The translations under genes were made by a program, and so were the position numbers. From Flavobacteriales bacterium (lineage in GTDB: Bacteria > Bacteroidota > Bacteroidia > Flavobacteriales_G > Salibacteraceae): 56,218 nt of DNA. Numbering within the stretch: the stretch's first letter is position 1; each line of letters begins with the position of its first letter. Below the pieces are notes generated by a model that did no database searches, was not told the DNA's origin, and saw nothing but the letters and a program-made list of their open reading frames with translations. Where the stretch lies: contig JABJJW010000019.1 of NCBI GenBank assembly GCA_018660685.1, forward strand, positions 1 through 56,218, given 5' to 3'. Below, in pieces: positions 1 through 56,218 of the stretch.

Positions 1-696
1 AACTGCTTTGACAGCGAGATCGTTTTGGTTCGTCCACAGAATGATTCCATCACCTTCATGTGGTCAGATTCGAGCGATTCAAAAAAGTACAAGGTTGACA
101 CAACCGAACTTGTCTGGCTTATGGCATTCAATGAATGCGGTTCATGGCAGGACACGATGAACATCATCTTCAATGGTGAAATTCAAACCGAGCTAGGGGA
201 GGACACAACAATCTGCGATGAGGATTCCGTTTTATTGGTGACGAATGATTCATTGGCAACATTTATCTGGAATACTGGTGATTCAAAGGACACACTTTGG
301 AGCGATGTTGGCCAGGACTTCAATTACATCGTTACAATCACCCTACGTGATTGCCAAGCTATTGAGCAGCGCCGAATCATTCCTGACCCGGACTCATGTC
401 CACCAGTCGATTGTGAACTACAAATATCCAACGTGTTCTCGCCCAATGGCGATGGGGTGAATGATAAATTCAAATTGATCTCTGATTGTGAGATTTACGC
501 TTACAATCTCCACATCTTCAACAGATGGGGACAGCTCATTCATTCGACGGCAAATCCGGTTTTCGGCTGGGACGGATTCATCAACGGTGAACAAGCGGCT
601 GAAGGAACTTATTTCTACAAATTAGAATACAAAGACGATGTTGTCATTGACATTGATCGCTACTCTTATCAAGGGAGTTTTACGCTAAAGCGTTAG
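1..696 (+). CDS. T9SS type B sorting-domain surface protein, 3' end
   Basis: The frame is open from the first base, so this is the end of a larger gene that begins outside the window. The last ~90 residues are a gliding-motility-associated C-terminal (type B T9SS) domain: SPNGDGVNDKFKL, then IFNRWGQLI, then a WDG and a GTYFYKLEY strand, ending in SFTLKR at the stop. Established knowledge: this domain directs proteins through the outer membrane by the type IX system and is typical of large adhesins or surface proteins in Bacteroidota. The visible upstream part has Ig/PKD-like strands (TTICDEDSVLL, ATFIWNTGDS) of the kind found in repeated modules. It converges on the OmpA-like gene with a 4-base overlap. 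The specific function cannot be told from the fragment. Confidence 0.9.
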   Translation, partial: NCFDSEIVLVRPQNDSITFMWSDSSDSKKYKVDTTELVWLMAFNECGSWQDTMNIIFNGEIQTELGEDTTICDEDSVLLVTNDSLATFIWNTGDSKDTLWSDVGQDFNYIVTITLRDCQAIEQRRIIPDPDSCPPVDCELQISNVFSPNGDGVNDKFKLISDCEIYAYNLHIFNRWGQLIHSTANPVFGWDGFINGEQAAEGTYFYKLEYKDDVVIDIDRYSYQGSFTLKR

Positions 697-1529
697 CGTC
701 CACCGTTGAACTTAGTCGTCTCGATAATCTGATCAAAGTTGTATTCGAAGATGAACTCAACTCTATCACAAGCCGAATTTCTTCCTGAACCGCTCATGTT
801 ACAAGCTTGAGCGCCTGCCGCTACCATTTGTTTCAACCCTCCTTTTGCGTTCAGGTTTTTGGCAACCATCATGGCCTTGGCAGAGGCTAGATCCAAATCA
901 TCGTCTTGAGTAGCTCCAGTCATTCCGTAAATCTTGAATGGACGATCATCTTGTTCCTTAAGAGCAGAGTACAGTCGATTCATGAATGTTTCTCCCTGAG
1001 CGGTCAACCGTGACTTATCCTCATTGAAAAGAAGTTTGTCAGAAACCAAGACCATAATTCTTGAGCCCTTGTCCAGAATCGATACTTGAGGTTCAGCGTA
1101 GTAAGAGAGTGCGCCCGTAAGCGTTGTTTTCAGTGATTGAAGTTGTCGAGCGTTCACGTTCATCATTTGATCAAATTCCTGATTGGATTCTTGTTCGTGC
1201 ATATTCATCTCCCGATTATGACGATCCTCCATCATCTTTCGCTCCGCCATTGCCAGTTGCTCAGGATTCATATCTGAAAATTGAATTGCTTCTTGTTGAG
1301 ATTCAATCTCTGACATCTTTTCGATCAAAGATCTAATCTCCAATTCCATTTCTTGGATTTGCGCTTGAGCTCCATGAATCTGCATTTTCTGATCCTTATC
1401 AGTGGTTTCAGCAATAGCTCCCGAAGATTCATACTGCTCCAATTTGGATTGGAGATCAGAGTACTTCTTTGAAGAAACACATGATGTGAATAATAGAGTA
1501 GTGGCAACGAACAATGTAAAGTACTTCAT
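693..1529 (-). CDS. OmpA-family lipoprotein with coiled coil
   Basis: 278 aa. The N-terminus is a lipoprotein signal with lipobox LLFTSC (Cys17). Residues ~20-120 are rich in E, Q, M and K and look coiled-coil. The C-terminal ~110 residues resemble an OmpA/MotB domain (LLFNEDKSRLTAQG, then DLASAKAMMVAKNL, then CDRVEFIFEYN), the fold that binds peptidoglycan. The likely role is a periplasmic lipoprotein tethering outer membrane and cell wall. The peptidoglycan-binding Asp/Arg positions can be matched only loosely, so binding is inferred. The ATG at 1529 is directly followed by the signal peptide. Confidence 0.8.
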   Translation of the reverse strand: MKYFTLFVATTLLFTSCVSSKKYSDLQSKLEQYESSGAIAETTDKDQKMQIHGAQAQIQEMELEIRSLIEKMSEIESQQEAIQFSDMNPEQLAMAERKMMEDRHNREMNMHEQESNQEFDQMMNVNARQLQSLKTTLTGALSYYAEPQVSILDKGSRIMVLVSDKLLFNEDKSRLTAQGETFMNRLYSALKEQDDRPFKIYGMTGATQDDDLDLASAKAMMVAKNLNAKGGLKQMVAAGAQACNMSGSGRNSACDRVEFIFEYNFDQIIETTKFNGGR

Positions 1530-1699
1530 AATGTATGATTAGCTGGCAAATATCGCATCCTCAACGATTGAAATTGTCTTCCTCTACATACAAAAACTTA
1601 AAGAGGTGTTAACAGATCGACCATGACCGAATTCGACTTAAAAATTAATTGGTCTGAAAATCAGCATTTTAAGAAGAAATTGTAAAATTATATAGTACT

Positions 1700-1736
1700 A
1701 TGTATTGCCATATACTAAGTAATACATATATATTTG
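1700..1736 (+). promoter_or_regulatory. PadR promoter with inverted-repeat operator candidate
   Basis: A perfect Bacteroidota -7 element TATATTTG lies at 1729-1736, 17 bp before the padR ATG. A TTG at 1705-1707 sits 21 bp upstream of it and is a plausible -33 element. ATGTATT (1700-1706) and AATACAT (1721-1727) form a 7-bp perfect inverted repeat spanning the promoter. PadR operators commonly contain ATGT/ACAT half-sites, so autoregulation is plausible, but this is inference. Confidence 0.5.
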
Positions 1737-1753
1737 TATTGCAATATTTAATT

Positions 1754-2101
1754 ATGAATATAGAAAACTCAAAAGCACAACTTAGAAAAGGAATATTGGA
1801 GTTCTGTGTTCTTGCGTTACTTCAAAAAGAAGAAGCATATCCTTCTGATTTACTCACCTCGTTAAAAGAGGCAGAGTTGATCGTTGTGGAGGGCACGCTT
1901 TATCCACTCTTGAATCGACTCAAGAACGCCGGACTTCTGACCTATCGTTGGGAAGAGTCTACTTCTGGACCACCGAGAAAGTACTACAGTCTTACCGAAC
2001 AAGGTAAGACCTTCTACAAAGAGCTTTCCGTTAGTTGGGAAGAACTCAAAAATGCCGTTGAAATTGTAACAAAACAAACCAAACCCAAAAAATCAAAATG
2101 A
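1754..2101 (+). CDS. PadR family transcriptional regulator
   Basis: 115 aa from ATG 1754. An earlier ATG at 1700 lies inside the promoter and is rejected. The sequence is a PadR winged helix: LRKGILEFCVLALLQ, then EGTLYPLLNRLKNAGLL (recognition helix and wing), then PPRKYYSLTEQGK. The family contains ligand- or stress-responsive repressors. The stop overlaps the ATG of the following PspC-domain gene (ATGA, 2098-2101), so the two are translationally coupled. A PadR/PspC pair is a recurrent arrangement in Bacteroidota, and PadR probably represses its own operon. Confidence 0.9.
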   Translation: MNIENSKAQLRKGILEFCVLALLQKEEAYPSDLLTSLKEAELIVVEGTLYPLLNRLKNAGLLTYRWEESTSGPPRKYYSLTEQGKTFYKELSVSWEELKNAVEIVTKQTKPKKSK

Positions 2102-3843
2102 AAAAGACCGTACAAGTAAATCTAAGCGGTCAGGTTTTCACACTTGACGAAGATGCTTACGAACTGTTATCGGGCTATCTAAAGCAGATAGGTCGCCTTT
2201 ACGAGCGCAGCGCCGGTAAAGATGAAATCCTGTCCGATATCGAATCGCGTATTGCTGAGCTATTAATTTCTTATCAAACTGAACTACGGGAAGTGATTTC
2301 CACTGGTGAAGTCCAGAAGGTCATCGAAATCATGGGCCGACCTGAGCAGTTTGAAGAAGAAGCAGATGAGCCAATGGCGGATACGACATCTACTTCATCA
2401 TCATCATCTTCTTCAGGAGCCGAAAATCGCTCAAGGAGATTATATCGTGATGGAGAAAGACCTGTGATTGGTTGAGTTTGTTCCGGAATCGCATACTACT
2501 TTGGAATAGATCCAATTTGGATTCGACTGGGCTTTGGTCTGTAATTTGTCTTCTTTGGATCGGGATTGTTACTCTACATCGTTCTCTGGATAATTATTCC
2601 TGAGGCGCGAACGACTGCCGAAAAACTCGGCATGAAAGGAGAGCCAGTCAATATTGACAGTATTGGTAAAAAGGTCGAAAGCGAAATTGAATCTTTCGGA
2701 GAGCGAGTATCTGAGGCCAGTGCCAGGTATTCAATAGGATCCGGAAAGAAGATTCAAACTGGAATTGACCGATTTTTCTACTTCCTAGCAGAAATATTCC
2801 GCGGGCTGTTCAATGTGATCAGCAAAGTATTGGGAAGTGCTTTTTTACTTGCAGGACTGGCCATGATCGTATTCATCTTCGCCGCCATTTTTGGTATAGC
2901 AGATGTGGTACACTGGAGTGCAGATAACTGGAGCGCAGATCTCAGCCTTTATGAATGGGGCGACCTGGTATTCAATGCGGGTGAGTGGTTTTCCATTGCC
3001 GTCATTGCAGTTCTCTTATTGATTGGAATGCCTTTTATCGGGTTAGCTTATGGAGGAGCATTAATACTCTTTCCAAGAGCGAGAGTTCCATTCTTGGGAG
3101 CAGCGTTGATGGGTTTATGGTTTATAGGGGTTGTTCTCGCCATATTCACTGGACTAGGAGTCGCACAGGAGTTTTCGAAAACGGAAACGATTGTAGATGA
3201 AATTCAGCTAGAAGAAATGGGCGTAGCGAGCGACACCTTGACTGTAGATGTTGGAGATGATCCGTTCGATATTTCTCCCAAAAGAGCTTATTATTCGAAC
3301 AATGACTTCCTCATGCGTATCAATGATGAAGAGATCATAGTTGGTAATGTTGACTTTGATGTTCTGCCTTCGCACAATGACGAATTTTTACTTGAACTCC
3401 GTCGTTCGGCCCAAGGAAAATCGTTTGAGTCGGCAGAGAGTAATGCAGATGACATTTCGTACAATTTTGAGACGGATTCAACATCGATCACGCTCAATCC
3501 ATACTTCCAGTTTCCACAAGGAGATCTCTTGAGAGCTCAGGAAGTGGAAGTGACGCTCAGGGTTCCTATTGGGAAGGTGATTTTCCTAACCAGTAAGACA
3601 AAGAGAATAATCAATGACATCGAAAATGTCACTGACATGTATGATCCAGACATGGTTGAACACCACTGGGAAATGCGTGCAGAAGGCTTGACTTGTCTTG
3701 ACTGTGAAATGGACAACGACAGAGAAGAATCTCTAGACTCTGTGGAAGGCCGTGAAGAGTGGGAAGACGAATTAGAAGATCGTATTCGCGAAAAAATCGA
3801 GGAAGAAGGGCTCGAAGCGGACATCGATATTCAAATCGACTAA
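2098..3843 (+). pseudogene. PspC-domain membrane protein interrupted by two in-frame stops
   Basis: One reading frame runs from ATG 2098 to the stop at 3841-3843 but is broken by TGA at 2473-2475 and TAA at 2542-2544. Read through, the region is a clear PspC domain: RRLYRDGERPVIG, stop, VCSGIAYYFGIDPIWIRLG, FGL, stop, FVFFGSGLLLYIVLW. The first stop sits where the family has GG (GGA to TGA), the second inside the transmembrane helix. Upstream is a ~90-aa N-terminal domain with a serine-rich linker. Downstream are further membrane segments (~residues 230-370 of the full frame) and a putative adhesin-like C-terminal region. Both halves otherwise look intact with no frameshift. It is either a very recent pseudogene, a split gene or sequence error. 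PspC proteins act in envelope stress at the inner membrane. Confidence 0.8.
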
Positions 3844-3905
3844 AGACCTTTTGGGCTAGCAAACCCATTACACTGATCGTTCTTTACATTGCTGTTTAGT
3901 TAGGT

Positions 3906-3936
3906 GAAACCCCGTCAAACGACGGGGTTTTCTTAT
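3906..3936 (+). terminator. Rho-independent terminator after the PspC gene
   Basis: AAACCCCGTC and GACGGGGTTT form a perfect 10-bp stem around the loop AAAC, followed by a T-rich stretch (TTCTTATTTAT). It lies 62 bp after the PspC stop and ends that unit. A GTG at 3904 that would extend the next gene upstream falls on this hairpin. Confidence 0.85.
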
Positions 3937-4008
3937 TTATTCCCGTTGCCATTAATTATCTTCGCGGCGGCGAAAAGACGGCTTTTCGACCACTTCAATT
4001 TTCAGATT

Positions 4009-6423
4009 ATGGCGCAGACAGAGGCAGCAGAGGATAAGGCAATTACCAGGGACGAGATGAAAGCAGAGGTTTTGGCTGATTATAAGTTGGCCAACTACAG
4101 TCGAGAAATAAGCCTCATGGGAAGACGCGAAGTTCTTACTGGTAAAGCCAAGTTTGGAATTCTTGGCGACGGTAAAGAAGTAGCTCAGATTGCCCTTGCC
4201 AAGTACTGGCAGCCAGGTGATTGGAGATCTGGGTACTATCGCGACCAGACCATGATGATGGCAGCTGGACTGCTGACTGGAGAAGAGTTCTTTGCTCAAC
4301 TTTATGCCGATGCTGACTTGGAACGCGAGCCCGCTTCTGCAGGCCGGATGATGAATGGCCACTATTCAACACGCACACTTGATGCTGAAGGGAATTGGAC
4401 CAATCTGGCTGAGACCCGCAATTCATCGGCTGATATAAGCCCGACGGCAGGGCAAATGCCAAGACTTCTTGGATTGGCGCTGGCGAGTAAGTTTTATCGA
4501 AACAATCCGGAACTCAAAGATCATAACACATTCAGTAACGGTGGCAATGATGTCGCCTTCGGTACAACTGGAGACGCATCCACGTCTGAAGGGCCTTTTT
4601 GGGAGGCTATGAACGCTGCAGGTGTGCTACAAGTGCCTCTCGTGATGTCGGTATGGGATGATGGACATGGCATATCGGTTCCAAAAGAATTTCAAACAGT
4701 TAAGCAAAGTATCAGCGAGGCACTTTCAGGTTTTCAACGGACGGAAGATGCACCTGGATTCGAAATAATTAAGACCAAAGGTTGGGATTACCCACACCTA
4801 ATCCTGACTTATGAAAAGGCAGTGAAGATCGCTCGGGAAGAACAGGTTCCGGTCTTGGTTCACGTGGAAGAAGTAACACAGCCTCAAGGACATTCAACCA
4901 GCGGATCACACGAACGCTACAAATCTGAGGAGCGCCTTCAATGGGAAAAAGATTTTGACCCGATTAAGAAGATGCGCGAGTGGATTGAGGCCAATGGTAT
5001 TGCTTCTAACGAAGAATTGGAAGTACTTGAGAAGTCAGCCAAAAAGGACGCAAGAGATGCGAAGAACAACGCATGGAAAGCATTCCTCAATCCAATGAAG
5101 GATGATAAGGCCGCAGTGATTCAGCTTCTTACGGGTTTAGCCGGAGCAAGCAAGAATGCTGCTTTCATCAATAAGGTGAAAGAAGGATTAGAATCTGAGG
5201 CCGATTCACTTCGAAAAGAAATAATTGAGGCGGCTCGGAAAGGACTTCGTTATGCAAGAGAAGAACAGTCTCCTGCAAAGGCAGCATTGTCTCAATGGAT
5301 TCAGGATAAGATGACTGAAAATGCTGAGCGATATTCTTCTCATTTGTATTCGGAATCAACTGATTCACCATTAAAAGTTGAGCCAGTCCCTGCAGACTTT
5401 TCTGACGATAAGAAGGTGGATGGCCGCGAAATTATTCGTGAGAATTTTGACGCGCTACTCGCTGCAAATCCAGAGCTCATCATCTTCGGAGAAGATTCTG
5501 GAAAGATTGGAGGAGTCAATCAAGGCCTAGAAGGATTACAAGCGAAGTACGGTGATCACCGAGTGTTTGACGTTGGTATTCGAGAGTGCACGATCGTCGG
5601 TCAGGGAATCGGAATGGCCATGCGAGGACTTCGTCCAATTGCTGAGATTCAATACCTCGACTACCTGTTATACGCCCTTCAAGTATTAAGTGACGACCTA
5701 TCCACTCTTCAGTACCGAACAAAGGGAGGTCAAAAGGCCCCGTTGATTATTCGAACAAGAGGTCACCGCCTAGAAGGCATTTGGCACAGTGGTTCCCCTT
5801 TAGGGATGATGATTCACTCATTGAGAGGAATGCACATCTGTGTTCCGAGAAACATGACGCAAGCTGCAGGAATGTATAACACCTTGATGGCTGGTGATGA
5901 TCCTGCCATTGTTGTTGAATCTCTAAATGGCTATCGGCTTAAGGAAGATCTTCCATCCAATCTTGGTGAATTTAGAATCGCCCTTGGAAAAGTGGAAACC
6001 ATGGTTGAAGGAGACGACATCACGATTGTGACTTATGGTTCCATGGTTCGAATGTGCGTTGAAGTTGCCAAACAGCTGAATGAAGTTGGCATAAGCGCTG
6101 AAGTAATCGATGCTCAGACTTTATTGCCTTTTGACATTGGACAAGAGATCGTTGAAAGTGTCAAAAAGACAAACCGCGTTCTCTTCGTTGATGAAGATGT
6201 TCCAGGCGGTGCTAGTGCATATATGATGCAAGAAGTGCTTGAAAAGCAGGGCGGATACGTTCATTTGGATTCGGCTCCAGCGACGCTGAGTGCGAAGGCA
6301 CATCGACCGGCTTATGCTTCGGATGGCGACTATTTCTCGAAACCGTCTCATGACGACATCTTCGAGAAGATTTATTCCATCATGGGCGAAACTGACCCAG
6401 AGCGTTTCCCTGAATTGTATTGA
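4009..6423 (+). CDS. Fused alpha/beta E1 of a 2-oxoacid dehydrogenase
   Basis: 804 aa from ATG 4009. The N-terminal half is an E1-alpha thiamine-diphosphate fold: YYRDQTMMMAAG, then the cofactor motif GDASTSEGPFWEAMNAAG (~residue 188), then VWDDGHGISVP. The C-terminal half (from ~residue 465) is E1-beta: IIFGEDSGKIGGVNQG, then GIRECTIVGQGIGMAMRG, then PLIIRTRGHRLEGIWHSG, and a transketolase C-terminal domain with VLFVDEDVPGGASAYMMQ. Such fused E1 proteins of ~800 aa are standard in Flavobacteriia. They decarboxylate a branched-chain or related 2-oxoacid and pass the acyl group to a lipoyl E2 (not in the window). Substrate choice cannot be fixed from sequence. The longer start at 3904 is rejected because it overlaps the terminator hairpin. 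Confidence 0.9.
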   Translation: MAQTEAAEDKAITRDEMKAEVLADYKLANYSREISLMGRREVLTGKAKFGILGDGKEVAQIALAKYWQPGDWRSGYYRDQTMMMAAGLLTGEEFFAQLYADADLEREPASAGRMMNGHYSTRTLDAEGNWTNLAETRNSSADISPTAGQMPRLLGLALASKFYRNNPELKDHNTFSNGGNDVAFGTTGDASTSEGPFWEAMNAAGVLQVPLVMSVWDDGHGISVPKEFQTVKQSISEALSGFQRTEDAPGFEIIKTKGWDYPHLILTYEKAVKIAREEQVPVLVHVEEVTQPQGHSTSGSHERYKSEERLQWEKDFDPIKKMREWIEANGIASNEELEVLEKSAKKDARDAKNNAWKAFLNPMKDDKAAVIQLLTGLAGASKNAAFINKVKEGLESEADSLRKEIIEAARKGLRYAREEQSPAKAALSQWIQDKMTENAERYSSHLYSESTDSPLKVEPVPADFSDDKKVDGREIIRENFDALLAANPELIIFGEDSGKIGGVNQGLEGLQAKYGDHRVFDVGIRECTIVGQGIGMAMRGLRPIAEIQYLDYLLYALQVLSDDLSTLQYRTKGGQKAPLIIRTRGHRLEGIWHSGSPLGMMIHSLRGMHICVPRNMTQAAGMYNTLMAGDDPAIVVESLNGYRLKEDLPSNLGEFRIALGKVETMVEGDDITIVTYGSMVRMCVEVAKQLNEVGISAEVIDAQTLLPFDIGQEIVESVKKTNRVLFVDEDVPGGASAYMMQEVLEKQGGYVHLDSAPATLSAKAHRPAYASDGDYFSKPSHDDIFEKIYSIMGETDPERFPELY

Positions 6424-6425
6424 TC

Positions 6426-7184
6426 ATGCGGCGTCTGTTGTACCTCGCAATTTTCTTTGCGGTAGCGTCTCAATCTTTCGCTTCTGGGGAGAAGTATCAC
6501 TTATCTCTACAACTTTCTCCCACTTTAGAATGGCTCCGATTTGCGAAATCTGTGAACGCGACAGCATACAACCAATTGTGGGGTGAAAAGCTGAGCTACA
6601 ATTTTGGAATAGAGTACAAACGATTTTTCGACCCTTCTCTCAGCATGAGCTTTGGAGCGATCTATATGAACAAAGGTTTCCGAAACACGATCTACGGAGA
6701 GGATCCAAATGAGCCAGGTGTGGTTAAAAAAATCGGGGCAGCTCTTTCGAGTGTACATATGGTTGGTGTTCCGATTTCCATCAACATTCACCACCGGTTT
6801 AATCGTAAACTGGAGATGATTTATACCGGTGGGTTAACCGGTGCCTATCTGTTGAACGAACAGATCAGAAATAAGTATCAAACTGGAGAAGAGACTCCAG
6901 AGGATGGATTTTTAGACGTGAGCCCTGGGCGGTCAAATTCCAATCTCTACGTCGATTGGTATGTAGGCGCACATGCTGGAATTGGAGTTTCTGGGTACAT
7001 ATCCAAAAGAGTAGTATTAGTCGTTCAGCCGATGTACAGAGTTCAGCTCAACAATGCTCGCGACTACTTAGGTCAGTTTGCGAGCAACGATCCGTTCACC
7101 GCCAAACTGAATAGTTTCGGAATCGATTTTAAAATCGGATATTTCTTCACGAAACAAATCCGAGAACGAAACGACGACTTTTAG
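6426..7184 (+). CDS. Outer-membrane beta-barrel protein, PorT-like
   Basis: 252 aa from ATG 6426, two bases after the E1 stop. The N-terminus MRRLLYLAIFFAVASQSFAS is a clear Sec signal peptide. The rest alternates amphipathic strands (LSYNFGIEYKRFF, SLSMSFGAIYMNKGF, VDWYVGAHAGIGVSGY) and ends in a C-terminal strand FKIGYFF, as in Bacteroidota outer-membrane barrels of the PorT/OMP_b-brl_2 kind. No catalytic residues are expected. It probably sits in an operon with the downstream AlgX-like gene, whose open frame overlaps its end. The specific role is unknown. Confidence 0.7.
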   Translation: MRRLLYLAIFFAVASQSFASGEKYHLSLQLSPTLEWLRFAKSVNATAYNQLWGEKLSYNFGIEYKRFFDPSLSMSFGAIYMNKGFRNTIYGEDPNEPGVVKKIGAALSSVHMVGVPISINIHHRFNRKLEMIYTGGLTGAYLLNEQIRNKYQTGEETPEDGFLDVSPGRSNSNLYVDWYVGAHAGIGVSGYISKRVVLVVQPMYRVQLNNARDYLGQFASNDPFTAKLNSFGIDFKIGYFFTKQIRERNDDF

Positions 7185-7206
7185 CCGCATAGCCTTTATC
7201 ATCCTT

Positions 7207-8274
7207 TTGACTGGACTCGCCTTGATGTTCGTTCAAGCCACAGTCAATATTCCAAAGACTGCTGGATTATCTGGCGCAACAGCTAAGAAACAAGTTCCTG
7301 ATCTTAATTTAAGTTCTTGGTTTTCAGGTGAATTCCAGCGAGCGGTTGCCTTTAATATTGACAAGAAATTTGGATTCAGATCTCCGATTGTGAGGTTCTA
7401 TAATGAGATACGGTACCGGCTTTTCAATGAATTCAACTCCCAGGTTGTGCAAGGAAGTGATGGCTACTTATTCGAGAAAGGATATCGGAAGAGTGTTTGC
7501 GGTCTTGACTTCCTGGGAGAAGAAGAGATTCAGCTTAAGGTCGATTCATTAGAAACATTGAGACTGAGCTTGGAAGAACGAGGCAAGAAACTCTTACTGC
7601 TCATTCCTCCCAATAAATGGAGAGCTTATCAGGATAAGGTTGATTGGGATTGCAAAAAAACCAAAGAAACCAACTACCATGTCTTTTGCGAAAAGCTTTA
7701 CGAACAAGGCTTTTATCTCTTCGATCACATGGATTATTTCAATTGGGAAATGGAGTCTTCTCCATACCCAATGTATACCAGGCAGGGAACTCATTGGAGT
7801 GTGTATGGCGCGGCGACTTCAGGACTCTCCGTCGTGGCATCTTTTCGAAGTGAGGGAATTGATATCCCGAGCATTAGCTTCGATTCTATCGAGCTCGGCG
7901 CGCCGAGGTATTCCGATAAAGACCTCCATAATTTGCTCAACTTAATGAGCCATCCAGATAATGAAAAGGATAGCTTGGCCTATCCAACTCTTGGTTTTAC
8001 AGGAGACCAAAAACCACGCGTCTTGGTCATCGGTGATAGCTACTACTGGACATACCTCTATCTCGGATTGCACGAAGGCTTGTTCCATCCAGAGAGTAAG
8101 TACTTCTACTACAACAGCACTATGTTCCAACAAATCGGCGACCATGGAATAACGGTTACACCCGAGATTCGAGCTTCTGAAATCGAAGAAAGTGATGTTG
8201 TGCTCCTCGTTATGTGCGAGCCATCGTTGGCAGATTTTGGGTACGGGCTTTTGGAGCAGACTCTAATCGATTAG
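7207..8274 (+). CDS. AlgX/AlgJ-type SGNH-hydrolase-like protein
   Basis: ~355 aa. Motifs match the SGNH-like domain of AlgX/AlgJ, enzymes that O-acetylate exported polysaccharides: VVQGSDGYLFEKGY, then LLLIPPNK, then GTHWSVYGA (the His motif), then VLVIGDSYY (the Ser motif). The open frame continues upstream of TTG 7207 through FSRIAFIILL, which completes an N-terminal membrane anchor, back to a stop at 7108-7110. No ATG, GTG or TTG lies in that extension, so the true start may be a rare codon (an ATT at 7141) or translation may be coupled to the upstream barrel gene. No MBOAT (AlgI-like) partner is in the window. Acyl transfer to an envelope glycan is inferred. Confidence 0.7.
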   Translation: MTGLALMFVQATVNIPKTAGLSGATAKKQVPDLNLSSWFSGEFQRAVAFNIDKKFGFRSPIVRFYNEIRYRLFNEFNSQVVQGSDGYLFEKGYRKSVCGLDFLGEEEIQLKVDSLETLRLSLEERGKKLLLLIPPNKWRAYQDKVDWDCKKTKETNYHVFCEKLYEQGFYLFDHMDYFNWEMESSPYPMYTRQGTHWSVYGAATSGLSVVASFRSEGIDIPSISFDSIELGAPRYSDKDLHNLLNLMSHPDNEKDSLAYPTLGFTGDQKPRVLVIGDSYYWTYLYLGLHEGLFHPESKYFYYNSTMFQQIGDHGITVTPEIRASEIEESDVVLLVMCEPSLADFGYGLLEQTLID

Positions 8275-8313
8275 TCATTAAGGCAGCCGAAAGAATTCGT
8301 CTTCGACTCGACC

Positions 8314-8391
8314 GGCAAAAGGAAAGAGGCAAAAGGAAAGATTGCCCCAAAGAAATGCTAAGATGACTTAATGTTCTTGGTCTTTCCTTTT
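8314..8391. repeat. Tandem 14-mer and inverted repeat between genes
   Basis: GGCAAAAGGAAAGA occurs twice in tandem (8314-8327, 8328-8341). AAAAGGAAAGA (8331-8341) is the exact reverse complement of TCTTTCCTTTT at 8381-8391, so the segment can form an 11-bp stem with a 39-nt loop. It lies between the AlgX-like gene and the convergent metF remnant. A weak terminator or a decayed dispersed repeat are both possible. Confidence 0.6.
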
Positions 8392-8436
8392 AACGCTTCT
8401 TAAATCCTCGACCTAAATTGAACCAAGACCGTGGAT

Positions 8437-8883
8437 TTATCCAAAAACCTCCTTCGCAACAATCCCAACGCTTTTGGCTTTCCCCATGGTGTAGTAGTGT
8501 AGCACCGGAACTCCGGCTTCCACCAATTCTTGTGACTGTTGAATGCACCACTTAATTCCAACTTTCCGAACATCCTCATTGGTCTTGCATGCTTCGACTT
8601 GATCTACCAATTCATCTGGCAAATTCACATGAAAGAAGTGTGGGGTTTTATTCAATTGCTTCAACGTAGCAATGGGTTTTAATCCTGGAATAATAGGTAC
8701 GTCGATTCCAACTTCGCGACAGCGGGCAACAAAGTCAAAGTACTTGCTGTTGTCGTAAAAGAGTTGAGTGACGATATACTCAGCACCCAAATCAACCTTC
8801 TTCTTCAGATACTTCAAATCCGATTTAAAATTGGGAGCTTCAAAGTGCTTTTCAGGATAGCCTGCAACGCCTATGCAGAAATC
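8437..8883 (-). pseudogene. metF: Methylenetetrahydrofolate reductase, 3' half only
   Basis: The conserved frame reads DFCIGVAGYPEKHFEAPN, then KVDLGAEYIVTQLFYDN, then DVPIIPGLKPI, then VPVLHYYTM. This is the second half of the MetF TIM barrel (about 145 of ~310 residues). The first half, with its FAD-binding and catalytic N-terminal strands, is absent: similarity stops around 8883, 11 bp before the stop codon of the upstream rhomboid gene. MetF reduces 5,10-methylene-THF to 5-methyl-THF for methionine synthesis, and this half-barrel should be inactive. The fragment itself shows no internal stops, so the loss is recent or the junction is an assembly artefact. Confidence 0.85.
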
Positions 8884-8893
8884 GGTTAGAGCC

Positions 8894-9796
8894 TTATTTC
8901 TTGTTGTTGAGGTTGAAGAGGAATTCCTTTTCCTCCTTGCTCAGGTTTTCATAACCCGACTTGCTGATCTTATCCAGAATCTCATCGACACGCGCCGTGT
9001 GTTCACCGCCAGCCTTCTTCGTCGCAGTGGCCTTTGCAGCTTTGGAGCGAGAAGACTTTTGACCGGGCTTATCTTTCACAACTTTGAGTTTTGGGCCTCT
9101 GTCGAACCAAGAACCAATGGACATAAAAAAGTCTACAAAGCTTAACGCGTAGTCCTTGCCATTGTTTAATCCACGAGCATAGAAATAGCCCGCAGCGGCG
9201 CCTCCAATGTGTGCAATTTTTCCACCCATGTTACTCTGAAAGTCGATGACCGTTGAGAGGAGAAAAACAACGAGGGCAACATATTTCAATTTTACTGGAC
9301 CAATGAACATCAGATTGATCGTATAATCAGGAAAGCGAATTCCTGATGCAATCGTCACTGCCATAACCGCGGCTGATGCACCGACGAGAATTGCTCCTTG
9401 AACTTCGTCACCGCCGAGGAAGATGAGGTTGTAGCTGATCAGATAAAGCAATCCACCTGCCAGTCCGCCCATGAAGTATAACCCTGCCAGTCTTTTTTGT
9501 CCGAGGAAGTCGGCGAATATTCTTCCAAACCAATACAGCATGTACATGTTGAAGATGAGGTGCCATAATCCACCGTGCATGAACATATATGTAAAGACAG
9601 TCCATGGTCTGGTTACGAAGGTTGGAATGAACGACGGCATTCCAAGCCAGTTGAGTATTGGACGATCTACTCCGCCGTAAGCTAGTGCAGCCACAATGTT
9701 GACAAGCAAGAATGCTCCAGCATTGATCAGAATGATCTGACCAGTGAAGTTGTTTCCCTTAAATAGTTTTTTTAAGTCGTCTAACATGGTTTCCAA
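8894..9796 (-). CDS. Rhomboid family intramembrane serine protease
   Basis: 300 aa, polytopic. The rhomboid core shows MFMHGGLWHLIFNMYML (L1 loop and HxxxN-type helix 2), then VGASAAVMA carrying the nucleophile Ser of GxSA, then KIAHIGGAAAGY carrying the catalytic His. After the last helix there is a basic cytoplasmic tail ending in ILDKISKSGYENLSKEE, a C-terminal motif common in Bacteroidota rhomboids. It cleaves membrane proteins within the bilayer; the substrate is unknown. It lies 7 bp downstream of a second rhomboid gene and is probably co-transcribed with it and mutL. Confidence 0.9.
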   Translation of the reverse strand: METMLDDLKKLFKGNNFTGQIILINAGAFLLVNIVAALAYGGVDRPILNWLGMPSFIPTFVTRPWTVFTYMFMHGGLWHLIFNMYMLYWFGRIFADFLGQKRLAGLYFMGGLAGGLLYLISYNLIFLGGDEVQGAILVGASAAVMAVTIASGIRFPDYTINLMFIGPVKLKYVALVVFLLSTVIDFQSNMGGKIAHIGGAAAGYFYARGLNNGKDYALSFVDFFMSIGSWFDRGPKLKVVKDKPGQKSSRSKAAKATATKKAGGEHTARVDEILDKISKSGYENLSKEEKEFLFNLNNKK

Positions 9797-9803
9797 ATCG
9801 TGG

Positions 9804-10670
9804 CTATCGCCAGCGTTGTCCTGACTTCTGCCAGAACTTGATAATTATATATCCAAATAGCATTCCTCCAAGATGCGCAAAATGCGCAACGTTATCTCCA
9901 GGATTGTTTTGGAAGGCAGAAACCAATTCCATGACGCCGTAACCGATGACAAAGTATTTGGCCTTGATAGGTATAGGGATGAAGATCATGAACAATCTCA
10001 CATTGGGAAACATCATTCCAAACGCGAGTAGAATTCCGAACAATGATCCTGATGCACCCACCACGTTCGGGAGGTTCATGAAGTGCTCAAGGTAGGAAGC
10101 AAAGAAGTTCGACGTGTCGCGCAGTGCCTGTGTGTTCTCAGGATCCACTTTCAATACTTGCAAGGATCCATTCATGTATTCCAAGGTGCGGTCATACATG
10201 TCCTTGTAGTAGAACTGATCCAAATAGCTGCCCCAGTTGTGGGAGTTGGTAAAGCTGATTGCTGCTTGGGCTGATGGATCTTCTACCAATTGTTCCATCA
10301 TAGAAATGACCGGAGCAATGTCAATGTAGATCGTGATGTAGTGAATCAGCGCTGCGCCAAATCCGGTGAGTAGATAGTAGATCAAAAACTTCCGACTTCC
10401 CCATACATTTTCGATGGCTGAACCAAACATCCATACCGCAAACATGTTGAAGAAGATGTGGGTGAAGTCGCCGTGCATGAACATGTACGTGACGATCTGA
10501 TAAATCTTAAACTTCTCCGCTTCGAAATAGTGAAGCCCGAGCATGTCTCGTAAGTCAATTCCAATCGAAGTCTGAAATGAGAGTGTAGCTAAAAACAGCA
10601 ACCCGTTTAGTATCAACAAGTTTTTTACCACTGGAGGCATCATGCTCCACCTACCTGATCCAATCTGCAT
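9804..10670 (-). CDS. Rhomboid family intramembrane serine protease (second copy)
   Basis: 288 aa. Motifs: MFMHGDFTHIFFNMFAVWMFG, then VVGASGSLFGILLAFG with the GxSG nucleophile Ser, then NVAHFAHLGGMLFGY with the catalytic His. A ~70-residue hydrophilic insertion (around SMMEQLVEDPSAQAA to LRDTSNFFASYLE) sits between helix 3 and the Ser-bearing helix. It starts immediately after the mutL stop. The two tandem rhomboids are divergent, so this is an old pair rather than a fresh duplication. Confidence 0.9.
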   Translation of the reverse strand: MQIGSGRWSMMPPVVKNLLILNGLLFLATLSFQTSIGIDLRDMLGLHYFEAEKFKIYQIVTYMFMHGDFTHIFFNMFAVWMFGSAIENVWGSRKFLIYYLLTGFGAALIHYITIYIDIAPVISMMEQLVEDPSAQAAISFTNSHNWGSYLDQFYYKDMYDRTLEYMNGSLQVLKVDPENTQALRDTSNFFASYLEHFMNLPNVVGASGSLFGILLAFGMMFPNVRLFMIFIPIPIKAKYFVIGYGVMELVSAFQNNPGDNVAHFAHLGGMLFGYIIIKFWQKSGQRWR

Positions 10671-12494
10671 CTATCCAAACATTTTATCTAGCATTCCCGC
10701 ATTCATAAGCATGAATGTCGGTCGTCCGCTTAAATCATACTGAGGATTTTTACACCTCATCAACGAACGGAATAGGGATAGCATTTCTTGTGCCTGAAGT
10801 TCCTTTCCTGACTTGATGGCAGATTGCCTCGCCAGACTCTTGACCACGCTATCCGTGAGTTTGTCTGGATCGGTTGGTTTATCGCCTTTCAAGTCGTCTA
10901 AAAATCCTCCCATGACTTCCTCGATGCTGATCTCAGGACATGCAGCAGGAACGGCTCTCACAATGAAGGCTGATTCACCGAATGGTTCGATCTCGAATCC
11001 CATTCGGTTCAAGGGAGCCAGGAACCCGCTGAAGAGCGCTGCTTCCTTTTTCGAGTATTCGAGCGTAACGGGGAAGAGCTGTTGTTGCGAAGCACTCATT
11101 TCACTCGTCATGGCTTCTTCAAACTCCTCGAAGAGCAATCGCACGTGAGCCCGGTATTGATGGAGCAGAAAGATTCCCTCTTGACTCTGAACTAAGATGT
11201 ATTTCAGTCCAATTTGACGAACGACGGTTTGATCTTCGTCATTCCTGAGTTCAAGGGTTGAAGGAGTTTCTTCTTCCTTCTCTAGGCTTTGATCCAACCC
11301 TTCGTAAAGCTTTTCCCATCCTTGAACGTTATCGCGCTGGAAGGACGAGCCGCGCTCCCATTCTTTCTGAGCGGTTTGCTTTTGTGATTCGAATGGATTG
11401 TATTCTGTATTGATCATGACACCCGGCTTGGGGATCTCCGTTCCCTTTGGCGGTGGGGCAATGTCGAATGTGGTCTCTTTATCAAAGTCAAGCGAAGGAG
11501 CGACGTGGTATTGACCAATCGAACGCTTGATGGTGCTCCGCAGAATGGCGAATACGCTGCGTTCGTCTTCGAACTTGATTTCGGTTTTCGTAGGATGTAT
11601 GTTGACGTCAATGCTTTCGGGATCCACCTCGAAGTAAATGAAGTAGGCTGGATGATGGCGATGCGCAATCAATCCTTCAAATGCTTGTAGAATGGCCGAG
11701 TGGAAATAAGGGCTTTTGAAGAAACGACCATTCACGAAGAAGAATTGCTCACCACGACTTTTCTTGGCCCATTTAGGCTTTCCAATAAAACCATGGACCT
11801 TGACGAGGTCGGTTTCTTCTTCCACAGGAACAAGTTTTTCTTGATACGACTTCCCAAGAATCCCGACAATGCGTTGGCGCTGTTTGGTTTGTGGTAGGTT
11901 GAAGAGTTCTTGATCGTTGTGATAAAGCTTAAACTCAATGTCTGGATTGACGAGGGCGACGCGTTCAAACTCATCGATGATGTGGCGCATTTCTACCGCG
12001 TCGCTTTTCAAGAACTTTCGACGCGCTGGCACATTGAAAAAGAGGTGCTTGACACTGATGGTCGTTCCAACTTCCATGGCGCAGATGTCTTGCGACTTCA
12101 CCTTTGAACCTTCTACAATCAAATCGGTACCGACATCGCGGCGATCAGGTCTGGACTTGATCTGTAAGTGAGATACAGCGGCCATACTGGCGAGTGCTTC
12201 ACCCCTAAAGCCGAGCGTTTGAATTTTGAAAAGGTCTTCTGTTTGTGTGATTTTTGATGTGGCGTGTCGTTCGATGCTCATGCGAACATCAGCCTCGCTC
12301 ATACCTTTTCCGTTGTCGATGACTTGGATGAGTGACTTGCCGCTTTCACCGATGATGAGCTTGATGGAATTTGCTTCAGAATCGACGCTGTTTTCAAGCA
12401 ATTCCTTAACAACAGATGCAGGTCGTTGAATGACCTCACCTGCGGCGATTTTATTCGCGAGAGAATCAGGAAGTAACTTGATGGAATTCGACAT
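10671..12494 (-). CDS. mutL: DNA mismatch repair protein MutL
   Basis: 607 aa from ATG 12494 (IKLLPDSLANKIAAGEV is the family N-terminus, so an earlier start at 12533 is not needed). The GHKL ATPase motifs are present: VVKELLENSVDS, then VIDNGKGMSEADV, then TLGFRGEALASMA. The S5-fold transducer and C-terminal dimerisation domain follow. At the place of the endonuclease motif DQHA(X)2E(X)4E the sequence reads LLHQYRAHVRLLFEEF, so Asp and the first Glu are not conserved; nicking activity is doubtful. MutL couples MutS mismatch recognition to downstream excision. The first gene of a mutL-rhomboid-rhomboid run. Confidence 0.95.
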   Translation of the reverse strand: MSNSIKLLPDSLANKIAAGEVIQRPASVVKELLENSVDSEANSIKLIIGESGKSLIQVIDNGKGMSEADVRMSIERHATSKITQTEDLFKIQTLGFRGEALASMAAVSHLQIKSRPDRRDVGTDLIVEGSKVKSQDICAMEVGTTISVKHLFFNVPARRKFLKSDAVEMRHIIDEFERVALVNPDIEFKLYHNDQELFNLPQTKQRQRIVGILGKSYQEKLVPVEEETDLVKVHGFIGKPKWAKKSRGEQFFFVNGRFFKSPYFHSAILQAFEGLIAHRHHPAYFIYFEVDPESIDVNIHPTKTEIKFEDERSVFAILRSTIKRSIGQYHVAPSLDFDKETTFDIAPPPKGTEIPKPGVMINTEYNPFESQKQTAQKEWERGSSFQRDNVQGWEKLYEGLDQSLEKEEETPSTLELRNDEDQTVVRQIGLKYILVQSQEGIFLLHQYRAHVRLLFEEFEEAMTSEMSASQQQLFPVTLEYSKKEAALFSGFLAPLNRMGFEIEPFGESAFIVRAVPAACPEISIEEVMGGFLDDLKGDKPTDPDKLTDSVVKSLARQSAIKSGKELQAQEMLSLFRSLMRCKNPQYDLSGRPTFMLMNAGMLDKMFG

Positions 12495-12596
12495 CGTCAC
12501 TTGCAAAGGAAAGAACCGATTTGAGATGGTCAAGGCTTATTGGATAATAGGTTGGATATAGTTATGAACGATGGCGCTGCTCGATTCTCGCAGCTC

Positions 12597-12684
12597 GCTT
12601 TTGGCCGTTCGCTTTTGGCTATTTGCCAGGTTCTAAGAATTTCGGCTAATGGCCAAGAGCCAAAGGCCAATTGCTCATGTTCGA
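12597..12684. repeat. Dispersed repeat S, copy 1 (88 bp)
   Basis: This 88-bp segment matches 18079-18166 along its whole length with scattered differences. Shared blocks include GGTTCTAAGA and CGGCTAAT, and both begin GCTTTT and end near TGTTCGA. Inside, TTTTGGCTATTTGCC and GGCCAAGAGCCAAAGGCC make imperfect palindromes. In both places an R repeat follows within about 10 bp. Confidence 0.8.
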
Positions 12685-12691
12685 CATTACG

Positions 12692-12746
12692 CCTTCCCCT
12701 CTTGAGAGGGGTGGATTCTGAGCTCTGCGAAGAAGACGGGGTGTGT
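12692..12746. repeat. Dispersed repeat R, copy 1
   Basis: A 55-bp element with the palindrome CCCCTCTTGAGAGGGG, then TGGATTCTGAG, then GCGAAGAAGACGGGGTGTGT at its end. The other full copies are at 13204-13259 and 18176-18231; partial ones are at 13099-13124, 16525-16536 and 18026-18066. No coding frame is conserved. Confidence 0.85.
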
Positions 12747-12810
12747 ATCTTCAACATCACCACCTCATCTTCTTTCCTTTTGGCTTAACCCTATACTGTT
12801 CATTCTTTTG

Positions 12811-12869
12811 AAGGCTTCTTTTTCCATTCTTTCTTTTCAGGCGAAAAGAAAGAACCAAAGAAAAGCCTT
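12811..12869. repeat. Long imperfect hairpin in the mutL-tgt gap
   Basis: AAGGCTTCTTTTTCCATTCT and the matching AAAGAACCAAAGAAAAGCCTT arms fold into a ~27-bp imperfect stem with a loop of about 5 nt around CAGGC. The rest of the 12747-13098 gap has no ORF with a recognisable family; I see only degenerate AAGAAAG/CTTTCTT tracts and a short stretch around 12930-13060 without clear signals. Confidence 0.6.
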
Positions 12870-13098
12870 GAAGCTTCCCTGAGGCATTTTCGTGTTGCGC
12901 ACGAACCGCTTCCACACTTTTATAAACCCTATGTTCCTCGTCAAGTTGAGGACATTCTTGCCCAACTTGCATTCGGTAATTCTTATTCTCTTGGTGCCAA
13001 AGTGTTCCAGCCTAATGCTGGGAAGCTTCGCTTTCTAATGATGAGAGGTTAAGAATGAGACTGTGCTGGAGCTCTTCGAGGTCAGCTGATTGCTCTAA

Positions 13099-13124
13099 CG
13101 CCTTCCCCTCTCAAGAGGGGAAAG
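13099..13124. repeat. Dispersed repeat R, partial copy
   Basis: Only the palindromic head is present: CGCCTTCCCCTCTCAAGAGG followed by GGAAAG. The GAAGAAGACGGGGTGTGT tail is missing here. Note the TCTCAAGA version of the loop instead of TCTTGAGA. Confidence 0.7.
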
Positions 13125-13203
13125 ATCGGAACTTCTTAAGGCTATTCAGTGGTCTTCGATCAGTGTTAGCGCTGGAAATTGCTGCGAACAGAATTATTGC
13201 TGC

Positions 13204-13259
13204 GCTTTCCCCTCTTGAGAGGGGTGGATTCTGAGTGAAACGAAGAAGGCGGGGTGTGT
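13204..13259. repeat. Dispersed repeat R, copy abutting tgt
   Basis: A full R element: CCCCTCTTGAGAGGGG, TGGATTCTGAG, then CGAAGAAGGCGGGGTGTGT. It ends 32 bp before the chosen tgt start. A GTG inside it (13235) opens in frame with tgt but belongs to the repeat. Confidence 0.85.
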
Positions 13260-13291
13260 CTTTCACCCAATTAGAACATACTTTTACACCC

Positions 13292-14422
13292 TTGAAGTTC
13301 GAACTAGAAAAAACCGATCCAGCATCTCGGGCGCGAGCTGGAAAAATCACCACCGACCACGGGGAAATCCAAACCCCCATCTTCATGCCGGTCGGTACGG
13401 TGGCATCGGTGAAAGGCGTGCACCAACGCGAACTTGAAGACGACATCAACGCCCAAATCATTCTTGGGAACACCTACCATCTCTACCTCAAGCCCGGAAT
13501 TGATATTCTAGAACAAGCAGGCGGATTGCATCAATTCATGAACTGGAATGGCCCAATTCTAACCGACAGCGGCGGATACCAGGTTTACAGTTTGAGCAAC
13601 AACCGGAAAATCACCGAAGAAGGCGTGAACTTCCAGTCGCACAGCGATGGATCACGGCATTTCTTCACGCCCGAATTGGCGATTGACATTCAAAAAAGCA
13701 TTGGCGGCGACATCATCATGGCATTTGATGAATGCACGCCTTACCCATGCGATTTGAAATACGCCACGGATAGCATGCACATGACGCACCGTTGGTTGAA
13801 GCGATGCTGCGAGCACATGGACAAGACTCAAGGCAAGTATGGCTATGAACAAGCATTGTTCCCAATAGTGCAAGGAAGCGTCTATCCCGAATTGAGAAAG
13901 CAAAGCGCCGAAGCCATTGCATCTGCGGATCGTTTTGGAAATGCGATTGGTGGATTGAGTGTTGGTGAACCACACGACATGATGTACGAGATGACCGAAG
14001 TCGTGACGGAGATATTGCCAAGTGACAAGCCGCGCTATTTGATGGGCGTTGGAACGCCATCCAACATTTTAGAAACGATTGCCCTGGGCATCGACATGTT
14101 TGATTGCGTCATGCCAACGCGTAATGCACGCCACGGTATGATTTACACGTGGGACGGCATCATCAACATCAAAAATGAGAAGTGGAAGAATGATTTTTCT
14201 GCGCTGGACCCGAACGGTCATGCATACGTGGATTCTACTTATAGCAAGGCATACGTGCGACACTTATTCTCGAGCAAAGAATTGCTTGGACCACAAATCA
14301 CGAGTATCCACAACCTCGCCTTCTACCTCGATCTTGTCGGGCAAGCAAGACAACATATTTTGGCTGGCGACTTCCGCGAATGGAAGGATGGAGTCGTTCC
14401 TAAATTGAAACAGCGCCTGTAG
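13292..14422 (+). CDS. tgt: tRNA-guanine transglycosylase
   Basis: 376 aa from TTG 13292, which gives the family N-terminus (L/M)KFELEKTDP. The upstream GTG at 13235 lies in an R repeat and is rejected. Tgt swaps guanine-34 for queuine or preQ1 in tRNAs with GUN anticodons. Visible motifs: TPIFMPVGTVASVKG, ILGNTYHLYLKPG, ILTDSGGYQVYSL (catalytic Asp), GGLSVGEPHDMMYEM and FDCVMPTRNARHG (nucleophile Asp region). Where the canonical enzyme has the zinc ligands CxCxxC, this one reads DPNGHAYVDSTYSKAY, with no cysteine. It is followed with no gap by an LptF/LptG permease gene, a pairing often seen in Bacteroidota. Confidence 0.95.
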   Translation: MKFELEKTDPASRARAGKITTDHGEIQTPIFMPVGTVASVKGVHQRELEDDINAQIILGNTYHLYLKPGIDILEQAGGLHQFMNWNGPILTDSGGYQVYSLSNNRKITEEGVNFQSHSDGSRHFFTPELAIDIQKSIGGDIIMAFDECTPYPCDLKYATDSMHMTHRWLKRCCEHMDKTQGKYGYEQALFPIVQGSVYPELRKQSAEAIASADRFGNAIGGLSVGEPHDMMYEMTEVVTEILPSDKPRYLMGVGTPSNILETIALGIDMFDCVMPTRNARHGMIYTWDGIINIKNEKWKNDFSALDPNGHAYVDSTYSKAYVRHLFSSKELLGPQITSIHNLAFYLDLVGQARQHILAGDFREWKDGVVPKLKQRL

Positions 14423-15499
14423 TTGAAAATCCTAGACCTATATATCATCAAGAGGTTCATCCTGACCTTCTTCTTCATCCTTGGACTCATCATGTCCATC
14501 GCGATGATATTTGATGTCAGCGAGCAAATTGACGACTTCATTCGGCACGACGCGCCACTGGGCGGAATCCTGATCGACTACTACCTGAACTTCATTCTGT
14601 TCTATGGCAACCTGTTCAGTCCGCTCCTGATTTTCTTGAGCGTCATCTTCTTTACATCCCAATTGGCAAACAGAAGCGAAATCGTGGCCATTCTAAGCAG
14701 TGGCGTGAGTTTCCGTCGACTCATGTTTCCCTACTTCGTCAGCGCGACGCTGTTGGCGGGTGGTTCGTTTTATTTGAACAACTACCTCGTTCCGATGGCG
14801 AATAGGACGCGGATCGACTTCGAGAATACTTACATCAACACCTACCGACGAACGCTGAATCACGGTGTGCACAAACAGATCTCGCCCGGGCAGATGATCT
14901 ACTTTGACAAGTTCAACAACAAGAATAAAGTCGGATACCAGTTTACGCTCGAAGATTGGGAAGACGGTGAGCTGCAGTCAAAACTCTTTGCGAACTACGT
15001 GAAGTGGGACAGCGTGAGCGGCGATTGGACCTTAGAGAACTACTACATCAGAACCTATGTGAACGGCCAAGAAAGGGTAGAGGAGGGCAAGAGTTTAGAC
15101 ACGGCACTGGCATTTTCGCCGAGCGAGTTTGTGGGCCGACTGGAAGACATCCAGCGCATGAACGTGGATGAGTTGGACGAATTCATTGCCGAACAACGCT
15201 TGAAAGGCTCGAGCAATATTCCATACTACCTGATTGAAAAGCACAGCCGAAACGCCCTGCCCTTCAGCACATACATCCTGACGGTCATTGGCGTAGCCAT
15301 GAGCAGCAGAAAGGTGAGGGGAGGAATTGGCGTGCACATTGCCGCTGGCTTGCTACTGACGGTAACCTACATTCTCGCCATGAAGGTCACAACGGTCTAT
15401 GCCACGAACGCCGGTCTGGATCCGCTCATTGCTGTTTGGACGCCCAACGCGATTTTTGGTGTGTTAGCAGCGTATCTGTACGCGAAAGCGCCGAAGTGA
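14423..15499 (+). CDS. LptF/LptG family LPS export permease
   Basis: 358 aa, starting at TTG 14423 directly after the tgt stop. N-terminal KILDLYIIKRFILTFFFIL and ILLSVIFFTSQLANRSEIVAI-like segments (positions ~15-85, with NRSEIVAILSSGVSFRRL) are the YjgP/YjgQ signature, followed by a periplasmic beta-jellyroll region (~residues 120-260) and three C-terminal helices. LptF and LptG form the inner-membrane channel of the LptB2FG ABC transporter that moves LPS to the outer membrane. Bacteroidota usually carry separate LptF and LptG genes; which one this is cannot be told. Confidence 0.9.
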   Translation: MKILDLYIIKRFILTFFFILGLIMSIAMIFDVSEQIDDFIRHDAPLGGILIDYYLNFILFYGNLFSPLLIFLSVIFFTSQLANRSEIVAILSSGVSFRRLMFPYFVSATLLAGGSFYLNNYLVPMANRTRIDFENTYINTYRRTLNHGVHKQISPGQMIYFDKFNNKNKVGYQFTLEDWEDGELQSKLFANYVKWDSVSGDWTLENYYIRTYVNGQERVEEGKSLDTALAFSPSEFVGRLEDIQRMNVDELDEFIAEQRLKGSSNIPYYLIEKHSRNALPFSTYILTVIGVAMSSRKVRGGIGVHIAAGLLLTVTYILAMKVTTVYATNAGLDPLIAVWTPNAIFGVLAAYLYAKAPK

Positions 15500-15550
15500 G
15501 AAGAGCACAACACATAGTACGAGCGGGTGTATTCCCCCTCTTTTCATGAT

Positions 15551-16054
15551 TTAACGATTTGGACAATTGTCCAGGAATTCTTTAAATGTTGTTTCAGATT
15601 GCTCAATAATCTCGGAGATACTAGCGTCACATGCCTTTACTTGATCATCGTTCAGAGTTTCGAGATCTAAGCAAAACTGCGTTTCACCTTCTCGTCCCCA
15701 ATTGCTCGTCTCTATTTCAACTTTCAATGAGTTGTCCTCTTGTAGTTGAGCCAGGTAGGCTTTTACACTCTTTTTAGCATTTCGGTCAATACCAGAGCCC
15801 TTGCTGGTAAAGGTTATTACCAAATATGATTCTTCAGATTCTGTAGACTTTGTCTCTTTTACAGCTTCTGGTTTTTCAAGCAAGGTGTCTTCGATGTTAG
15901 TTTTTGAAGTTTCATTGGATGTATACGCATTCTCGGTTGTCACTTCTGCTACTTCTTCATTGGTGTTTAAATTACCATTAGTCGCAGACTCTTGCTTTTC
16001 ATGTCCTGAGCACGAGGCAACAACCAATGCAAATAGAATTACAATCACTTTCAT
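15551..16054 (-). CDS. Small lipoprotein of unknown function
   Basis: 167 aa. MKVIVILFALVVASCSG is a lipoprotein signal with lipobox VVASC (Cys15). An acidic, Asn/Thr/Glu-rich linker (~20-75) precedes a globular part (YLVITFTSKGSGIDRNAKK, then FCLDLETLND). No family was recognised. It lies 1 bp downstream of the broken T9SS fragment and converges on the LptF/G gene. Base composition is slightly more AT-rich than its neighbours. Confidence 0.65.
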   Translation of the reverse strand: MKVIVILFALVVASCSGHEKQESATNGNLNTNEEVAEVTTENAYTSNETSKTNIEDTLLEKPEAVKETKSTESEESYLVITFTSKGSGIDRNAKKSVKAYLAQLQEDNSLKVEIETSNWGREGETQFCLDLETLNDDQVKACDASISEIIEQSETTFKEFLDNCPNR

Positions 16055-16055
16055 C

Positions 16056-16512
16056 TTATTCGATAATTAAGCTTTTGGAATCAGATGTATTGTCTGAAAT
16101 CAACTTGGCAGTGTATACTCCAGAAGGATATTTCCTTAAATCAACTGGGAATTGATTCCCATCAATTAATTCTAGGTTTTGTGAAGCGACCTTCTGTCCG
16201 AGTGAATTATAAATTTCAAATGTTAAACCGTCTCCGTCAAATTCAGAAACTTCAAGTGTGAATAGCCCCTCATTTGGATTTGGAAATATCTTCCATTCTG
16301 ATCTCGAGATGAACAATATCCCAGCTGGAATCTCCACGGTGATATGTTCGCTTTTTGTCACTTGATCATTTCCCCAACCATTAGTGGCAGTGAGGGAAAC
16401 GTCATAGATTCCAGCGGTAGAATACGTGATTCCGGTTGGACTTTCATCCGTTGAGGATGATGGATTTCCTCCTGGAAATGACCAACTCCATGATGTTGGA
16501 TTATTCGTTGAT
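16056..16512 (-). pseudogene. PKD domain plus type A T9SS sorting domain, 5'-truncated
   Basis: The continuous frame reads SWSWSFPGGNPSSSTDES and IYDVSLTATNGWGNDQV (a PKD domain), then WKIFPNPNEGLFTLEV, IYNSLGQKVASQNL and YPSGVYTAKLI (a type A T9SS C-terminal domain). Going upstream, similarity ends at about 16512. The frame then runs through the tail of an R repeat (GACGGGGTGTGT, 16525-16536) into a stop at 16537-16539. No usable start precedes the PKD part. So this is the 3' end of a secreted protein gene cut next to a repeat. Confidence 0.8.
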
Positions 16513-16524
16513 CCATCGGTGTGA

Positions 16525-16536
16525 GACGGGGTGTGT
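16525..16536. repeat. Dispersed repeat R, 12-bp tail fragment
   Basis: GACGGGGTGTGT is identical to the last 12 bp of the full R copies. It stands alone exactly where the PKD/T9SS remnant loses its upstream part, so it marks a rearrangement junction. Confidence 0.6.
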
Positions 16537-16564
16537 TTCTAAGGCATCCATCCCTGGATAACCA

Positions 16565-17875
16565 TCAAATCACTCTAATCCGAACCTTCTTTTTCTTCAA
16601 GCGGCTGTTATCCAACTTCTCGGTTACCTGAGTCACAACGTCTTTGTGCACAGATAAGAAGGCGCAGTCGTGCTTGATTTCAATTAAACCAAGTTGGTCT
16701 TTGCCTAGTCCGCCTTGCTTGAAGAAAAGACCTGCGATATCACCCTTGGATATTTTGTCACGGCGACCACCAGAAATGAACAATGTCGTCCATTCTGATG
16801 GAGCAGGCATTGGAGAATCAGACAATTCCTCTGTTTCTAATTTTTCTAGATAGTCTGGCATTCGTTCCTGCGTCCCTTGAAGAATGTAGGCCGTACCACC
16901 TTTGAGCATTCTAGCTGTTCGTCCATTCCGATGTGTGAACTCATGTTCTCGGTTGGGCATGTGGTAGTGGAGGATGAACTCAATTTCTGGAATGTCCAAT
17001 CCGCGAGCTGCCAAGTCTGTCGCTACAATGAGTTGATGGGTTCCATTTCGGAACTTGATGAGCGCTCGTTCGCGATCCTGTTGCTCCATGTCACCATGAA
17101 AACATCCATGCGTGATTTGATGTTCTTCTAAATGTTCGCTCACTCGCTGAATACTCTCCTTGAAATTGCAAAAGACGATGCCTGGCTTGTTGCCGAGATG
17201 GGCCAATGCCTTGACAAGTGTTTCAAGTTTGTCCTTCGTAGGAGAGATGATTGCTTTTAGCTCCAGTTGGGAACGGCCTTGATGTAAGTAGTTGATTTTT
17301 TTTGCCCGGTTCATTCTCACAAAATCTGGCAAGTCCATATTCTGAGATGCGGACGTCAAAATCTTTTTGTTCAGGTGATTAAGCGATCGAGTTATCTCCT
17401 TCATCTCCCGCTCAAACCCGACTTCTAGCATCTTGTCAAATTCATCCAACACCAGCGCAGAAATGCTTTTGGTCGTAAATGTGTTTCTTCTGAGGTGATC
17501 GGCGATTCGACCTGGTGTTCCTATCAAAATGCTCGGCGTCTGCTTCAGACCTTCTCGATCTTTAGAGAATGATTGACCACCATAAAAGGCGTTGATTTTA
17601 AACCCTGAACCCATTCCTCGAATCACTTGCTCGATTTGAATGGCCAACTCTCGAGATGGAACGAGAATTAGGAGCTGAACTCCGGTAGCATCTATCTTCA
17701 AGGTCTCGAGCAACGGTAGAACGAAGGCCAATGTCTTTCCTGTTCCGGTTGGTGAGAGCAGAACTACCTCATCGAGCTTGCTAATCTCAGAAAGCGCTTC
17801 CTGCTGCATGTCATTGAGCGATTCAATGCCCATCTTATCTAAAATGCGCTGTGTTGGATCTTGAGTTTCTGACAT
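16565..17875 (-). CDS. DEAD-box-like RNA helicase with DbpA-type RNA-binding domain
   Basis: 436 aa. Helicase motifs in order: Q-motif (NDMQQEAL), I (SPTGTGKT), Ia (PSRELA), Ib (TPGR), II (VLDEFDKML, i.e. DEFD rather than DEAD), III (SAS rather than SAT), IV (GIVFCNF), V (ATDLAARGLDI), VI (HRNGRTAR). The last ~75 residues (WTTLFISGGRRDKISKGDI onward) match the DbpA/CsdA RNA-binding domain that targets 23S rRNA in ribosome assembly. It is likely an ATP-dependent ribosome-assembly helicase. The divergent motifs II and III are conservative. Confidence 0.9.
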   Translation of the reverse strand: MSETQDPTQRILDKMGIESLNDMQQEALSEISKLDEVVLLSPTGTGKTLAFVLPLLETLKIDATGVQLLILVPSRELAIQIEQVIRGMGSGFKINAFYGGQSFSKDREGLKQTPSILIGTPGRIADHLRRNTFTTKSISALVLDEFDKMLEVGFEREMKEITRSLNHLNKKILTSASQNMDLPDFVRMNRAKKINYLHQGRSQLELKAIISPTKDKLETLVKALAHLGNKPGIVFCNFKESIQRVSEHLEEHQITHGCFHGDMEQQDRERALIKFRNGTHQLIVATDLAARGLDIPEIEFILHYHMPNREHEFTHRNGRTARMLKGGTAYILQGTQERMPDYLEKLETEELSDSPMPAPSEWTTLFISGGRRDKISKGDIAGLFFKQGGLGKDQLGLIEIKHDCAFLSVHKDVVTQVTEKLDNSRLKKKKVRIRVI

Positions 17876-18025
17876 GAATGCTATTGCTTAATCCAAGTTT
17901 ATGAAGTGGCTGCCTTGGATGGTGCAAAGGACAGTAAAATAAGTAGAACAGCTTTTGCAGATTCGTTTGTTCTTTTCTTGGTTTTTTATCCGTTCTTTCT
18001 TAGGGTCTAGCTGATTACCCGAGAA

Positions 18026-18066
18026 ACACACCCCGCCCTTCGGGCACCCCTCTCAAGAGGGGAAAG
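18026..18066. repeat. Dispersed repeat R, variant in opposite orientation
   Basis: ACACACCCCGCCCTTCGGGC then ACCCCTCTCAAGAGGGGAAAG. It is the reverse orientation of R with the middle replaced by a short GCCC/GGGC hairpin. It sits 12 bp before S copy 2, so this gap reads R(inverted)-S-R. Confidence 0.75.
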
Positions 18067-18078
18067 ATTCTTAAGCTT

Positions 18079-18166
18079 GCTTTTAGCTGTTCGCTATTGG
18101 CTCTTAGCTAGGTTCTAAGATTTCCGGCTAATAGCCAAAAGCTAAATGCCAACGGCTCCTGTTCGA
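18079..18166. repeat. Dispersed repeat S, copy 2 (88 bp)
   Basis: Same length and order of blocks as 12597-12684 (GTTCGC, GGTTCTAAGA, CGGCTAAT, GCCAAAAGCTAAATGCC). The copies differ mostly by transitions that keep the imperfect palindromes. An R copy follows 9 bp later, as it follows 7 bp after S copy 1. Confidence 0.8.
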
Positions 18167-18175
18167 AGCCCCCGC

Positions 18176-18231
18176 GCTTTCCCCTCTTGAGAGGGGTGGA
18201 TTCTGAGCAGAGCGAAGAAGACGGGGTGTGT
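18176..18231. repeat. Dispersed repeat R, full copy
   Basis: CTTTCCCCTCTTGAGAGGGG, TGGATTCTGAG, then GCGAAGAAGACGGGGTGTGT, nearly identical to the copies at 12692 and 13204. The remainder of the helicase-SRPBCC gap (17876-18025 and 18232-18349) shows no gene. Confidence 0.85.
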
Positions 18232-18349
18232 AAAGAATTGCAATGACCATTTCACGAAAGCCATTGATCCAAATTGACAAGTAAATTGTAATTTTCTGCT
18301 GCAGATTTGCTTTATCAAATCGTTGGAAAGCCAACCAAAACAAGAAGAC

Positions 18350-18826
18350 ATGAAAATCGTAAAAGAACTATCAATCGAAAAACCAGTCGAAGAAGTCTGG
18401 GAAGTGCTCGGTAATCAGTTTGGAGAAATTGACAAATGGGCGAGCATTATTTCTGAATCCAACGTGAGTGGAGAGCCTAAACTACCAGGGGTGAACTATT
18501 CAATTAGAAGCACGACGGCAACAACCGGAAAAGGTCAACAGGAGCTCACAGGTTTCGATGCCGAAAATCATATATTATCGTACAAGTCATTGTCTGGAAC
18601 TCCACCAATTGTGAAGCAAGTTCATGCTAAATGGAGCTTGAAGGAGAATGGAAATAACGGCACTCATCTCGTTCTCGATTTTCAGGCAGAAATGAAAGGC
18701 CTTGGTCACATTCTAGCGCCTATTGCCAAAATGAAACTTGGCAAAATAGGAGATGAATTGCTCGATGACTTCAAGTACTACGTTGAGAAAGGAAAGCCTC
18801 ACGCGCGAAAGCTTGCGGCTAAATAG
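18350..18826 (+). CDS. SRPBCC (START-like) family protein
   Basis: 158 aa from ATG 18350, taken over an upstream TTG at 18323 because the family N-terminus MKIVKELSIEKPVEEVWEVL begins here. The pattern fits the polyketide-cyclase/START-like fold: first beta strand and helix with VWEVLGNQFGEIDKWAS, a central sheet, and a long C-terminal helix (LGKIGDELLDDFKYYVEKG). Such proteins bind small hydrophobic ligands; the ligand is unknown. No operon partner on this strand. Confidence 0.75.
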   Translation: MKIVKELSIEKPVEEVWEVLGNQFGEIDKWASIISESNVSGEPKLPGVNYSIRSTTATTGKGQQELTGFDAENHILSYKSLSGTPPIVKQVHAKWSLKENGNNGTHLVLDFQAEMKGLGHILAPIAKMKLGKIGDELLDDFKYYVEKGKPHARKLAAK

Positions 18827-18830
18827 AGGC

Positions 18831-19121
18831 TCACTCAGAGTATAGTTTCTCAGTTGCCTTTTTCAGCTCAGCCGTAGGTAGGAACTGATCGGAAATCGTC
18901 AGAATAGAGTGGAGATTATCGCGTAGTTTGTCGAGGTTGATCTTGCCGGGTTTGACCGAAGTCTGAAGAAGGTGCAGTGACATGTCAGCAAGAAGGAATC
19001 TTTGTCGTTCGATCCATTCGGAGTCGCCTTGTTTTGCTGTACTGCTTAAATAGGATGCTTCCACCTGACCGTGTAGCTCCCAACTTGTTTTGATGAGTTG
19101 TTCTCTTTCTTCGTGAGTCAT
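18831..19121 (-). CDS. Small hypothetical helical protein
   Basis: 96 aa with no recognised family and no signal peptide. Predicted mostly alpha-helical from its heptad-like pattern (EREQLIKTSWELHGQVEASY, then RDNLHSILTISDQFLPTAEL). It starts 13 bp after the NlpC/P60 gene on the same strand, so they are probably co-transcribed, and ends 4 bp from the convergent SRPBCC gene. Confidence 0.55.
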   Translation of the reverse strand: MTHEEREQLIKTSWELHGQVEASYLSSTAKQGDSEWIERQRFLLADMSLHLLQTSVKPGKINLDKLRDNLHSILTISDQFLPTAELKKATEKLYSE

Positions 19122-19134
19122 CAGCCGAATCTAG

Positions 19135-19926
19135 TCAATCTATGATTCGCTTCAGAATCCTCAATCGATGACTGTAGTCTCGGATGTCGTCGTTGTAGAT
19201 GCCTTGATGATCAATGCGATCAATGCGGACAAAACCAGATGCATGGATGATTTGGTTTTCACCAAGTAATATTCCGACATGAATGATGCGCCCTTCTTCA
19301 TTATCGAAAAAGGCTAAATCACCAGCTTGTGCTTCTTCGAGGAAGCTCAAGCCATGTCCATGTTCGGCTTGCTGGTATGCATCTCTAGGGAGGTTGATGC
19401 CAATCATCTTATAGCAGATCTGAACCAAACCTGAGCAATCAATCCCAAATGGATGACGACCTCCCCACATGTACGGCGCATTACGAAGTATTCTGGCGTG
19501 CTGAATTAAGAGTTCCGAATTCTTCCGGGCGTGCTTTGATTGGACCGCTCCATCAAACGAAAAGACTTCCTTTCCGATTTTCAGCTTTCCATCTTTGAGA
19601 AAGGGGAGTGAACTGCCCAAGAGAATTGGTATCATGTCACCATTGCTTTCTCGGATGGCCAAGCCAGCCATGTCCAGTCCTACAGGAATGAACTTTTGCT
19701 TTTCAAGTCGCTCTGCAAACTTCTGATCGATCGGGTAGTGTTGCTTCAAGTCAATCCAACATTCGTAATCGTCAATGGCACAGCGAATGCGAATCCACTT
19801 CTTGTTCTTTTCGAGCACCTCGTAATGCTCGCCAAAAAGAAGTTGGGTCACTTGTTCTGAAGCATCGGCAGCTTCCTTCCGTCCAGGAATCACACTAAGA
19901 ACGCTGATGCCGTATTCTGATGCCAT
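19135..19926 (-). CDS. NlpC/P60 (C40) peptidoglycan endopeptidase
   Basis: 263 aa. N-terminal region carries two SH3-like segments (e.g. EVLEKNKKWIRIRCAIDDY and WIDLKQHYP). The C-terminal ~120 residues are the papain-like NlpC/P60 domain with catalytic Cys in GIDCSGLVQICYK, His in IHVGILLGENQIIHASG and typical QAGDLAFF. These enzymes cut the D-Glu-diaminopimelate bond of muropeptides. No signal peptide is evident, so it may act on cytoplasmic recycled peptides, or use a missed start. Confidence 0.9.
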   Translation of the reverse strand: MASEYGISVLSVIPGRKEAADASEQVTQLLFGEHYEVLEKNKKWIRIRCAIDDYECWIDLKQHYPIDQKFAERLEKQKFIPVGLDMAGLAIRESNGDMIPILLGSSLPFLKDGKLKIGKEVFSFDGAVQSKHARKNSELLIQHARILRNAPYMWGGRHPFGIDCSGLVQICYKMIGINLPRDAYQQAEHGHGLSFLEEAQAGDLAFFDNEEGRIIHVGILLGENQIIHASGFVRIDRIDHQGIYNDDIRDYSHRLRILKRIID

Positions 19927-20088
19927 AAATTGTAAAGCAGCCGCAAATTACGTGGAGGGCATCCCCGCAAGATTTCCACCTCATGGATTTGTTAACTGAC
20001 AGTCGTTAAAGGAATAAGTTGCAGAAGATGACTCGATTCTGAATGATATCGCTCAGCATCTAACAATTAATCAACCGATTCTGGCTGA

Positions 20089-20769
20089 TTAAAAGGCCAA
20101 ACCAACTCGAGCATAACCGCCATAGGAACCTCCATAGAGAGATCGTTCAACGCCCACTCCGATATTCATTCCCAACTTTTTACTGAGCTCAAACCCAGAA
20201 CGCAGTCCAATTCGACCGAAAACATCATTGATCAGGTAGTGCCCATCATGATCTAAATTTCCGCGATCTGTCGATAGTTTGATTGGATTCGTAAAAACGG
20301 TGGTGTGTACATTTTTGAGCTCCGTGAACGTATGACCATAGGTTCTTGAATACATGAGTAATTGGGCAACTACACCGGTCTCTAAGCCCATGTAGAAACC
20401 GGGAAGTTTGATGAAGTCAAACTCGAGGCTTACCGGAATTTCCAAGTTGATCTGTTCTGCGTTGAGATGATTGAAATAGTCAAAACGCGTACCTCGAAAC
20501 TCGCTCACATATAAAACTCCTTCATCTAAGTTTCGCTGGGATTCGAAGTTTCCATAGTTCAACCCTAAGCCAAAGTTTAATCTTAGCCTCGAAACCTTTT
20601 TCTGGAATTCTATTCCCCCAGACATATCACTGACTGTACGGAAAGATGAAGGCTGGTGCAGAAACCTGCCCTGGACATAAATGCTTTTGCTTAGTCCGGA
20701 TACGGTCGACTGAGCGGTGACGAACAACTGGCAGAGTAACAAGGAGAGAACAAGGATGATCCGAGGCAT
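20089..20769 (-). CDS. Outer-membrane beta-barrel protein
   Basis: 226 aa from ATG 20769, which starts a good signal peptide (MPRIILVLSLLLCQLFVTAQ). A 7-codon longer form starts at a TTG. The remainder shows barrel strands (LRLNFGLGLNYGNF, INLEIPVSLEF, GLETGVVAQLLMYSR, GMNIGVGVERSL) and a C-terminal strand YARVGLAF ending in Phe. Function is unknown; the fold is that of Bacteroidota outer-membrane protein beta-barrel families. Confidence 0.7.
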   Translation of the reverse strand: MPRIILVLSLLLCQLFVTAQSTVSGLSKSIYVQGRFLHQPSSFRTVSDMSGGIEFQKKVSRLRLNFGLGLNYGNFESQRNLDEGVLYVSEFRGTRFDYFNHLNAEQINLEIPVSLEFDFIKLPGFYMGLETGVVAQLLMYSRTYGHTFTELKNVHTTVFTNPIKLSTDRGNLDHDGHYLINDVFGRIGLRSGFELSKKLGMNIGVGVERSLYGGSYGGYARVGLAF

Positions 20770-20892
20770 ATTTTTTTGTTTGGATAACAACGTCCGAAGT
20801 TTCGGATTATGATTGTTGAATACTTAAAGGAAGAAGACGGTAGTACTGATCAAGAAGACGGTCTCCCTTTCACTTTATTGATCGTCCTATAC

Positions 20893-22068
20893 TCAGACCA
20901 ACTCGATCACCATGGCACTCGCGCCACCTCCACCGTTGCAAATACCTGCTCCACCGATCTTTCCACCTTGTTGCTTCAAGACATTGATGAGGGTGACGAT
21001 GATTCGGCTTCCAGAGTTTCCGAGTGGGTGTCCCATGGAAACGGCTCCACCATGAACGTCAACCTTTTCAGGATCCAGGCCTAGAATCTTCACGTTCGCA
21101 AGACTGACGACCGAGAACGCTTCGTTCAATTCCCAGAAGTCAACATCTCCAATTTCTAACCCTGCTCGCTTTACTGCGATTGGAACTGCCTTAGAAGGAG
21201 AGGTCGTAAACCATTCGCTGCTTTGAGCTGCATCCGCAAATGATCGAATCTTAGCCAATGGAGTAAGTCCGAGTTCTGCAGCTTTTTCTGCGCTCATTAA
21301 AACGAGGGCAGATGCGCCGTCGTTGATGGTAGAAGCATTAGCAGCTGTGATCGTTCCGTCCTTTGCGAATGCTGCTCTTAGTTGAGGAATCTTCTCAAAT
21401 TTTACGGCTTTGTACTCTTCGTCTTCAGCGAATATGATTGGGTCTCCTTTTCGTTGAGGAATTTCCACCGGGACGATTTCATCCTTGAACCATCCATTCT
21501 CCCAAGCCTTTGCTGACTTTTTGTATGATGAGATGGCAAAATTATCTTGGTCCTCACGACTAAACTCATGCTCTTTAGCGCAGAGTTCTGCGCAAGTTCC
21601 CATCAATTGATTGGTGTAAACATCCATCAAACCATCATTGATGATTCCATCAACCATTTTGCCATTTCCGTACTTGTGTCCGTTCCGCATAGAAACGTAG
21701 TGCGGCGTTTGAGACATGTTTTCCATTCCACCGGCAACAACGATGTCATTCATTCCAGTCATGATCGACTGAGCGCCGAGCATGATGCTCTTCATTCCAG
21801 AAGCACATACTTTATTAATTGTAGTGCAAGGAACCTCCGTACTTAATCCAGCTCCCATGGCGGCTTGACGAGCAGGTGCTTGTCCAACTCCAGCTTGAAG
21901 AACATTTCCCATAAAAACTTCCTGAACGCTATTTGGGTCGATACTCGCACGTTCAACGGCACCTTTGATGGCAACTGCTCCAAGCTTTGTGGCTGGGACG
22001 GACGATAGACTTCCCATGAAACTTCCCATTGGAGTTCGGACGGCACTGACGATGACAACATCTTTCAT
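20893..22068 (-). CDS. Acetyl-CoA acetyltransferase (thiolase)
   Basis: 391 aa from ATG 22068 (KDVVIVSAVRTPMGSF is the family start). It catalyses reversible condensation of two acetyl-CoA, or thiolytic cleavage of 3-ketoacyl-CoA. The active site is complete: nucleophile Cys in NKVCASGMKSIMLGAQ, His in VHGGAVSMGHPLGNSG, and second Cys in GICNGGGGASAM. No beta-oxidation partners lie beside it, so a biosynthetic or ketone-body role cannot be separated from degradation. Confidence 0.95.
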   Translation of the reverse strand: MKDVVIVSAVRTPMGSFMGSLSSVPATKLGAVAIKGAVERASIDPNSVQEVFMGNVLQAGVGQAPARQAAMGAGLSTEVPCTTINKVCASGMKSIMLGAQSIMTGMNDIVVAGGMENMSQTPHYVSMRNGHKYGNGKMVDGIINDGLMDVYTNQLMGTCAELCAKEHEFSREDQDNFAISSYKKSAKAWENGWFKDEIVPVEIPQRKGDPIIFAEDEEYKAVKFEKIPQLRAAFAKDGTITAANASTINDGASALVLMSAEKAAELGLTPLAKIRSFADAAQSSEWFTTSPSKAVPIAVKRAGLEIGDVDFWELNEAFSVVSLANVKILGLDPEKVDVHGGAVSMGHPLGNSGSRIIVTLINVLKQQGGKIGGAGICNGGGGASAMVIELV

Positions 22069-22182
22069 AATCTTCAATTTTTTGAGGCGGCAAAAATACT
22101 ATTCAGAAATGCGATATGCATCATGCTGAGAGCATTGTCTATCGACAGCTTCGGATGGGTAATCGACGATTGCCAATTGAAT

Positions 22183-22216
22183 ATTGATAATTGTCAATTG
22201 ATAATTGTGCATTGAT
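22183..22216. repeat. Short tandem repeat upstream of the HD phosphohydrolase
   Basis: ATTGATAATTGTCA (22183-22196) and ATTGATAATTGTGC (22197-22210) are 14-bp tandem units, followed by a partial ATTGAT. Related CAATTG words occur just upstream. It lies 15 bp before the start codon and may reflect the same family as the palindrome at 26118. Confidence 0.6.
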
Positions 22217-22230
22217 ATATTTTCGTCGCG

Positions 22231-24276
22231 ATGAATTACGGCTGGAGAGATCGGATTAAAAACTATGCTTTGATACAACGGGCTGCAGCTTTCCTGCTTA
22301 CGTTGTTGGTCATATTCATCTTCCTTCCAAAAGCTGGGTTGTTCAAATACGAATACCAACTCAATCAGCCATGGAAGCATGACAAGCTCTTCGCTCCCTT
22401 TGATTTTGGGATTCGGAAAATGGCTGATGAACTCAGTACTGAAAAGGAGCAAATCCAAGAATCTCAATTCCCTGTTTTCTCACTGGATCCAACGATGGGA
22501 GATGCCATATTGGACAAAATGTTACGTGATTGGGATGCTGTAGACTGGGATAGTTCAGCCAATTGTGATTCACTCCGTGACCCCAGTTTCGAGTATGCGA
22601 TGTTCACTGTTTCTAAGGGAATCATCAAACAAGATGATCACCTTAAGAATGCATCACCTTTCCAAAAAATATTCTTGCATCAAAACGGAGAGCTTCAGAC
22701 CAAAGAGTTGAAGGACATCCAAAACATTCAACTCGCTGTCGACTCTATACGCGCATGGATACAAGGGAACGTAGATTCGATATGCCAAGAAAATGTAGCT
22801 GCGGTCCTAATTGAGAATTTGACGCCAAACCTTATTTTCAATGATAGCCTAACGACGAAGTTGTTGCTTGCTTCTTACGACGAAATAATTACGGTAGAAG
22901 GGAAGATCAATCGCGGTCAAGCCATAATTGATAAGGGAGACCTAGTCGACGAGAAGGCTTATCGAATCTTAGAAAGTCTGAAAGCTGAATATTCAGAACG
23001 AACCATTTCGGAAACCGGTTTTCAATGGTCTTTGGTTGGCGAGATGGGAGTTGTAGTTGTCTTGCTTGGACTGCTGATGTTGTTCGTTTACTTGAGTCAA
23101 GATCGGATGTTTAATGATCCTCGACCCGTGACCTTGTCACTGACCTTATTGAGTGTTTGCTTTATCATGACATCATTGGCCTATAGCAGTGATACCATTT
23201 CGGTCTATGCAATACCTATCGGAATAGCACCGCTGTTGCTTCGGATGTTTTACGACTTCCGTATATCGCTTTTTAGCTTTCTAATCATCGCACTCATCGT
23301 CGCTTTGTTCTCTAAAAACCCCCTGGAATTTACAATTGTTCAAGTGAGCGCCATTTCATTTGCCACATTGTATCAAGCTTCTTCTACTAGAAGGTCACGG
23401 ATGTTGGCCACCGCACTTGTTGTCTTCGTTGGGTATTCTGGCATCTATACGTTCATGACGGTCGCGCAAAATGGAAGCATTGGCGCAATTGACCCAGCCT
23501 ACTTCGGATGGTTTGCCATCAACAGTTTGCTCTGCACCTTGGTGTTTCCCTTGATCTATTTGGTAGAGAAAGTCTTTGGATACATTTCAGAAACGACACT
23601 TCTCGAACTCGGGGATAGCAATCAACCACTTTTAAAGGAACTGGCCATCAAGGCGCCCGGGACGTTTCAGCATTCACTTCAGGTAGCAAACCTCGCGGAG
23701 AAGATCGCTTCTAAAATTGGGGGCAATTCTGTTTTGCTAAGAACGGCAGCGATGTATCATGACATTGGCAAGATGAATGAGCCACAATTCTTTATTGAGA
23801 ACCAGCTGCCGGAGAATAATCCGCATGACGATTTGGAGCCAAAAGAAAGTGCGGCCATCATTATCGCTCATGTGACACAAGGAATTGAAAAGGCGCGTGA
23901 TCAAAACATTCCTCTCGACATCGTGCAATTCATTCAGACACATCATGGAACCAGTACGGTACAGTACTTTATGAAGAGGGCGTTGGAGAAAGATCCGAAC
24001 ATGGATCGGACCAGATTCACGTATCCAGGACCAAAACCACAAACGAAGGAGCAAGCTATCTTGATGATGGCTGATTCTGTGGAAGCTGCATCACGGAGTT
24101 TGAAGAAGTATGACCACGAAGCACTCGAATCGTTGGTTGACAACATCGTTGAATATCAAAGAGGTGAGGGACAGTTCGAAGAGTCACCGCTCACATTTAA
24201 AGACATCAATACGGCCAAAGACGTCCTCAAGACGGCGTTGAAGGGTATTTTCCACCAGAGGATTAGTTACGACTAA
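22231..24276 (+). CDS. 7TM-HD phosphohydrolase, PgpH-like
   Basis: 681 aa. Order: an N-terminal membrane helix (~15-40), a large extracytoplasmic domain (~45-260), seven membrane helices (~265-460) and a C-terminal HD domain with HSLQVANLAEKIA, AAMYHDIGKMNEPQFF, AAIIIAHVTQGI and TTHGTST-like His residues. This is the layout of 7TMR-HDED/PgpH proteins, established c-di-AMP phosphodiesterases in Firmicutes and Bacteroidota. Hydrolysis of c-di-AMP is inferred from the HDIG-type motif; the sequence alone does not prove the substrate. Confidence 0.9.
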   Translation: MNYGWRDRIKNYALIQRAAAFLLTLLVIFIFLPKAGLFKYEYQLNQPWKHDKLFAPFDFGIRKMADELSTEKEQIQESQFPVFSLDPTMGDAILDKMLRDWDAVDWDSSANCDSLRDPSFEYAMFTVSKGIIKQDDHLKNASPFQKIFLHQNGELQTKELKDIQNIQLAVDSIRAWIQGNVDSICQENVAAVLIENLTPNLIFNDSLTTKLLLASYDEIITVEGKINRGQAIIDKGDLVDEKAYRILESLKAEYSERTISETGFQWSLVGEMGVVVVLLGLLMLFVYLSQDRMFNDPRPVTLSLTLLSVCFIMTSLAYSSDTISVYAIPIGIAPLLLRMFYDFRISLFSFLIIALIVALFSKNPLEFTIVQVSAISFATLYQASSTRRSRMLATALVVFVGYSGIYTFMTVAQNGSIGAIDPAYFGWFAINSLLCTLVFPLIYLVEKVFGYISETTLLELGDSNQPLLKELAIKAPGTFQHSLQVANLAEKIASKIGGNSVLLRTAAMYHDIGKMNEPQFFIENQLPENNPHDDLEPKESAAIIIAHVTQGIEKARDQNIPLDIVQFIQTHHGTSTVQYFMKRALEKDPNMDRTRFTYPGPKPQTKEQAILMMADSVEAASRSLKKYDHEALESLVDNIVEYQRGEGQFEESPLTFKDINTAKDVLKTALKGIFHQRISYD

Positions 24277-24282
24277 CAAGAA

Positions 24283-24312
24283 GGCCCCGTTCTGCTTTCG
24301 CGGAACGAGGCC
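24283..24312. terminator. Hairpin between the HD phosphohydrolase gene and rnpB
   Basis: GGCCCCGTTC pairs with GAACGAGGCC (one C-A mismatch) around a CTTTCG loop region. It lies 6 bp after the HD gene stop and 9 bp after the 3' end of the convergent rnpB, so it may serve both. T-runs on either side are weak. Confidence 0.6.
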
Positions 24313-24321
24313 ATATTTACA

Positions 24322-24654
24322 AACCTATAAGCCGGATTCTGTTCTTCACCCGAGAGTGAAGCATCTGCCATTTATCTGCGCGGCCTACCCTCCTGGATCG
24401 AGCGAGCAGCTCTCAAGCCCAGGTATACATGGCTTTGCAGCCCGAAAGGTTTACCCAGAGTACTGTCACCAGTACAACGCGTGAGCTCTTACCTCACGTT
24501 TTCACCCTTACCATGCAAGCATGGCGGTTTATTTTCTGTGGCACTTTCTGTGTCAAAGACACCCTTCGTTTCCAAAGGTTCGGCGCTCTGCGCTGTCCGG
24601 ACTTTCCTCTCCCGAAGGAGCGACAGATCGGTTCGCAATGCAAAACTATAGGTT
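24322..24654 (-). ncRNA. rnpB: RNase P RNA
   Basis: Read on the minus strand, the class A hallmarks are present: GAGAGGAAAGTCCGGACA near the 5' part, several internal GNRA-capped helices (CTTTCGGG region), and the 3' end ACAGAATCCGGCTTATAGG. The 5' AACCTATAG pairs with CUUAUAGGUU at the 3' end, giving helix P1 and the boundaries (~333 nt). The ribozyme processes the 5' ends of tRNAs. Its 5' end touches the stop of the Smr gene, so it may be transcribed from a promoter inside or before that gene. Confidence 0.95.
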
Positions 24655-25189
24655 AGCGCCGTATTAGCACCTCTGTGGCACCATATCCATAGGTTCGGTA
24701 AGGAGCGTCATGAAACTCAATGTGATCTAGGCCATGCAGCCAATGGTGGATTTCATCTTTCAATACACCTTCGCCAACTCCATGGATCAATACCACTTTT
24801 GGATATCGTTTGTCGATTGCTTCACGCACAAAAGCTCGGCACTTTGACATCTGATAGTTCAGAATCTCGGCATTGCTCATCCTGTCATGCCTGTCCAAAA
24901 GCTCTTCGATGTGGAGGTCGAGTTCATATACAGAATGCTCAGTCTGGCCAAGATCATCAAGCTTTTGTCGGCTTTGTTTGGCCATTTCACGATCCTTTGG
25001 ACTCATTTTTACTGAAGCGTCCGCGATGAGGTCGTCAAATTCTATTTTGACCACTTGGGATGCTGTAAATGGCATTTCAAACCCATCGATTTCTACCCAG
25101 ATTTTTGAATCCTTGATTGCTTTGATCAAGCCTTCGCCATCTTCATCAACCAATCGCACTTTATCACCAATCTTGAAGTCTGTGATCAT
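24653..25189 (-). CDS. Smr/MutS2-like domain protein
   Basis: 178 aa from ATG 25189; the 9-codon longer form begins with unlikely residues. N-terminal part (FKIGDKVRLVDEDGEG, then IWVEIDGFEMPFTASQVV) is a small beta domain seen in Bacteroidota Smr proteins; C-terminal ~85 residues are the Smr domain with LDLHIEELL, VVLIHGVGEGVLKDEIHHWL and YGYGATEVLI. Smr domains nick DNA or RNA in some families; here activity is unknown. Its last bases meet the rnpB 5' end. Confidence 0.85.
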   Translation of the reverse strand: MITDFKIGDKVRLVDEDGEGLIKAIKDSKIWVEIDGFEMPFTASQVVKIEFDDLIADASVKMSPKDREMAKQSRQKLDDLGQTEHSVYELDLHIEELLDRHDRMSNAEILNYQMSKCRAFVREAIDKRYPKVVLIHGVGEGVLKDEIHHWLHGLDHIEFHDAPYRTYGYGATEVLIRR

Positions 25190-25266
25190 TGAAATCCAAA
25201 TGTACTCTTCCACCAATCACCCTTCTGCTCAATCAACCTCTACCGCTTAATTTCGTTTTAGACTAA

Positions 25267-26109
25267 ATGCAGCGATTCGAAAAAGCATATGAGATTTTGG
25301 GCCTCGAAAGCAAGGCGTCAATCGATGAGGTGAAAAAGGCTTTTCGGAAAAAGGCGCTGAAGTACCACCCGGATATCAACGATAGCGCTGCGGCTCACGA
25401 GCTGTTCATCCAAGTTCAAAAAGCATACGAGATCATCATTACCGCGGACCAGACCTGGCGTGACCATGAGGTCGAGCTTGAAGTTAAGGATCAGACTCCT
25501 TCTGGTCGTGATCGAGATCGAACTCGGCTTTCGAGAGAGGAAGCAATCCGTCAGGCAAGAGAAAAAGCCAAGCGTTTTGAACAAGTGGAATTACAGAGGG
25601 AGGCAAAGCAATTTGCTCGCTTCAGGAGCAGCATTCTTTACCCTTGGACCATGTTCATGGCATATACATCTCTGGTTTTCTTCTTTCTTATACTCTCAGA
25701 TTCGTTCTTAGTCACTCGTGAAAGGCATGGCTATGTTGCTGAGAAGCAAGCCATAAATTGGAATATTTTAGGATTTGAGTTTACCAGGGCTTATCGCATC
25801 AAATTCGGGAATGGTGCAGTTGTGAGAGTAGCAAGCGCTGCAGGAAATAAGATTGGATTGAATTCGCATGTTAGCTATGCAGAGACATTAATCTTTCGTG
25901 ATGTTCCCCGAATCCACATCATCAACCAGGATTTTAAAGAATATGAAGTAGGTGGGGTCGACAAACCACCCTATTTGTTCTTTCTCATATTTATAGGTGT
26001 TCCTTGTCTCATCTTTTTCGTGGACAAGCCCAGCGCTGTCTTCTATTCGGCTGGGGCATTTGCGCGCTACTTTGCGATTGTGTTTATCCTGAGCTTCCTT
26101 TTGTTCTGA
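25267..26109 (+). CDS. Membrane-anchored J-domain protein
   Basis: 280 aa. Residues 5-65 are a J domain ([20 protein letters not shown], then KYHPDIND with the essential HPD motif), which stimulates DnaK ATPase. A charged linker ([20 protein letters not shown]) follows, then one helix (~120-145), a ~80-residue soluble region and two C-terminal helices (~235-280). It lacks the zinc-finger and client-binding domains of DnaJ, so it is a specialised co-chaperone probably acting at the inner membrane. Confidence 0.85.
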
Positions 26110-26117
26110 ACAAATAC

Positions 26118-26137
26118 CAATCGACAATTGTCGATTG
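26118..26137. repeat. 20-bp perfect palindrome between convergent genes
   Basis: CAATCGACAA followed directly by its reverse complement TTGTCGATTG, with no spacer, located between the DnaJ-like stop (26109) and the DUF819 stop (26139). Without a T-run it is not a classical terminator; it may be a binding site or part of a short repeat family. Confidence 0.6.
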
Positions 26138-26138
26138 A

Positions 26139-27524
26139 CTACTGTACAGCTGCCTGCATGAGCAAGCCACAAATCCACGCGCCATAAGTCCCTAGGGCGT
26201 ATCCTAATACAGCTAGTAATACTCCAACAGGAGCTAAGGACGGATGAAATGCTGCAGCTACAACGGGAGCTGAAGCTGCTCCCCCGATGTTCGCTTTTGA
26301 GCCGACAGCGAGAAAGAAGAATGGAGCTCGAATCAGCTTTGCCACGATAATCATCATGCCCACATGTATCGCCATCCATAATAGTCCAACGAGGAAGAGT
26401 AGGGGATTGTCAAAGATTTCCATCACGTTCATCTTCATTCCAATGGTAGCTACGAGGAAGTAAATAAATACTCCTCCAATTTTGGATGCACCGGCGCCTT
26501 CATAATTCCTAAGCTTGGTAAAGCTCAACGCGAGTCCAATGGTTGTTGCAATCACAATAAGCCAAAAGAAGCCTGAGTCAAGACTGAACTTTTTCAGCAT
26601 CGGGTAATTCTCGCCGATAAATGGCGCCAGCCAATCAGCAAATAAGTGCGCGATACCAGTTCCTACCGCTCCAATTCCCAGAATGATGAATAAGTCGTTC
26701 ATAGATGGGATTCGAGCGTGCTTCTGACTGAATTCATGCATTTTGTTCTTCAAATTCTCTACGCTGCTGGCATCCGCCTTAAAGAAGCGATCGATGGCTT
26801 CCGCTCTGCCAACTCCCAGTAGGAGGAAGGCCATCCAAATCTCAGCTACAATGACGTCAATAGTGATCATGATAGAGTAAAGTCGAGAGCTTGGTTGAAA
26901 AACTTCAAACATGGCCGCCTGATTGGCACCACCTCCAATCCATGAGCCTGCAATGGTTGTCATGCCTCGCCATACAGCTTCCGGTCCTACACCACCAACT
27001 ACATCAGGTGAGATGTAAGAGAAAGTAAGTATGGCAAGTGGACCTCCAATGACAACTCCAACGGTACCGGTAAGGAACATGATCAATGCCTTCGGTCCCA
27101 GCTTTACCAATTCCTTGATGCTAATGCTTATTGTAAGCAACACCAGACTGGCTGGTAGGAAGTAACGGGAGGCAACGAAGTAAAGCTTGGACTCTTTTTT
27201 AAACGCACTCAGATCAGATTCACCCAGACCAAGAGCTGCGATTCCAGCCTCTAAATCTGTCGTTTTCCAATTGGTGGGCAGATGATGACCAAGAGCAATC
27301 AAATGCTCCGCAATTGCGCTGAGATCATACCATTTTGGAGCGATAATTCCTAGCGAAGTGAAGACACTTGGCAAGAAGTAACATAGCAAAAGAGCGGGGA
27401 TTACTTTATAAAAGCGATTCCATTTTCCGGGTAGGGACGACGTGTAAAAGATAACGCCCAAGAGACCCATGAGGATGCCCAGAATGATGGCGTCGTTGGT
27501 GATTAGAGGTTCTGAAATGTGCAT
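26139..27524 (-). CDS. DUF819 family membrane protein
   Basis: 461 aa from ATG 27524, where the sequence MHISEPLITNDAIILGIL matches the family start; the ORF runs 20 codons further upstream with cysteine- and arginine-rich residues that are not typical. At least ten membrane helices. Repeated motifs around SWIGGGANQAAMFEVF and VGSKANIGGAASAPVVAAA are characteristic of DUF819 (YjcL-like) putative permeases, which resemble anion or amino-acid carriers. The substrate is unknown. Confidence 0.85.
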   Translation of the reverse strand: MHISEPLITNDAIILGILMGLLGVIFYTSSLPGKWNRFYKVIPALLLCYFLPSVFTSLGIIAPKWYDLSAIAEHLIALGHHLPTNWKTTDLEAGIAALGLGESDLSAFKKESKLYFVASRYFLPASLVLLTISISIKELVKLGPKALIMFLTGTVGVVIGGPLAILTFSYISPDVVGGVGPEAVWRGMTTIAGSWIGGGANQAAMFEVFQPSSRLYSIMITIDVIVAEIWMAFLLLGVGRAEAIDRFFKADASSVENLKNKMHEFSQKHARIPSMNDLFIILGIGAVGTGIAHLFADWLAPFIGENYPMLKKFSLDSGFFWLIVIATTIGLALSFTKLRNYEGAGASKIGGVFIYFLVATIGMKMNVMEIFDNPLLFLVGLLWMAIHVGMMIIVAKLIRAPFFFLAVGSKANIGGAASAPVVAAAFHPSLAPVGVLLAVLGYALGTYGAWICGLLMQAAVQ

Positions 27525-27639
27525 ACGGCGGGCAATATAAGAACTCATCCCCATCCCGCATCCGCAAGTTTCAACTGAAGGCATAAGGGTTAATAAAACA
27601 CAAACACATGTGAAAATCTAACATCTCTTATTCTGCTCA

Positions 27640-27683
27640 TTGACAACGGTCATGTTTTGCCTAATCCCTGTGATCTTGTTTTG
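27640..27683 (+). promoter_or_regulatory. FNR/DNR-type box and -7 element of the nos operon
   Basis: TTGACAACGGTCAT (27640-27653) has the FNR/DNR layout TTGAC-N4-GTCAA with one mismatch. After exactly 22 nt comes TTGTTTTG (27676-27683), one mismatch from TAnnTTTG. A start of transcription near 27688 would place the box centre at -41.5, the class II activator position. The same geometry occurs at four other promoters here. Confidence 0.8.
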
Positions 27684-27705
27684 GCCTGTGAAACCAAACC
27701 AATAA

Positions 27706-28281
27706 ATGATGACAAAACCAATTCTGGTATTAATGACCATTTCGCTTTTAGCAGTTGGGTGTTCAGGAGGCGATCAAACAAATGATGATGCTTCTGGAAA
27801 CGCAACCGCAACAGTGGAAGAACAAGACTTCGGATCCGGGCAAGAAGGAATAAATGATGGAGAGTCTACTCCCAACATTTTACAAGTTGCTCTGGGCTCC
27901 GCTGATCACACTACGCTGGTCGCAGCATGCAAAGCAGCCGAACAAACTACTGCTTTGGCCAATAATGGCCCACTTACGGTGTTTGCTCCTGTGAATGCCG
28001 CGTTCGATGCCCTTCCGGAAGGAACAGTGGAAACTTTACTAAAGCCTGAAAATAAGATGACGCTCACGTCGATCATCCAATTTCACGCTGCTCCAGGATC
28101 TTACGATGTTGATGATTTGAAGGATGGACAGAGTCTGTTTGTCGCTTCTGGCCACAACATTAAAGTAGAGGTACGCGATGATGGAACATATGTTCACGGG
28201 GCCAAAATTCTTGGAACAGTTAAGGCTGCTAACGGAATCGTACATGTAGTGGATGCAGTTTTACTTCCACCTGAAGGATAA
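27706..28281 (+). CDS. Fasciclin-domain lipoprotein leading the nos operon
   Basis: 191 aa. MTKPILVLMTISLLAVGCSG is a lipoprotein signal (Cys ~20). After an acidic linker, a single FAS1 domain follows: NILQVALGSADHTTLVAACK, then LTVFAPVNAAFDALPEGTVE, then GIVHVVDAVLLPP. FAS1 domains mediate adhesion or protein binding. As first gene of the nos operon, 28 bp before a cytochrome c, it may scaffold periplasmic or surface redox partners; that is inference. Confidence 0.85.
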   Translation: MMTKPILVLMTISLLAVGCSGGDQTNDDASGNATATVEEQDFGSGQEGINDGESTPNILQVALGSADHTTLVAACKAAEQTTALANNGPLTVFAPVNAAFDALPEGTVETLLKPENKMTLTSIIQFHAAPGSYDVDDLKDGQSLFVASGHNIKVEVRDDGTYVHGAKILGTVKAANGIVHVVDAVLLPPEG

Positions 28282-28309
28282 TCATACCAAATCAATTCAA
28301 TCAGAAATA

Positions 28310-28783
28310 ATGAATAAGACAGTATCAGTTATCGGAATAGCACTGCTTTTCGCTGGAGTTTCAGCGTGCGGAGGTGGCGAAGAGGCCACGACAGAAACCA
28401 GTGCCGAGCCGATGGAAATCTACACCCCGGAACCCGAAGCAAGTCCAAATGGAGTTGGCCCAGTTTCGAGTGTAGAGCTTGGAGAAATAGATGCAGCGCT
28501 TGCTGCTGAGGGAGGGGAAATTTTCTCTCAGATGTGTGTTGCATGCCACAAAATGGACAAGCGTCATGTCGGACCTGGATTAGATGGCGTCCTTGACAAA
28601 CGCTCACCTGAGTGGGTGATGAACATGATTTTGAATCCTGAACAAATGGTGAAAGAAGATCCGCAAGCCAAAGCGCTTTTTGCTGAGTATCTATCACCAA
28701 TGGCTAATCAAAATCTAACTGAGGATCAGGCACGAGCAGTGCTCGAGTACTTCAGATCTTATACTCCAACAGAAACTGAATAG
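28310..28783 (+). CDS. Monoheme cytochrome c lipoprotein, nos operon
   Basis: 157 aa from ATG 28310. Lipoprotein signal with LLFAGVSAC. After a Glu/Pro-rich linker, one heme site MCVACHK, then VGPGLDGV and a Met in a ...YLSPMANQNL segment as the likely sixth ligand. It ends 17 bp before nosZ. It is the obvious electron donor to NosZ from the bc1 or alternative complex III. In clade II nos clusters such cytochromes are common. Confidence 0.9.
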   Translation: MNKTVSVIGIALLFAGVSACGGGEEATTETSAEPMEIYTPEPEASPNGVGPVSSVELGEIDAALAAEGGEIFSQMCVACHKMDKRHVGPGLDGVLDKRSPEWVMNMILNPEQMVKEDPQAKALFAEYLSPMANQNLTEDQARAVLEYFRSYTPTETE

Positions 28784-28800
28784 AACTCTTTAAATAATAA

Positions 28801-30780
28801 ATGATGAAAACCACAATCAAACTAATGGCCTTCCTTGCTGCTGGAGCATTCTTAGCTTCTTGCGGGGGTGGAGGTCAAAACCAATCTCAATCACAATCTT
28901 CAGGAGCCTTGAACAACTCAAGCGCCGCTGAAGCAGTTTACGTAGCACCAGGAGAACATGATGAATTCTATGAGTTCTTCTCCGGTGGATTTAGCGGACA
29001 GGTCTCGGTAGTTGGACTGCCTTCAGGAAGAATGTTTAGGAGAATTCCTGTATTCTCTGTCGACGCTGAAAAAGGATACGGTTTCGATGAAGAAACCAAG
29101 GCAATGTTGGAGACGTCTCACGGTAGTATTCCATGGGATGACTCTCACCACCCCAAGCTTAGTCAGACTAACGGCGAGATCGATGGAAGATGGTTGTTTA
29201 TTAATGCTAACAACACTCCTCGGATTGCTCGAATTGATCTTACCACCTTTGAAACTGTAGAGATCATTGAAATTCCTCACAGTGCGGGTAACCATAGTTC
29301 TCCCTACCTGACAATGAACACAGAGTATTTGGTTGCTGGTACAAGATTCTCTGTGCCGATTCCACAGCAGGATGTGTCGATTGAAACGTACAAGGAGAAC
29401 TTCCATGGAACGCTTTCATTCATTAGTGTTGACCAAGAAGATGGAGATATGGAAATGGCCTTCCAAATAATGGTTCCTGGCTTCGACTATGATCTAGCTG
29501 CAAGCGGAAAGGGCCCCTCACACGGTTGGACTTTCTTTACAACGTACAATACAGAGAAAGGATCTACCATGAAAGAAGCAACCGCTTCTCAAAATGACAA
29601 AGACTTCATCGCTGCGGTCAACTGGAAGAAAGCAGAAGAGTATCTCGCTCAAGGCAATTTCAAAGAATGGGATGCTGAGTACTACAACAATGAAGTAGAT
29701 CACAATTCTGGAATTGCAACTTCTAAGGTTGGAGACAAAGTAAAAGTGCTTTTCCCAGCTGATTGCCCAGGTTTGATATACTACTTACCAACACCAAAAT
29801 CTCCACACGGAGTTGATGTTAACCCAACGGGTGAGTACATCGTTGGATGTGGTAAATTAAGTGCTGACCTTACAGTTCACTCCTTTAGCAAAATGGAAGC
29901 GGCGATTGCTGCTGAGAGCTTCGAGACTACTATCGAGGGTATTCCTGTGCTTAAGTATGACGAAGTTGTAACTGGTGTCGTTAAGTCCGGAGGCCTCGGT
30001 CCACTCCACACAGAATTTGACGGAGACGGAAATGCATATACCTCATTCTTCATCTCTTCTGAGGTGGTGAAATGGAACGTTGGAACTTGGGAGGTTATCG
30101 ACCGTGTTCCTTCATACTATTCAATTGGTCACTTAAGCATACCAGGTGGAGGCTCAATGAAGCCTTGGAGAAAGTACCTCGTTTCATTGAACAAAATAAC
30201 CAAAGACCGATATCTACCAACTGGCCCAGAGCTTGCTCATAGTGCTCAGCTTTATGATATTACCGGAGATAAGATGAGGCTTCTTTTAGACTTCCCAACG
30301 GATGGCGAGCCTCATTATGCCCAAGGATGTCCGGCTGACTTGATTAAACCGAACACTAAAAAATTCTACAAGCTTTCTGAGAACACTCACCCATACGCAG
30401 TTAAGTCTGAAGAAGATGCGAGGGTCGAAAGAGAAGGGGACGAAGTGCATGTTTACATGTCTTCTATCAGATCTCACTTTGCTCCTGACAACATCGAAGG
30501 TGTTAAGGTTGGTGACAAAGTTTACTGGCACGTAACAAACCTTGAACAAGACTGGGATACGCCACACGGATTCGCGGTCTTGGGTGCCCAAAACTCTGAA
30601 ACCTTAATAATGCCAGGTGCCACACGAACATTGTATTGGGAGCCAAAAGTACCTGGGGTCTTTCCATTCTATTGTACAGACTTCTGTTCGGCGCTCCACC
30701 AAGAAATGCAGGGTTATGTTAGAGTTTCAGCTGCTGGTTCTGATGTAGAACTCAGGAGTTGGCTTGGAGAGCAGGATTAA
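28801..30780 (+). CDS. nosZ: Nitrous-oxide reductase, clade II type
   Basis: 659 aa. NosZ reduces N2O to N2 in the periplasm. The N-terminus is a lipoprotein/Sec signal (AFLAAGAFLASCGGG), not a twin-arginine one, which marks the clade II (atypical) enzymes. The beta-propeller keeps the CuZ histidines: WDDSHHPKLS, SPHGVDVNP, GPLHTEFDGDG, YSIGHLSI, ELAHSAQLY and GEPHYAQ. The C-terminal cupredoxin domain keeps the CuA site: TPHGFAV and FYCTDFCSALHQEMQGY (C-x3-C-x3-H-x2-M). All ligands expected for catalysis are present. It is transcribed from the FNR-type promoter at 27640 and followed by nos maturation genes. Confidence 0.98.
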   Translation: MMKTTIKLMAFLAAGAFLASCGGGGQNQSQSQSSGALNNSSAAEAVYVAPGEHDEFYEFFSGGFSGQVSVVGLPSGRMFRRIPVFSVDAEKGYGFDEETKAMLETSHGSIPWDDSHHPKLSQTNGEIDGRWLFINANNTPRIARIDLTTFETVEIIEIPHSAGNHSSPYLTMNTEYLVAGTRFSVPIPQQDVSIETYKENFHGTLSFISVDQEDGDMEMAFQIMVPGFDYDLAASGKGPSHGWTFFTTYNTEKGSTMKEATASQNDKDFIAAVNWKKAEEYLAQGNFKEWDAEYYNNEVDHNSGIATSKVGDKVKVLFPADCPGLIYYLPTPKSPHGVDVNPTGEYIVGCGKLSADLTVHSFSKMEAAIAAESFETTIEGIPVLKYDEVVTGVVKSGGLGPLHTEFDGDGNAYTSFFISSEVVKWNVGTWEVIDRVPSYYSIGHLSIPGGGSMKPWRKYLVSLNKITKDRYLPTGPELAHSAQLYDITGDKMRLLLDFPTDGEPHYAQGCPADLIKPNTKKFYKLSENTHPYAVKSEEDARVEREGDEVHVYMSSIRSHFAPDNIEGVKVGDKVYWHVTNLEQDWDTPHGFAVLGAQNSETLIMPGATRTLYWEPKVPGVFPFYCTDFCSALHQEMQGYVRVSAAGSDVELRSWLGEQD

Positions 30781-30839
30781 ATTCAGGACCAATAAAACAG
30801 ATCTTTTAACTTTCATTTTTTGATTGGATTCACCGTAAT

Positions 30840-30865
30840 GCCAATCCTGCAAATGCAGGATTGGC
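30840..30865 (+). promoter_or_regulatory. Stem-loop after nosZ
   Basis: GCCAATCCTGC, loop AAAT, GCAGGATTGGC: a perfect 11-bp stem, 60 bp after the nosZ stop and 25 bp before the next gene. No T-run follows, so it is more likely an mRNA-stabilising or partial attenuation element that sets nosZ above the downstream maturation genes than a full terminator. Confidence 0.65.
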
Positions 30866-30889
30866 GCCGGTGGTATTAATAACGCATAG

Positions 30890-31492
30890 ATGAAACCATT
30901 AACTCGAGCCTACACTCTTATTGCCGCAGTTGTTCTTGCTGGTATCTACTTTCAACCCTTGTGGTACATTGCCTTGGAGGCTCCTCAGTACCCCGAAGGG
31001 ATCGAGATGTATATCTGGGTAAACAAGATAACTGGACATGAAGAAAACACACTCCAAAATATCAACATCCTCAATCACTACATAGGGATGCAGATGATTG
31101 AACCAGACTCAATCCCTGAGCTTAAAATCTTTCCTTACATAGGAGGATTATTAATTCTACTTGGACTTTTGGTTTGGTGGAAAAATGAACCAAAGTGGAT
31201 GTACGTATACGCCTCGTCACTGTTGGTTCTTAGCTTGCTTGGAATATTTGACTTTTGGCTTTGGGAGTATGATTATGGACATAATCTTGATCCCCATGCT
31301 GCAATTCAGATCGAAGGCATGGTCTATCAACCGCCTTTACTTGGATCGAAGTGGTTATTGAACTTTAAGGCGGTCTCGTATCCACATATTGGCGGAATAT
31401 GTTTGGCTCTATCTTGCTTCCTGATGTTTTGGGCAATGATCCATGAGAAGTGGTATGTCCGAAGTTCACGAATTCCAACATCCAATGACTAA
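30890..31492 (+). CDS. Nos-cluster membrane protein of unknown function
   Basis: 200 aa with about four membrane helices (~7-25, 85-103, 108-126, 165-185) and an extracytoplasmic loop between the first two. Contains YIWVNKITGHEENTLQNINI and LNHYIGMQ, plus KWLLNFKAVSYPHIGG. It lies between nosZ and nosL and overlaps nosL by 8 bp. Its position matches that of the polytopic NosB of epsilonproteobacterial clade II clusters, but I cannot assert homology. His and Met in the loop regions could bind copper. Confidence 0.8.
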   Translation: MKPLTRAYTLIAAVVLAGIYFQPLWYIALEAPQYPEGIEMYIWVNKITGHEENTLQNINILNHYIGMQMIEPDSIPELKIFPYIGGLLILLGLLVWWKNEPKWMYVYASSLLVLSLLGIFDFWLWEYDYGHNLDPHAAIQIEGMVYQPPLLGSKWLLNFKAVSYPHIGGICLALSCFLMFWAMIHEKWYVRSSRIPTSND

Positions 31493-31922
31493 GATTACAA
31501 GCCAAACAATCTTATTGCTGTCTCTCGTCTTCCTTTTAGGATGCAGCCGAACCATTGAACCAATTTCCTATGGTCAGGACGATTGCCATTGGTGTCAAAT
31601 GCGAATCATGGATCCAAAATTTGGCAGTGAGGTGGTGACCAAAAAAGGACGCACCTACAAATTTGATTCAGCTGAATGCTTATTGCATTATTGGCATGAC
31701 ACAGAAGATGAAGTTGATCAAGCTGTCGTAACTGATTTTGAACGACCTCAGAAGTTCATTGATGCAAGAGAGGCTTGTTATCTGGTTTCTGAAGAAATGC
31801 CTAGCCCGATGGGAGGATTCCTGAATGCATTTTCGCATTCTGATTTGGCGTTAGTACATCTCGAAACCAAAGCAGGTAAGCTTTATACTTGGGAGGAAAT
31901 TCTTTCCGAATACAAGAAGTGA
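31485..31922 (+). CDS. nosL: NosL-family copper lipoprotein
   Basis: 145 aa from ATG 31485, which opens the lipoprotein signal MTKITSQTILLLSLVFLLGC; earlier starts lie in the upstream gene. The copper-binding motif is DDCHWCQMRIMD, followed by the family core YKFDSAECLLHYW and PMGGFLNAF. NosL delivers Cu(I) to apo-NosZ for CuZ assembly. The stop overlaps the nosD GTG. Confidence 0.92.
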   Translation: MTKITSQTILLLSLVFLLGCSRTIEPISYGQDDCHWCQMRIMDPKFGSEVVTKKGRTYKFDSAECLLHYWHDTEDEVDQAVVTDFERPQKFIDAREACYLVSEEMPSPMGGFLNAFSHSDLALVHLETKAGKLYTWEEILSEYKK

Positions 31923-33178
31923 AAACCGTCGTCACAATCTTAGGCGTTTTATGTTCTTTCATGCTCAATGGAAGAACTCTCGAAGTATGTCCCAGCTGTG
32001 AGTTCAAGGACGTGCAAAGTGCATACGCATTTGCTTCAGACGGAGATGTCCTTTTGATAAAACAGGGTGTCTACACTGTTTCGGAGTTGATCGTTGAAAA
32101 AGCAATTTCGATTCGAGGCGAAGAGGGGGCCATTTTCGATGGAAATGGATCGACCATACTATACATCCATCACGACAGTGTTTCAATTTCTGATATTCAG
32201 TTAAGAAATGTATCCACCAACTACATCGAAGACCGAGCTGCTCTGAAATGCAATAATTCTGATTACTTGGTGATCAGAAATGTAGTTGTACGTCATTCCT
32301 TCTTCGGAATTCTAGTTGAAAAGAGCAAGCATGGAATCATTGAGAATTGCGATGTAAAAGGCGACGCAACTACGGATTCATACCTAGAATCTTCCAATGG
32401 CAATGCAATCCATCTTTGGTATTGCAAAAACATGACAATTAGGAACAATCAGATTCGAAACCACCGCGACGGCATTTACTTCGAATTCGTTGATAAAAGC
32501 AAGATTGAGAATAATTGGAGCGAGTCTAATATGCGATATGGACTGCACTTTATGTTTTCACACGAAAATGAATACCGCGGAAATACATTCCATAAAAATG
32601 GGGCCGGTGTTGCCGTAATGTATTCAACCAAAGTTGTGATGGAGAATAACCAGTTCGTTGATAATTGGGGGACATCTTCTTATGGATTGCTGCTTAAGGA
32701 CATAACTGACTCGCGATTAAGTGAAAATCTATTTGCGAATAATACAATTGCCATAAGCGCCGATAACACCATGAGATGTTCAATTGAAAATAATCGATTT
32801 GATGGCAATGGATACGCGTTTAGAGTGATGGGTAATTGCACGGATAATGTGATTTCGGCCAACGACTTTTTACAAAACTCATTCGATGTAACGACCAATT
32901 CAAGGTCGAATTACAATGATTTTACAGGGAACTTCTGGGAAGAGTACAGCGGGTACGATTTGAACAGTGATGGTATTGGTGATATTCCATTTCGACCTGT
33001 GAAGTTATTTACATACATCATCGCTCAGTCGCCGGCTTCGATCATTTTGATGCGAAGTACATTTATAGACCTATTGAATCTTGCCGAAAAAGTCACTCCA
33101 GTATTGACGCCAGAGAGCCTGGTAGATATCAAACCTCAAATGAAGCTAATCAATGATCACCTTAAACTCAGTTTCTAA
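31919..33178 (+). CDS. nosD: NosD copper-maturation beta-helix protein
   Basis: 419 aa from GTG 31919 (GTGA overlap with nosL). A short signal sequence (VVTILGVLCSFML) precedes a right-handed parallel beta-helix made of ~22-residue repeats (NGNAIHLWYCKNMTIRNNQI, NHRDGIYFEFVDKSKIENNW, MRYGLHFMFSHENEYRGNTF). NosD works with the ABC transporter NosFY in CuZ-centre assembly of NosZ. The C-terminal segment IIAQSPASIILMRSTF is the usual family end. Overlaps nosF by 26 bp. Confidence 0.95.
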   Translation: MKTVVTILGVLCSFMLNGRTLEVCPSCEFKDVQSAYAFASDGDVLLIKQGVYTVSELIVEKAISIRGEEGAIFDGNGSTILYIHHDSVSISDIQLRNVSTNYIEDRAALKCNNSDYLVIRNVVVRHSFFGILVEKSKHGIIENCDVKGDATTDSYLESSNGNAIHLWYCKNMTIRNNQIRNHRDGIYFEFVDKSKIENNWSESNMRYGLHFMFSHENEYRGNTFHKNGAGVAVMYSTKVVMENNQFVDNWGTSSYGLLLKDITDSRLSENLFANNTIAISADNTMRCSIENNRFDGNGYAFRVMGNCTDNVISANDFLQNSFDVTTNSRSNYNDFTGNFWEEYSGYDLNSDGIGDIPFRPVKLFTYIIAQSPASIILMRSTFIDLLNLAEKVTPVLTPESLVDIKPQMKLINDHLKLSF

Positions 33179-33854
33179 ACGGTGGGGGAGGAATGAAGTC
33201 CTCCGAGACATTGACCTGACCATCGAGGAAGGGAGGGTAATTAGCATGCTCGGACCGAACGGTTCAGGCAAGTCAACTCTCATCAAATGCATCCTGAATT
33301 TGGTTCGACCAAACTCCGGAACGATAACGGTCAATGGTATTCCATCTACGAGCGTAGAATCGCGAAAAGACATCTCCTACATGCCCCAGGTCGCAAGGTT
33401 TGCGGAGAACATTAGTGCAATTCGCTTGATCCAATTGATCAGTGACATCCGCGGGGTAGATGCTGATCCAACTCAATTGATTGAATACTTCAATTTAGAA
33501 GGTCATATGAGCAAGAAGTTGGGTGTTCTCAGCGGTGGTTCACGACAAAAGGTAAGTGCGGTTTTAGCATTTCTTTTTGACAGTCCCATTATTATTCTTG
33601 ATGAGCCAACCGTTGGACTTGATCCGGTTTCAAGGGTAAATTTCAAAAGACTAGTGCTCGAGGAAAAGGAAAGAGGCAAGACTATATTCTTCACAAGCCA
33701 CATTATGAGCGATGTAGAAGAAGTTGCCGACGAAATCGCCTTTCTTCTAGAGGGTAAAATTGTGTATCAGGGCAAACCCGAAGAGCTCATAAAATCAACG
33801 AACCAACCCAACCTAGAGCAAAGTATTGCTCATCTCCTTAAAGCTGAAGCATGA
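33153..33854 (+). CDS. nosF: NosF ABC transporter ATPase
   Basis: 233 aa. Walker A GPNGSGKST, Q-loop YMPQVAR, signature LSGGSRQK, Walker B IIILDEPTVGLDP and switch His in FFTSHIM are all present. With NosY and NosD it provides sulfur or other factors for the Cu4S site of NosZ. Overlaps nosY by 4 bp. Confidence 0.95.
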   Translation: MITLNSVSKRWGRNEVLRDIDLTIEEGRVISMLGPNGSGKSTLIKCILNLVRPNSGTITVNGIPSTSVESRKDISYMPQVARFAENISAIRLIQLISDIRGVDADPTQLIEYFNLEGHMSKKLGVLSGGSRQKVSAVLAFLFDSPIIILDEPTVGLDPVSRVNFKRLVLEEKERGKTIFFTSHIMSDVEEVADEIAFLLEGKIVYQGKPEELIKSTNQPNLEQSIAHLLKAEA

Positions 33855-34639
33855 AAACGATCTGGAGCATATTCAAGTTTGTCTTTATGGACAACCTGAG
33901 GTCGGTTTGGGCCATAGCTTATACACTGTTTATTGCCCTCTCTACCTACGCCTTAGTCTACTTCACGGGGTCATTTACTAGGGGCGTGGTTAGTATCATG
34001 AACATCATCATTCTGATTACTCCATTGGTGAGTACGATGATGACAAGCATGTACTTTTTCAACAAGACTGACTTTCTTTTCCTTCTCTTGGCACAGCCAA
34101 TCAAAAGGTCACACACTTTTATCGGAATGTATATGGGAATAGCAGTGATGTTAGCCTTGAGCGTTGGCTTTGGCCTGGCACTCGGAATGGCAATGTCGGC
34201 GCCCAGAATTGAAGACATTCAAGTGCTCTTGCTGCTAATGTTGACGGGTGTTCTTCTCTCATTCATCTTTTCGGGATTGGCGTTTTTAATCGCGATTGCC
34301 ACTCGTGATAAGCTCAGAGGAATTGGAATGGCATTGTCGCTATGGCTTTTCATGGCTGTCATCTATGACGGCTTGATGCTCATGTACTTCATTGTTTTTT
34401 CAGAATATCCGATTGAGGAACACGCCATCATATTGAGTCTATTAAATCCAATAGACCTTTCACGGATATTCATCATGTTACAATTAGATGTTTCCGCATT
34501 GATGGGCTATTCCGGAGCTGTGTTCCAGAAATTCTTTGGAACCGGATTGGGGGTTGGAGTTTCCATTGGAGCAATGCTACTTTGGATCGTTGTTCCACAA
34601 TTTCTCTTTGTTTACAGAGCCAGAAGGAAGGATTTCTGA
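33851..34639 (+). CDS. nosY: NosY ABC transporter permease
   Basis: 262 aa with six membrane helices. Family features: FIALSTYALVYFTGS, LLFLLLAQPIKRSHTFIG (a typical QPI/R segment after helix 2), SFIFSGLAFLIAIATRDK and a VYDGL-like MAVIYDGLML. It is the partner of NosF. The final nos gene before pdxH, 31 bp away. Confidence 0.93.
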   Translation: MKTIWSIFKFVFMDNLRSVWAIAYTLFIALSTYALVYFTGSFTRGVVSIMNIIILITPLVSTMMTSMYFFNKTDFLFLLLAQPIKRSHTFIGMYMGIAVMLALSVGFGLALGMAMSAPRIEDIQVLLLLMLTGVLLSFIFSGLAFLIAIATRDKLRGIGMALSLWLFMAVIYDGLMLMYFIVFSEYPIEEHAIILSLLNPIDLSRIFIMLQLDVSALMGYSGAVFQKFFGTGLGVGVSIGAMLLWIVVPQFLFVYRARRKDF

Positions 34640-34670
34640 ACAATTAGATACCTTCACAACTCATTTTACT

Positions 34671-35321
34671 ATGAGCGAAAATTTAGATGAAATGCGCAAT
34701 TCGCGTCGAGATTTCGATCACGGCGAATTGAATGAGAATAACCTCCCTCAGGATCCTTTGTTCTTGTTTAAGAAATGGCTCGAGGAAGCGATTATGGGTG
34801 AGGTTGAAGACCCCAACGCCATGACGGTTTCGACTGTTGATTCCGATGGCATGCCTAGATCAAGAGTTGTCTACCTGCGGGATCTAGTTCAAGAAGGATT
34901 CATCTTCTACACAAACTATACTAGCAACAAAGGAGAACAGATTCGAGACTACGGAAAAGTCGCGCTCAACTTTCTGTGGACCAAGCTTGATAGACAAGTA
35001 CGTATAACTGGGATTGCACAAAAGATACCAGCTGAAATGTCTGACGAGTACTTTGCTAAACGACCGAGAGAGAGTCAAATAGGTGCCTGGGCTTCACCTC
35101 AAAGCAAGCAGCTTTCAAGCAGACAGCAGCTCTTGGAATCAGTCGCTAAATTTGAAAAGGAATTTGAAGGGAAACCAATTCCTAGACCTCCCCATTGGGG
35201 CGGGTATGTTGTTATTCCAAATTCGATCGAATTTTGGCAAGGCAGGACAGCCCGACTTCATGACCGGTTTTTGTTTGAGCTGGGCAAGGATAACTGGAGG
35301 ATAATCAGATTAGCTCCTTAG
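34671..35321 (+). CDS. pdxH: Pyridoxamine 5'-phosphate oxidase
   Basis: 216 aa from ATG 34671 (the open frame extends into nosY but the family start MSENLDEMRNSRRDF fits here). FMN enzyme that oxidises PNP/PMP to PLP with O2. Motifs: NAMTVSTVDSDGMPRSRVVY, IFYTNYTSNKG, ASPQSKQLSSR, and the C-terminal FWQGRTARLHDR...WRIIRLAP. It follows nosY on the same strand with a 31-bp gap and could be co-transcribed. The next gene on this strand, tnaA, needs PLP. Its 3' end overlaps the Rrf2 gene by 12 bp. Confidence 0.95.
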   Translation: MSENLDEMRNSRRDFDHGELNENNLPQDPLFLFKKWLEEAIMGEVEDPNAMTVSTVDSDGMPRSRVVYLRDLVQEGFIFYTNYTSNKGEQIRDYGKVALNFLWTKLDRQVRITGIAQKIPAEMSDEYFAKRPRESQIGAWASPQSKQLSSRQQLLESVAKFEKEFEGKPIPRPPHWGGYVVIPNSIEFWQGRTARLHDRFLFELGKDNWRIIRLAP

Positions 35322-35753
35322 CTTCCTGTTCAGGTGAATTTTACCTTCTATTAGATCAACCGCGAGGTCAGCGATATGTGTGGACTTGAGCATGTGAGCT
35401 TGACGATCCCGAATATCTGAGAATGAGTTGTGAATTGGACAAGGTTGAGTATCGCTGCACTCATGAAGCCCCAATACGCATTCTTGATAATACTTATCGC
35501 CATCAACTTCAACCATCACATCCCAAAGCGTTAACGACTTTGAATAATCAAGGGAATAGCCACCATTTGGTCCCTTTATGCTTTGGATGAGATTGCGCTT
35601 AGTAAGAGTCTGTAAAATATTGGATGTGAATCTTTCGGGGATATCGAGCTGGGAAGAAATCTCTTTAATGCCTACACGCTGAGTTCCCTGCTCATTTTGA
35701 GCAGCAATGAATACGATTGATCGTATCGCATATTCGCATGCTTTCGAGAACAT
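35310..35753 (-). CDS. Rrf2 family Fe-S regulator (NsrR/IscR-like)
   Basis: 147 aa from ATG 35753 (MFSKACEYAIRSIVFIAA is the family N-terminus). Winged helix with LDIPERFTSNILQTLTKRNL and GPNGGYSL, then three cysteines in ECVLGLHECSDTQPCPIH (C-x6-C-x5-C), a layout that binds a [2Fe-2S] or [4Fe-4S] cluster. Relatives sense NO (NsrR), Fe-S status (IscR) or redox state. Lying between nos and tnaA and transcribed away from both, it is a candidate NO or redox sensor for this island. A 6-bp-arm palindrome sits 39 bp upstream. Confidence 0.9.
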   Translation of the reverse strand: MFSKACEYAIRSIVFIAAQNEQGTQRVGIKEISSQLDIPERFTSNILQTLTKRNLIQSIKGPNGGYSLDYSKSLTLWDVMVEVDGDKYYQECVLGLHECSDTQPCPIHNSFSDIRDRQAHMLKSTHIADLAVDLIEGKIHLNRKLRS

Positions 35754-35791
35754 TATATCATCTTTTAATTTGAACCTTAGAAGTCTCAATG

Positions 35792-35809
35792 ACGATCTTT
35801 AGCGATCGT
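35792..35809 (-). promoter_or_regulatory. Candidate operator upstream of the Rrf2 gene
   Basis: ACGATC-TTTAGC-GATCGT: perfect 6-bp inverted arms with a 6-bp spacer, 39 bp before the Rrf2 start codon. Self-repression is common in this family, but the sequence does not match a known NsrR or IscR consensus that I can confirm. The rest of the gap (35810-36071) shows no gene. Confidence 0.35.
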
Positions 35810-36071
35810 TGATATTCTCAGTTAATTACTCTTTAACCCATCCACAACAAATTCTTGAATTCCGCATTCAATTTCTTGTTGAGGTCTCTAATTCCATCGA
35901 ATTTAGAAGAGATTATGGTATACAGGGCTCTCGATTGCTAGACCTGTCGAGAATCATGTTTTTAACCGGCTGTAAACCTCCTCTGAGATGATGGGAATAG
36001 CAAACAAGTGCTGTGTTTAAAGGGTTATTTGAATTGCCGAATCTGAGCTGATAAATTGGACCTGTTTCATC

Positions 36072-36115
36072 CTGACAGCAGTCATTCCTAATCTCTATTT
36101 TTTGGCATACCCTTG
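36072..36115 (+). promoter_or_regulatory. FNR/DNR-type box and -7 element of tnaA
   Basis: CTGACAGCAGTCAT (36072-36085) has perfect TGAC-N4-GTCA core arms. After exactly 22 nt comes TACCCTTG (36108-36115), one mismatch from TAnnTTTG. Same geometry as the nos promoter; the start codon of tnaA is 36 bp downstream. Confidence 0.75.
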
Positions 36116-36151
36116 ACTAAAATTATTAGCTGTCACTAAATCTCCGGAAGC

Positions 36152-37537
36152 ATGTACAAGACGATTATTGAACCATTCAAGATTAAAATGGTTGAGCCCA
36201 TTGCCGTAACGAATGAAGAGCAAAGAATTGAGTTTTTAGAAGCAGCACATTACAACCCATTCCAACTGGATGCAGATAGTGTCATGATAGATTTTTTAAC
36301 CGATAGCGGAACGTCTGCCATGAGCGCCGAGCAATGGTCGGGAATAATGCGGGGAGATGAAGCATATGCTGGTTCTAGATCATGGCAAAGAATGGAGGAA
36401 GTCGTTAAAAAACTCACTGGCTTTGAATTCGTATTGCCAACACACCAAGGTCGCGCCGCTGAACGAATTATCTATTCTGCACTCGGGGGTGAAGGCAAAA
36501 CATTTATTAGCAATACCCACTTTGATACAACTCGGGCAAACATTGAGTTTACGGGGTCTGAGGCTATTGATATACCCATTCCAGAAGGAACTCAACCTCA
36601 GTCTCTACACCCATTTAAGGGCAACATGGATGTGACCAAGCTTCGATCAATCATCGAAGAGCGAGGGGGCGAATCGATCGGCGCGGTAATTCTAACAGTG
36701 ACGAACAACAGCGGAGGTGGACAACCAGTGAGCATGTCAAACGCAAAGGACATAAGATCCATATGTGATGAATTTGACATCCTCTTCCTTTTGGATTGCT
36801 GCAGGGTTGCTGAGAATGCTTACTTCATCCGAGAAAGGGAAGACGGTTATTCAGAGCTGAGTTATAAGCAAATTGCCGAACAAATGTTCAGACTCACCGA
36901 TGGTGCTGTGATGAGCGCCAAAAAAGATGGTTTGGTTAACATGGGAGGGTTTCTGGCGCTTAAGAACAAGGAGCTTGCAGTGGAGTGTACAAATGTTTTG
37001 ATCATCACTGAAGGGTTTTCAACCTACGGTGGACTTTCAGGACGTGACATGGAAGCTATCGCTATTGGTTTAGAGGAAGTATTTGATGAAAAATACCTTG
37101 AGTACAGAATGAAAAGCACGAAGTACCTGGGTGATGGACTTGAGGCTATGGGTGTTCCTCTCCTCTTACCCGTGGGAGGACATGCTGTTTACATCGATGC
37201 CGCTCGCTTTTACCCTCAAATTCCCGCTCACGAATACCCAGGTCAGGCACTCGCTTGCCAACTGTATCTCAAAGGTGGAATCCGAGCAGTCGAAATAGGA
37301 TCAGTGATGTTTGGGAAGTACGATGAGCAAGGAGAGCTAATTCCTTCACCAATGGAGTTAGTTCGATTGGCAATTCCACGCAGAGTCTATACGCAGAGTC
37401 ACATCGAATACGTATTAGAAGTGTTCAGGGATCTGAAAAATGAAAAAAATGAAATCTCAGGATATAAGATAACGGAGGAGCCTCGGTTTTTGCGTCACTT
37501 TACTGCTCACTTCGAGCCATTGAAAGGAAGAGTTTAG
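36152..37537 (+). CDS. tnaA: Tryptophanase
   Basis: 461 aa. PLP enzyme of the beta-eliminating lyase family that splits tryptophan into indole, pyruvate and ammonia. Motifs: KTIIEPFKIKMVEPI at the start, SGTSAMS, LPTHQGRAAERI, SNTHFDTTRANIEFTG, LLDCCRVAENAYFI, and the PLP lysine in MSAKKDGLVNMGGFL. Tyrosine phenol-lyase is the close alternative; THFDTTRANIEF and AKKDGL fit the tryptophanase versions seen in Bacteroides-type genomes. Preceded by an FNR-type promoter, so expression at low oxygen is expected. Confidence 0.92.
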   Translation: MYKTIIEPFKIKMVEPIAVTNEEQRIEFLEAAHYNPFQLDADSVMIDFLTDSGTSAMSAEQWSGIMRGDEAYAGSRSWQRMEEVVKKLTGFEFVLPTHQGRAAERIIYSALGGEGKTFISNTHFDTTRANIEFTGSEAIDIPIPEGTQPQSLHPFKGNMDVTKLRSIIEERGGESIGAVILTVTNNSGGGQPVSMSNAKDIRSICDEFDILFLLDCCRVAENAYFIREREDGYSELSYKQIAEQMFRLTDGAVMSAKKDGLVNMGGFLALKNKELAVECTNVLIITEGFSTYGGLSGRDMEAIAIGLEEVFDEKYLEYRMKSTKYLGDGLEAMGVPLLLPVGGHAVYIDAARFYPQIPAHEYPGQALACQLYLKGGIRAVEIGSVMFGKYDEQGELIPSPMELVRLAIPRRVYTQSHIEYVLEVFRDLKNEKNEISGYKITEEPRFLRHFTAHFEPLKGRV

Positions 37538-37714
37538 ACGTATCACATTCAATAAAATAGTTATACGATCTATTAATTCAACATCAATGCTAATGAGTAA
37601 TTAACAGTGCACATGGTTGATAAATTAGCTAGTAAATTATCCAACACTGAAAGTCGGGATTGACAAGGACTTCATAGGTTGTTAACCGGCTTAATGTTGA
37701 CAGGATTTGCATAG

Positions 37715-37758
37715 ATGATTTTCGTCATAATTAGACGGTAGTCGAGGGAATACATTTG
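37715..37758 (+). promoter_or_regulatory. FNR/DNR-type box and -7 element of nrdJ-nadAB
   Basis: ATGATTTTCGTCAT (37715-37728) has TGAT/GTCA half-sites with N4 between them. Exactly 22 nt later stands a perfect -7 element TACATTTG (37751-37758). The rest of the tnaA-nrdJ gap (37538-37714) shows no gene and no cobalamin riboswitch that I can recognise. Confidence 0.8.
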
Positions 37759-37793
37759 GTCTCGCTGTTTTGAAAAAACCTAAAACCTTTGTC

Positions 37794-40379
37794 ATGCAAG
37801 AAACCCTCGAGAAAGACATATCCGTTCGGTCAGTCACGGATAATCGATCAAAATCAATCACATATTCTTACGATGAGGTTTTAGCGGAATCGACTGTCTA
37901 TTTTGAAGGAGACGAGCTTGCGGCGACCGTTTGGATGAGCAAATACGCTTTGAAAGACTCAGATGGCAAATACTATGAGAAAAGCCCTGATGATATGCAT
38001 CATCGTCTAGCTTCTGAGATCGCGCGTGTGGATGGCAAGCACCCTCACCCATTGGAAGAGAGTGACTTTTTTGAAGCCTTGGCGCGATTCCAATACATTA
38101 TTCCTCAAGGTGGACCTATGTCCGGTATCGGTAATGATCATCAGGTTGTATCCCTTTCGAATTGCTTTGTAATTGGTCATTCCACACAGGGAGATTCGTA
38201 TGGTGCTATCATGCAAACGGATCAAGAACAGGTGCAGTTGATGAAGCGGAGAGGAGGAGTTGGCCACGACCTTTCACATATTCGTCCAAAGGGATCTCCC
38301 GTTAAGAATAGTGCTCTAACCTCAACTGGTGTTGTCCCTTTTATGGAACGGTTCAGCAATTCAACGCGTGAGGTGGCGCAAGATGGTCGTCGGGGAGCAT
38401 TGATGCTCAGCATTTCCATTGAGCATCCAGATGCCGAAGATTTCATTGATGCCAAGTTGGATCAGTCAAAGGTCACAGGAGCAAATATTTCGGTGAAAAT
38501 CACCGATGATTTTATGCAGGCCGTTATCAAAGGGGATGCTTTCATCCAGCGATTTCCAGTAGGCTCAAATAATCCTACCACGACCAAAGAAATCGACGCT
38601 AGTTCACTCTGGGAAAAGATAGTACACAACGCATGGAAGTCCGCTGAGCCAGGCATCTTGTTTTGGGACACTATAAAACGAGAATCTGTTGCTGACTGCT
38701 ATGAGGATGAAGGGTTCGGAACTGTCTCTACAAATCCGTGTGGGGAGATACCCCTTTGTCCTTATGATTCGTGTCGATTACTTGCCATTAACCTACTAAG
38801 CTTCGTGAATAATCCATTTTCCGAAGAGGCTGAGTTTGATTTTGTGAAATTCAAGCGATATGTGCGAATGGCGCAACGCATAGCTGACAATATCATTGAT
38901 TTAGAACTTGAGAAAATTGATTCAATCCTTGAAAAGATCGGCAATGACCCAGAGTCTAAGGAAATTAAACGGACCGAGAGAAATCTGTGGTTAAACATCA
39001 AAGAGAAATGTCAAAATGGTCGACGTACCGGGACAGGTATCACAGCTGAAGGAGACATGCTTGCTGCGCTCGGTTTAACTTATGGGTCTCAGGAATCAAT
39101 AGAGTTTTCGGAGAAAGTTCATCGAACGCTTGCTATCGAGGCATACAGAAGCTCTGTTGAACTAGCTCGCGATCGAGGTTCATTCCCTATTTATGATGCT
39201 GCTCGCGAGGTGGAAAACCCATTTATCCAGCGATTGCTTGAGTCAGACCCTAACCTCGCTCAAATGATGGCCAAACATGGCCGCCGCAACATTGCAATCT
39301 TAACGATTGCGCCGACCGGAACTACAAGCATGATGACCCAGACTTCATCTGGTATCGAGCCTGTTTTTATGGTGGCGTACAAAAGACGAAAGAAGATAAA
39401 CCCAAATGATAAAAACGCTCGCGTGGACTTTGTAGATGAGGTCGGAGATCATTGGCAAGAATACAATGTCTTCCATCGCACATTTGAGAAGTGGCTTCAA
39501 CTGAAAGGATATAATCTCGATGAAGTTAAATCCTTTGATCACGACCGCTTGGAGAAGCTAATCCAGGAGTCTCCGTATAAGAACGCGACCGCTCAGGATG
39601 TTGATTGGGTAAAAAAGGTTGAGCTTCAAGGAGCAATTCAAAAATGGGTTGATCACTCGATCAGCGTAACCGTCAATATTCCAAATGAAGCCACCACGGA
39701 ACTTGTAAATCAGATTTATCAAGAGAGCTGGGAGGCTGGGTGCAAGGGGATCACAGTTTACCGGGATGGATCTAGATCAGGTGTGCTAGTCTCTGATGAT
39801 AACAAGGATGATGCTAAGTCAATTTCAGATTATTCCGTACCGCCTAAACGACCAGAAACACTCGATGCAGATGTGGTAAGATTTAACAATGGAACTGAAC
39901 CATGGATATCGGTTATTGGGTTGATGAAGGATGAGCCATATGAAATATTTACTGGTAGGGCAGAAGATAGTTTTCATCTCCCTGAATCTGTGACTACAGG
40001 ATTTGTTAAGAAGGTAAAGGACGCAAACGGAAAGAGTCGTTATGACTTTATATACCTCGATCGAGATGGCTACGAAATCATCCTCGGTGGTCTTTCGAGG
40101 TCTTTTGATCCCGAATATTGGAACTATGCAAAGCTTATAAGCGGAGTGCTCAGACATGGAATGCCATTGCCCTATGTAGTTCACATGGTTGATAACCTCC
40201 ACCTAAATGATGATTCGCTAAATACTTGGAAGAGCGGAGTCATTCGCGGTTTGAAGAGATATATTCAAAGCGGCTCTGAACCCGTGGATAATGTTTGTCC
40301 AAAATGTGAGGAAGAGGCATTGGTTTATGAGGAAGGATGCCTAAATTGTAAGAGTTGTGGGCATTCAAAATGCTCGTAG
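37794..40379 (+). CDS. nrdJ: Adenosylcobalamin-dependent class II ribonucleotide reductase
   Basis: 861 aa from ATG 37794. The upstream TTG at 37770 would leave almost no leader behind the -7 element at 37751. It makes deoxyribonucleotides without oxygen, using B12 to generate the thiyl radical. Motifs: VSLSNCFVIG (redox Cys), MKRRGGVGHDLSHIRPKGSP, NPCGEIPLCPYDSCRL (radical Cys and Glu), ILTIAPTGTTSMM, and the PNEATTELVNQIY segment near ~640. The C-terminus is a Cys-rich tail with CPKCEEEALVYEEGCLNCKS that reduces the active site. Followed 14 bp later by nadA. Confidence 0.95.
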   Translation: MQETLEKDISVRSVTDNRSKSITYSYDEVLAESTVYFEGDELAATVWMSKYALKDSDGKYYEKSPDDMHHRLASEIARVDGKHPHPLEESDFFEALARFQYIIPQGGPMSGIGNDHQVVSLSNCFVIGHSTQGDSYGAIMQTDQEQVQLMKRRGGVGHDLSHIRPKGSPVKNSALTSTGVVPFMERFSNSTREVAQDGRRGALMLSISIEHPDAEDFIDAKLDQSKVTGANISVKITDDFMQAVIKGDAFIQRFPVGSNNPTTTKEIDASSLWEKIVHNAWKSAEPGILFWDTIKRESVADCYEDEGFGTVSTNPCGEIPLCPYDSCRLLAINLLSFVNNPFSEEAEFDFVKFKRYVRMAQRIADNIIDLELEKIDSILEKIGNDPESKEIKRTERNLWLNIKEKCQNGRRTGTGITAEGDMLAALGLTYGSQESIEFSEKVHRTLAIEAYRSSVELARDRGSFPIYDAAREVENPFIQRLLESDPNLAQMMAKHGRRNIAILTIAPTGTTSMMTQTSSGIEPVFMVAYKRRKKINPNDKNARVDFVDEVGDHWQEYNVFHRTFEKWLQLKGYNLDEVKSFDHDRLEKLIQESPYKNATAQDVDWVKKVELQGAIQKWVDHSISVTVNIPNEATTELVNQIYQESWEAGCKGITVYRDGSRSGVLVSDDNKDDAKSISDYSVPPKRPETLDADVVRFNNGTEPWISVIGLMKDEPYEIFTGRAEDSFHLPESVTTGFVKKVKDANGKSRYDFIYLDRDGYEIILGGLSRSFDPEYWNYAKLISGVLRHGMPLPYVVHMVDNLHLNDDSLNTWKSGVIRGLKRYIQSGSEPVDNVCPKCEEEALVYEEGCLNCKSCGHSKCS

Positions 40380-40393
40380 TAGGTGATGGATGT

Positions 40394-41329
40394 ATGCATG
40401 GAGAAACGATAGATTACCAGAGGGAGATTGCGAGACTTAAGAAGGAACGGAAAGCGATTATTCTAGCGCACTTTTATCAAGTTCCTGAAATTCAAGAAAT
40501 AGCAGATTTTGTTGGGGATAGTCTTTTTCTGGCGCAAAAAGCGGCTTCAACAGATGCCGAGGTTATTGTATTGGCTGGCGTCCATTTCATGGCAGAAACA
40601 GCCAAGATTATCAATCCTAGTAAAACCATTCTTCTACCTGTCTTGAAGGCTGGGTGCTCGCTTGCTGATTCTTGTCAACCATCGGACTTTAGCTCATATG
40701 TCAAACAACACCCTGATCACGCAGTGGTGACCTACATTAATTGTTCGGCAGAGATTAAAGCGTTGAGTGACATTGTGTGTACAAGCTCGAATGCAGAGGC
40801 GGTGATAAACTCAATTCCTCTAGATCAACCCATCATTTTTGCACCAGATGAGAATTTGGGCAAGTACTTAGAGAAAGTTACAGGCAGAAAAATGCTCTTG
40901 TGGAGTGGGAGCTGTATGGTTCATGAAGATTTTAGCCTTGAGAAATTGCTAGCCCTTCATAGGTCCCATCCTCAGGCAAAAGTCATAGCCCATCCTGAAT
41001 CAGAACAACACATATTAAAAATCGCCACATTTATTGGTTCGACTAAAAAGCTGCTTGACTTTGTGCAAAGTGATGATTCGAAAGAATACATCGTTGCCAC
41101 AGAAGCAGGTATTTTACACATGATGAACGCTCTCGTTCCTCAGAAGCTTTTTTTGCCAGCACCGAGTTACGAAGAGAATACTTGTGCTTGCAGCGAATGT
41201 GAGTACATGAAGATGAATACCCTCGAAAAACTCTATCTGTGTCTACGTGATCAGCAACCACGAATTGAATTGAGTGATCAGCTGATTAGGCAAGCTGGCA
41301 TACCGATAGAGCGAATGCTCGAAATCTAA
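40394..41329 (+). CDS. nadA: Quinolinate synthase
   Basis: 311 aa from ATG 40394. Condenses iminoaspartate with DHAP to quinolinate for NAD. [4Fe-4S] enzyme: ligand cysteines fit LKAGCSLADSC, WSGSCMVHE and ENTCACSECEYMKMN. Other motifs: AIILAHFYQVPEIQEIADFVGDS and VIAHPES. The nadA-nadB pair sits behind nrdJ with 14- and 10-bp gaps, one transcription unit. NadB normally supplies iminoaspartate. Confidence 0.95.
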   Translation: MHGETIDYQREIARLKKERKAIILAHFYQVPEIQEIADFVGDSLFLAQKAASTDAEVIVLAGVHFMAETAKIINPSKTILLPVLKAGCSLADSCQPSDFSSYVKQHPDHAVVTYINCSAEIKALSDIVCTSSNAEAVINSIPLDQPIIFAPDENLGKYLEKVTGRKMLLWSGSCMVHEDFSLEKLLALHRSHPQAKVIAHPESEQHILKIATFIGSTKKLLDFVQSDDSKEYIVATEAGILHMMNALVPQKLFLPAPSYEENTCACSECEYMKMNTLEKLYLCLRDQQPRIELSDQLIRQAGIPIERMLEI

Positions 41330-41339
41330 GGTTGGGGCA

Positions 41340-42800
41340 ATGAAGAACGACAATGTTGATGTCGTGGTACTGGGAGGTGGAATAGCTGGCTTATACTATG
41401 CTCATTGTCTTAGTTCTCACCACGAGAAATTAGACATCCTGATCCTATCCAAGGACGAGTTAGCTGTTTGCAACACTCGATATGCTCAGGGAGGTGTAGC
41501 TGTAACTTTTGATCCTGTATTTAGTGAAATTGAAAGTCACGTCCAGGATACATTGAATGCTGGCCGCGGCTTATGCGATGAACGAGTAGTTCGATTCGTA
41601 GTTGAAGAAGGCAAGGAGCAAATTCAGAACTTAATGAACCTTGGAACGTCATTCGATAGGAACATTGACGGTGAGTTGGATATGGTTAAAGAAGGGGGAC
41701 ATTCCTCCAATCGTATTGTCCATGCCAAAGATCGAACGGGTCTTGAAATACAAAATAGCCTCATGCGAGCTTTGAAGACTACGAACAATGTGCGTTTTCG
41801 ATCTTCGTGTCTCGCTCTTGATCTGCTAATGGATGAGGATGCGTGTTTAGGAGTTCAAGTTCTAAATAAGGATGGCGATAACACTATTATAAGCGCCTCG
41901 ACAACTGTAATAGCTACAGGCGGAATTGGTCAGCTTTATGAGGTCACGACAAATCCGTCCGTTGCTACAGGTGATGGAATAGCGATGGCGTCGAGGGCAG
42001 GAGCTAAAATTCAAGATATGGCCTTCGTACAGTTCCACCCAACAGCTCTGTACGAAGTAGGGCGGACGCCGTCATTCTTGATATCCGAAGCGGTTAGAGG
42101 TCATGGCGCACAGTTGAGGAATGAAGACGGAGAAGCTTTTATGTTTCAATATGATCCACGAGGATCGTTGGCCACGCGAGATATCGTTTCAAAGGCCATC
42201 TTTTTGGAAATGCAGAGAAGTGCTTTTCCTTATGTATGGTTGGACGTCCGGCATTTTGACCTAGTTGAATTTGCTGAGCTCTTCCCAACTATTTCTGAAA
42301 AATGTCAATCACTAGGCTTGAATTTGTCCAAAGAGATGATACCTGTGGTTCCAGCAGCTCATTATTTGTGCGGCGGAATTGTGACTGACAATAAGGGACG
42401 AACTTCCATTCCGAATTTGCTGTGTTTAGGCGAAGCTGGGAGAACCGGAATGCACGGAGCAAACCGACTGGCGTCCAATTCACTGCTTGAGGCTTTGGTC
42501 TTTGCAGCTCGAGCAGCGCGATTACCATATGAACGAAAGCCAATTTCAAGTGTTCAACAAGAGTCGGATCACCGTAACGAGGGCGTGATTTCGGCGACTT
42601 TCGACATAGCGGAAATCAAGAGCATTATGTCAAATAATGCGGGAATTGAACGAACTCTTGACGGCCTTCAATTTGCTCAGATGAAACTTTCCAAGTTGAA
42701 ACAACCACAAATGCCTTCTGACCGGAACGAGGTTGAATTCATCAATATGATTGAAGTTGCGCGCCTCGTTGTGGAGGACGCACTTCACAACCTAGATTAG
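41340..42800 (+). CDS. nadB: L-aspartate oxidase
   Basis: 486 aa. FAD enzyme oxidising aspartate to iminoaspartate with O2 or fumarate. Motifs: VVVLGGGIAGLYYAHCLSS (FAD), NTRYAQGGVAVTF, GGHSSNRIVHAKDRTG, VIATGGIGQLYEVTTNP, MQDMAFVQFHPTAL-like QDMAFVQFHPTAL, and EAGRTGMHGANRLASNSLLEA. Able to use fumarate, NadB keeps NAD synthesis working without oxygen, consistent with an FNR-controlled operon with nrdJ. Confidence 0.96.
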   Translation: MKNDNVDVVVLGGGIAGLYYAHCLSSHHEKLDILILSKDELAVCNTRYAQGGVAVTFDPVFSEIESHVQDTLNAGRGLCDERVVRFVVEEGKEQIQNLMNLGTSFDRNIDGELDMVKEGGHSSNRIVHAKDRTGLEIQNSLMRALKTTNNVRFRSSCLALDLLMDEDACLGVQVLNKDGDNTIISASTTVIATGGIGQLYEVTTNPSVATGDGIAMASRAGAKIQDMAFVQFHPTALYEVGRTPSFLISEAVRGHGAQLRNEDGEAFMFQYDPRGSLATRDIVSKAIFLEMQRSAFPYVWLDVRHFDLVEFAELFPTISEKCQSLGLNLSKEMIPVVPAAHYLCGGIVTDNKGRTSIPNLLCLGEAGRTGMHGANRLASNSLLEALVFAARAARLPYERKPISSVQQESDHRNEGVISATFDIAEIKSIMSNNAGIERTLDGLQFAQMKLSKLKQPQMPSDRNEVEFINMIEVARLVVEDALHNLD

Positions 42801-42820
42801 GCATCACATATTTTCGAGTA

Positions 42821-42864
42821 ATGATGTGAATCATATTCTTTATCATTCTTACTGCGTTCATTTG
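42821..42864 (+). promoter_or_regulatory. FNR/DNR-type box and -7 element of mbnP-mbnH
   Basis: ATGATGTGAATCAT (42821-42834) has perfect ATGAT/ATCAT arms around N4. Exactly 22 nt later stands TTCATTTG (42857-42864), one mismatch from TAnnTTTG, with the ATG 31 bp downstream. Confidence 0.75.
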
Positions 42865-42895
42865 TGATCTTAGGGTTTGTATATTGCTGTATATC

Positions 42896-43627
42896 ATGAA
42901 TGTAGAAAGGTTGATCTCGTGTTGTTCCGTACTAATTCTTTTACAACTTGGCGCTTGCAAAAAGGACGACATTGCTGATGAAGTCTCGGTTGTCATTGAG
43001 ATAAGACACGAGGTTGATGGAGCCGAGTTAGCAATGAAAGGCACGACGTACATCAACCAAGCGGGAAACGAGTTTGACGTATCTAAACTTCAATATTATA
43101 TATCAGGGATTGAGTTTGTTGGCAACGAATTCAACGCGGTCTTTGACGAAGAGGCTTTCTATGTTGATGCCGAAGACAATTCAACTTATGGCATTTCATT
43201 GAGTCTTTCGCCGGCAACTTATTCTAAGATGAAGTTCAGTATCGGAGTCATTCCAGATTTGAATGAGCACGAAGCAATTCCGAAGACGATTGAGAATACG
43301 AACATGATGTGGCCAGAGCCAATGGGCGGCGGATACCACTTTTTGAAATTGGAGGGACACTATAGGAACCATGAAGGAGAAAGTGATGGATACGCATTGC
43401 ATGTTGGAAATGATGAGAATCTAATTGAAGTTGAGTTGGAAAATTCAATAGCCATTAATGATGAGTCACCAATTGTAATTCTGACAATGGACGTTTCGCA
43501 ATGGTTCAAAAATTCCAATGAATATGATTTAAATGATCAGAATTACTCTATGGGCAGCGGTCCGTTGATGAGGCAGATATCAGAAAATGGCAGGAATGTA
43601 TTTTCCATTTCTCTTGAAAATAAGTAG
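42896..43627 (+). CDS. MbnP-like copper-binding lipoprotein
   Basis: 243 aa from ATG 42896 with lipobox LLQLGAC. The body follows the MbnP family: FDVSKLQYYISGIEFVG, then LSPATYSKMKFSIGV, then MMWPEPMGGGYHFLKLEGHY. In characterised MbnP, a tryptophan before the GY(x)F segment is oxidised to kynurenine by the diheme partner MbnH and then helps bind copper. Here W139 occupies that place; only one other Trp is present. The MbnH-like gene begins 3 bp after the stop. Copper binding is inferred from family and context (nosZ nearby). Confidence 0.85.
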   Translation: MNVERLISCCSVLILLQLGACKKDDIADEVSVVIEIRHEVDGAELAMKGTTYINQAGNEFDVSKLQYYISGIEFVGNEFNAVFDEEAFYVDAEDNSTYGISLSLSPATYSKMKFSIGVIPDLNEHEAIPKTIENTNMMWPEPMGGGYHFLKLEGHYRNHEGESDGYALHVGNDENLIEVELENSIAINDESPIVILTMDVSQWFKNSNEYDLNDQNYSMGSGPLMRQISENGRNVFSISLENK

Positions 43628-43630
43628 GTG

Positions 43631-44665
43631 ATGAGACTAGAGTTGACCTTTGCAATTATTCTTGTGATCACTGGCGCCGGAACGTCCATTATCGGATGTA
43701 AGAACAATGTAGCAGAACCTGAACCCAATGATTTGCCGGTATTTAATCCTACTAGGGTGGAACTTGAATACCCTAGTTGGTTTCCTGAAATGCCACTGGC
43801 AACTACAAATCCTCTCACTGTAGAAGGCATTGAGCTCGGACGGAAATTGTACTACGACCCGTTACTTCATCCACAGGGCACGATGTCCTGTTCATCTTGC
43901 CATCAACAAGACCAAGCATTTACTATTAATACTTCTGGGACGGCCGTCTTAGCTCATGTAAACCTCGGTTGGTCGAATACCTTCTTATGGGAAGGAGGTG
44001 TCGAAGGGACAATTGAGGACATTATGCTTTTTGAGGTTGAAGAATTTTTCAAAACGGACGTCTCGAGAATTGAGACTAAGAGTGAGTACCAATCCATGTT
44101 TTATGCTGCATTCGGGGAGCGCGATATCGACGAAGAATTGTGTGCCATGGCATTAGCCCAATTCTTTCGGACCATGATTTCATCGAATTCTAGATTTGAT
44201 CAGTATTACCCTGGAGATATCCAACCCAATGCCGATGAACTAGAAGGCTACTACATATTTAATTCAGAGCGGGGCGATTGTTTTCATTGCCATGCCCCAC
44301 CACTTTTCACGGACAACGAATTTCACAACATTGGATTGGATTCAACTTTTGATGAATCGAATAGTGGTCGCTTCAATGTGACGGGAAGCGAATTGGATCG
44401 CGGAGCTTTTAAAACTCCAACGCTTAGAAACATAGAACTCACTGCACCTTACATGCATGACGGAAGGTTTAGCACGCTCGAGGAAGTGATTGAACACTAT
44501 GACAATGGGGTGCATTCGTCAAACACACTCGACCCAATTCTCACTAAGGCAGGAAAAGAGGAGGGATTAAATCTGACTGATGGAGAAAAGGCAAGTTTAA
44601 TTGCGTTTTTGATATCGCTAACGGATCCAACGTTCACTTCAGACTCAGAGCTGAGTGAGCCATAA
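43631..44665 (+). CDS. MbnH/MauG-like diheme peroxidase-family protein
   Basis: 344 aa. N-terminal signal with a lipobox-like SIIGC. Two c-heme sites, CSSCHQQDQAF and CFHCHAPPLF, plus GRKLYYDPLLHPQG, FKTPTLRNIELTAPYMHDG and an ENLTLEEVIEHY-like STLEEVIEHYDNG segment, all standard for the bacterial cytochrome c peroxidase/MauG family. Members oxidise protein residues (MauG, MbnH) or remove H2O2. The tight link to the MbnP-like gene makes tryptophan-to-kynurenine maturation the likeliest job; classic peroxidase is the alternative. Confidence 0.88.
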   Translation: MRLELTFAIILVITGAGTSIIGCKNNVAEPEPNDLPVFNPTRVELEYPSWFPEMPLATTNPLTVEGIELGRKLYYDPLLHPQGTMSCSSCHQQDQAFTINTSGTAVLAHVNLGWSNTFLWEGGVEGTIEDIMLFEVEEFFKTDVSRIETKSEYQSMFYAAFGERDIDEELCAMALAQFFRTMISSNSRFDQYYPGDIQPNADELEGYYIFNSERGDCFHCHAPPLFTDNEFHNIGLDSTFDESNSGRFNVTGSELDRGAFKTPTLRNIELTAPYMHDGRFSTLEEVIEHYDNGVHSSNTLDPILTKAGKEEGLNLTDGEKASLIAFLISLTDPTFTSDSELSEP

Positions 44666-44670
44666 AGTGG

Positions 44671-45990
44671 TCAGCCGAGTAGTCTTCGTAGAGCCGAATA
44701 TATTAAGGTTAGGAGCCCAATCATCAAGAAGAAACCTGCACAGGCAAAGGTGAATAGGTAAGGCTCAGCATCGCTCATTACGGATGCGAAGGCTTGGTTG
44801 CTATTTGAGCCTTTCACAATTCCAGCTCCCAACAATGCAAACCAAAAGACAGCCAAACTTATTTGAGTAATCCAAAAGCCAACTGATGTCGTTTTGTCCC
44901 CATTAAACCCTTCTTTCGCTGGCATCAATTCACGAATGATGAAATAAACGGATGCCATTAAAATCATGGTGTTTATTCCGATTGTACTCCCCATCGAATG
45001 CGCAACCGTAATGTGGGTGCCATGTGTGAAAATGTTGATCGCCGGGATGGATATGGCTAAGGCAAGGGCGAGATTAAGAAAGATCCATATTTCGGAAGCG
45101 AAAAGGAATCGGTAGGCGAATAGATGCTGGTGTTTTTGGTAAGAACTCAATGTGCTTCTCCAATCCCAAATGATTTTTCCCAGGATGAAAAGTTCAGTCA
45201 TGCTCACCAAATAGGCGAAGTGTCTTATCCACGGTGCAGAAGGGACAAAGTAGGTGTGATGAGCCCAGCCGAACAACAAATTGGTGAATCCAAGAAGAAA
45301 CAATCCAAAGGCCATTTTTGATTTAGCGAGATCCTCGTTTCCGCTGATTTTGGTCATTAGAAAAATAGCCGTGCCATACACCATCATATTCCACGAACCG
45401 ACTAAGGCGCCATACGCCTTCCATTGAATGGTGATTTCTCGAATAATGTTCTCTGTAAAGTGTGGGAATATCCATAGATAAGCCTCGGATAATGTCAAGA
45501 AAAAGAACACTATTCCAGTTCCCCACATCCACATATAGACGGGCCATGGACCGGTTTTTTTCCTAAGAGTTATGAAATAATTGACTCCGAAGAAAATCCA
45601 AGAAACGAATATGGGTATCGCAAGAACAGGAGGGAACTCCCAATATTCTCTGCCTCCGAATTTCCCGCTCACATAAGCTGCTAGTATTAGAAGGCCAGTA
45701 ACGAGGAAGAATGCAAAATGCAGTTTAATCAAGCCTCGAAAGCGCCATTGAAGATTAGAGTAGCGAGGTACGTAGTAATAGATTCCTCCGGCAGCAGTGC
45801 TAAATATCCAAGCCACAACCATAGAAACATGTAAGGGTCGGGACTTAAAGAAGGGTAGGGCCTGGATGAAGTCAGGATACAGAAATTGGAACGCAGCAAC
45901 TAAGCCGAAACAAATGCCTCCGGCCAATGAAAACAATCCCAAGACGACAAACCAAAGGCCTTCATTGCCCTTTTTCTTCATATGCTCCAT
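44671..45990 (-). CDS. NorB-like heme-copper-superfamily subunit with altered ligands
   Basis: 439 aa from ATG 45990, about 12 membrane helices, overlapping norC-like by 29 bp. Preserved: SRPLHVSMVVAWIF (helix II, heme b His54), FGWAHHTYF (His244-His245, metal-B ligands), THGTHITVAHSMGSTIG (helix X, heme b3 His331), and Glu266. Against cytochrome-c NO reductase (H-LWVEG...; HH; AHGH) the helix VI His is Tyr193, the next Glu is Val197, and the second helix X His is Met333. It likely reduces NO to N2O using electrons from the NorC-like cytochrome, as the product then feeds NosZ. The replaced ligands make the exact chemistry uncertain. No norQ/norD is nearby. Confidence 0.8.
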   Translation of the reverse strand: MEHMKKKGNEGLWFVVLGLFSLAGGICFGLVAAFQFLYPDFIQALPFFKSRPLHVSMVVAWIFSTAAGGIYYYVPRYSNLQWRFRGLIKLHFAFFLVTGLLILAAYVSGKFGGREYWEFPPVLAIPIFVSWIFFGVNYFITLRKKTGPWPVYMWMWGTGIVFFFLTLSEAYLWIFPHFTENIIREITIQWKAYGALVGSWNMMVYGTAIFLMTKISGNEDLAKSKMAFGLFLLGFTNLLFGWAHHTYFVPSAPWIRHFAYLVSMTELFILGKIIWDWRSTLSSYQKHQHLFAYRFLFASEIWIFLNLALALAISIPAINIFTHGTHITVAHSMGSTIGINTMILMASVYFIIRELMPAKEGFNGDKTTSVGFWITQISLAVFWFALLGAGIVKGSNSNQAFASVMSDAEPYLFTFACAGFFLMIGLLTLIYSALRRLLG

Positions 45991-46375
45991 ACCACGAGAA
46001 ATTATAGTTTTCGGGAGTGTACTTTCCATGAGCATCGACGAACTCTAGGAACTTGACCAGTTGATCTACCTCGGTTTGTGTGAACTGAAAATTGGGCATT
46101 TTCTGAGTTCCAAACTCAATAAAAACACGTGCATAATCTGAGCCTTTGCCTTCGACAGATATAACGTTCGTCAAATCGGGCCCCATGTAACCTCCAAGTC
46201 CATAGAACTGGTGGCATGCTACACAATTGTTTTCTCGAAATAATCTCTGGCCAGAAGCAACATCTGCATCATGTACTATCGGAAGAGGGGTAGCAGTTCC
46301 ACTAGTATAAGCCACAACTGAGTAAATGACGCCAATAGCGCACAAGGTCCAGTATATGATGTGCTTGACTTTCAG
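45962..46375 (-). CDS. NorC-like membrane-anchored cytochrome c
   Basis: ~137 aa. A single N-terminal helix (KHIIYWTLCAIGVIYSVVAY) is followed by one c-heme site NNCVACHQFYGLGGYMGPD, then MPNFQFTQTEVDQLVKFL with the Met ligand, then a WYGAYEEKGQ end. This matches the NorC subunit of cytochrome-c NO reductases. The anchor starts at a CTG (46375) one base after the upstream stop; the first standard codon, TTG 46345, would cut the helix. Translation is probably coupled to the upstream gene. Confidence 0.85.
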   Translation of the reverse strand: MKVKHIIYWTLCAIGVIYSVVAYTSGTATPLPIVHDADVASGQRLFRENNCVACHQFYGLGGYMGPDLTNVISVEGKGSDYARVFIEFGTQKMPNFQFTQTEVDQLVKFLEFVDAHGKYTPENYNFSWYGAYEEKGQ

Positions 46376-46376
46376 A

Positions 46377-48176
46377 CTATGTCAAATGATTAAGTGAAAG
46401 TTTTGTAGAATTCAATGCAAGCTGAAGCGCATCGAGGTCGGCTCGAAAACATTTCTCTTTCTCGACAATCGAATTCGAAACTTCAGAGATGAGCTGAGAG
46501 TAGTAATCGATGCCTGAATTGAGATTGGATCGAAACGCTTCTAAATATTGAATCTGTTTTTGGCTGATCTCGGATTTTTGTTCTTCCCATTTCTCCTCAA
46601 AATAGTCCACGTACATTTTGAGTTCTTTCAAAAACATATTAGGACGATTGCGTTGGTTAAGAACACTGGTTCGTCCGTAAATATGATCAACCATATCTTG
46701 AAGCGACACGGAGTTGGAGAAGTAGGCCAAATTGGGCCCGGGGCAAACTACCACACCTTCCATTCCCTTGTACATCTCTAGTTTGTAATTCTTCAGCGAG
46801 GCATTGGCTAACCCAACACACAAACAGATTTTCTCAGTCACCTTCTTAACTGCAGAGGCGAGCATCCCATCATCCTCAATCGTTGTTTTGAGCTCGGCAA
46901 TCTTTTTCTTTTGGTAGCTATTGGAAGCTGTGCATAGTGGCTTATCACCGAATTCAGTGTTAAAGGCGAGATGTTTCTTAAAGCATGGTGAACCAGGCTT
47001 CCCAGATTCAATTCTTGAATCCCTTTGCACTTCGGAGGAGGTATGCCTAACCGTGTTAAAACGAACACCAAGGGGCGATACATCGCTTAAAAAGTAATCT
47101 TCCTCCTGAGACTCTTCCAATAATTCCAGTGTGTCTATATCAATATTCACCGCCTCAGGAACCATCAGAAATGGAGATCCCCAACCTACTGATTTAGCAC
47201 CATACTCCGTTCGGAGCAAGTTGTGTTCTAATTCATTCCCAACACCTCCTTGAACGGAAATGTCAATGTCTAGCTCGGAAGGAATGTGATCTATTTTATC
47301 TTCAATGGCCGAAGCGTATAAGGAGAACAGTTCGGTCTTCAAATCGGGCATATTTGAATTGAACTCATGCATAATAGGCCCGAGTAAATGTCCTTGAGTT
47401 GCAAACGCATGCCCTCCACAATTCAAACCAGATTCGATTCGATATTCATTGACCCACAATCCTTTTTTGGCGAGCATCTTACCCTGAACTTGTGCTGACC
47501 GGAAGTCACTAACCTTCAGAATGATCCTTTTGCTGAACTCCCCAATCTCATTTGGTAGAAACTCCTTAAACGAAGACATATATCCAAAGAGCCTAGGATT
47601 TAATCCTGCTGACAGAACCACCGAAGATTTAATTTTACTTGTAACGAAACCGCGAAGAGCAGCATGAGCCTCATTGAATTCGATTGGTTTTGGGGTCCTA
47701 TTTGAATCCAAGGAAGGACCATCGATTTTAGTCATGATGTTGACATCAATGGAGCCAGTGCTCATCAGACCAAGTAGATCTTGTTGTAATCTGGGTTTAT
47801 CGTGTTCTCCAGCTTTCAGCATTAACCGGTATTTCTCTTTGAGCGGAGAATCGGGGAGCATCTCGAAATATTTTGAAAGCTCACTCCCCGAATTGAATCC
47901 AGAAGATTTGAGATTCTTAAAGTTGATATCCACAATATCTTTTACGAGGTTGAGGTATGCTGAAATTCTTCTCGCTCGTCCGTCGTTGTCAGAAATTGGA
48001 ATTAATTCAAAATCAAGATCATACTTCTTCGCATAGTGCATGCGCATTTTTTCGGTCAGACTATGATCAATTATGGATATGACTGAGTCAATTCCATAGT
48101 GAGCTACTCTGATCGGTGTATCGATCGTGTAGCTTGTTCCCATTACAGGAATGTGAAATGTGTGTGGTTTTGTCAT
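46377..48176 (-). CDS. Unidentified 599-aa protein in the norCB operon
   Basis: No family recognised. The N-terminus (FHIPVMGTSYTIDTPIRVAH then YGIDSVISIIDHSL) and a later stretch DISVQGGVGNELEHN followed by YGAKSVGWGSPFLMVPEA resemble the start and phosphate-gripping loop of FMN-binding TIM barrels. Distinctive motifs: SGLNCGGHAFATQG (Cys253), GSPCFKKHLAFN (Cys398), KPLCTASNSY (Cys415), KICLCVGLANAS (Cys451, Cys453) and VVVCPGPNLAYFS (Cys478). The last ~90 residues look helical or coiled. No signal peptide, so cytoplasmic. It is 11 bp after the TDO gene and its stop is 1 bp before the norC-like start. A flavin and/or Fe-S enzyme is the best guess, at low confidence. Confidence 0.8.
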   Translation of the reverse strand: MTKPHTFHIPVMGTSYTIDTPIRVAHYGIDSVISIIDHSLTEKMRMHYAKKYDLDFELIPISDNDGRARRISAYLNLVKDIVDINFKNLKSSGFNSGSELSKYFEMLPDSPLKEKYRLMLKAGEHDKPRLQQDLLGLMSTGSIDVNIMTKIDGPSLDSNRTPKPIEFNEAHAALRGFVTSKIKSSVVLSAGLNPRLFGYMSSFKEFLPNEIGEFSKRIILKVSDFRSAQVQGKMLAKKGLWVNEYRIESGLNCGGHAFATQGHLLGPIMHEFNSNMPDLKTELFSLYASAIEDKIDHIPSELDIDISVQGGVGNELEHNLLRTEYGAKSVGWGSPFLMVPEAVNIDIDTLELLEESQEEDYFLSDVSPLGVRFNTVRHTSSEVQRDSRIESGKPGSPCFKKHLAFNTEFGDKPLCTASNSYQKKKIAELKTTIEDDGMLASAVKKVTEKICLCVGLANASLKNYKLEMYKGMEGVVVCPGPNLAYFSNSVSLQDMVDHIYGRTSVLNQRNRPNMFLKELKMYVDYFEEKWEEQKSEISQKQIQYLEAFRSNLNSGIDYYSQLISEVSNSIVEKEKCFRADLDALQLALNSTKLSLNHLT

Positions 48177-48187
48177 TGAAATGTTTT

Positions 48188-49138
48188 CTAATCTAAGATG
48201 GCGTAACTCTCTAGGTTGTCAACGCCCCAGTTTTGTAGTTCATTCTCACTCCATAGGCTTGGGAAGAAGATTCGCTTTTGATACTTTGGGTGCATGTACT
48301 TCTGCCAATCGCTTCCACCAGTGGCTTCCACTTCCGTGTCTCCGCTGTTTAAGTATTTGCCAGCAGCATCGTAGTGTGCCATGACCCATCTTACATTGAC
48401 AGTGTGGTCGTAGTGCCTCATCGCATTTCTCAGCTCAACGTTTTGTTGATCGGCTTCAGGAAGCGATTGGAACTTAGAATAGAGGTTTAATGTGTTGTAC
48501 GTCTGCATGAAGACTATGAAATCGTCCATGTACCTCTCTTCGAACAATGTTAGAAGGGTTGATTTTTCGCCGGTTTCGTGATTCTTTCCTGCGGCTTGCC
48601 AATAGAGGTGATCATATGCATGCTTAAAAGGTGTATCTCGGTCTATGGTCTTTCTAAATCGTATATCAATGAGATTGATCAACTCCGTAGAAGCGAATTC
48701 GATCATTCGATACTGTGCACTCTGAAATCCGCTTGCCGGCGTCAATGTGTTTCGGAATTTCATGTATTGCTCAACTTCCATTCCATCTCCCATTACATTG
48801 AAGCTGGATGCCAGCATGTCAAAATAGCGGCTAATCCTTCCTAGTCTGGTGGCGAAGAAGGTTGTAGTAATGTTTTTATTGAATGCTACCTGCTCAATTT
48901 CCCATAGAATCATCTTGAACAAAAGCTCATTTACCTGATGATACATGATGAAGACCATTTCATCCGGAAGATTGGTTCTTTTCGTCTGCAAATTCAGCAA
49001 TGCGTCGGTTTGAACGTAATCCCAGTATGTAATCGGTGTTGAATGAAGCAGCCCTTCTAAGTGAACATCCACGTTCTGGCCTATTTCATCGTACTTCTGT
49101 TGCAGCTTATCGAGCAGCTCGTTTCTTTTTTGATTCAT
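48188..49138 (-). CDS. Tryptophan 2,3-dioxygenase
   Basis: 316 aa from ATG 49138. Heme enzyme that converts tryptophan and O2 to N-formylkynurenine. Motifs: TPITYWDYVQTDALLNLQ, EMVFIMYHQVNELLFKMIL (distal His and substrate region), PASGFQSAQYRMIEF (the conserved GFQS), and TVNVRWVMAHYDA (proximal heme His region). No kynureninase, kynurenine monooxygenase or formamidase is in the window. It is the first gene of an operon with the 599-aa protein and NorC/NorB-like genes, under an FNR-type box. Confidence 0.93.
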   Translation of the reverse strand: MNQKRNELLDKLQQKYDEIGQNVDVHLEGLLHSTPITYWDYVQTDALLNLQTKRTNLPDEMVFIMYHQVNELLFKMILWEIEQVAFNKNITTTFFATRLGRISRYFDMLASSFNVMGDGMEVEQYMKFRNTLTPASGFQSAQYRMIEFASTELINLIDIRFRKTIDRDTPFKHAYDHLYWQAAGKNHETGEKSTLLTLFEERYMDDFIVFMQTYNTLNLYSKFQSLPEADQQNVELRNAMRHYDHTVNVRWVMAHYDAAGKYLNSGDTEVEATGGSDWQKYMHPKYQKRIFFPSLWSENELQNWGVDNLESYAILD

Positions 49139-49160
49139 GTTCCTTGACCCCTTAATTTTG

Positions 49161-49204
49161 CAAAAGTGACGATGTATTCGTCTCAATACTATGACGGAAG
49201 TCAT
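49161..49204 (-). promoter_or_regulatory. FNR/DNR-type box and -7 element of the TDO-norCB operon
   Basis: ATGACGGAAGTCAT (49191-49204) is a perfect ATGAC-N4-GTCAT palindrome. On the minus strand, exactly 22 nt later stands CACTTTTG (49168-49161), one mismatch from TAnnTTTG, and the ATG is 23 bp beyond. The box centre again falls 29.5 bp from the -7 element. Confidence 0.8.
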
Positions 49205-49334
49205 TTTCTAACCCAATATCCAAACTTTTCCCAGTGTTTATCGTATGGGTAAATACCTCGAAGGACCACGATGAAATTGGGTAGGATGTCGAAAATCGAC
49301 GTAAATTGAGGCTGTATTTGCGCTGAACGGATTA

Positions 49335-49867
49335 ATGAGCAAGCTACGACTGAATAGATTTATTCGAATAGTTCTCTTAACGGGACTGTTTTTTTATGCC
49401 CTAAACTCAATGGCGCAAGTCACGTGGGACGGTGGTGCATCAACCCTACTTTGGTCAGATGGAGATAACTGGAATCCAAATGGTGTTCCAGCAATGACGA
49501 CGATGATGTCGTCATTGCTGGAAACTATACGGTTTCAGTAACAAGTTCCGATTCATGCGCAAGCATTGAGCTATTTCCTGAGAATTCAAACACTCGTACA
49601 ATCAACCTCGTGATTACCAATGGAGCTCACTTAGGAGTTTCGGGTGACATTGACATGGAAGATCGAGATAGATCTACCCATCGCTGTCACCTTGACGTAG
49701 AGGACGGTGCTTCCTTAACGGTTGCAGGAGACTTGAACATGAATAAAGATGACGGCTCCAGCAATGACAATGATATGTTGCTCCGAATTTCTGACGATGA
49801 CAGTAGGGTCAGGGTCAAAGGCACCCTCGTTGGCGATTTTTCTGGAAACAACAAGAATGGCAAATGA
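49335..49867 (+). pseudogene. Secreted repeat protein remnant, frameshifted and 3'-truncated
   Basis: ATG 49335 starts a signal peptide (IVLLTGLFFYALNSMAQ) and WSDGDNWNPNGVPA, a pattern of T9SS-secreted surface proteins. Around 49491-49496 one base seems lost: the other frame continues naturally as DDDDVVIAGNYTVSVTSSDS, then ENSNTRTINLVITNGAHLGV and GDLNMNKDDGSSNDN. The frame stops at 49867 where sequence of a flavodoxin-type gene begins. The rest of the gene, including any sorting domain, is missing. Confidence 0.75.
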
Positions 49868-50186
49868 ATATGACATGTTCGTATTCGCAACTCCAGTCTA
49901 TTGGTATTCGATGAGTGGAAAGATGAAAGCCTTTTTTGATCGATTGTCCGATTGTGTCAGAATCGAAAAGGAAACAGGGCGGAAACTACGAGGTAAGTCA
50001 ATGGCAGTGTTGAGCAATAGTAAGGATCAAATCAGTTATCCCTCTTTATTTAAAGCCTTTGAACTTAGTGCTGATTATCTAGGAATGACTTATTGTGGTC
50101 AGCTTCACACTTGGACCTCCGGTGGTGAGATTCCAAAAGAAGTTCAGAAGTCAATTCACGCCTTTGCTCAAAATCTTTCTCATTAG
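49851..50186 (+). pseudogene. Flavodoxin-fold NAD(P)H oxidoreductase, 5'-truncated
   Basis: RMANEYDMFVFATPVYWYSM, then KMKAFFDRLSDC, then KSMAVLSNSKDQ and TWTSGGEIPKEV are the middle and C-terminal parts of a flavodoxin-like NADPH-dependent FMN reductase. The N-terminal ~55 residues with the FMN phosphate loop (SxRxxGNT type) are absent; upstream DNA belongs to the preceding remnant in another frame. The two genes meet within 49845-49867, probably by deletion. Confidence 0.75.
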
Positions 50187-50227
50187 ATTCTTTGACTCAT
50201 GTTTTGCGCGTTAAGTAATTTCACGGA

Positions 50228-50695
50228 GTGAAAATCCTAACGATCACATTCTTAGGCGTATTGCTACTAGGCTGTAGTAACAAAGCCAAAGCCGTCATTG
50301 ACACTCCCGAAGCTCCACAAGTCAAGGTGGAGTACCAAGATCACGTTGCTGGATCTGTGATGGATGTGTCTAATTCAAAAGTGCAAGCCAAACTTGTATC
50401 GAAAAGCAATATGGCTGATGTCGCTGAAGACTCACCATGCTCTATTACAGAATGTATAGGATGTTTTGAAATTCAGGAGATAATTCATTTCGGATCAAAC
50501 TTTCACGGACAGCTTTCTGAAGGACAATTGGTAGAAGCCGAATTTGAGTTTACCCTTTCAGAGACTTCGAGTGATTTTCCTGAATTGAATGAGGCTATGC
50601 CTGGACTTAATGTTGGGGATGTTTTTGTCGCCGAGTTATTTGAGAATTTTGATGAAGGAAAGGTTTCCATTCGTCTATATGAATTGAAGAAATGA
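50228..50695 (+). CDS. Small cysteine-containing lipoprotein
   Basis: 155 aa from GTG 50228. VKILTITFLGVLLLGCSN is a lipoprotein signal. The mature part has a Cys cluster SPCSITECIGCFEIQ and a beta-rich C-terminal half (GQLVEAEFEFTLSETSS, VGDVFVAELFENF). No family recognised. The stop overlaps the start of the next gene (ATGA, 50692-50695), so both are translated together. Confidence 0.7.
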   Translation: MKILTITFLGVLLLGCSNKAKAVIDTPEAPQVKVEYQDHVAGSVMDVSNSKVQAKLVSKSNMADVAEDSPCSITECIGCFEIQEIIHFGSNFHGQLSEGQLVEAEFEFTLSETSSDFPELNEAMPGLNVGDVFVAELFENFDEGKVSIRLYELKK

Positions 50696-53376
50696 GAAAG
50701 ATTTATGCTTTTGCAGCCCTTGTGGTGTTTGGTCTGGCTGGACTATTAATAGTCGGAATTGATTCAAAGGAATTGGACGAACAACACAACCAGGTTTCTC
50801 CTGAAGGAAGAGTGGAGTTTGAATTGATGAGACTAGCCGATCCTGTGACAGGTGAAATCCCGGACAACATTAGACAACGAGAACTTCAAATGGCCAAAAC
50901 ACTTCCGCAGTGGGGCTCTTCTCGTGACTCAATGGGCATTTCTTTCACTCAGGTTGGTCCATTCAACGTAGGAGGCCGAACGAGGGCATTTGCGATTGAT
51001 CGTTCGAACACGGACGTTTATTTCGCTGGTGGTGTTTCTGGTGGCATGTGGCGCTCTACTGACGCCGGAGAATCATGGGATAGAGTCACGGCAACGGGGT
51101 TACACTCAGCTGTCTCGTGTATATCACAAGATCCTAGACAAGGAAAAGAAAAGACTTGGTACTATGGTTCTGGAGAATCAGTTGGAAACTCTGCGTCGAA
51201 AAGCTTCAGCGCTTATTATCGAGGCAATGGAGTCTACAAAAGCACGGATGGAGGGAAGTCCTGGGTGTCATTGGAAAATACTTCAGCATTGGTTAACAAG
51301 GCTTCCGATTGGGATGCCGTATTCAGAGTGCTTGTAGATCCGACTAGGAATGATAGTGACATTGTATATGCCGCGATTGGAAAAGGAATCTATCGAAGCA
51401 ATGACGGTGGAGATAATTGGAAGCGAGTTCTAGGACAGCAATCTACCGACTGGACTGACCTGGTCATAAATAGTGATGGAGACATGATTGCTGCCATCAG
51501 TTCGAATAGCGGTTCTGTTAAAGGTTTTTACAGGTCTACAGATGGGCTAGAATGGGTGAAACTCATAACTGGAGGCTTTCCATCAAATCATCGGAGGACG
51601 GTCATGGCGATCTATGAAGCCAATGAGGATGTATGTTACTTCTTTAGCAGGACTCCTGGTTCGGGAAGTGGGAGTAAAAGCTTGTGGCGTTACGAATACC
51701 TGGGTGGTGATGGAAATGGAAGTGGCGGATCTTGGACGAATTACAGTGAGTGGATTCCAGCTGAAGGAATCAATCTTCAGGGAAGTTATTGCCAGTGCAT
51801 GGCTGTTAAGCCAGATGATGAAGATGTTATCATACTGGGAGGAACCAGTTTATATCGATCAACGAATCGGTACATGGACACCAATCAGATTACACGAATT
51901 GGCGGTTACTCGATTGATGGCGATGAAGATTACAACTATCGAAGCGGAAAGCATTATCCAGACCAACAAGTGGCAATGTTTCATCCCGACGATCCAAACG
52001 TACTGATCTCCACAGCTGATGGCGGTGTGTTCCGGACAGAAAGCATCATGGATTCTGTCATGAAGTGGACTCCCTTAAACAATGGATACGTAACGACACA
52101 GTTTTATGGAATCGCTATTGATCATGGGACACCCGGAAGCGAAGAAATCATTGGTGGTTTGCAGGATAAGGGTACACAGTGGACCAAGGACAAGGATCCA
52201 AATGCGCTTTGGACGCACATCCGAGGTGCAGATGGCGCTTATTGCGCTATTGAAGATGGAGGAGATTGGTATTACATGAGTACTCAGTACGCAAATATTA
52301 TACGTGCGGAGATTACTCCGGCAAATACACTTGCAAATGACTCGAACATTATGCCGCCAGCATGGCCGCGCGGCGGTGGCTCAGGACTGTTATTCGTCCA
52401 TCCTTTCACGCTCGACCCAGTAGACAACAATATCATGTACTTGCCATATCGTGATGAGATTTGGCGGAATGACGACATGGAGCTGGCTGGGACAGGTGAC
52501 TTAACAGGTTGGCAAAAACTAAATGATCTGACGGGTACGATTACTGCCTTGGCTTCGAGTGAAAGTCCACAAGGCGTTTTGTATGTTGGAAATAGCAGTC
52601 GCAGGATTTATCGCATCGACAACGCTCACAATTCAGGAGGAACTGTAGCTATAGACGTTTCCGATAGCATCATCAATGGTGGCTTCACAAGCTGCATTGC
52701 CATTGATCCGAATGATGCGATGAAAGTAATGGCTGTTTATTCAAATTATAACATCATTAGTCTTTGGTATTCTGAGAACGGAGGAGAAGATTGGGAAAGC
52801 GTCGAAGGGAACCTAAAAGGAAATCCTGACGAAGGCCTTCCTGAGGAATACTATTACTTTGGAGATGGTCCTTCAACGCGTTGGGCAGAAATCATTCCAA
52901 CCGAAAACGGAAATGTATACTTCTTAGGTACGAGTGTCGGACTATATTCTACACGACTGCTTGATGGAGAGAACACGGTTTGGAAACAAGAAGCTGCAAA
53001 TTCCATTGGCAATGTTGTTGTGGACATGCTTGATTATCGTGCCTCTGATAATTGGCTTGTGGTTGGGACGCATGGAAATGGAATTTATGAGGGTACACTG
53101 GGATTCTATACACCAGCTGGGGAAACGGAAATGAAAGAAAGTGGCTTAACCATTTATCCAAACCCATCCTCAGGACAGTTTATTATTGATCTTCAAAATG
53201 AGTCAGATGTCGATCTCCTCCTAACAGACTTACGAGGTAATGTCGTGAAACGAGTAATGAATTCCAATGTGAGTTCTCGAATGGTTGTCGATCTAGACAA
53301 CCAACCGTCTGGTATATACATGATATCTGGAACGGTAGGTTCAATCTCCGTATCCGAAAAAATCATGAAGTTCTAG
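50692..53376 (+). CDS. Asp-box (sialidase/VPS10-like) beta-propeller protein with T9SS signal
   Basis: 894 aa. N-terminal signal/anchor (FAALVVFGLAGLLIVG), then a propeller with Asp-box motifs (STDAGESWDRV, STDGGKSWVSL, SNDGGDNWKRV, SENGGEDWESV), then a type A T9SS sorting domain at the C-terminus (LTIYPNPSSGQFIIDL, LLTDLRGNVVKRV, QPSGIYMISG, SEKIMKF). Proteins of this kind are secreted or attached to the surface. The sialidase catalytic residues (Arg triad, Tyr/Glu) are not evident, so glycosidase activity should not be assumed. Confidence 0.88.
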   Translation: MRKIYAFAALVVFGLAGLLIVGIDSKELDEQHNQVSPEGRVEFELMRLADPVTGEIPDNIRQRELQMAKTLPQWGSSRDSMGISFTQVGPFNVGGRTRAFAIDRSNTDVYFAGGVSGGMWRSTDAGESWDRVTATGLHSAVSCISQDPRQGKEKTWYYGSGESVGNSASKSFSAYYRGNGVYKSTDGGKSWVSLENTSALVNKASDWDAVFRVLVDPTRNDSDIVYAAIGKGIYRSNDGGDNWKRVLGQQSTDWTDLVINSDGDMIAAISSNSGSVKGFYRSTDGLEWVKLITGGFPSNHRRTVMAIYEANEDVCYFFSRTPGSGSGSKSLWRYEYLGGDGNGSGGSWTNYSEWIPAEGINLQGSYCQCMAVKPDDEDVIILGGTSLYRSTNRYMDTNQITRIGGYSIDGDEDYNYRSGKHYPDQQVAMFHPDDPNVLISTADGGVFRTESIMDSVMKWTPLNNGYVTTQFYGIAIDHGTPGSEEIIGGLQDKGTQWTKDKDPNALWTHIRGADGAYCAIEDGGDWYYMSTQYANIIRAEITPANTLANDSNIMPPAWPRGGGSGLLFVHPFTLDPVDNNIMYLPYRDEIWRNDDMELAGTGDLTGWQKLNDLTGTITALASSESPQGVLYVGNSSRRIYRIDNAHNSGGTVAIDVSDSIINGGFTSCIAIDPNDAMKVMAVYSNYNIISLWYSENGGEDWESVEGNLKGNPDEGLPEEYYYFGDGPSTRWAEIIPTENGNVYFLGTSVGLYSTRLLDGENTVWKQEAANSIGNVVVDMLDYRASDNWLVVGTHGNGIYEGTLGFYTPAGETEMKESGLTIYPNPSSGQFIIDLQNESDVDLLLTDLRGNVVKRVMNSNVSSRMVVDLDNQPSGIYMISGTVGSISVSEKIMKF

Positions 53377-53550
53377 GCACTTCTGACAGGATAAATCCAC
53401 CTAGTTTCAGATGAAATCAGTCATAATGTCTTGATTTCAAGCCTCCCATGCTAATGGAGAGTAATTTGTTCATGACGTCTTGAATCTGAATGACAACCTG
53501 AGCTGGTACTTGGTGCTCTCTGAGGTTGGTGTTCATTTAAAAGCGATGAT

Positions 53551-56175
53551 ATGAACTTTAATAAATTTACAATCAAGGCTCAGGAGGCGGTTCAACAAGC
53601 CCAGCAAATTGCAACCGGAATTGGCCATCAAGCGATCGAGCCTGCACACATCTTAAAGGCGGTTTTGGAGGTTGATGAAAATGTAACTCCATACCTTTTT
53701 AAAAAGCTTGGAGTTAACACCGCTATTATCTCACAAGCTGTGGATAAGATGGTTGAGTCTTTGCCGGCGGTTGAAGGTGGAAACCAATACCTCAGTCAAA
53801 GTGCCAATCAAATACTTGCCAAAGCCCAAAACAAGACGAAGGACTTCGATGATGAATATGCATCGATTGAGCACATTCTTCTCGCCTTCCTTGATGTAAA
53901 GGATCAGGCAAGCAGTTTGTTGAAGGACAGTGGAGTAAGTTCCGCGGAACTAAAGAAGGCCATTCTCGAATTGAGAAAAGGAGAGAAGGTGACTAGTCAA
54001 AATGCGGAGGATACCTATAACGCTCTTTCGAAATATGCCATTCACCTCAATGAACAGGCGAAAAACGGAAAACTTGACCCTGTGATTGGCCGTGATGAGG
54101 AAATAAGACGAGTGCTTCAAATCCTGTCCAGACGAACGAAGAACAACCCAATTCTAATTGGAGAACCTGGAGTAGGAAAGACTGCTATTGCAGAAGGCAT
54201 CGCGCATCGCATTGTCAATGGTGATGTGCCGGAAAACTTGAAGGATAAAGAGTTTTATAGCCTGGATATGGGTGCTCTCATTGCAGGAGCTAAGTATAAA
54301 GGAGAATTTGAGGAAAGACTCAAAGCCGTGGTGAAAGAAGTCTCTGGAAGCGACGGGCAAATTGTTTTGTTCATTGACGAAATCCATACGTTGGTTGGAG
54401 CAGGAAAGAGCGAAGGAGCCATGGATGCCGCCAACATTCTTAAGCCAGCGTTGGCACGAGGTGAATTGCGTGCTGTTGGTGCAACTACGTTAAACGAGTA
54501 TCAGAAGTATTTTGAAAAGGACAAAGCGTTGGAGCGAAGATTTCAAACTATCCTCGTGGATGAGCCTGCGGAAGACGACGCAATTTCAATTCTAAGAGGC
54601 TTGAAAGAGCGGTACGAGACCCATCACAAAGTTCGAATTAAGGACGAAGCTATCATTAGCGCTGTGCAGTTGAGTCAACGGTACATAACCGATCGATTTT
54701 TGCCAGACAAAGCAATTGATTTGATCGATGAAGCAGCATCCAAGTTGAGAATGCAGATAAACAGCATGCCAGTAGAATTGGATGAAGTAGAAAGAAAGCT
54801 CCGTCAATTAGAGATTGAGAGAGAAGCCATCAAGCGTGAGAATGATAAGAAGAAGCTCGAAGACCTAAAGAGACAAATTGCAGATTTAAAAGAGACGCGT
54901 GATGGACTCAAAGCAAAGTGGGAAGGTGAAAAGGAAGTTGTTGATGGCATACAAGCTGAAAAGAAGAAGATTGAAGAGTTGAAATTGGAGGCGGATCAAG
55001 CGGAAAGACAAGGAGACTTAGGCCGAGTCGCTGAAATCCGGTATGGAGTTGTAGTAGAGTCTGAAAGTAGACTGAAGGATCTTGAAGTTCAATGGAGTAA
55101 GATGTTAGATTCTGGTTCACGAATGATAAAGGAAGAGGTTGATTCTGAAGACATTGCTGAAGTAGTAGGGAAATGGACAGGAATTCCAGTTTCAAAGATG
55201 TTGAAGAGTGAATCTGAAAAGCTTCTTTATCTAGAAGATGAGTTGCATAAACGAGTAGTGAGCCAAGGTGAGGCGATCACTGCGATCGCAGATGCTGTTC
55301 GTCGGAGCAGAAGTGGGTTGCAAGACGCAAACAAGCCGATCGGATCGTTCATATTTCTAGGAAGTACTGGTGTAGGTAAAACCGAGCTATCCAAGGCGTT
55401 GGCAGAATATCTTTTTGACAATGAGAACGCCTTGACTCGGATTGATATGAGCGAATATCAAGAGCGTCATGCCGTAAGTCGACTGGTTGGAGCACCTCCC
55501 GGATATGTTGGGTACGATGAGGGTGGACAATTGACAGAAGCCGTGCGGAGGAAACCATACTCTGTAATCCTTCTCGATGAAATTGAAAAAGCACATCCGG
55601 ATGTTTTTAATACACTCCTGCAAGTCTTGGATGACGGTCGTTTGACCGATAACAAAGGCCGCGTGGCAAATTTCAAAAACACAATAGTGATAATGACGTC
55701 CAATCTTGGAAGCGACATCATCTCCGCCAATTTTGAAGGAATTGATGAGGTTGAAATTGAATCAGCCATGGCCAAAACTGAAGTGGAACTTAAGGAAATG
55801 TTGAGACGAACTTTAAAGCCTGAGTTTTTAAATAGAATAGATGAAACCATTGTGTTTAAGCCGCTGAGTCGGATAGACGTGAAGGAGATTGTCAATATTC
55901 ATCTCAAGAAGCTGAAAGAGCATCTGATGACACAGGATATTTTGCTTAATCCAACGGAAGAGGTGATTGATTATCTGGCTGATGCTGGGTATGACCCTCA
56001 ATTTGGGGCTCGGCCGGTTAAGAGGTTAATCCAGAAAAATGTGCTTAATGAGCTGAGTAAGCAAATTCTGGCAGGAAAAATTAAGAGGAATCACCCACTG
56101 GTTCTGGACATATTCGACGGGAAGTTCGTTTTTCGAGAGCCAATTAAAGACGAGGAAGTCGTAGTAGAGAATTAG
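53551..56175 (+). CDS. clpB: ATP-dependent disaggregase ClpB
   Basis: 874 aa. Hsp100 protein that rescues aggregated proteins with DnaK. Order: N-domain ([16 protein letters not shown]), AAA-1 with Walker [14 protein letters not shown] and Walker [15 protein letters not shown], the long M-domain coiled coil (~residues 405-530, rich in [13 protein letters not shown]), AAA-2 with Walker [13 protein letters not shown] and [12 protein letters not shown], arginine finger region and C-terminal domain ([10 protein letters not shown]). Length and motifs are complete. Upstream 174 bp contains no recognised heat-shock operator. Confidence 0.97.
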
Positions 56176-56218
56176 GCCAAGGGTGGCAATAATGCAAAGT
56201 TCAAGTCCTGCACTCTGT

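Follow-up and report, generated by a model that had tools for sequence, protein, structure and literature searches.

A 56,218-nt stretch of DNA from a Flavobacteriales bacterium (the window) encodes a NorB-like heme-copper subunit I that has lost two of the six signature histidines of its superfamily, one ligand of metal B and one of the low-spin heme, and that almost certainly represents a real, distinct and conserved lineage. Together with the NorC-like cytochrome encoded next to it, the protein may form an NO-consuming complex belonging to a C-type heme-copper lineage of its own, a reading which we prefer but hold at somewhat less than even confidence. The genes and residues concerned are collected in Table 1.

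Table 1. Positions in the window of the genes and codons discussed in the text
Feature	Position	Strand	Basis or remark
nosZ, Sec-type	28801..30780	+	TIGR04246 over cut-off; same island
nosL-, nosD-, nosF- and nosY-like genes	31443..34639	+	NosD by NCBIfam; the others presumed, from matching order elsewhere
Rrf2-family regulator	35310..35789	-	in island
Ribonucleotide reductase, presumably class II	37770..40379	+	recurrent companion
MbnP-like and MbnH/MauG-like pair	42884..44665	+	below NCBIfam cut-offs; convergent to NorB-like gene
Divergent NorB-like heme-copper subunit I, 439 aa	44671..45990	-	ORF, Pfam, alignment, AlphaFold2 model
Codon of Met333, replaces low-spin heme His	44992..44994	-	Met in 90/90
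Codon of His331, high-spin heme ligand	44998..45000	-	90/90
Codon of His326, invariant in family	45013..45015	-	non-His in 16 cNOR/qNOR/cbb3 references
Codon of Glu266, equivalent of cNOR Glu280	45193..45195	-	HH+21 in 90/90
Codons of His244-His245, helix VII metal-B pair	45256..45261	-	90/90
Codon of Asn201, replaces cNOR Glu215	45388..45390	-	90/90
Codon of Val197, replaces cNOR Glu211	45400..45402	-	phmmer and alignments
Codon of Tyr193, replaces helix-VI metal-B His	45412..45414	-	never His in 90
Codon of His54, helix II low-spin heme ligand	45829..45831	-	90/90
NorC-like c-type cytochrome (CxxCH, Met), 127 residues	45962..46345	-	upstream of and overlapping 5' end of NorB-like gene
599-residue ORF	46377..48176	-	no Pfam or NCBIfam match

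Read from an earlier ATG than the one used in the initial annotation, the NorB-like ORF spans 44671-46035 and encodes 454 residues. Its product is a membrane protein by sequence and has the COX1 fold of the heme-copper oxidases (Pfam COX1, 109.3 bits against a cut-off of 34.8); NCBIfam holds no fitting model, the best match being ccoN with 41 bits against a cut-off of 583. Among solved structures, phmmer matched cNOR only, namely 3o0r_B (E 6e-10) and 4xyd_A (E 3e-7). Pfam assigns cytochrome c domains to the NorC-like ORF. When the gene directly upstream of the NorB-like gene was examined in 80 loci, with CxxCH itself as the criterion, such a heme c partner, as in cNOR, was found in 77, within about 60 bases in 75; one of the three remaining loci ends there with its contig. 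A Met-Pro resembling that of NorC is invariant in all 78 of these CxxCH proteins, the window's included. The NorC-like partner noted in the initial annotation is thus present at nearly all loci, and electron entry of the cNOR type appears to be retained.

Ligand positions were located by aligning 26 family members jointly with 8 cNOR, 3 qNOR and 5 cbb3 sequences in MAFFT and by phmmer alignment to P. aeruginosa NorB (3o0r_B); beyond the general six-histidine scheme, the roles given to individual cNOR residues are those which we take them to have. The joint alignment runs without gaps from Lys191 onward, with a single-residue gap just before Lys191. His54, His244, His245 and His331 match the ligands of the references. 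Tyr193 aligns with the metal-B histidine and Met333 with the helix-X histidine of the low-spin heme, both of which are His in 16/16 references, and Val197 and Asn201 align with the two helix-VI glutamates present in 11/11 NORs. Since the THGT motif, common to the family and cNOR, anchors helix X, the register that puts Met333 on the heme-His position is fixed. Glu266 lies exactly 21 residues past the second His of the HH pair in 90/90 family members, as does the Glu of the 11 NOR references, whereas 5/5 cbb3 sequences have Leu there; this fixed spacing and the joint alignment settle its register, which was one column off in an alignment with 4 cNOR sequences.

Over 90 relatives, N201, H54, H244, H245, E266, H323, H326, H331 and M333 are found in 90/90, and Glu169, Lys191 and Asn340 are likewise invariant, so that every member keeps four of the six signature histidines. 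Position 193 is occupied by Y60 N12 G10 L4 M3 A1 and position 197 by V58 T30 I2; the helix-VI His and Glu ligands of the FeB of cNOR are therefore absent throughout (0/90 each), no invariant His occurs in helix VI of the family alignments, and Met333 takes the place of one histidine of the bis-His low-spin heme b. The initial annotation had reported precisely these replacements, with Tyr193 and Met333 for the two histidines, Val197 and Asn201 for the glutamates and the remaining His ligands and Glu266 kept, and it is borne out: no relative among the 90 has the usual ligands. That Tyr193 itself serves as a ligand is not supported, since position 193 varies (Tyr in only 60/90, though never His) while Met333 does not; Tyr193 is thus not a fixed new ligand, and Met333 may be one to the heme. 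His326, new to the family, sits 7 residues ahead of Met333 and, from helix geometry, probably on the same helix face.

In an unrooted maximum-likelihood tree with 26 of the 90 family members, 3 qNOR and 5 cbb3 sequences (qNOR rows reduced to what follows residue 255, and the Bernardetia cbb3 row cut off after residue 490), four groups were resolved, the family (100/99), cNOR, qNOR and cbb3. One split (100/99) separated cNOR and qNOR from cbb3 and the family; the tie to cbb3 that it implies is unsure because long branches meet in the tree. Topologies constrained to unite the family with cNOR or with qNOR were rejected (p-AU 0.0015 each; 9 family members). That the family is not an offshoot of cNOR, with which it does not cluster, is indicated more firmly by these sequences than its tie to cbb3. 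The earlier suggestion of a distinct type can accordingly be sharpened to a clade of its own outside cNOR, qNOR and cbb3, these being the groups in the tree; Nod is missing from it because the viral contigs searched yielded no Nod sequence, nor a qNOR relative. An AlphaFold2 model built from 76 sequences (alignment A2; pLDDT 89.3, pTM 0.92) replaced an earlier one from 10 sequences (pLDDT 80.3); A2 and the deeper model omit 14 of the 80 loci, presumed to be near-duplicates or fragments. By VIA-align the deeper model was tied between cNOR 4xyd_A (Z 40.7) and cbb3 (Z 40.2), followed by A-type oxidases and qNOR with Z near 30. Its least certain parts are the N-terminus and residues 329-334, which include the helix-X ligands and have pLDDT under 50.

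The gene was found in 10 of 60 genomes in a first search, the window's own included, all ten with the altered ligands (alignment A1). A contig scan by tblastn (E 1e-3) gave 536 stretches, the best 80 of which were used and came from Bacteroidota, Gammaproteobacteria (several titled Woeseiaceae), Alphaproteobacteria and one Chloroflexota. The family is carried by 61 of 296 Bacteroidia genomes at least 90% complete, membership being set at E under 1e-80 (weakest 1e-82; next match 6e-21), and these genomes hold no intermediates between members (at least 41% identity) and the next matches (at most 24%, E under 1e-12). A search of 94 genomes across the phylum gave 2 members, both already in the set, and none outside the class in the 71 genomes listed; none appeared among the 30 of 178 plasmid records listed (22-24% identity), in the viral contigs, or in 12 other genomes of the window's genus. 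Its absence from these congeneric genomes marks the gene as patchy, and it may have moved between lineages.

Co-occurrence was assessed in the 296 Bacteroidia genomes. NosZ, by a model of the Sec-dependent type, and NirK were counted above family cut-offs, with five weaker NirK matches and a split NosZ (G264) scored as absent; qNOR assignments relied on match score and length, G089 has a fragmentary cNOR, and five B-type matches at 32-35% identity were excluded from the eNOR count. On this basis there were 104 carriers of NosZ, 16 of cNOR, 11 of qNOR-like proteins, 24 of NirK, 4 of NirS and 5 of eNOR. The family and NosZ occur together in 52 genomes, the family only in 9, NosZ only in 52 and neither in 183, i.e. 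NosZ is present in 52/61 family genomes against 52/235 others (OR 20, p 9e-20, uncorrected for kinship), and half of the NosZ genomes (52/104) lack the family. Both genes are on one contig in 13 genomes and within 15 kb in 12 of the 52, the window's included, spread over eight family groups as judged by their codes, against about 0.45 genomes expected within 15 kb if placed at random in 3.5 Mb (uncorrected for kinship). The link of the family to Nir is weak (11/28 Nir genomes, OR 2.8), whereas that of cNOR is strong (OR 50, both uncorrected for kinship), a contrast that argues against NO consumption. So does the fact that other NORs are not avoided, the family being unrelated to cNOR (OR 1.3, p 0.75) and positively linked to qNOR (OR 5, p 0.012; both uncorrected for kinship); all five eNOR-bearing genomes also carry it. 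Further points against NO consumption are that Nir, NosZ, cNOR, qNOR and eNOR are all missing from 7 of the 61 family genomes, and that in five family genomes outside the sample this NosZ type was found in the Bacteroidota and Chloroflexota ones (2/5) and not in the 3 proteobacterial ones.

Three COX1 proteins are encoded in the genome from which the window comes; length and score class them as an A-type oxidase, a CcoNO-like protein and the NorB-like protein. Neither NirK nor NirS was matched in this genome at E 1e-30. Besides the genes in Table 1, the window holds a tryptophanase-like gene and genes which we take to be nadA and nadB. Eleven NosZ-linked loci in other genomes contain recurrent mixes of the window's genes with the NorB-like gene; they were picked for having NosZ and the family on one contig and give no measure of frequency. 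In the 80 loci taken regardless of context, many of them short (5 kb on both sides in 41/80), the neighbours included NosZ in 2, NarG in 7, RIC-like in 8, eNOR in 4, Crp-like in 23 and ribonucleotide reductase in 13; the seed names RIC, Lrp and Crp are our own presumptive identifications, and a truncated-hemoglobin-like seed had no match in the 80 loci. A tested N-oxide gene was found in the flank of only 19 of these 80, which again argues against NO consumption.

Several other features of these neighbourhoods were observed. The Rrf2-family regulator of the island might be an NO sensor of the NsrR type. The MbnP-like/MbnH-like pair, the latter of the MauG di-heme type, recurs near the NorB-like gene elsewhere, and the 599-residue ORF is again adjacent to nos and NorB-like islands in further Bacteroidota. 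Of 25 proteobacterial loci, 7 have a gene for a CtaA/COX15-like heme A synthase close to the NorB-like gene. At locus L036, Pfam matched COX15, SCO1, FTHFS, COX1 and Cytochrome_B, and HemN-like and eNOR-type genes are also present.

Eight genomes with a Nir match showed no NOR-like heme-copper protein other than that of the family, an absence which covers heme-copper NO reductases only. Five are Bacteroidia (G043, G110, G212, G220 and G309), searched with cNOR and qNOR queries at E 1e-12, an eNOR query at 1e-40 and the COX1 list, and three are proteobacterial genomes of unstated completeness (G333, G343 and G345). Both cd1 matches of G333 hold an in-frame stop, and in G343 a contig ends in a COX1 fragment of 176 codons that was left unclassified. 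Of the additional COX1 proteins in G043 and G309, the former looks cbb3-like and the latter's sequence was not read. In the 19 genomes with both Nir and NosZ, the family is present in 5 of 8 without cNOR, qNOR and eNOR against 4 of 11 with one of them, a contrast that is not significant (p 0.37), and three genomes have none of the four; both results count against NO consumption.

A single match to the cNOR query, at 21-24% identity, was obtained in each of 20 genomes (19 proteobacterial and 1 Chloroflexota) and taken as the family gene, two being confirmed by coordinates; in 12 of these genomes, all proteobacterial, NirS is presumed from a Cytochrom_D1 match. The idea that the family provides the sole NOR of its proteobacterial members was at first supported and then weakened by an eNOR-type protein in 6 of the 12 cd1 genomes (G326, G327, G329, G335, G338 and G340), a B-type protein with the eNOR mark of Gln four residues past the helix-VI His. 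Like-scoring proteins occur in G336 and G346 (sequences unread) and a partial one in G339, and none is in the COX1 lists of G333, G343 and G345. Woeseiaceae are described, in passages of PMC12175321, as carrying NorBC and releasing N2O, and the family may be behind that description.

The family differs from eNOR, which shares certain genomes with it and adjoins the NorB-like gene at the four loci counted above. In eNOR, as defined in a portion of PMC8756737, the helix-VI His is retained, Gln (at His+4) replaces Tyr, and subunit II is a cupredoxin, whereas the family has no helix-VI His and its upstream partner is a cytochrome c; an excerpt of PMC11388526 treats eNOR, bNOR, sNOR, gNOR and nNOR as B-family relatives. 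The eNOR-type proteins (L155-L163, with H-S-S-Q-Q in helix VI) were found by search in 5/296 Bacteroidia genomes. The three that were read, L155 (G290), L156 (G269) and L157 (G067), have H-F-K in the heme-ligand helix against H-F-H in six proteobacterial eNOR-type proteins, so that Lys may replace His at the low-spin heme in these proteins; the NorB-like family is present in each of the three genomes. L163 (G338:C47:293502-294680) and L165 (G333:C79:18764-19942) are short COX1-like proteins, some 460-540 residues long, that score low against COX1, contain an H-Y-H motif and lie near eNOR or A-type oxidase genes.

The reading that the complex consumes NO is based on a fold like that of cNOR and cbb3, the NorC partner, the NOR-type Glu266, the association with NosZ and, in certain genomes, with eNOR and Nir, and the eight Nir-bearing genomes that showed no other NOR-like heme-copper protein; the loss of the FeB His and Glu211 of cNOR speaks against it. 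To judge from the residues retained, the metal site would be altered, perhaps to His/His/Glu, and the low-spin heme would possibly be His/Met. Electrons would pass from a periplasmic donor through the heme c of NorC to a heme b on His54/Met333 and then to a high-spin heme b on His331, where NO would bind and be reduced to N2O; a second metal, if any, would be held by His244, His245 and perhaps Glu266, or else NO might be reduced at the high-spin heme alone. In N2O-respiring bacteria the complex would thereby remove NO and feed N2O to NosZ. With Met333 as a ligand, the low-spin heme would presumably have a higher potential. The most specific version of this proposal, a fourth C-type lineage that reduces NO at a heme with a two-His-one-Glu metal beside it, receives its electrons via a His/Met low-spin heme b and is widespread in N2O-respiring Bacteroidota and sediment Proteobacteria, is unlikely to hold in all its parts; to our knowledge, this set of ligands occurs nowhere else in the superfamily.

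The main rival, not a probable one but the one that has to be weighed most carefully, is a complex without catalysis that serves N2O respiration as a membrane electron conduit or an NO-responsive cytochrome, its second heme perhaps six-coordinate through His244/His245. It would account for the loss of the helix-VI His and both glutamates in 90/90 members, it fits a family that follows NosZ rather than Nir, and the location beside eNOR at some loci indicates that the protein is no simple NOR substitute. However, Glu266 and both histidines of the HH pair are invariant, and why a pure electron conduit would need them is not obvious; moreover, half of the NosZ genomes do without the family.

That the protein is an O2 reductase related to cbb3 seems rather improbable. 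Subunit I of cbb3 (CcoN) is its nearest group in the unrooted tree and its equal match with cNOR in structural Z, and shares Asn340; yet the long branches weaken that placement, cbb3 has His at both lost positions (a bis-His low-spin heme and a three-His CuB, found in none of the NorB-like sequences) and Leu in place of Glu266, and the upstream NorC-like gene, the NOR-type Glu and the NosZ association all point away from it. An ordinary cNOR with shifted residues, in which another histidine supplies metal B or the low-spin heme, is a poorer prospect. The invariant His326 and His323 in helix X could be cited for it, and the family does share with cNOR NorCB (3o0r, 4xyd) the NorC-NorB two-gene order, the fold, the helix-II His, the high-spin helix-X His, the HH pair and the equivalent of Glu280. 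Nevertheless, helix VI offers no invariant His, THGT places Met333 on the heme His, the helix-VI metal His and the equivalents of Glu211/Glu215 are missing, identity to the cNOR matches is only 21-24%, and the family forms a separate clade whose union with cNOR was rejected. Dismutation of NO to N2 and O2, as proposed for the NO dismutases (Nod), is barely credible: Nod too is a NOR relative with an altered metal site that has lost one metal-B His, but by its description in part of PMC10286720 this is His560 of the HH pair, replaced by Asn, whereas here HH is intact in 90/90 and the helix-VI His is lost, and Nod is of the qNOR type (according to passages of PMC3413370). The grouping of qNOR with the family was rejected, and qNOR is one fused polypeptide of about 750 aa that has no NorC of its own, whereas the NorB-like protein has 439 aa and a separate NorC.

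No description of the lineage was recognised in the open literature searched, which excludes the main NOR-type survey (Murali 2024 PNAS). Within that literature the lineage appears to be new, being set apart from Nod, bNOR, sNOR, gNOR and nNOR by their descriptions, and it may already have been described. The six histidines serve as the signature of the heme-copper superfamily (passages of PMC3413370), and a family that drops two of them and fixes Met at one suggests that the scaffold tolerates another cofactor arrangement. Surveys may label such proteins norB or cbb3, or discard them for missing ligands; a 2025 survey, in the sections consulted, excluded Nor candidates without conserved ligand-binding domains and reported that 9% of denitrifying Bacteroidota have nir and nosZ but no nor (PMC12569097). 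The NorB-like family may be an overlooked microbial route for handling NO and, if the most specific version of the NO-reducing proposal is true, would supply the missing NO step in some nor-less denitrifiers.
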